A stretch of DNA of 24,577 nucleotides. Source: a virus. The stretch lies in the IMG/VR virus record IMGVR_UViG_3300013118_000118, positions 1 to 24,577 of that record, one strand, 5' to 3'. Numbering within the stretch: position 1 is the stretch's first letter; each line of letters begins with the position of its first letter. This document shows, in pieces, positions 1 through 24,577 of the stretch. The notes under the pieces are model-generated. The model was not told where the DNA came from, did no database searches, and worked only from the letters and a program-made list of their open reading frames with translations. The position numbers and the translations under genes were made by a program.

Positions 1-87
1 TGGAGAAAGCTGAGCGGCTATGAGCTCTTGTCCAAGGTGATCGAAGGAGTGAAGTTCGTGGATGGTGTTGAGGACGTCGCCGCCTAG
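1..87 (+). CDS. C-terminal 28 residues of a probable transposase (partial)
   Basis: An open frame enters from the left edge and ends at TAG 85-87. The visible peptide contains LSGYELLSKVIEGVKF followed by VDGVEDVAA at the C-terminus. A hydrophobic VI-GV-FVDG block close to the C-terminus ending in AA is a pattern I associate with the tails of some DDE transposases, but I cannot name the IS family. It is the only credible plus-strand gene in the window and abuts a truncated minus-strand gene, which fits an inserted element. It could instead be the end of another host or accessory gene. Confidence 0.4.
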   Translation, partial: WRKLSGYELLSKVIEGVKFVDGVEDVAA

Positions 88-117
88 GAGGTCATACACA
101 ACTCTTGACAATAACTC
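1..117 (+). mobile_element. Right end of an insertion element, running off the left edge
   Basis: The plus-strand stretch holds the last codons of a reading frame of different orientation from all phage genes, then about 30 bases (91-117, starting gtcatacaca and ending aataactc) before methyltransferase sequence resumes at about 118. The protein tail resembles those of DDE transposases, and the interval has the look of an insertion-sequence terminus with an outward TTGACA at 105-110. The junction falls inside a conserved methyltransferase motif, which fixes the boundary to within a few bases. The other terminus is outside the window, so the inverted repeat and target duplication cannot be confirmed. 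Confidence 0.5.
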
Positions 118-221
118 ATGCCCATGAATCTTAGGCCGTAGGGCGGGTCTGTGCAGATAGCATCTACACTACAGTCGCGCAGGGCGCGCATCTGCTCTAG
201 GCAATCGCCGTGCATTAGCAT
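84..221 (-). pseudogene. Truncated DNA amino-methyltransferase (N4/N6, DPPY type)
   Basis: This frame of 45 codons, shorter than most ORF cut-offs, begins ATG at 221 (or ATG at 215), 20 bases after the endolysin stop. It reads MLMHGDCLEQMRAL, then SVDAICTDPPYGLRFMG. The HGDCLExMRxL start and the DPPYGL-FMG catalytic motif are characteristic of the N4-cytosine/N6-adenine methyltransferase family (Pfam N6_N4_Mtase), which normally runs to 200-300 residues. After FMG the homology stops, where family members usually continue KKWD. The last dozen codons read into the insertion-element end. The S-adenosyl-methionine and target-recognition regions are missing, so the product should be inactive. Confidence 0.75.
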
Positions 222-241
222 GGCGTCTCTCAAGCGGCCAC

Positions 242-778
242 CTAACTAGGGGTCTCTAGCTCGGCCCTCATTGCTTGAACCTTCTCAACGTAGCGCCAGA
301 CCTGATTGTAGTCCGGCCGGCGGCCACTCACCTCGCACTCAGGCACGGCAAGCAGCCTGCTGGTTGTCTGCCATTGTTGCCACGCCTCGCCCCGCTCACG
401 GGCCAGAGCCAGCGCACGGTTGACATAGCCCCGGCCGCAGTTGTATGAGGCCAGCGCAAACGTCATGCGCTCATCGGGGCAGTCGATCTCTCCTAGGTGC
501 TCGTACTGGTCACGCAGATAGAGGATGCCCGCCGCTAGGCTGCTGTCCGGGTCATCACGGGTATAGGGAATGTGCGCGCCATGCTTGCGGCGCACATCGT
601 TCATTGTGCCCGGCATGAGTTGCATGAGGCCACGCGCCCCGGCCGGGCTGAATGCTTGCGGGTCTAGGCCGCTCTCTACGATGGCAACGGCCTTGATGGT
701 CTGCCAATCTGCATCGGGCCAGAGTTGTGCGACATGATAACGGATGAGACTGTCGAAGCGGTGCAGGCTGTCTCTCAC
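242..778 (-). CDS. Endolysin, soluble lytic transglycosylase (SLT) domain
   Basis: This 178-aa protein probably cuts peptidoglycan glycan strands at lysis. Residues 25-60 carry the lytic transglycosylase signature AIVESGLDPQAFSPAG followed by ARGLMQLMPGT, with E35 the expected catalytic glutamate. A second family motif, ALASYNCGRGYVNRAL, lies near residues 108-123. There is no obvious signal peptide, so export would depend on a holin. The start is GTG at 778, sharing a base with the stop of the upstream membrane-protein gene (TAGTG), which implies translational coupling. A virion-associated role is possible, but the position next to a small membrane protein at the end of the late operon favours lysis. 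Confidence 0.88.
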   Translation of the reverse strand: MRDSLHRFDSLIRYHVAQLWPDADWQTIKAVAIVESGLDPQAFSPAGARGLMQLMPGTMNDVRRKHGAHIPYTRDDPDSSLAAGILYLRDQYEHLGEIDCPDERMTFALASYNCGRGYVNRALALARERGEAWQQWQTTSRLLAVPECEVSGRRPDYNQVWRYVEKVQAMRAELETPS

Positions 779-1065
779 TACTCCCCCAGGTTGATGCCCA
801 ACTCATGCGCAATCACGCGCTGGTTGGCTGCAATCTTAGCCAAGGCGCACATCATGTCCTCATGCCGGTCAATGGTGCTATGCTCGAGCTCTGTGACCGT
901 CAGATCCGTGGCGTCTACCTGCTTGCCGATAGCCTGCACGCTATCCTTGCTTGCCTTGCCATCAAGCGCAGAGCCACCAACCGCCACGGCTATCCCTAAC
1001 GCCAATGTCAAGGCCGCCATGATTGCGCCCCACGTCCGCCATCCGTTACCATTCCCGCTAGCCAT
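778..1065 (-). CDS. Small membrane protein, putative holin or lysis accessory
   Basis: This is a 95-aa protein with one predicted membrane segment at about residues 13-31 (AIMAALTLALGIAVAVGG). A polar C-terminal half (about 37-90) with regular hydrophobic spacing follows and could form a coiled coil. It immediately precedes the transglycosylase gene and overlaps its start by one base, the usual place for a holin or an anchor-type lysis protein. One membrane span plus a long soluble tail also fits a spanin-like or XhlA-like protein, so the exact class is open. I do not recognise a named family. Confidence 0.55.
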   Translation of the reverse strand: MASGNGNGWRTWGAIMAALTLALGIAVAVGGSALDGKASKDSVQAIGKQVDATDLTVTELEHSTIDRHEDMMCALAKIAANQRVIAHELGINLGE

Positions 1066-1080
1066 GTCGCACGGTCTCCT

Positions 1081-1383
1081 CTACGTTTGGTGTTCGTAGA
1101 CATCCAAGTACACCATCTCACCCCGCCCGGTCCACCCGCTCAGGCCGGTGATATGCGGCTGTATCTTGTACTGGCCGGCAACGTCCAGCGCGATGTCTGA
1201 CCCGTCCGTTGTCACCTGAATGGTGTCATCGTCGTCATCATCGACTAGCGTAGCTGTCCATGTTTCCTCGGTGGTTGTGTTGGGCTTCATCACCTTGAAA
1301 GCGTAAGCACTCGCCCCGTTGAGGTTGGTGCCGCAGTCGATCTGAATGACCGTTCCCACGTCATCCTTGTAAACCTTTGCCAT
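1081..1383 (-). CDS. Small phage structural protein of unknown function
   Basis: This 100-aa protein is rich in beta-type sequence, beginning MAKVYKDDVGTVIQIDCGT and containing DVAGQYKIQPHITGLSGW. The latter resembles the Ig-like or beta-sandwich small proteins found next to tail fibres in many siphoviruses. A run of six aspartates at about residues 49-54 may bind divalent metal ions. It follows the 240-aa gene almost directly (stop at 1385) and precedes the lysis pair. A tail-tip or fibre-associated role is inferred from position only. Confidence 0.5.
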   Translation of the reverse strand: MAKVYKDDVGTVIQIDCGTNLNGASAYAFKVMKPNTTTEETWTATLVDDDDDDTIQVTTDGSDIALDVAGQYKIQPHITGLSGWTGRGEMVYLDVYEHQT

Positions 1384-1384
1384 T

Positions 1385-2107
1385 TTACTCCTCCAAATCT
1401 GGCAGGCTCGAGGTCAGCGTGACCGTCTGCCCGAGTGCCGAGGTTAGCCCGGTTGATGTGGTCAGCGTGCTAGTGAGCGTGGCCGTGTTGCCCGCGTCAG
1501 ACTCTTTACTAGCCGACGTGCCTAGTGAACTATCCTTGCTCACGCTGGTCGCAACGCTGCTGTCAATCTCATGCACCCGCACGGCAGTCGGTGCAACCCA
1601 GCCCAGCGTCAAGCTCGCCGTGGCGATGGTGGGCAGCCACTTATAGGTGTGCCCTAGCCCGCCGCTGACAACCACCTTGATGACCACCTCATCGTCAGCG
1701 TTGATAAGGTCGGCTAGCCTGGCGTTTGGAATGTCTGCGCTCAGGCTAGTCGGTGGATCGACCGGCGCCATGTAGACCTCGGCCCATGCGCTTGTGCCGT
1801 CTGCCCAGGTGGTCGGCAGGTCGGCTAGGTCAAGTGCGCCGCCCGTGTAGAGTTGTATGGTCATCGGGTCGGCCGTGCCCGTGTCGGTAGCCTCGGTGAT
1901 TGTGACCGTGGCAAGCTGCACGGTTGAACCTGATGGCACGCTTGAAGCGTCAAAGGCCAAGAAACCGTAAAACGTCTTATTGGGCGAGCCCTTCTCGGCC
2001 CCGGCATCAGCCGTGGCGTTGCTCATGTAGGCTGTATAGACCCCACCCGTTGCGAGTTCGATATAGCCGCTGCGTACGGTTGTGGGTGTCAATGCTGTGC
2101 GCTGCAT
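1385..2107 (-). CDS. Putative tail fibre or tail-associated structural protein
   Basis: This 240-aa protein starts with a strong ribosome site (AGGGGG, 4 bases before ATG at 2107), directly after the J-like gene. Residues 1-165 look like one beta-sandwich domain (YGFLAFDASSVPSG, followed by STVQLATVTITEAT). The pattern recalls DNRLRE-type stalk domains of secreted and phage surface proteins, but this is a weak resemblance. Residues 175-240 are low-complexity Ser/Thr-rich sequence (for example NTATLTSTLTTSTGLTSAL), which suggests an elongated or trimeric stalk. The expected role is a second fibre or side protein of the tail tip. Confidence 0.5.
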   Translation of the reverse strand: MQRTALTPTTVRSGYIELATGGVYTAYMSNATADAGAEKGSPNKTFYGFLAFDASSVPSGSTVQLATVTITEATDTGTADPMTIQLYTGGALDLADLPTTWADGTSAWAEVYMAPVDPPTSLSADIPNARLADLINADDEVVIKVVVSGGLGHTYKWLPTIATASLTLGWVAPTAVRVHEIDSSVATSVSKDSSLGTSASKESDAGNTATLTSTLTTSTGLTSALGQTVTLTSSLPDLEE

Positions 2108-2121
2108 CTGTCCCCCTATCG

Positions 2122-3190
2122 TTATGAAGCCCCGCCGCCGAATGCTCGGTAGCCACGTGTTAGTACGGTATACGAGGCCGTAGAGGCCGAGTCCGTTTTA
2201 CGAAACTCCGGCCCGAGTCCGCCGCCGGGGTTAAGGTCTGTACAATATATCTGCCCCGGCGTACCGTCGGAATAACTTGTTAGCTGAGTAGTAGCGTCGC
2301 GATAGTATGTAGCGTTGCCAGTTAGGTTCGCCGTGTTATTCGCCGCGGTTCCCCATAGCGTAAGCGTACCCGAGTCGGTTAGCGTAGGATAGCCGTAGCG
2401 AATCCGGCCCCACTTAATCCGCGGGATAGCTAGAGATTGTAGCTGGGCCTCTACGCAAATGCGGATAGTTTTAGCGAAGTGGTAAACGTCATATAGCTCG
2501 GCGTACCTAATTATCGCTTCCGACTTCTGGGCGAACGGTACCCAGCCGTCGTCTTCCTGCGGGTTGAAGCTGTCGCCGGGGTTATGGACTAGGTAATCTA
2601 CGTGATAGTTAACCGCATTCTCTACCTCAAAGTCTAGATAGTATTGCGGGTGAACATCATAGTATTCGTGCGCCGCCTCGGACGATTCGCCCCGCGTAAT
2701 AAAGGCCCAGAACTTATAGTAGTATTCACTATCTGGCTCGGGTAGCGGGATTACATTACCGTTTTCGTCTTTGTCGGCTATATAGCCGTTATAGTTTAGG
2801 ATTGGGGCCCAGGGCTGGTTAGCGCTAGCATGATTCCCGTACCGCCGGCTATAAGCGATGTTCTCCGTCTCTGGATCGCCCGCCGTAGCTTCTACCATTA
2901 CCGCGTCGCTCTGATTGCCGGCGATATCTTCTGCCCTAACTAACAGGTGGGTTACGCCGGTATTGAGCGGCGGGATAATAATCTGATTTGTCGTTATAAT
3001 CCCGTCGTGTATCGGCGTAGCATAATCCCAGGTTGCGTAGGTATCCGTATCTAGGCTGGTCTGAATCCATCGTACCCGGAAGCCCGCGAAGTCGATAGGC
3101 TCGATCGGGTACGACCACGATAGAAGCCCGGCGTCCAGACTTAGGCCTTCTACGTCGGGGGGCGGCGTAGACATGCCTATAACCTCAACG
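2122..3190 (-). other. Compositionally distinct C-terminal segment of the J-like gene
   Basis: From about 3190 down to the stop, the coding strand uses CTA and CTT for leucine, ACG/ACT for threonine and many TA and CG dinucleotides. CTG leucine and CA/TG dinucleotides are scarce. In the last 85 codons I read five CTA, two CTT, one CTC and no CTG leucine codons. Upstream of about 3200 the gene returns to the CAT/ATC/GAT-rich style of its neighbours. The switch lies between two fibronectin-like domains (residues about 930-935), a natural domain border. The boundary is by eye, within some tens of bases. Confidence 0.6.
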
Positions 3191-5979
3191 CCGTTCTCAA
3201 AGCCGCTATTATCTGAGGTGTTGACCCACTCGGTTGCCACGCCACTAGCTGCGATGGCACGCAGGCGCACGTCATAGGTCTGGCCGTCCTCGAGTCCGCC
3301 CACGCGCACCGTGGCCGCTTGGCCTTCTGCTGCTGTAGCAGGCTGCCAAGGCATCAAGCCCTCGGCATGATAGATGCGCCACTGGACCCCGATACGCTCA
3401 ACCGCCGGATGCGGCAACGGCACGCCCTCATCGTTGACATCAGAGGGCCAATTCAGGGTGATGACAATCCCGCTATCTAAGCTGCCATCAGGCAACCGCC
3501 GCAATGCACCCTCATCGGTCTGAATGGCGATGATGTCAGGCGTGAGCGGCGGCGTGGCTTCCTGGTCTGGGCGGCTGCTAATGGTCGGCTCATAGCTTGA
3601 AGCGGTGCCTGCATCATAGACGGCATCGCTGTAGGGTATGAAGCTCACCGAGGCCGTCTCCTGCGAGGCAGGCGCGATGCCAGTAACTAAGCACTCCTGC
3701 ACGATCTCATCAACTAGGCCGACTGTCACCAGGTCATTGTCAGGTGTCCAGTCTGCAAGCGACACCGGCCCAAGCACGCTCCAGGTGCTCTGCTCGCCTA
3801 GCCCGGCATTGAGCATGAACGGCCCGAGCTTGTCACCCGTGGCAGCTTCGCGCACTATGATCTTGTAGGTGCCAGCGGCAACGGTCGTGCTGGTGTCTAG
3901 CGTGATGGTCAGCAGTAGCGAGGAGCCGTTATCCGTGTAGCTTATTACCCGCGCCCCCGGCGTCTGCCCTATCAGCGCGGTATCATCTGACACCTCAACA
4001 TAGGCACCCCGCTGGAATGTCAGGTGCTCAAAGTCCATCTCTTTTGTGAATGTCTCAGGGCGCTGAATCGCGCAGTTGATGTAGTACCAGCAGAGCTTAT
4101 CGGCCAGCGTGGCATTGGTGCAGCCCCAGAGGTTCAGGGCCTCAATGTTGGTTGCCGTGTCACCATCGTAGCCATCGCGGTACACTGCGCGCTCGGTCTC
4201 AATCCAGCCGTTCGCCTCGCTGACATAGCTGGCCCTGATGCCGTGGATAGGCTCTGCGAGCGTCTTAGTCCCCTGCCCGCCCCATGAGTTGCGCGGGGTG
4301 ATGAGAGCAACCGGCGTTTCACCGCTGCGGCTCTTGTCCTCAAGAACTGAGTAGGCCCCATCATCCATCCAGAACGTGCCGCGCCCGATAGATGCCACCG
4401 CCTCAAGCGCCTGGTAGGTGGTCTCCTGGTTCTCAAATACGGCGTTGAAGGTAAAGCCGTTGGTGACATTGTTGGCGGCCCAAGTCGCCAGTGCGGCGGG
4501 GTCAATGTCTGCATCCGCCGCCGGGTTGGTATTGGCCGAGCCGCGCAAGATGTCCGCATAGATCCAGGCCGGATTGTTGTAGACATCATCACCGCCATAA
4601 GACAGGGCAGGCGTCTGCCATGCCCCGCTTGCATAGTGGGCAAGATAGCTGCGCGCCTCTACGTTGAGCCGGTTGATGAGGTTGGCATACTCACCCGGCA
4701 CGCGGATGCCAACGGTGGAGACGTAGAGGCCATCAGACTCATAGGTGTTGACGGGGTCGATCCACGACACCGAGCGCAAAAGGCTCAACTCACAATCATT
4801 GTAGAGCGTATACCTATCGTCAACTTCCGCAGCGTACGGCGTTTGTTTGATGCGCACTTCCCATTGCTGCGGCGTGTCAACCGTGCCGCCGCCGTCTGCC
4901 GGAACGACACCGGTTAGCTTGAAGCGGCGGGTTTTAACTCGCACCTTGCCGCTCTTGCCAATGACCGTGCCATAGCCTACCAACTGCCAACCATCGGTTG
5001 CATCGCAGCGCACCTCATACAAGAAATCAGACCGCGCACCCAACCACAGATACAGAGGATCAAAGCACCCTAGCCCCTCGGTAAACTTGACCGACACGAT
5101 GATTTCATCGGTATCCTCTGCCGTATTGATGGGCGCACTATAGGTGTCATCAACTAGCTCAATCGCACAGGTCTGGTCGGCGAGCATTGGCGGGAATACG
5201 GTGCGGGCAGCATCACCGCTATAGCCCTCGCGCACCTCATACTCGGAGCCCTCGTAGTCATCATCTGCTATGATGTCGTCTAGCAGAGTGTCACCTAGCT
5301 TGAGCGTGCTGGTGTCAATGTCTAGCCGCCCGTAGCCGAGCGTGTAGATGGCTCTAATGTAGGTGCCATCCTCATCAATATGGTCAATCCAGTGCTGCCC
5401 GGCTTGGCGGGGATAAATAATGCTCTGGCCGTAGAGGCGGGGGATAGCGCCATAAGGCGTTAGGCCGTTCTTGTTGACGATTGGCAGGTCATTAGGCTGC
5501 AGCTTGTCCTGGGCGGGCAGGGGGATAATCTGATTGACGCCCCAAAGACCTAGAGCAGAGAGGCCAGAAGTTATGAGGGCGGTGCCAACCTTACTAGCAA
5601 CAAACGCCCCGTTTACTACCTTGCCCCATCCAAGCCAGCCTGCCAGTGGCCCCGCGCCACCCACAGAGCCAATCACCACTGCCAACATAGCAACCGTGCG
5701 CAGCGTATCCTTGCCTTTGTCGCCTCCGCCTGCAGGCACCGCCCTAACTGCTATCAGCTCATCAGAGCCAACTAGCCAACTATGCCACTCATCTGCAGGC
5801 CGTGCAGCGCCCTGATGGCTGACGCTATGCCAGTAGCCCTGGCTACCCTCAATCTCAACATCGCGCACGACCGAGGCGATAGACCGCCCCACGCCAACGC
5901 GGTACTCGCGCACCTCATTACGGAACGGATTGGGCCGGACTACCACCCGTGCCGTCTGTGTCAGGGCTGTGCAAGCCAC
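2122..5979 (-). CDS. Central tail fibre / host specificity protein, J-like, with an I-like N-terminus
   Basis: At 1285 aa this is the largest gene. It matches the J-type tail-tip protein that forms the central fibre and recognises the host. The tail-tip core motif NGLTPYGAIPRLYGQ lies at about residues 171-185. Residues 10-85 look like a small beta-grasp domain and 94-155 like a hydrophobic Gly/Ala segment, the layout of separate I-type assembly proteins, so I and J appear fused. Residues about 845-1050 contain fibronectin-III-like domains, followed by a receptor-binding tail. The start is GTG at 5979 with GGGGG about 9 bases upstream, overlapping the NlpC/P60 gene by 19 bases. Codon use changes at about residue 930 (see findings). 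Confidence 0.88.
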   Translation of the reverse strand: MACTALTQTARVVVRPNPFRNEVREYRVGVGRSIASVVRDVEIEGSQGYWHSVSHQGAARPADEWHSWLVGSDELIAVRAVPAGGGDKGKDTLRTVAMLAVVIGSVGGAGPLAGWLGWGKVVNGAFVASKVGTALITSGLSALGLWGVNQIIPLPAQDKLQPNDLPIVNKNGLTPYGAIPRLYGQSIIYPRQAGQHWIDHIDEDGTYIRAIYTLGYGRLDIDTSTLKLGDTLLDDIIADDDYEGSEYEVREGYSGDAARTVFPPMLADQTCAIELVDDTYSAPINTAEDTDEIIVSVKFTEGLGCFDPLYLWLGARSDFLYEVRCDATDGWQLVGYGTVIGKSGKVRVKTRRFKLTGVVPADGGGTVDTPQQWEVRIKQTPYAAEVDDRYTLYNDCELSLLRSVSWIDPVNTYESDGLYVSTVGIRVPGEYANLINRLNVEARSYLAHYASGAWQTPALSYGGDDVYNNPAWIYADILRGSANTNPAADADIDPAALATWAANNVTNGFTFNAVFENQETTYQALEAVASIGRGTFWMDDGAYSVLEDKSRSGETPVALITPRNSWGGQGTKTLAEPIHGIRASYVSEANGWIETERAVYRDGYDGDTATNIEALNLWGCTNATLADKLCWYYINCAIQRPETFTKEMDFEHLTFQRGAYVEVSDDTALIGQTPGARVISYTDNGSSLLLTITLDTSTTVAAGTYKIIVREAATGDKLGPFMLNAGLGEQSTWSVLGPVSLADWTPDNDLVTVGLVDEIVQECLVTGIAPASQETASVSFIPYSDAVYDAGTASSYEPTISSRPDQEATPPLTPDIIAIQTDEGALRRLPDGSLDSGIVITLNWPSDVNDEGVPLPHPAVERIGVQWRIYHAEGLMPWQPATAAEGQAATVRVGGLEDGQTYDVRLRAIAASGVATEWVNTSDNSGFENGVEVIGMSTPPPDVEGLSLDAGLLSWSYPIEPIDFAGFRVRWIQTSLDTDTYATWDYATPIHDGIITTNQIIIPPLNTGVTHLLVRAEDIAGNQSDAVMVEATAGDPETENIAYSRRYGNHASANQPWAPILNYNGYIADKDENGNVIPLPEPDSEYYYKFWAFITRGESSEAAHEYYDVHPQYYLDFEVENAVNYHVDYLVHNPGDSFNPQEDDGWVPFAQKSEAIIRYAELYDVYHFAKTIRICVEAQLQSLAIPRIKWGRIRYGYPTLTDSGTLTLWGTAANNTANLTGNATYYRDATTQLTSYSDGTPGQIYCTDLNPGGGLGPEFRKTDSASTASYTVLTRGYRAFGGGAS

Positions 5980-6380
5980 CGATATACCCCCGCAATCCTA
6001 TCGCGCCAACGTCTACAGTCTAGCCGCTCAACCGTTACGTGCCCCATGCCGCGCTCAAGATGCGCGAGCCAGCCGTTGCCTACGTGTAGGCCGACGTGGC
6101 ACGCACGGCCGCCTATCGCCAGGCTTACCACGTCGAACGGCTCAATCTGTCTAGGGTCGATCTCCTCCCACCGATGGACTTCTGCGGCTGTCATCACCGC
6201 TATGTCATCGCGGTCCTCTGTGCTCTCATAGCCCGCGTCTAGGCTCGGCCATCGCCAGCCCTTCTCCTGCCGGGCCACCATCCGCACCCACCCCCAACAA
6301 TCCGCCCCGTTTGCATCGCGCCCGTGGTCAACAAAGGGCACCGCCATGTAAGGCCGTAGCCACGCGGGGGGGCCGGTCAT
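5961..6380 (-). CDS. NlpC/P60-type cell-wall peptidase, K-like tail-tip protein
   Basis: This 139-aa protein has the NlpC/P60 fold signature: GADCWGWV with C28 as nucleophile, ACHVGLHVGNGWLAH with H95 as catalytic histidine, and H107 as a possible third residue. In phages with J-type fibres this protein (lambda K-like) sits beside J and is thought to cut peptide stems of peptidoglycan during tail assembly or DNA entry. Its start overlaps the upstream gene stop as ATGA (6377-6380), and its end overlaps the J-like start. It lacks the additional Mov34/JAB domain found in lambda gpK, so it is a peptidase-only form. Confidence 0.85.
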   Translation of the reverse strand: MTGPPAWLRPYMAVPFVDHGRDANGADCWGWVRMVARQEKGWRWPSLDAGYESTEDRDDIAVMTAAEVHRWEEIDPRQIEPFDVVSLAIGGRACHVGLHVGNGWLAHLERGMGHVTVERLDCRRWRDRIAGVYRWLAQP

Positions 6381-7627
6381 GGCGCCTTTGGCCCAAACGC
6401 CCAGTAATTCACGTAGCTCGGGTCTAGCTGGAAGTCGTGGCCCGGGTTGCTAGACGGCTCTGTGTAGACGCGGAGCGAGTCGGCCACCTTCACTTCAATG
6501 CCGAGCGTGTAGCCCATATCCAGCGTGAGGGATGACCACTGAGGCTGTCCCTTCCACGAGCAGAACGCTTTATGATTTGTCGTAACGCCGGCCACATAGA
6601 ACGTGGTGTCCTGGCATTCCTGATTGAGCGTCAGCGTCCCCGCGGCAAAGTGCAGGCCCCCGAATGTCTCGGCCCCGTAGGCATACAGCAGCTCACCAGC
6701 CGCAATCGCATCGCTCGCATCGTTCAGGTCTGACACCTCAACCGCTGCGTCTTGAATCGTGGCCTTGGCTGTATTGTCTAGCGTCACGTCCTGGCTCATC
6801 TGCATATCAGTTGCCACGCCGCCCGCATTGCCAACAATGATATAGGTAGAGGCCAGTGAGTTATCCACGGTGGTGGTTGATATGGTCTGAATCTTATCGT
6901 ACACGGCGTTCTTGGTTGGAACATTGAAGTCTCCATTCCATCCGACCGCATAGGCATCATCGGGAACGATCAGGTCCGCCGCGTAGATGCTCTCTGCGTA
7001 AGCCACCTCTGTGCTGCAATGCGATGCCACATAGAGCGAATCAAACACGGCATCCAGCGTGCCACCCTCCATGTAGGTGCTAACCTGCGAGGTGCGCATG
7101 ATAGAGGCCGCAATAGCTGCATCTGGCACGGTGGCCCCGGTGCCCAAGGCGATGTTGTAGGTGGTATCAGGGTCAAAGTGCGCGTTGGCTAGGATGCTGT
7201 CACGCAGGGCATCCTCGGGAATAACCTCAGCCGCGAAGTTAGCCGAGCGGGTAATGACACTATCGCCAAGCTGAGGCGCTGCAACGTAGAGCGAGTCTAA
7301 CAGCGTGTAGTCGTGGTCATCGTTCTCAAACCAGAGCGCGTAGAGCTCGCTGTAGGTCATGTCACGACCGTGCCACAATCCAGCCGTACCGCTGTAGTCG
7401 AGCCAGATGGTTGTGCCGGTGGTATCGCCCTGCGAGCGGTATGCCTTGACAGTGCCATTGTCCGCATCAGTCAGCGCCGTTGCGGTGCTGTCCTCAAGAT
7501 AGAACGGCACCACATGCACAACATCATGCAAGCCCTCGCCCATAGCGCGCTGCGTCTGCACCGATGCCAGGAAGCCTAGACTGAGCAGCGTGAATAGCAC
7601 CGCCCAGGTTGTATATCGTTTACTCAT
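6377..7627 (-). CDS. Fibre-like protein with an N-terminal signal or anchor segment
   Basis: I place the start at ATG 7627 (416 aa), 6 bases after AGGGGG. In-frame ATG at 7630 and TTG at 7633 are too close to that ribosome site. Residues 1-28 read as a signal peptide or membrane anchor: MSKRY, then TTWAVLFTLLSLGFLA. Exported or anchored structural proteins are uncommon among phage tail genes. The body contains two copies of a DSLYVA segment (about 111 and 196) and FNVPTKNAVYDKI (about 234-246), a motif I know from many phage tail fibres. The gene lies between the DUF1833 and NlpC/P60 genes, where lambda-like tails have none. It could be a fibre, an adhesin or a lysogeny-conversion surface protein. 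Confidence 0.6.
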   Translation of the reverse strand: MSKRYTTWAVLFTLLSLGFLASVQTQRAMGEGLHDVVHVVPFYLEDSTATALTDADNGTVKAYRSQGDTTGTTIWLDYSGTAGLWHGRDMTYSELYALWFENDDHDYTLLDSLYVAAPQLGDSVITRSANFAAEVIPEDALRDSILANAHFDPDTTYNIALGTGATVPDAAIAASIMRTSQVSTYMEGGTLDAVFDSLYVASHCSTEVAYAESIYAADLIVPDDAYAVGWNGDFNVPTKNAVYDKIQTISTTTVDNSLASTYIIVGNAGGVATDMQMSQDVTLDNTAKATIQDAAVEVSDLNDASDAIAAGELLYAYGAETFGGLHFAAGTLTLNQECQDTTFYVAGVTTNHKAFCSWKGQPQWSSLTLDMGYTLGIEVKVADSLRVYTEPSSNPGHDFQLDPSYVNYWAFGPKAP

Positions 7628-7637
7628 CATCAACCCC

Positions 7638-8249
7638 CTACAGTATTGCCTTCTTGGTGCTGCCTACCTTGAATGAAAGCCCACCCTCACCCTGCGGCGT
7701 GCCCTTCAATGAGTCCGGCCCACTCCACTCATCTGAGGGCGCGCCAAATACCATAGGAAAGCGACTGGGGGTCATCGTGTGGCCTGGGAAAGGTTCGCTT
7801 ACTAAGGGCTTGTAGCTCAGAGCGCCGCCCAGGGTGAAGTCATCCCAATCAACGCTGTAGAGCTTCATGCTCGGAAACGTGATCTCAACTACGCTGCTGG
7901 CCGGCGTGGTTGCGCGAATGACGTAGATCGTCACATCTATCGGGCCTGTCAACGTGCGCACTATCTCGGTAGGCGACCACGTTGCGGCGCCGTCATCGGT
8001 CATCAGGCCGATGTTGTCAAGCTCGAGACGCGCCTCGGGCGGGCGGTCATCCTGGTCAAAGGGCAACGTGATCTCATAAGGGAAGGCTTGATAGGCATTG
8101 CCCCCGAATGTCACCGCCTCGCCATTATCAGTCACGCGGATGTCATCGGTGAGGTCGTCATGCTCGATCAAGAGCGCGGTACAGATAACCTCCCCGGTTT
8201 CTTGCGCGAGCATCGCGGCCAGGGTTGTGCCACTTATGCTGCGGGTCAT
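7638..8249 (-). CDS. Tail-tip protein, DUF1833 family (L-like position)
   Basis: This 203-aa protein matches what I know of the DUF1833 family of phage proteins: an N-terminal beta-domain (EVICTALLIEHDDL, NGEAVTFGGNAYQAFPYEI) and the closing motif EPFPGHTMTPSRFPMVFG at about residues 152-169. It occupies the position of lambda gpL between the M-like and K-like genes. It is therefore probably a baseplate or tail-tip component at the end of the tube. No L-type cysteine cluster is visible. The start ATG 8249 overlaps the upstream TGA (ATGA), and only 10 bases separate its stop from the next start. Confidence 0.7.
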   Translation of the reverse strand: MTRSISGTTLAAMLAQETGEVICTALLIEHDDLTDDIRVTDNGEAVTFGGNAYQAFPYEITLPFDQDDRPPEARLELDNIGLMTDDGAATWSPTEIVRTLTGPIDVTIYVIRATTPASSVVEITFPSMKLYSVDWDDFTLGGALSYKPLVSEPFPGHTMTPSRFPMVFGAPSDEWSGPDSLKGTPQGEGGLSFKVGSTKKAIL

Positions 8250-8602
8250 GGCTTACGTTTCCACGCAATAGTCACCAGCCACATATCAGGCCCGTGGTTG
8301 TCCCAGGAATACCCACGGATCCGAAAGTCTGCCGTATCCCCGCGCTCTGGGTCAGTCATCTCAATGAACGTTGCGCCGCGCTTGGTAGTTGTGTAGTAAA
8401 GCGTGTGCAGCTCATCCATCTGCGCATCGGTGAACCAGTATTGAAGTGTATACGGGCGAGTGGTCGCCGTGCTGCGGCATCTATACTTAGGGTCTCCCGT
8501 GCTCATCGGGGTCTCAAGGCACGCTTCTGCAGACTGGCCGGAGGAACCCTTGCGCAGCGGCTCGGGGGCATTGGTAATGGCAGAAGTCCAGACCGTTGAC
8601 AT
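8246..8602 (-). CDS. Minor tail protein, M-like position
   Basis: This 118-aa protein lies directly after the tape measure gene, with its ATG following the TAG stop with no gap. It has alternating beta-type sequence (TRPYTLQYWFTDAQMDELHT, GATFIEMTDPERGDTADFRI) and ends DMWLVTIAWKRKP. That end resembles the form of tail-tip adaptor proteins, in which a final strand carries basic residues. Position between tape measure and DUF1833 gene corresponds to lambda gpM, the first tip protein to contact the tail tube. Family membership is inferred from position and size. Confidence 0.6.
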   Translation of the reverse strand: MSTVWTSAITNAPEPLRKGSSGQSAEACLETPMSTGDPKYRCRSTATTRPYTLQYWFTDAQMDELHTLYYTTTKRGATFIEMTDPERGDTADFRIRGYSWDNHGPDMWLVTIAWKRKP

Positions 8603-10612
8603 CTAGCGCCTCCTCGGTTGGCGCCTGCCACCGGTTGCCTGGCCTAGTACCTTGTCAGCCTTGCCCGTGCCGATGGTGTCTAAGACGATAGACTCCACCA
8701 TTACACGCAGACCGCCGCCCGGCTTGCGTTGCGTAGAGATGTCAACTAGGCCCGTGGCATGGTTCTCAATGGTGACGCCGCCCGTGCTATTGTCCACGCC
8801 CGCAGGCGCTACCCACCCGCCCGTGGGCAGGTCATAGCCCACATCGCCAGGCCCGGCAGCAGTAGCGCCTGCGGTGGTCGGCAGCCCCAGCGCCCCCTGC
8901 AACGCCTGCACAAGCGGCTGCGTGATGTAGAGCTGCGCGATGAGGCGGGCCAAATCGGCAACGATACTGTCAATCCAGTCAGACCATTTCTTTGCCCATA
9001 GGTCGCCATCTACGATGCCCTGCGCGAACACGTCCGCAATATTGTCGCCCCAGCTCTGTATGTAGTCCTCAAAGCCCTCAAACTTCTTGACCCAGTTTTT
9101 GAGCCAGTTGCCAATCTTGCCGCTGGCCGACTCGCCCGCTTCCCCGCCCCCGCCTATCGACTTAGAGACGGCGTGCATGAGTAGGGCAAGCTGGCCGTGG
9201 ATCTGCCGGTAGGTTTCGTCTATCGTTTTGACGATTTCTAGGTGGACCTCAAGCTCCTCGGTGGCTTCGCCGCTCTTGTTCTTGAGCACGCCGAATGCAG
9301 CGCCCGCGCCCAGAACGGCCAGCCCTGCGAGCTTGGCCCAGCCCGGCAGGCGCGCCAGTGCAGCCCCAATCTGCGCAACGCTTCCGGCTGCGCTGAGGGC
9401 AGGCCCGGCAACCAACAGGCCAATCTGCACCTCAGTAGGCAATGCAGCAAACTTGTCTAGGATGGTGCCAACCACGCCAGTCAGGCGCTCGAGCAGAGGA
9501 AGCATCTCCTCTAGCTTGGGTATCAGCTCGGTGCCGCTATCAATGGCAATGTCCTTGAGCTTATTCCAGAAGATGGTCAGCTTGCTGGCAAACGTCTCAT
9601 ACCGCTTGCGCGCTTCGTCGGTCAGGGCAACATTTTTCTGCCAAGCGTCACGGCTTGTGTTGAGCATCCTCCTGACCTTGTCGCCAGCACCGGCCAGGGT
9701 GATGAGCGTATTGGTTACGCGGATGTCAGCCAGCTCTACCGATGCCAGCGCCTCATAGACATTGCCGCCCTCCTGGTCGATGCGCTGCAGGCCCTCGATA
9801 AACGCCGCAATGGCATCGGCTGCATTATCCTCAAAGGCGACCTTGAACTGCTCGCCCGTCATGCCCGCGATGCGCCCGAACCGGTCAAGCTCTTTGCCGC
9901 CGCTGAGAACTGCAGACTTCATCTTCGCCACGGTCTTAGTCGTGGTCGATCCTGCAAGCGCCGCCTCAATGCCCACGCTGCGATAGGCAGCGGCCAGGCC
10001 AACTAGCTCCGCTTGGTTCATCCGTGCGACATTGGCCGAGCCAGCCATGCGAGTAGCGGCTTCTACGATCTCTGACTCAAACACCTCATACTTGTTGCCA
10101 AGGTCAACCACGGATGAGCCTAGCCGGTCGTAATTGTCCGCGCTCATCTGCGTGATGCTGGCAACTCGCGCTAGGCCAATCGCGGCTTCTTTGGCTTCAA
10201 TGTCGGTAGTGTTGCCCAAGTCAACCATGATGCGCGTGAAGTCAAGCAGGTCAGACTTGGCGATACCCAACTGCCCCGCCGCTTCAGCCACGCCTGCAAT
10301 GGCAACTGCACTGACCGGAATCTCTGTAGACATCTTGCGGATGCCGTCACTGAGGGCCTGATACTCGGCCGCGGTGGCATCTACGGTCTTACGCACGCCC
10401 GCAAACGCGCTCTCATAGTCGGCAGCAAACTTGACCGCAGCGGTGCCTGCAGCAAGTAGCGGCATGGTGACATTGCGCGTGAGCATGTCCCCGTGCCGCT
10501 TCGCATTCCGGCCGAACTTGTTGAGCTTCTTGCTGGCCTTGTTCATGCCCTTATCAAACTCAGCGATATTCATGCCGAGCTTGATAAGAAGGCTGCCAAC
10601 TACGTTAGCCAC
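8603..10612 (-). CDS. Tail tape measure protein
   Basis: This 669-aa protein sets tail length and is ejected ahead of DNA. Residues about 65-310 match the phage minor-tail TMP core (PhageMin_Tail, TIGR01760 type): ADYESAFAGVRKTVDAT, GVAEAAGQLGIAKSDLLDFT and LVGLAAAYRSVGIEA are typical. Residues about 396-443 are a hydrophobic Ala/Gly stretch of the kind thought to insert in the membrane. At roughly 1.5 A per residue the tail would be near 100 nm. The start is GTG 10612, 21 bases after the frameshifted chaperone stop. The upstream AAAGAG is a weak ribosome site, so coupling to the preceding gene is likely. Confidence 0.92.
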   Translation of the reverse strand: MANVVGSLLIKLGMNIAEFDKGMNKASKKLNKFGRNAKRHGDMLTRNVTMPLLAAGTAAVKFAADYESAFAGVRKTVDATAAEYQALSDGIRKMSTEIPVSAVAIAGVAEAAGQLGIAKSDLLDFTRIMVDLGNTTDIEAKEAAIGLARVASITQMSADNYDRLGSSVVDLGNKYEVFESEIVEAATRMAGSANVARMNQAELVGLAAAYRSVGIEAALAGSTTTKTVAKMKSAVLSGGKELDRFGRIAGMTGEQFKVAFEDNAADAIAAFIEGLQRIDQEGGNVYEALASVELADIRVTNTLITLAGAGDKVRRMLNTSRDAWQKNVALTDEARKRYETFASKLTIFWNKLKDIAIDSGTELIPKLEEMLPLLERLTGVVGTILDKFAALPTEVQIGLLVAGPALSAAGSVAQIGAALARLPGWAKLAGLAVLGAGAAFGVLKNKSGEATEELEVHLEIVKTIDETYRQIHGQLALLMHAVSKSIGGGGEAGESASGKIGNWLKNWVKKFEGFEDYIQSWGDNIADVFAQGIVDGDLWAKKWSDWIDSIVADLARLIAQLYITQPLVQALQGALGLPTTAGATAAGPGDVGYDLPTGGWVAPAGVDNSTGGVTIENHATGLVDISTQRKPGGGLRVMVESIVLDTIGTGKADKVLGQATGGRRQPRRR

Positions 10613-10633
10613 GCGGGCGCTCTTTCTGAGGGT

Positions 10634-11112
10634 CTATTGGTTGCGGCGCTGGTCCGCTTCGTATGCAAGAACCGCAAGCCAGGTACGCACCTCATCCATG
10701 CGCATCGTGGCTTGCAGCTCTGTCATTGTCCTGCCTAGGTCTCTTGCCATCCGCACCCAGAACCAGACATAATCGCCCGGCTCAGGGCGGATCACTCTTT
10801 TTTTTCCGCTGTTACGTCCTCGCTGCTGATGCCGGACAACTCAGAGGCGGCAACAAACACCGCGCTGATGTCATCCTCATAGCCGCGCAGCCCCTTGACG
10901 GTATCGACATCATCAAAAAGCGGCTGCCGGTTCTCAGGATCAAACGCACACGCGGCTACCAACTCTGCCATTGCGCCTAGCTGCACATGGTCTCCGGTGG
11001 TTGCCTCCTGTATGCGCTCGATAAGCGCCCAGGTGGGCGGAAGAACCAGCACGCTGCCAAAGCCGTCTGTGTCAATCGTCTTCTCACGGCGCGGCTTGAA
11101 CGTCTTACCCAT
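10634..11112 (-). CDS. Tail assembly chaperone, long form made by -1 frameshift (G/GT type)
   Basis: Two products are expected. The short form is 106 aa (ATG 11112 to TGA 10792) and ends TAEKKE. At A AAA AAA (10804-10798) a -1 slip continues the frame for 54 more codons, starting RVIRPEPGDYVWFW and ending YEADQRRNQ, to TAG 10634-10636, giving about 159 aa. I translated the extension by hand and it is open throughout and in the correct frame. The extension contains MDEVRTWLAVLAYEA, resembling the C-terminal parts of T-type chaperone domains. In lambda, G and GT bind the tape measure and tail tube subunits during assembly. The position directly upstream of the tape measure gene agrees. Confidence 0.85.
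10774..10804 (-). promoter_or_regulatory. Programmed -1 ribosomal frameshift signal
   Basis: The heptamer A AAA AAA at 10804-10798 is in the correct zero-frame phase (GAA AAA AAA GAG TGA). Eight bases further on, a hairpin can form with stem CGCCC/GGGCG (10789-10785 with 10778-10774) and a six-base loop. Slippery site, short spacer and GC-rich stem together are the standard arrangement for tail chaperone frameshifting. The zero-frame stop lies inside the spacer, as is common. A run of eight A residues could also be read with other slips or transcript slippage. Confidence 0.8.
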
Positions 11113-11531
11113 TACGCAACCGCCCTGGCCATGCCCGTGCTTGAGGCATTGACAAACTTGACCGGCATCATCACCACGTCACCATGAGACCCGGCCAACG
11201 GCGGGAAGCTCTGCACGTAGCATGTACTGGTAAAGCTCGGGTTGTCGGCGTCGACCGCGTCAGACGTTGGCTTGATGATGATTGCCAGCGTGCTCTTGGC
11301 AGCGTATGCCGTCCAGATGTCCTCACTGATGTCGTCATCTGCGAAATCTGCATAAAATTCAATGTCTAAGCTGAAACTCAACACGCCCGCAAGCGCGTTG
11401 CTCCAGCTTTCGCTCATCGCCGTTGCGTCTGGACAATCACAGTCGCACTGAATCGTCAGACTCTTAACGTGATCGCTCTCATCAGAGCCGCCTACACTCA
11501 CGTAGGCATCGGTAAGCGTTAGCTTCGCCAT
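11112..11531 (-). CDS. Tail tube-like protein, short paralogue
   Basis: This 139-aa protein begins MAKLTLTDAYVSVGG and shares a layout with the next upstream gene: a SE-W-N segment (SESWSNALAGVLSF here, SEGWDNFKPGTLKF there) and a GSHG[D/E] segment near residue 113. Beta-rich sequence and position just upstream of the assembly chaperone are those of the tail tube subunit that polymerises around the tape measure. With two candidates, either could be the main tube protein and the other a variant for the tip or the terminator end. Its ATG follows 15 bases after the stop of the 245-aa gene. Confidence 0.65.
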   Translation of the reverse strand: MAKLTLTDAYVSVGGSDESDHVKSLTIQCDCDCPDATAMSESWSNALAGVLSFSLDIEFYADFADDDISEDIWTAYAAKSTLAIIIKPTSDAVDADNPSFTSTCYVQSFPPLAGSHGDVVMMPVKFVNASSTGMARAVA

Positions 11532-11546
11532 GTTCCTCGGTCTCCT

Positions 11547-12284
11547 CTACTGAATGCCCATTACAACAGTGTAGGTCATGCTGGTGCCAACAAATGCCGA
11601 CACGGATGCACGCCAATATGTATCGGTGTTGGCCCCGGCCACGGGTGTGCCCCACTCGTAGGTAATGCCGGAGGCCGCCGTAAACGTGATGTGATCGGTG
11701 TGGCTTGCAAAGCCAGAGGCTTCATCGCTCTGAATCTTGACCGTGCAGCTTGTAAAGTTGTCCGCAGTGATGTGCAGCGCACCATATAGGGTCTGCGTAT
11801 CACTCACCGCGCCTAGCTCAAGCGCCGTGCCATCCTCGGTGCCCGTGGCCGTTGCATTGCGCAAGATGGTGCCCATGACGCCCACGCCACCGCTGGCACT
11901 GTCGCCCGCCAACGTCAGCGACCAGGGTGCAAGCTCGCCATGCGAACCAAAGCACTCATAGCCCCCGGTGAGGGCTTGGAAAAAATAGCACTTCTCGTTC
12001 TCATCGCCGCCATCGGCCGCAACGGTGAACACACGCCCCGATGCGCTGAGGCTGCCAAACATGGCAGCATCAGGCTGAATCACGCTGCCGACATCGTCAT
12101 CCCAATAGCCGTTAGCACTGGCGCCGAACTTGAGCGTGCCGGGCTTGAAGTTATCCCACCCCTCGCTAAAGGTCGTGGCCTTCTGCATGTCGCCATCGGT
12201 CTCAAGCGTGACCTGGTTACTGTAGCTTGTGATGTCATACTCACCAAACAGCAGCCGTGCATTTGTGAGAACTGTCTTAGCCAT
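11547..12284 (-). CDS. Tail tube-like protein, long paralogue with extra C-terminal domain
   Basis: Residues 1-150 of this 245-aa protein align by eye with the whole of the 139-aa neighbour (MAKTVLTNARLLFGEYDIT, SEGWDNFKPGTLKF, GSHGELAPWSLTLAG). Residues about 155-245 form an additional beta-rich domain (SDTQTLYGALHITADNFT, ASGITYEWGTPVAGANT) that could decorate the tube surface, as extra Ig-like domains do in some tail proteins. It is probably the major tail protein by size. Its start overlaps the small Cys/His gene by 8 bases. Confidence 0.7.
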   Translation of the reverse strand: MAKTVLTNARLLFGEYDITSYSNQVTLETDGDMQKATTFSEGWDNFKPGTLKFGASANGYWDDDVGSVIQPDAAMFGSLSASGRVFTVAADGGDENEKCYFFQALTGGYECFGSHGELAPWSLTLAGDSASGGVGVMGTILRNATATGTEDGTALELGAVSDTQTLYGALHITADNFTSCTVKIQSDEASGFASHTDHITFTAASGITYEWGTPVAGANTDTYWRASVSAFVGTSMTYTVVMGIQ

Positions 12285-12519
12285 CGGCCTTGTCTCCGTT
12301 CAGGGGCGCTGTGTATTGTCCGAGGCACTTCCTGCACTCATAGCGCCTATGGTCCTTGTCTACGCCCATTCTGCTGATGTCGCGCTGCATCTCTTCCGGG
12401 TGCTCGCACTCTTCGTCATCCTCACCATCGGCGGTCTCCATCAACTCAATCGTCTGCACCAGCAAGTGCGCAGCACCGGCAACCATCTCCTTGACCGCTT
12501 GCAGTTGGTCAGCCGTCAT
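12277..12519 (-). CDS. Small acidic protein with possible zinc-binding Cys/His set
   Basis: This 80-aa protein has an amphipathic N-terminal helix (residues 3-30), an acidic stretch (31-42) and C38-x-H40 with C62-x-x-C65, which could hold one zinc ion. It lies between the tail terminator and tail tube genes and overlaps both by about 8-11 bases, so it is translated with them. I do not recognise the family. A structural accessory or small nucleic-acid-binding role is possible. The tight overlaps argue that it is a real gene. Confidence 0.55.
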   Translation of the reverse strand: MTADQLQAVKEMVAGAAHLLVQTIELMETADGEDDEECEHPEEMQRDISRMGVDKDHRRYECRKCLGQYTAPLNGDKADG

Positions 12520-12904
12520 ACTTGACTATCCCCCTCAACATTACGCGGTGGCTCTCGGTCGGCTCATCAAAGGGCTGGCCTGTGCCGGTCTCTAACTCGA
12601 TATGCTGAATCACAATGGCCTCGCTTGTGCCGCTGTAGTTGTTCAGCGCCCCGTCAACCGCTGTCGCCAGGGCAACCGCCCCGCCCCTGCTATCCGCGTA
12701 GCAGTCCGCCTGAAAGCGGCGCCAATAGTGATCGGGCGCATCGCCCATTGCCCACTTGCCATGTCCGGGCAACATCGCCAGCCGCACGGCCGGCATGGTT
12801 TCATTCTGCTCGAGCTTCTGCCACCTCGCCCGCACGCCTATCAGCCCGCTCACCGTGCCATCAGCGAGAAGCACCGCCGTGATTGCTTCGCGGATGTCAG
12901 CCAT
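12509..12904 (-). CDS. Tail terminator, DUF3168-like
   Basis: This 131-aa protein starts MADIREAITAVLLADGTVSG and has MPAVRLAMLPGHGKW, a middle strand ending in FQADCYADSRGGAVALATAV, and a closing HRVMLRGIVKYDG strand. This order of short helix, strand-turn, helix and strand is that of DUF3168/gpU-type proteins, which form the ring ending the tail tube and joining it to the head. Position between the gp10-like gene and the tube genes agrees. It overlaps the preceding gene by 8 bases. Confidence 0.7.
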   Translation of the reverse strand: MADIREAITAVLLADGTVSGLIGVRARWQKLEQNETMPAVRLAMLPGHGKWAMGDAPDHYWRRFQADCYADSRGGAVALATAVDGALNNYSGTSEAIVIQHIELETGTGQPFDEPTESHRVMLRGIVKYDG

Positions 12905-13352
12905 TGGCGAGCTTCCTTTGCTTGGCTTTCCACCGCTTCATAGACCCCTGCAGCACCTTGATGACCGCGTTGAGGCTCTCCTGGTGTCCGCTATCTAGCG
13001 CGCTCTCCAGCCACGCCATTGGCGCAATGTACTTAGTGCCCATCTCAGTGAAGAAGCCATACCAGACATTGCGGCTAGGCCCGATAGCGTAGGTGATGTC
13101 ATCGCCGTCACGGCTGCGCCGCTTGCTAACCGTCATCGACCGCTGCATTGTTCCGGGCGCGACCGTTACGCCGCCATGCGTGTGCGCTTCGTCCGCTACT
13201 GGCGCATTGGCAACGGCATGGTCTAAGAGCGGCAAAGCACCCTTGCGCAGAGCGCGGCCTATAGTCCGCTTGCGGACCTTGTCGGGCAAGCCCTTGAGGT
13301 AGGCGCTGAGCTCTCGCCCGCCCTCAAGCTCTATCGCAACGCCGTCACCCAC
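12897..13352 (-). CDS. HK97 gp10-like tail completion protein
   Basis: I choose GTG 13352 as start (151 aa) because it overlaps the upstream TAG as TAGTG, the same arrangement as the endolysin start, and because the family begins at this point (GVAIELEGGRELSAYLKGLP). The ATG at 13400 would add 16 residues of unrelated sequence inside the upstream gene. Residues 1-70 contain the gp10 pattern, a leading strand followed by LPDKVRKRTIGRALRKGALPL. FFTEMGTKYIAPMAWLESAL at about 99-118 is the family's conserved end-of-domain motif. The family acts in joining head and tail. Confidence 0.8.
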   Translation of the reverse strand: MGDGVAIELEGGRELSAYLKGLPDKVRKRTIGRALRKGALPLLDHAVANAPVADEAHTHGGVTVAPGTMQRSMTVSKRRSRDGDDITYAIGPSRNVWYGFFTEMGTKYIAPMAWLESALDSGHQESLNAVIKVLQGSMKRWKAKQRKLANG

Positions 13353-13684
13353 TAGATGCGCTCCTTGGCATGAATCAAAAGCCACCGCTTGCGTTTGCAC
13401 ACATTGTTGACCAGCACAAAGTCATACTCCGCGCCATCTTGGTCTACGCCATACATCCGAGGCAGCACCCCGGCCACATAGCGCATTCGAATCTTGTGCG
13501 TCATCATGCCCTGCTCGCGGTGCGCTGCTATCAGCTCGGCCCCTTTCAGGGTAATGATGCTGCAGCGCCGCGTGGCGTGCAGCGTTGGCTCATCGTCCGG
13601 CTCGCCAAAGCCGTCAGGATCCGAGTCGGCTGCGCCTGCCGGGTCATAGATGCTCAACGTGTGTCGCATGGGGCCGGCACGCAT
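13352..13684 (-). CDS. Head closure / head-tail adaptor protein
   Basis: This 110-aa protein fits the Phage_H_T_join (SPP1 gp16-like) family: GPMRHTLSIYDPAGAADSDPDGFGEP at the start, the central HKIRMRYVAGVLPRM strand, and a final strand VCKRKRWLLIHAKERI. These small beta-barrels close the connector after packaging. Its ATG overlaps the connector-gene stop (TGATG at 13682-13686), and the second Met (residue 6) is a possible alternative start. The gene order connector, closure, gp10-like, terminator is the standard siphovirus order. Confidence 0.75.
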   Translation of the reverse strand: MRAGPMRHTLSIYDPAGAADSDPDGFGEPDDEPTLHATRRCSIITLKGAELIAAHREQGMMTHKIRMRYVAGVLPRMYGVDQDGAEYDFVLVNNVCKRKRWLLIHAKERI

Positions 13685-14277
13685 CAGACCTTGTCTACCT
13701 CATACTTGGCTATCAGCCGGTCATAGGCCGTAGGCCCTCTAATGGCCTTGATCTCACCGCCCATCGTGTACTCCGACGCCTCACGGTGCTCATACATCGC
13801 GGACACCAGCAGAACGATGGCTTGCTTCAGTTGCTCTGGCACATCGCCCGCCGCGCCGTATCCTGCTACGTAGGTGATCGTCACCGCCCCGGCTTGGTCT
13901 CTGGTGCTCGGCCAGCTATAGCCGTAGGCAGGCGTAACGCGCCCTTTGCGCACATCGCTGGTTGCGTCAACATCGTACTCATCGCTAGACCAGGTCTGTG
14001 AACTCCCGGCCGTGTCTACGTAGGCAATGCTGGTGACACTCGCCAGCGGGGGCCTAGGCAAATAGATGACGTCCTCATCAGGGAAGCTGTCTAGCGTCAG
14101 TACCCAGGTCTGCGTCATCAATGCCCGGCCGGTCTCATCCTCGAGCTGCTCACGCGCTACAGAGACAAACCGCGCAATCAGGTCATCGTCGGTCGTGCCT
14201 TCTATGACCGCTTGCGCCTTGGCCTCTGCAACCGTGACCGGTTCTGAGGTTGGCCCCGTTGACCGCGTCAACCGCAT
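13684..14277 (-). CDS. Head-tail connector, gp6/phiE125 gp8-like
   Basis: This 197-aa protein contains EPVTVAEAKAQAVIEGTTDDDLIARFVSVAREQLEDETGRAL at residues 12-53, the signature helix pair of phage connector proteins of the phiE125 gp8/HK97 gp6 kind. It continues with LPRPPLASVTSIAYVD, a central ITYVAGYG motif at about 139-146, and a C-terminal helix LKQAIVLLVSAMYEHRE. The protein forms a ring beneath the portal. The start overlaps the end of a 58-aa gene by 10 bases. Confidence 0.85.
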   Translation of the reverse strand: MRLTRSTGPTSEPVTVAEAKAQAVIEGTTDDDLIARFVSVAREQLEDETGRALMTQTWVLTLDSFPDEDVIYLPRPPLASVTSIAYVDTAGSSQTWSSDEYDVDATSDVRKGRVTPAYGYSWPSTRDQAGAVTITYVAGYGAAGDVPEQLKQAIVLLVSAMYEHREASEYTMGGEIKAIRGPTAYDRLIAKYEVDKV

Positions 14278-14444
14278 CGCATCTCCCTTGCCCGGTGGTC
14301 TAGTGCTGCGGTTTCAATCATGCGGGTGGCCTTGAGGGCAGGGCAGATATGTACCACCCGGCCCTCGGCCACCCGCTTGCGGACAGTTTTCTTGTCTGTG
14401 TCAATGGGTGCGTCTGCCCGCTTGTTTTCGGTTTGTTGGTTCAT
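14268..14444 (-). CDS. Small basic protein of 58 aa, unknown function
   Basis: This is a short gene linked by overlaps on both sides. Its ATG at 14444 overlaps the TGA of the 123-aa gene (ATGA at 14441-14444), and its own TGA (14268-14270) lies inside the connector gene start. It begins MNQQTENKRADAPIDTDKKT, continues VRKRVAEGRVVHICPALKAT and ends HRAREMRCG. It is basic, with two cysteines, and I recognise no family. Many siphoviruses carry a comparable short gene between the capsid and connector genes. The coupling is the main evidence that it is translated. Confidence 0.6.
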   Translation of the reverse strand: MNQQTENKRADAPIDTDKKTVRKRVAEGRVVHICPALKATRMIETAALDHRAREMRCG

Positions 14445-14812
14445 CGGATGTAGACAATCACCTTGCCGCCCTTGGCGTTGCCGCCATTGGCAACCGTTAC
14501 GGTCAGCACTGAGTCTGCAACCGCAAGTAGATCATCATCAGAGCCGGCCACATAGGTCGGGCCAGTGTTGGCGATGTTTTCGCCCAATCCAGCGAGTACA
14601 TCATGGCCATCAGCGTCAGTAACGGTCACGTCATACAGGTTGCTGGGCGTGGTCACGCCGCCATCAGGCACTTGCAGCACTGCAATGACCTTTCCATCAA
14701 ACGCCGCAGTGCTTGACCCGTCAGCATCACCGCTGGCGTCACTGGTCCAGGTGAAAGTCAGCTTCTTGACGCTTGTGTGCGTCACTTCGGTTGTCGTTAC
14801 CGTGCCCGCCAT
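14441..14812 (-). CDS. Probable head-associated structural protein
   Basis: This 123-aa protein has AGGGGG 6 bases before its ATG. The sequence is beta-rich and of a kind I know from many siphoviruses as an uncharacterised structural protein: TTTEVTHTSVKKLTFTWTS, SNLYDVTVTDADGHDVLAGLG and a closing GGNAKGGKVIVYIR. Position between the major capsid gene and the connector gene suggests a capsid decoration or head fibre part. No catalytic motif is visible. Confidence 0.6.
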   Translation of the reverse strand: MAGTVTTTEVTHTSVKKLTFTWTSDASGDADGSSTAAFDGKVIAVLQVPDGGVTTPSNLYDVTVTDADGHDVLAGLGENIANTGPTYVAGSDDDLLAVADSVLTVTVANGGNAKGGKVIVYIR

Positions 14813-14822
14813 CTCTCACCCC

Positions 14823-15536
14823 CTAGCGGCACTGAATGCACCGGATCCAGTCAACCTCAAGGCCATCGTTCTGCATCGTGCCCGTGCCGTTCAGGTAGGC
14901 CACTGACACGCGCATCTCGCCCGTGGGAATGTTGGTTGACACCTTCGCCGCCGAGACTCCGTCAACGAAGAACTCAATGTTGCCAGCGCCATCATAGAAA
15001 AACTCTGTAACGATGAACGTGTCATCGACCAGGTCTGTGGTAGAGTCCACCGCTGCACCGGTTCCGCCTGCGCGACACTGATAGTCAAGATTCGCGTCAC
15101 CGTCATGGGTGACAAAGCCGATGAAGTCATTGGGCACGCCAATAACGCTAGCGTCAGTCAGCGCCAAGCCAATGAGCGCATCGCTCTGTGTTTTTTCGCT
15201 GATGTTCCACCGGCAGCCGAAGTACAACGGCTTGTCGGTCTCGAGCTTCCACGCCTCGCCATTGGTCTGCGACTGCAACCCATCGTTCTCATTGGCCGCT
15301 GCATTCCAGCGCACCACGCCGCCGGCCTCATCTTGCGCGATATGCGTAGAGCTTCCCGTACCAGCCTCAACGGCCGTATTGGTCCAGCCAGCCAATAGGC
15401 TGCTCACCAGAAGCGGCGCGGTAAAGTCCTCGATGAACTTCTTGACATCGGCCCCAACCGCATCTAGCCAGCGGTACTCATACTGGTCATACCAGACCAG
15501 CGCACCATTGACCCATTTGCTATGTGCATCACTCAT
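14823..15536 (-). CDS. Structural protein with a possible concanavalin-like (LamG) fold
   Basis: I prefer ATG 15536 (237 aa), which has AGGGGG 9 bases upstream. The longer frame opens with GTG at 15566 with no ribosome site. Residues 1-30 form a leading segment (SDAHSKWVNGALVWYDQYEY). The rest alternates short strands in the style of lectin-like jelly rolls: DKPLYFGCRWNISEKTQSDAL, DTFIVTEFFYDGAGNIEFFVDG, VSVAYLNGTGTMQNDGLEVDWI. Such domains bind sugars or decorate capsids. In a head gene cluster it may be a surface protein that helps the virion stick to mucus or cells. The fold assignment is by pattern only. Confidence 0.55.
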   Translation of the reverse strand: MSDAHSKWVNGALVWYDQYEYRWLDAVGADVKKFIEDFTAPLLVSSLLAGWTNTAVEAGTGSSTHIAQDEAGGVVRWNAAANENDGLQSQTNGEAWKLETDKPLYFGCRWNISEKTQSDALIGLALTDASVIGVPNDFIGFVTHDGDANLDYQCRAGGTGAAVDSTTDLVDDTFIVTEFFYDGAGNIEFFVDGVSAAKVSTNIPTGEMRVSVAYLNGTGTMQNDGLEVDWIRCIQCR

Positions 15537-15632
15537 CTCGGTTGTCCCCCTCGCCCCGCAGGGCACCGGCTAGGCCGGCAAGGTAGGTCGGCAGGGCAGG
15601 CGGCAATGCCCGCCCCGCCTGGTTGGTTGTTA
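15537..15632 (-). other. GC-rich gap with two hairpins and a possible 25-codon frame
   Basis: Two inverted repeats occur on the transcribed strand. CAGGCGG pairs with CCGCCTG around an 11-base loop, and CCGGC pairs with GCCGG around CTA. There is no following T run, so these are not typical terminators and may instead stabilise the highly expressed capsid message. A TTG-initiated frame (15606 to TGA 15529) would encode LPPALPTYLAGLAGALRGEG plus DNRDE and overlaps the next start as ATGAGTGA. Its translation is uncertain. Confidence 0.35.
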
Positions 15633-16109
15633 CTAGGTGACCGCCGTGGGCATCACATCCTCGGCATAACGGGGCTTGCCGAGCACCGCCATGATGACCG
15701 CGTCACACGGGTCATTAGCCGATTCCGTGGTCTGCACGCGCACATAGTTGCTACCAGCACTCAGCTCATTGCCGCGCACGCGGATGGCAACCATCTTGTT
15801 TGCGCCGGCCACGGTCGTGTAGCCGGATGTCGTGGCCGCCGTCCACGCGCCCCACGTATCAGCCGAACCGGCCGACGCGCAGAGGCGATAGTTGAATGCG
15901 ATAGCCGTAGCACCAGCCGCAGCGGCAGAAGTACACTCTTCCACCGTCAGCACGGTCGTGCCCGTACCACCGGCACCCTCACAGACAAGAAACGTAATCT
16001 CATCATAGAGCGCCAAGTTGTAGACATCGGTTGCCGGGTCAGAATCCCACCTGTCAGCGAGCGGCAGGAGTGCGCAGACCGGCAGGTGTTCGCTCATAAA
16101 CTTAGCCAT
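15633..16109 (-). CDS. Probable capsid decoration or head-associated protein
   Basis: This 158-aa protein is encoded directly after the major capsid gene (stop 16128, 18 bases earlier), with GGGAGGG 8 bases before ATG 16109. It contains DPATDVYNLALYDEITFLV, then TVLTVEECTSAAAAGATAI, VAIRVRGNELSAGSNYVRVQ and ends KPRYAEDVMPTAVT. This pattern recurs in siphovirus structural proteins of unknown function that I have seen beside capsid genes. Decoration of the capsid is the likeliest role. A 96-bp stretch with hairpin potential separates it from the next gene. Confidence 0.55.
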   Translation of the reverse strand: MAKFMSEHLPVCALLPLADRWDSDPATDVYNLALYDEITFLVCEGAGGTGTTVLTVEECTSAAAAGATAIAFNYRLCASAGSADTWGAWTAATTSGYTTVAGANKMVAIRVRGNELSAGSNYVRVQTTESANDPCDAVIMAVLGKPRYAEDVMPTAVT

Positions 16110-16127
16110 TGTCTAGGCCCTCCCTAT

Positions 16128-17435
16128 CTACCTGGTTGCCAGCGCCACGAACGGGCTCTGGGTATTCGTTCCCTTGAACGGGGTAAGCGAATCATTCCAC
16201 AACGGCTGCCCATTGTTGCGCATAACGAAGCGGAACAACGTCTGGCCGGTGGTGAAGTAAACGTGCATCGACTCGGCAAAGTCCACGCCACCCTTTTCGA
16301 TGGTCAGGTACTCTTCCGGGTTGCACAGAACGATGTCCCCGGTGGTGCCAAGCGTCTGGCACGCCTCCACCGGAATGACCGGACGCCCAAGCAGGCGACC
16401 GTAGGGCTCACCTGCAAGGCCGTTCGGCGGCAAGTAAACTGGGGCACCGCCCGTGCCCACCGGCATGGTCATGCCCCAGAGCTCAGGCTCAATGTCCTGG
16501 TTGACATACCACGCGGACCCCGCACGACTCGGGCCATAACAACGTGAGAACATCTTGAGAATGTTCTGCACTTTGATCGTGGCCGCCGTCTGTCCGGTTT
16601 CCTTCGGCACGGTCACAAGCGCCGGGCTGTTCATCACGCCGAGCATGTGACCGGCGCCGTCGCCATTAAAGAACTCATCATTCAGCGTAAACGCGAACTC
16701 CTTGGGCACCGTCTGGAGCACCCAGGAAGTGAGCGCCGGGGCATCCTTCAAGAGCTGGTCCGTGAACGGCACCAGCGCGGTCAGGTTCTCCAGCTCCAGC
16801 GTGATCTTGCCCAGCGTGGTCGTGCTGGCCGTGATGGTTGCGCCTTCGGCTTGCCTAAAGGCACGCAAGCCACCCCACCGGCTATCAGCCGCCCGGCTGG
16901 TCTCATCAATGTAGGGCAGGCTGATACTGTCGGAATTAGGCCCCACCGTGATCGTGGTGCATTTGCCGAGAATGTCAGTATTCTCATGCACCTTGTCCAT
17001 AATGGTGCTGATGTCATCGGTGCCAACCGCATGGCCACCCTTGCTCGGGGTGCCTTCGCTTTGCCCCTGCACGGCGCGCTGCTCGGCTGCGAGCACCTTG
17101 CCGCTCACCGGCAGATTGCGATAGCGCGGGTCCCCGGAACTACGCGCAGCCATCTGCAGCACTTCGCCAATGCTCAGGCTCTCGCGCTGGTCGTTTCCGC
17201 TCGGGTTTTGGCGCGGTGGATCATTGACCGGCACATGCGCGGCGCCCTGGCGCTGCTCTAGGCCGTCGATGGTGTTGGCGCGCTCAAGCAAGTCATCATG
17301 CTCTTTGATGTGCGCCTGAAGCTGCTCATGTTCCTCAACGGTCAGGTCGCGCTCATCAGCGCCGGCCGTTTCCGTCAACGCGGTGGCGCGCTTCAGAACT
17401 TCCTCAGCTCGCCGCCTCATCTCGGTTGCGTTCAT
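16128..17435 (-). CDS. Major capsid protein, HK97 fold
   Basis: This 435-aa protein has an N-terminal helical delta-like region (residues 5-60, charged heptad-like sequence), a linker rich in Pro/Asn/Gln (65-85), and then the HK97-fold body from about 140. Recognisable pieces are DKVHENTDILGKCTTITVGP, LENLTALVPFTDQLLKDAPALTSWV, DEFFNGDGAGHMLGVMNSP and the closing FAESMHVYFTTGQTLFRFVMRNNGQPLW. The delta region is expected to act as scaffold and be removed by the neighbouring protease. The start is ATG 17435 with GGGAGG 5 bases upstream, overlapping the protease gene end by 32 bases. Confidence 0.93.
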   Translation of the reverse strand: MNATEMRRRAEEVLKRATALTETAGADERDLTVEEHEQLQAHIKEHDDLLERANTIDGLEQRQGAAHVPVNDPPRQNPSGNDQRESLSIGEVLQMAARSSGDPRYRNLPVSGKVLAAEQRAVQGQSEGTPSKGGHAVGTDDISTIMDKVHENTDILGKCTTITVGPNSDSISLPYIDETSRAADSRWGGLRAFRQAEGATITASTTTLGKITLELENLTALVPFTDQLLKDAPALTSWVLQTVPKEFAFTLNDEFFNGDGAGHMLGVMNSPALVTVPKETGQTAATIKVQNILKMFSRCYGPSRAGSAWYVNQDIEPELWGMTMPVGTGGAPVYLPPNGLAGEPYGRLLGRPVIPVEACQTLGTTGDIVLCNPEEYLTIEKGGVDFAESMHVYFTTGQTLFRFVMRNNGQPLWNDSLTPFKGTNTQSPFVALATR

Positions 17436-18309
17436 CGTTCCCTCCCATGCGCCGCGCTAACTCGATCTGCGCTCTTGCAAGCGATAGCGGCACAGTTTCG
17501 GTTTTGCCTTCTTGGGCTTCTTCCGAGTGGGAGTCGGTTGGCGGCTCATCCGAGTGGTGCCCGGCTTGCGGGTCCGGCTCAGTTGAGTGCTCGTTTGCTC
17601 TCGGCTCTTGGTCGCCTTGGGTATCGTTGAGCAGATCCATTAGCCGCTGGGCATGGCCGTTGCCCTTGGCCTCTAGCTCTGCAATTTGCTCAATGCTTCT
17701 AGGGGTCAACCAGATGGAAGTCTGCTCATAGGCCGGATACGTCACCGGGCTAACGTCATAGAGCTTGACCTCAAGAATCTCACGCAGTAGCGGCTCATCC
17801 TTGCCTCTGTCGGTCCAGCGTTCCTGCACTGGCACAAAGGCAAACGATGCCTGGCTAATGTCGCCCCGGCTGATACTCACGGCCAGATCGTTCACGTAGC
17901 TAATGCGCGTGTCACCCGACGCCTTGAACATCAGGCCCGTGCCATCTTCCTCAAGCTCAAGCGTTGGCAGGAAGCCTGCAGGCGGCTTTGCCCTGGCAAT
18001 GACCATGTCGGCATCATGGTTGAATAGTGCGCGCACATCGGCCTCGCCGATGGTCTTACTGAATGCGCCGGACTTGATAACCTCTTCAATGCCCCACGCC
18101 TCCAGGATCGGCCCTGACGCAACATCAAACACGGCTGCATAGCCGTCGATCTGCACCAGATTGCCGTCATCCTCTGCGCGGCACTCAAGCTCATAGGCCC
18201 TGCGTTGCTCGGGCCTGTGTGGGGGCGGCGTGTCGGTTTTGTTGTTTTGGGCTGGCCCTTGAGACCACCCACCCCGCAGCTCAATGCCACCCCCAAGTTG
18301 CTTACTCAT
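17404..18309 (-). CDS. Prohead protease, HK97 family (peptidase S78)
   Basis: The start is ATG 18309 (301 aa), which overlaps the portal stop as ATGAGTAA. An upstream GTG or ATG in the same frame would run into unrelated portal sequence. The S78 core spans about residues 38-190: QIDGYAAVFD, IKSGAFSKTI, ALFNHDADMVIARA with catalytic H98, and SRGDISQASFAFVP with nucleophile S155, followed by EVKLYDVSPVTYPAYEQT. The charged, His/Glu-rich C-terminal 100 residues may be removed or serve in assembly, and the last 10 residues overlap the capsid gene. It processes the capsid delta domain after prohead assembly. Confidence 0.92.
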   Translation of the reverse strand: MSKQLGGGIELRGGWSQGPAQNNKTDTPPPHRPEQRRAYELECRAEDDGNLVQIDGYAAVFDVASGPILEAWGIEEVIKSGAFSKTIGEADVRALFNHDADMVIARAKPPAGFLPTLELEEDGTGLMFKASGDTRISYVNDLAVSISRGDISQASFAFVPVQERWTDRGKDEPLLREILEVKLYDVSPVTYPAYEQTSIWLTPRSIEQIAELEAKGNGHAQRLMDLLNDTQGDQEPRANEHSTEPDPQAGHHSDEPPTDSHSEEAQEGKTETVPLSLARAQIELARRMGGNDERNRDEAAS

Positions 18310-19594
18310 CGCTTGTCCCTTCGTCGCTGTCTTTCGCATCAGGGTGATAGCCCATCGGCACCATCGTGCTGGGCATATAGGCCCTGTCGCCTTCCGGCCC
18401 GAGGCGGCCACGGTTGTCCATATCGCGGACCTCGTTAGGCATAAGCCGCCCGTGCATCACGCCCTGGCTTAGAATCTCGCTCTGGGTTTTGGGGTCAGCC
18501 CGCAGCAGCCCGTCCATCAGGTGTTCAATGGCAAGCGTCTCGCGTTCCTTGCGCGTCAAGAGCTTGCGCATGAGCTCTTGCTCAATGCCGACGTTGATGG
18601 GCAGCATGGTATAGATCGCATAGGCAAGCTGGTGCGCGTCAATGCTGGCGAAGGTCTCTGTCTTATCTGCGGCAATGCCGCAGCGGAAGCCCGGCACGCC
18701 AAAGGCTGCCATGCAGATCGACTGCGCATCATACTTGCGCGACTCAAGAAGCTGCAGATCGGCAGGTGAGATGCTGAGGGTTTTGGCCTTGAGGCCCCAC
18801 CCGAGGAAGGGTACCTTGCCCGCATTGGCCGGTCCTGCGTACTTCTTGTGATAGCTTTCACTCAGCTCATCGCGGGTCTCTGCGGTTAGCTTCTCCTCGG
18901 TCTCAAAGAATAGCCGCTGGTTACTGCCGTCAAACGCACGGCGCGCTTGCTCCTCTGCCAGCCGGGCAGCATCAAGCGGCCCATAGAGCACAGTGATAGG
19001 CGACAAGCCAGTTAGGCCATCGGTGCAAACACCCTTGAAGTGCAGCACCTCGCTCTGCTTGAGCGTGCGGATGTTGCCACCGCCTGCGTGGTACTCATAG
19101 GCAAGCTCGCCATCCGCATCGCGCACTGGTGTCACGCGGTCAGGCTCAAGCGGCCAGAGTCCGATGGGCCGGTCATAGGTATTGCGCTCGATAAACGTAT
19201 AGGCATTGCCGCGCAGGCAGAGACCAACCAGCCAGGTTTTGCGCAGATCGGTGGCGCTCATCTCAGGGTTGGGCGCATAGCGCAGAACGTCATACAGCGA
19301 GTGTGAGCGCACGCGGGTGCGACCGTTGCCAGTGTCCTCAAGCAAGTGAATGGGCTGCGCGGAATTGTCGCCAGAGAGCACACGCACGGCGCCATAAACC
19401 GCAGTCAGGGCAAGGTCCAGATCAAAGCCAGGCCCGCCAATACCTGCAGCACGATGCAGGGCAAGCCCGCCCGTGTTGCCACGAACAGGCCCATACCACC
19501 AATCATGCTCCGGCGGTGGTGTACCACGGACAATCAAATGCCCCAGGCTATGTCGTGCTCTAGTAAGCCACCCGTAACCGTTGCTGCTCGGCAA
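18302..19594 (-). CDS. Portal protein, HK97-type
   Basis: This 430-aa protein forms the dodecameric DNA channel. The typical sequence order is seen: LTAVYGAVRVLSGDNSAQPI, SLYDVLRYAPNPEMSATDLRK, LCLRGNAYTFIERN, LWPLEPDRVTPVRDADG, VLHFKGVCTDGLTGLSPIT, and IGIEQELMRK-like clip-region sequence (VGIEQELMRKLLT). The start is TTG 19594, supported by AGGGG about 10 bases upstream and an in-frame TGA just ahead of it. An alternative ATG exists only at about residue 111, which would be too short. It follows a promoter-like intergenic stretch and ends overlapping the protease start. Confidence 0.9.
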   Translation of the reverse strand: MPSSNGYGWLTRARHSLGHLIVRGTPPPEHDWWYGPVRGNTGGLALHRAAGIGGPGFDLDLALTAVYGAVRVLSGDNSAQPIHLLEDTGNGRTRVRSHSLYDVLRYAPNPEMSATDLRKTWLVGLCLRGNAYTFIERNTYDRPIGLWPLEPDRVTPVRDADGELAYEYHAGGGNIRTLKQSEVLHFKGVCTDGLTGLSPITVLYGPLDAARLAEEQARRAFDGSNQRLFFETEEKLTAETRDELSESYHKKYAGPANAGKVPFLGWGLKAKTLSISPADLQLLESRKYDAQSICMAAFGVPGFRCGIAADKTETFASIDAHQLAYAIYTMLPINVGIEQELMRKLLTRKERETLAIEHLMDGLLRADPKTQSEILSQGVMHGRLMPNEVRDMDNRGRLGPEGDRAYMPSTMVPMGYHPDAKDSDEGTSDE

Positions 19595-19656
19595 ACGTCA
19601 CGCGCCCCTAGAGGGGTCAATGGTTTGTCAGGCGGGGTCTACTCGGGGGTGATTTA

Positions 19657-19685
19657 TCTATAACACAAAAGTGAGAGTTTTGCAA
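19657..19685 (-). promoter_or_regulatory. Sigma-70-like promoter ahead of the portal gene
   Basis: On the minus strand TTGCAA (19685-19680, 4 of 6 to consensus) is followed after exactly 17 bases by TATAGA (19662-19657, TATA core). The expected transcript start is near 19650, leaving a 5-prime leader of about 55 bases before the TTG start with its AGGGG ribosome site. The window contains no other gap between late genes with a comparable pair. A promoter here would give head genes a transcript independent of the terminase genes. Both boxes are imperfect. Confidence 0.5.
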
Positions 19686-19695
19686 GTGCGCACTT
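19684..19695. promoter_or_regulatory. 12-bp perfect palindrome overlapping the -35 box
   Basis: AAGTGCGCACTT reads the same on both strands and lies immediately after the large terminase stop codon (19697-19699). Its final TT forms the start of the -35 box TTGCAA. Such placement is typical for an operator that blocks RNA polymerase binding. A partial further copy (GTGCGC) lies at about 19704-19709. The protein that would bind is unknown. Confidence 0.4.
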
Positions 19696-19696
19696 C

Positions 19697-21262
19697 TTAC
19701 AGAGTGCGCGTGGTCTCATAGATGCTCGGCTCCTCTGCCTCATGCCTGATGCACCGGTCTAGTGCCATGATGGTCGCCACAATGCCGTCAATCTTCTCAG
19801 TGCTCTTGCCTTTGTCCGGCTTGATGTTGCCGCTTGGATCTTGCTTAACCATGACGTTGTCAGCCATCCACCTCAACACGGGGTTGCCGCCGTGGGCTAG
19901 GTGCTTACCCAATACTAGCTTCTCCATTTCCTTAGACGGCCCGCTCATGCTCGCATAGCCCTGCCCGAACGGCACGACCGTTAGCCCCTCGCCCTCAAGG
20001 TCCTGCACTAGCTGAATCGCGCCCCACCGGTCAAAGGCAACCTCTTTGATGTTGTAGACCTTGTGCAGCTCGAGGATGCGCTTGAGAATATGCCGGTAAT
20101 CAATCACGTTGCCCTCGGTGGCGATAACGTGGCCTTGGTCTACCCATTGCTCATAGGGCACCTTGTCGCGCGCTGTGCGCTCGCGCACGGCCTCCTCGGG
20201 GATCCAAAAGAAGGGCAGCACCTCATGCGGCCCGCCTTCCTCAACCGGCGGGAATACCAGCACCAACGCGGCAACGTCGGTTGTGCTCGCTAGATCCAGC
20301 CCCGCATAGCACTCACGGCCCTCTAGGGCTTTCGGGTCAACCTTGCCGGCCGACGCATCCCAATCGCCCATACGCAGCCAGCGCGTCTCCTGGCGCACCC
20401 ACTGGTTGAGCCTGAGCCTGCGAAAGCTGTTCTCTTCTGCCGGGCGGGCAAGGGCCTGCTGGTATGCTTCCTGCACCTTCTCCATCGTGATGATGCCCGG
20501 CCCGCCTTCCTCAAGTATCAGGGACGGGTTGCAGGCCGCCCAGACTGCAGGATCTTCCCAATCGGCATCATCATCTGCCGCAAAGAGAACCGGCAGAAAT
20601 GTAGGATCGTCAATGATGCCCTCGGCCACCTGGCGCGCATGCTCGTGGATCTCCCAACAAATCGACTGCCGATCATAGCCCGCCGTGGTAATGGCAAAGT
20701 AAAGCGGCTGCTGCCGGGCATCGCCTGAGCCTACGGTGAGCACATCCCAAAGCTCACGGGTCGGCTGCGCGTGCAGCTCATCGAATATCACGCCGTGTAC
20801 GTTGAGGCCGTGCTTGGTGTAGGCTTCGGCGCTGAGGCACTTGTAGAAGCTGCCGGTGCTCTTGACGTGAATGGTTTTCTTGCTGTCTACGATCTTGGCC
20901 TTAGCCGCCAAGGCTGGCGCATCCTTCACCATCTGCTTTGCGACATTGAACACGATAGCGGCTTGATCGCGGTCGGCCGCCGCTGAGAATATCTCCGCGC
21001 CCGGCTCATTATCGGCAAATAGCAGCTTCAGGGCCACGGCTGCGGCAAGCTCGCTCTTGCCGTTTTTCTTCGGGATCTCGCAGTAGCAGGTCTTGTATTG
21101 CCGGAAGCCGTTCGGCTTGAGCGTGCCGAATAGCGCACGCAAGAGCTCGGCCTGCCACGGTAGCACCTGGAAGCGTTGGCCCGCCCAGCGGCCTTTAGTA
21201 TGCTTGAGTTGCCGCACAAACTGCAGGGCCTTGCCTGCGGCGGCGGTGTCGATCTTGCCCAC
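19697..21262 (-). CDS. terL: Large terminase subunit, HK97 gp2 type
   Basis: This 521-aa protein is the packaging ATPase and nuclease. The Walker A-like motif CEIPKKNGKSEL (about residues 61-72), Walker B GVIFDE (157-162, with D161 and E162) and coupling SAGYD-like ITTAGYD (191-197) mark the ATPase domain. The RNase-H-like nuclease starts at GLDLASTTDVA (D323), with KIDGIVA near 490 the late acidic motif. It belongs to the Terminase_1 type. The start is GTG 21262, 25 bases downstream of the small subunit stop, with AGGAAGG ahead. The length is usual for the family, so it looks intact. Confidence 0.95.
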   Translation of the reverse strand: MGKIDTAAAGKALQFVRQLKHTKGRWAGQRFQVLPWQAELLRALFGTLKPNGFRQYKTCYCEIPKKNGKSELAAAVALKLLFADNEPGAEIFSAAADRDQAAIVFNVAKQMVKDAPALAAKAKIVDSKKTIHVKSTGSFYKCLSAEAYTKHGLNVHGVIFDELHAQPTRELWDVLTVGSGDARQQPLYFAITTAGYDRQSICWEIHEHARQVAEGIIDDPTFLPVLFAADDDADWEDPAVWAACNPSLILEEGGPGIITMEKVQEAYQQALARPAEENSFRRLRLNQWVRQETRWLRMGDWDASAGKVDPKALEGRECYAGLDLASTTDVAALVLVFPPVEEGGPHEVLPFFWIPEEAVRERTARDKVPYEQWVDQGHVIATEGNVIDYRHILKRILELHKVYNIKEVAFDRWGAIQLVQDLEGEGLTVVPFGQGYASMSGPSKEMEKLVLGKHLAHGGNPVLRWMADNVMVKQDPSGNIKPDKGKSTEKIDGIVATIMALDRCIRHEAEEPSIYETTRTL

Positions 21263-21287
21263 GCAGGGCTTGCCTTCCTAGGGGTCT

Positions 21288-21656
21288 CTAGTCCAGCAGT
21301 CCGGTCATCGGGTCATCATCCGTACCTTCGGCCGGCGTCACCCTGCCACGGCGCACCGGCGTCAGCGCAAATTCTTTCAGCATCTTGTAGAGCTTGTCAT
21401 ACTCGGTGCGCTCGATAGCCACCCAGGGGCTTGCGGCCTCATAGCCGTTAGGCGTCAGGCTGACTAGATTGGCGCCTTGATCTTGCACCTCCTGGGCGGC
21501 GGCGCGCCAGCTTGCAAAGGCCCGGCATAGCATCTCGAGCGCGATGGCGTCAGATGGCGTGATAAGGCCCTTGGGCTTGAGGTCTTTGACCACCCGCCGC
21601 CACATCTTCTTGGCTTCTGCGTCGAGTCCCTTGGGCACGGGCATCCTATCTGCCAT
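21288..21656 (-). CDS. terS: Small terminase subunit, P27-type
   Basis: I choose ATG 21656 (122 aa), which has GGGGAGG with 4 bases before it. The upstream frame start at 21680 lacks a ribosome site. The P27 family (Terminase_4) features are present: MPVPKGLDAEAKKMWRRVVKDL, the LITPSDAIALEMLCRAFASWR helix pair, and NGYEAASPWVAIERTEYDKLYKMLKEFALTP. This subunit recognises the viral DNA packaging site and passes it to the large subunit. It overlaps the HNH gene stop by 11 bases. Confidence 0.85.
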   Translation of the reverse strand: MADRMPVPKGLDAEAKKMWRRVVKDLKPKGLITPSDAIALEMLCRAFASWRAAAQEVQDQGANLVSLTPNGYEAASPWVAIERTEYDKLYKMLKEFALTPVRRGRVTPAEGTDDDPMTGLLD

Positions 21657-22089
21657 GTTGCCTCCCCTTCTGATAGTCACGCTCTAGCTGCCGGTGGCAC
21701 GGCACGCAGACTGCCTGCAGGTTGTCCGGCGAATTGTTGCGGGTGTCGTGGCTGATATGGTGAACCTGCTCTGCAGCCTTGACGCGCCCGGCGGCTTCGC
21801 AAACCTCGCAGAGCGGATACTCGGCCAGATACCAGCGGCGCACACGCTGCCACGCGGCGCCATAGCCACGCTCTGCCGTGGTGCCCCTGGCGCGGTCATA
21901 GGCTTCTGCCTTCTCGGCTTGGTGCGCCGCGCAGTAGCGGTCCGGCGGCTTGACCAACTCAGGGCAGCCCGGCTCCCGGCACGGCGCAGGCGGGTCAATC
22001 TCAGAATGCCGGGCGCAGTAGCGCACGCCGACCGGCACAAGCGCCGGGCAGCGCGGATGCTTGCAGGGCTGCTTAGGTTTCAGCGGCAC
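21646..22089 (-). CDS. HNH endonuclease with two N-terminal Cys/His repeats
   Basis: This 147-aa protein carries the HNH core: CEVC (C94, C97), QVHHISHD (H110, H111), DNLQAVC (N123) and C128-VPC131-H132. Phage HNH proteins beside terminase genes (for example HK97 gp74) support DNA packaging and cleavage at cos sites. The N-terminal 60 residues hold two copies of a C-x4-C-x10-C-x2-H pattern (C9, C14, C25, H28 and C37, C42, C53, H56), each ending RYC-H, probably small zinc knuckles. The start is GTG 22089 preceded by GGGGGAGG at 10 bases. It is the first gene of the packaging group. Confidence 0.88.
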   Translation of the reverse strand: MPLKPKQPCKHPRCPALVPVGVRYCARHSEIDPPAPCREPGCPELVKPPDRYCAAHQAEKAEAYDRARGTTAERGYGAAWQRVRRWYLAEYPLCEVCEAAGRVKAAEQVHHISHDTRNNSPDNLQAVCVPCHRQLERDYQKGRQHGR

Positions 22090-22100
22090 TTAATAACACC
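22088..22100 (-). repeat. Direct repeat copy 1, at the HNH gene ribosome site
   Basis: The 13-base unit acttaataacacc is exact in both copies, which lie 130 bases apart. In this copy GGGGGAGG precedes it on the coding strand and the GTG start of the HNH gene lies at its end. Confidence 0.6.
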
Positions 22101-22236
22101 TCCCCCGGGCCGGGCGCACACAGCGGCACCCGGCCCCCCAAAGTGAGGAAAAACCTGCGTCCGGCCCGGGCGCGTAGGTCATCTGTTGTTGGCCCAAGGA
22201 TCTGCCCCCCTATGGGTACTTAATAACACCACCCCG
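22090..22236. other. Non-coding gap upstream of the packaging genes
   Basis: 147 bases without a supported gene on either strand. It contains two copies of acttaataacacc (22088-22100 and 22218-22230), each followed on the plus strand by a C-rich run. On the coding strand both read as a G-rich ribosome site plus TGTTATTAAGT, but only the copy next to the HNH gene leads to a GTG start. Repeated GC-rich blocks (ggccgggcgc, ggcccgggcgc) could form stems. No clear promoter is seen. TTGTTC and TATTAA 17 bases apart near 22223-22251 are poor matches. Confidence 0.5.
22218..22230 (-). repeat. Direct repeat copy 2, without a start codon
   Basis: Exact copy of the unit at 22088-22100, with a similar G-rich stretch upstream (GCGGGGTGG) but GTA in place of the GTG start. 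It appears to be a duplicated or remnant translation start lying 6 bases after the stop of the 95-aa gene. Confidence 0.6.
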
Positions 22237-22524
22237 CTAAGTGAACAAACTGTCCAGCCACGCGCACGCCTTCCGCCATGCCCGGCGGTGCCATGCCTCG
22301 TGAATGTTCAGGTAATCCATCAGGATCCGCGCAAGCGCCTGAGTTGACACGCTGCACTGGCGCTCACCCTTGGCCGCTGCGTCAACACACAAGTCGCTCA
22401 GGTCAATTAGATCATCATGTGTCGGTGGCTCTTGCTTGAGCAGCACGCCAAGTTGTGCACAGTTGCGCGACATCTCTGCAGCCGCCCTGAATGCCTCAAC
22501 CAGTCCGAACCATCCGGTGCTCAT
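22237..22524 (-). CDS. Hypothetical protein of 95 aa
   Basis: This mostly helical protein (EAFRAAAEMSRNCAQLGVLL, then PTHDDLIDLSDLCVDAAAK, then helices to the end) has three cysteines and a Trp-rich end (HEAWHRRAWRKACAWLDSLF). I do not recognise the family. It has AGGAGGGG about 9 bases before ATG 22524 and lies 12 bases after the hydrolase-like gene, so it is probably co-transcribed. An accessory or regulatory function is possible but nothing in the sequence points to one. Confidence 0.45.
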   Translation of the reverse strand: MSTGWFGLVEAFRAAAEMSRNCAQLGVLLKQEPPTHDDLIDLSDLCVDAAAKGERQCSVSTQALARILMDYLNIHEAWHRRAWRKACAWLDSLFT

Positions 22525-22536
22525 CTCCTGCCCCTC

Positions 22537-23559
22537 CTATCTCACTATCACCGCATCCAGCGCAGGCACGGTCACGCCGCGCCAGGCCACCGGCTCGGGC
22601 TTGGGATTGACCAGCACCCGGCCGTGCTCATGCTCTCGGCTGAATAGCCGCGTGGGGATCACGGTGAACTCGCGCTCTGCCACTGGTTCGCCTAGCTCGA
22701 TCAACTCATCGTAGAACTCGCACCAGACCGCGCCCTCCTTGTAGCGACTCATGCTGGGATGTGCCCACGCCATCCAGTGCGCATCGAATAGGTCAGCCGT
22801 GGCAGAGCCGAGCCGCAAATACTGCGCTCTCTTTGCGTCATTCCAGCCAGGCTGGCAGAAGCCCTCTAGCATCGCCGGGTGCCGCCGGCAGGCAGCGCCC
22901 CAATGACGCCAGCGCAAGAGCTTGCCGTAGTCCTGGTCACGGCTATCAACCTCAGACTCAAAGTCTTTGAACAGGAAGCCCTCTAGCTTCTGCATCCAGA
23001 AGGCTCGCAGATAGGTGGGCGGAAAGTAGTAGCCGTGGAAAGCATTGCATGTCCGCATAGCAATGCGCCGCGTGGCAGCCTGCACCATGCGATGAAAGCT
23101 CGCACGCCAGAGCTCGAGGTTGGGCACATAGCGCAGCCATGCAGAATGCGGGTTATAGGCCAGATCCTCAAAGTGTATGCCGTCGCACCAGTCCTGCACA
23201 TCGTCGTGGTCTGCAATGATGCGCATGACCACGCCAGCCTGCAGCAGCCCTAGGTCAACCGCATAGCGGTCGCACCCAGGCCCGCCCCAACCAGGGACAA
23301 GGTCGCCATGCTCATCATGCAGTAGCGCGCCTTGGTCAAGCGCGTGTCTGGTAAGCGAGCGGTCAGGTTCCCAGTTAGGCAACGGGTCATCACGCTCGGG
23401 CCAATACCAGACCGTCTGCAATCCTTGGGGCAGCAGCACGATTGCGCCCGGCTTTGTGTGTGTAGGCGCTCGAGGTGTCATCACAATGTCAAAGCGTTCT
23501 GCGCTGTCATTGATCCTGTGGCCCGATCCGCCGAACTCCCACGTCCAGAACTTAGCCAT
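22537..23559 (-). CDS. Putative glycoside-hydrolase-like protein (TIM barrel type)
   Basis: This 340-aa protein has an ideal ribosome site (GGGAGGG, 5 bases before ATG 23559). The N-terminal half carries DEHGDLVPGWGGPGCDRYAV at 82-101 and CDGIHFEDLAYNP at 125-137. A W/D-G-hydrophobic-E/D-D-L pattern of this kind ends a barrel strand in the uncharacterised glycoside-hydrolase-like (GHL) families. The C-terminus (about 305-325) has LFSREHEHGRVLVNP, matching the small beta-domain that closes several such hydrolases. E131 and D132 are candidate catalytic acids. There is no signal peptide, so it acts in the cell or in the virion. Its place before terminase is unusual. The family is inferred by eye. 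Confidence 0.5.
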   Translation of the reverse strand: MAKFWTWEFGGSGHRINDSAERFDIVMTPRAPTHTKPGAIVLLPQGLQTVWYWPERDDPLPNWEPDRSLTRHALDQGALLHDEHGDLVPGWGGPGCDRYAVDLGLLQAGVVMRIIADHDDVQDWCDGIHFEDLAYNPHSAWLRYVPNLELWRASFHRMVQAATRRIAMRTCNAFHGYYFPPTYLRAFWMQKLEGFLFKDFESEVDSRDQDYGKLLRWRHWGAACRRHPAMLEGFCQPGWNDAKRAQYLRLGSATADLFDAHWMAWAHPSMSRYKEGAVWCEFYDELIELGEPVAEREFTVIPTRLFSREHEHGRVLVNPKPEPVAWRGVTVPALDAVIVR

Positions 23560-23602
23560 GTAGCCCTCCCTAGCCTACTGTCATTCCGTAGATGTCAGGG
23601 CA

Positions 23603-24001
23603 CTATTTGTGACGGCCATTCTCCACTTCCTCTGCCAACTCAGTCGCCATGCGCTTGATCTTCATCAGCGTACCTAGCGCCATGTCTAGCTTGGTCATAG
23701 TAAGGCTCACCATCTCACCGCTCTGCGGGGCCAACACGGCGCACTCGGTTGCTATGCGCCTTGCCTTCTCTGCAATCGGATTAGGCGGCATGTGCGGCTC
23801 GGGTTGTTCCATGTAGGCAACCACGCGCAGCGGTGGCAGAATGATGCCGATGTCTCTATTGGCAGACCTCCAGGCGGACGATGTGCATGAGCGGTAGGCA
23901 CACCAGCGCGGCACAAACCGCGAACCGTCCCCACGGTCGATTGTAACTAAGAGGCCCTTCTCTAGCGGCGCATTGTCCACGTCAGTGTTCCACTCTGTCA
24001 T
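23603..24001 (-). CDS. Hypothetical protein, DUF551-like at its N-terminus
   Basis: This 132-aa protein has residues 1-75 (NTDVDNAPLEKGLLVTIDRG ... VVAYMEQPEPHMPP) resembling the pattern of small phage DUF551 proteins, where a W/M-x-P-EPP tail closes the domain. Residues 80-130 are two helices with a basic end. The match is weak and the function of such proteins is unknown. Its ATG overlaps the upstream TGA (ATGA at 23998-24001). Confidence 0.4.
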   Translation of the reverse strand: MTEWNTDVDNAPLEKGLLVTIDRGDGSRFVPRWCAYRSCTSSAWRSANRDIGIILPPLRVVAYMEQPEPHMPPNPIAEKARRIATECAVLAPQSGEMVSLTMTKLDMALGTLMKIKRMATELAEEVENGRHK

Positions 24002-24456
24002 CCTGCACCACCTCCCCCGCCTCCGGGCGCGCCTTCATCCTCTAGCTCAGGCGGCGGATCCTCGGGCGGGTTAGTGCGGCAACACTTCCTGCCGCATTCG
24101 ACGCGCTGCGATTTCGCAATACCGTCTTGTTTCTTCAGCTCAGCTTCGAATTGCTCGTAAGCATCTTCACTCTCGGCCATCCGCCGTGCGATCGACCTGG
24201 CAAATTCACCCAGATCAACGCGCAGCCGCATTTCGCGCTCCAGAAGTTGCCGCATCTCTTCCTGCAATTCGGGATAGCGCGTTAGAACACCGCTCTCGAA
24301 CCAGCTCCACGCGGCAACATATGGCTCGCCCCGGCGAAGCAGCTGTCGGTACAACTCCTGCATCCCCAGGCCGCACGAGGCCTTGAGTTGCTTAGTGCGC
24401 TGGAAGTCCTCGCCCGTCATGCGAATCGTTTTGGCGTCTGTTTTTGGCTTTGCCAT
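23998..24456 (-). CDS. Hypothetical protein with possible ribbon-helix-helix start and Cys/Gly tail
   Basis: I choose ATG 24456 (152 aa), 6 bases after AAGGAG. The ATG at 24462 would have no spacing. Residues 8-42 (KTIRMTGEDFQRTKQLKASCG, then LGMQELYRQLLRRG) have the strand-helix-helix order of small DNA-binding proteins, which is an inference. A long charged helix, probably coiled coil, covers about 55-110. The tail CGRKCCRTNPPEDPPPE plus an acidic stretch and a six-glycine run looks appended. Two pieces of this 3-prime end recur upstream at 24497-24567. Confidence 0.5.
   Translation of the reverse strand: MAKPKTDAKTIRMTGEDFQRTKQLKASCGLGMQELYRQLLRRGEPYVAAWSWFESGVLTRYPELQEEMRQLLEREMRLRVDLGEFARSIARRMAESEDAYEQFEAELKKQDGIAKSQRVECGRKCCRTNPPEDPPPELEDEGAPGGGGGGAG
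24059..24080 (-). repeat. 22-bp direct repeat, copy inside the 152-aa gene
   Basis: This unit encodes CRTNPPE here. The exact 22 bases recur at 24497-24518, 438 bases away. A chance match of this length within 24.5 kb is very unlikely. Confidence 0.8.
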
Positions 24457-24486
24457 CGGCATCTCCTTTTCTGATCCTGATGAACC

Positions 24487-24549
24487 CTAGCACATTTCCT
24501 CGGGCGGGTTAGTGCGGCCAGCGCCTGCGAAAAGAGCCAACTCATTCAT
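24487..24549 (-). pseudogene. Remnant of a C5-DNA methyltransferase start (20 codons)
   Basis: The frame reads MNELALFAGAG, then RTNPPEEMC and TAG. MNELALFAGAGG is the usual opening of phage and bacterial C5-cytosine methyltransferases, in which LF-GAGG is motif I for S-adenosyl-methionine binding. Here it breaks off before the second G of the GG pair and passes into the copied repeat. The start overlaps the upstream stop as ATGAATGA, a normal phage gene joint, so the remnant lies where a full gene would begin. Nothing of catalytic motif IV is present. A functional 20-aa peptide is unlikely. Confidence 0.6.
24497..24518 (-). repeat. 22-bp direct repeat, copy in the methyltransferase remnant
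   Basis: This is an exact copy of 24059-24080. A second shared block of 14 bases (actctcggccatcc) lies at 24554-24567 and at 24169-24182, in the same order but with 35 instead of 88 intervening bases. The region is thus a shortened partial duplicate of the 152-aa gene's 3-prime end. Confidence 0.8.
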
Positions 24550-24577
24550 TCGGACTCTCGGCCATCCTCTGCGCGGC
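24542..24577 (-). CDS. C-terminal end of an upstream gene (partial)
   Basis: The visible end reads AAQRMAESPNE and stops at TGA 24542-24544. It matches ARRMAESED in the 152-aa gene (coding bases 24169-24182 identical), so this gene is probably a paralogue or the parent of that segment. The rest lies outside the window. Confidence 0.5.
   Translation of the reverse strand, partial: AAQRMAESPNE

Follow-up and report, generated by a model that had tools for sequence, protein, structure and literature searches.

The stretch of DNA analysed here (hereafter the window) comprises 24,577 nucleotides, positions 1 to 24,577 of the IMG/VR virus record IMGVR_UViG_3300013118_000118, and carries a set of tail genes on its minus strand. 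Two adjacent major tail protein-like genes, encoding proteins of 245 aa (11547..12284; phrog_9522, E 2.7e-35) and 139 aa (11112..11531; phrog_4574, E 2.1e-15), are followed by a gene for a 106-aa protein (10792..11112), and this in turn by a gene for a tape measure protein of 669 aa (8603..10612; phrog_13339, E 6e-101; Pfam PhageMin_Tail, 3.6e-15). The 106-aa protein, which starts at ATG 11112 and ends in the zero frame at TGA 10794-10792, was assigned as a G-type tail assembly chaperone from its match to phrog_344 (tail assembly chaperone, E 6.5e-6) and from its position, flanked by the major tail protein genes and the tape measure gene.

In a single comparison, the two major-tail-like proteins proved to be related (27% identity, E 2e-9), which suggests that the adjacent genes at 11112-11531 and 11547-12284 may represent a duplicated tail tube gene, of which one copy is longer. 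Full-length relatives of the 139-aa protein were found in Rhodococcus phages, at about 28-33% identity, and in one more record, from Pontimonas, hinting at a possible actinobacterial affinity for this gene (11112-11531). The T part of the chaperone, described below, by contrast comes closest to proteobacterial phages. When G, T, and the 245-aa major tail protein were used as queries against viral contigs, near-identical copies were all that came back. For two of these contigs, IMGVR_UViG_3300013119_000370 and IMGVR_UViG_3300007510_000252, stretches of 6-9 kb each were compared with the window (within 5606-16284), and identity was 99.99-100% throughout; the same phage is thus present in separate metagenomes.

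Slippery site, -1 frame and predicted stem-loop

The 3' end of the chaperone gene reads ACA GCG GAA AAA AAA GAG TGA on the minus strand. The run of eight As (10805-10798) contains the heptamer A AAA AAA (10798..10804), and direct reading confirmed that it lies in zero-frame phase, as had been proposed in the first-pass annotation. No other run of seven or more As occurs on the window's coding strand. The main minus-strand ORFs, 7,717 codons in total, contain seven XXXYYYZ heptamers in phase, counting every kind, and A AAA AAA at 10804-10798 is the only one that belongs to the top class of recognised strong sites. When the codons of G were shuffled, a heptamer of the A/T type fell within the overlap in 1.5% of trials. 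The uniqueness of both the A run and the in-phase heptamer of the top class argues that the heptamer and the ORF behind it did not arise by chance.

The -1 frame is open from 10840 to 10634, such that it overlaps G and ends before the start of the tape measure gene at 10612. After a slip on the heptamer, the sequence would be read as AAA AAA AGA GTG ATC CGC ... CAA TAG, with 54 sense codons from AGA to CAA (10798-10637) and TAG at 10636-10634, giving a T-type extension at 10634..10798 and a fusion protein of 105 + 54 = 159 aa. These numbers all check against the claims made earlier from the sequence, including the claim that the extension fills a gap in the tail operon. Composition also singles out this frame: scored by the phage's own codon usage, the extension frame reached log-odds of +15.7 bits, while the other five frames scored between -4 and -21. 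Likewise, GC content at the three codon positions was 0.65/0.44/0.69 in the extension and 0.62/0.47/0.70 in the phage genes. The first-pass annotation had further expected a gene caller to miss the extension. This blind spot of gene annotation has long been known and is discussed in PMC10885494, but a GTG that overlaps the zero-frame TGA (10793..10795; GTGA), a weak candidate for an independent start, could let a caller list an ORF of 53 aa.

Downstream of the heptamer, a stimulatory stem-loop is predicted at approximately 10746..10797. In the minimum-energy fold, a long and near-perfect main stem, AUCCGCCCUGAGCCGGGC / GUCUGGUUCUGGGUGCGGAU, begins about 5 nt past the heptamer. The predicted fold of 10740-10815 has a free energy of -32.2 kcal/mol (z -4.15), and 0 of 200 shuffled sequences were equally stable. 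Equal stability was found in 0.3% of coding-strand 50-mers, in 0.07% of GC-matched 50-mers from the same strand, and in 1.2% of synonymous-codon shuffles in which the amino acids of the extension were kept fixed. A smaller hairpin proposed earlier, CGCCC(UGAGCC)GGGCG after an 8-base spacer, does exist, with a predicted stability of about -9.9 kcal/mol. It was dropped as the main structure, however, since the longer stem of the minimum-energy fold is a different one and much more stable.

Relatives of the chaperone and its extension

The comparison with T domains called for in the first-pass annotation was carried out with profiles and found homologs of the extension, the opposite of the outcome that this annotation had named as refuting. 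The extension matched phrog_337 (tail protein) with an E-value of 4e-5, a family that also contains the T extension of HK97 (5.7e-38), just as phrog_344, matched by the 106-aa protein, contains HK97 gp13 (1.8e-42). The 159-aa fusion was colinear with phrog_14766 (E 0.0044), a family in which parts corresponding to HK97 gp13 and T are combined in one profile of 224 positions. Two out-of-frame translations of the same stretch were also searched, and neither gave a match. Compared directly with T ORFs of Serratia, Moraxella, Salmonella, Cronobacter, and Proteus phages, the extension showed 28-35% identity, and the motifs LGRT..EL and E...W are among the positions it has in common with these related ORFs. 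A tblastn search with the extension gave weak matches in phages, all with E-values of 0.09 or more and none individually significant; the six loci that were inspected all lay between a chaperone gene and a tape measure gene.

Both halves are divergent. The G protein of the window is 15-21% identical to known G proteins, and searches with it against phage records and against solved structures returned nothing useful. An AlphaFold model of G, made without an alignment, had a mean pLDDT of 46.5 and was set aside. At the Pfam gathering score, G did not match PF06222 (Phage_TAC_1), to which HK97 gp13 scores 203 bits, and the extension, alone or within the fusion, did not match PF06223 (Phage_tail_T), to which HK97 T scores 73 bits. 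The PF06223 model begins close to where the stretch common to HK97 T and the extension ends, and most of it lies over the part that is absent here.

The comparison of G/T overlaps covered 19 cases: besides that of the window, 12 came from contigs, viral and bacterial, and 6 from phage records, HK97 among them. Those on contigs were located via the tape measure gene, upstream of which overlapping ORFs were chosen by eye. The T part lay in the -1 frame in 19 of 19 overlaps, a uniformity that is partly an effect of this selection. The presence of a heptamer, on the other hand, played no part in choosing the overlaps, and an in-phase XXXAAAZ or XXXTTTZ heptamer was found in 17 of the 19, against 0.9 expected from codon shuffling. 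The relatives' heptamers, such as GGGAAAC, GGGAAAG, AAAAAAC, and TTTTTTA, often come without long homopolymers. The two overlaps without a perfect in-phase heptamer were those of Cronobacter phage ENT39118 and HK97; in two Rhodococcus phages that have a T part in the -1 frame, no heptamer was seen on inspection. In some relatives, T is annotated as a separate ORF, and in several, the -1 frame has no start codon near the overlap. A strong stem-loop was present inconsistently among the related overlaps examined, and the relatives found were either identical to the window in the stem region or too diverged there to reveal covariation.

Among characterized systems, HK97 gp13/gp14 offers close parallels in gene order and family membership: both phages have members of phrog_344 and phrog_337, arranged as major tail protein, G, T in the -1 frame, and tape measure, with the slip near the end of G. 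The HK97 record (NC_002167) annotates the product as "translated due to a -1 frameshift". Unlike the window, HK97 has a moron between T and the tape measure gene, a T part of about 100 aa rather than 54 aa, and, according to our scan, no perfect XXXYYYZ heptamer where the window has A AAA AAA; the two G proteins are 17% identical. The T domains of Moraxella phage Mcat and Serratia phage OS31 align with the extension at 32-35% identity, and these phages have in-phase AAAAAAC or AAAAAAG sites comparable to that of the window, but their T domains are longer and include the Phage_tail_T (PF06223) part that the extension does not match. The likeness to lambda gpG/gpGT is one of mechanism: a short and a long chaperone, the latter made by -1 frameshifting at low frequency, are encoded before the tape measure gene. 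The slip site of lambda is GGGAAAG, and its T domain is longer than that of the window.

A lambda-type frameshifted tail chaperone as the most probable reading

Taken together, the heptamer, the stem-loop, the codon usage of the extension, the homology of both halves, and the conserved arrangement support a -1 frameshift of the lambda G/GT type. The locus is therefore very probably a frameshifted tail chaperone cassette of this type (HK97 gp13/gp14-like) in an uncultured siphovirus-like phage. The first-pass annotation had arrived at the same lambda-like reading, which is now backed by the homology of the extension, the upstream protein's match to the HK97 gp13 family, and the related overlaps, in which T lies in the -1 frame and a slippery heptamer is almost always retained. 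Frameshifting in the window, its rate, and its role in assembly are inferences.

Read without a slip, the extension could also be made as a separate T-like protein of 53 aa, by termination and re-initiation at the GTGA, in which case no fusion would form. Stop-start overlaps of this kind are common in phage operons, the GTG at 10795 does overlap the TGA, and relatives with separately annotated T ORFs exist. However, the predicted Shine-Dalgarno pairing ahead of this GTG is -3.5 kcal/mol, which ranks it with the weaker starts of the window, compared with about -8 kcal/mol typically (the start of the tape measure gene is weak as well), several relatives lack any start codon near the overlap, and the HK97 product is annotated as a frameshift. 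Re-initiation would moreover not account for the presence of a unique in-phase heptamer and of a stem-loop, and we regard it as very unlikely. The same fusion protein would result from transcriptional slippage, in which RNA polymerase adds one A within the run of eight. Such runs can support slippage by RNA polymerase, but eight As are at the low end for doing so efficiently. In relatives the heptamer pattern persists, often in the absence of a long homopolymer, and the strong downstream structure suits ribosomal slippage better, making a transcriptional origin highly improbable.

That the -1 ORF and the heptamer are coincidental, and the gap non-coding, might be argued from the size of the extension, just 54 codons, and from database matches that are weak in absolute terms. 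Against this, the match at 4e-5 is to phrog_337, the family expected at this position, the codon-usage score is positive in this frame alone, the heptamer is unique, and the stem-loop is extreme; the probability of coincidence is next to nil.

Under the preferred reading, a programmed -1 frameshift, most ribosomes would translate the 106-aa G and terminate at the TGA. A minority would stall at the stem-loop while A AAA AAA is occupied by two tRNA-Lys, move back one base, and translate 54 further codons to yield the 159-aa GT. The binding partner of lambda G is the tape measure protein, and that of lambda T is the major tail protein (PMC5009743). By analogy, many copies of G would coat the tape measure protein encoded at 8603..10612, the expected client of both G and GT, while a few copies of GT would bring in the major tail protein via the T part. 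Experimental confirmation of the frameshift is cited for lambda, P2, L5, TM4, phiC31, HK022, and HK97 in PMC5313236.

The mechanism, the protein families, and the annotation blind spot are all already known, and the locus is an ordinary, divergent example. It differs from the textbook case in that the Pfam models for the two HK97 halves match neither of its own and in that T is about half the length of its HK97 counterpart. One speculative, rather unlikely explanation for the latter is a minimal T domain: the extension may have been cut to its first and most conserved half (LGRT..EL......E...W), which would suffice to recruit the tail tube subunit and is perhaps tuned to two paralogous major-tail-like proteins. 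While the understanding of the mechanism is unchanged, the locus adds one clear, divergent case to a widespread and well-understood mechanism. It assigns a function to a stretch of an uncultured phage genome that would otherwise be without one, and its short T part might help to delimit the minimal functional T domain.
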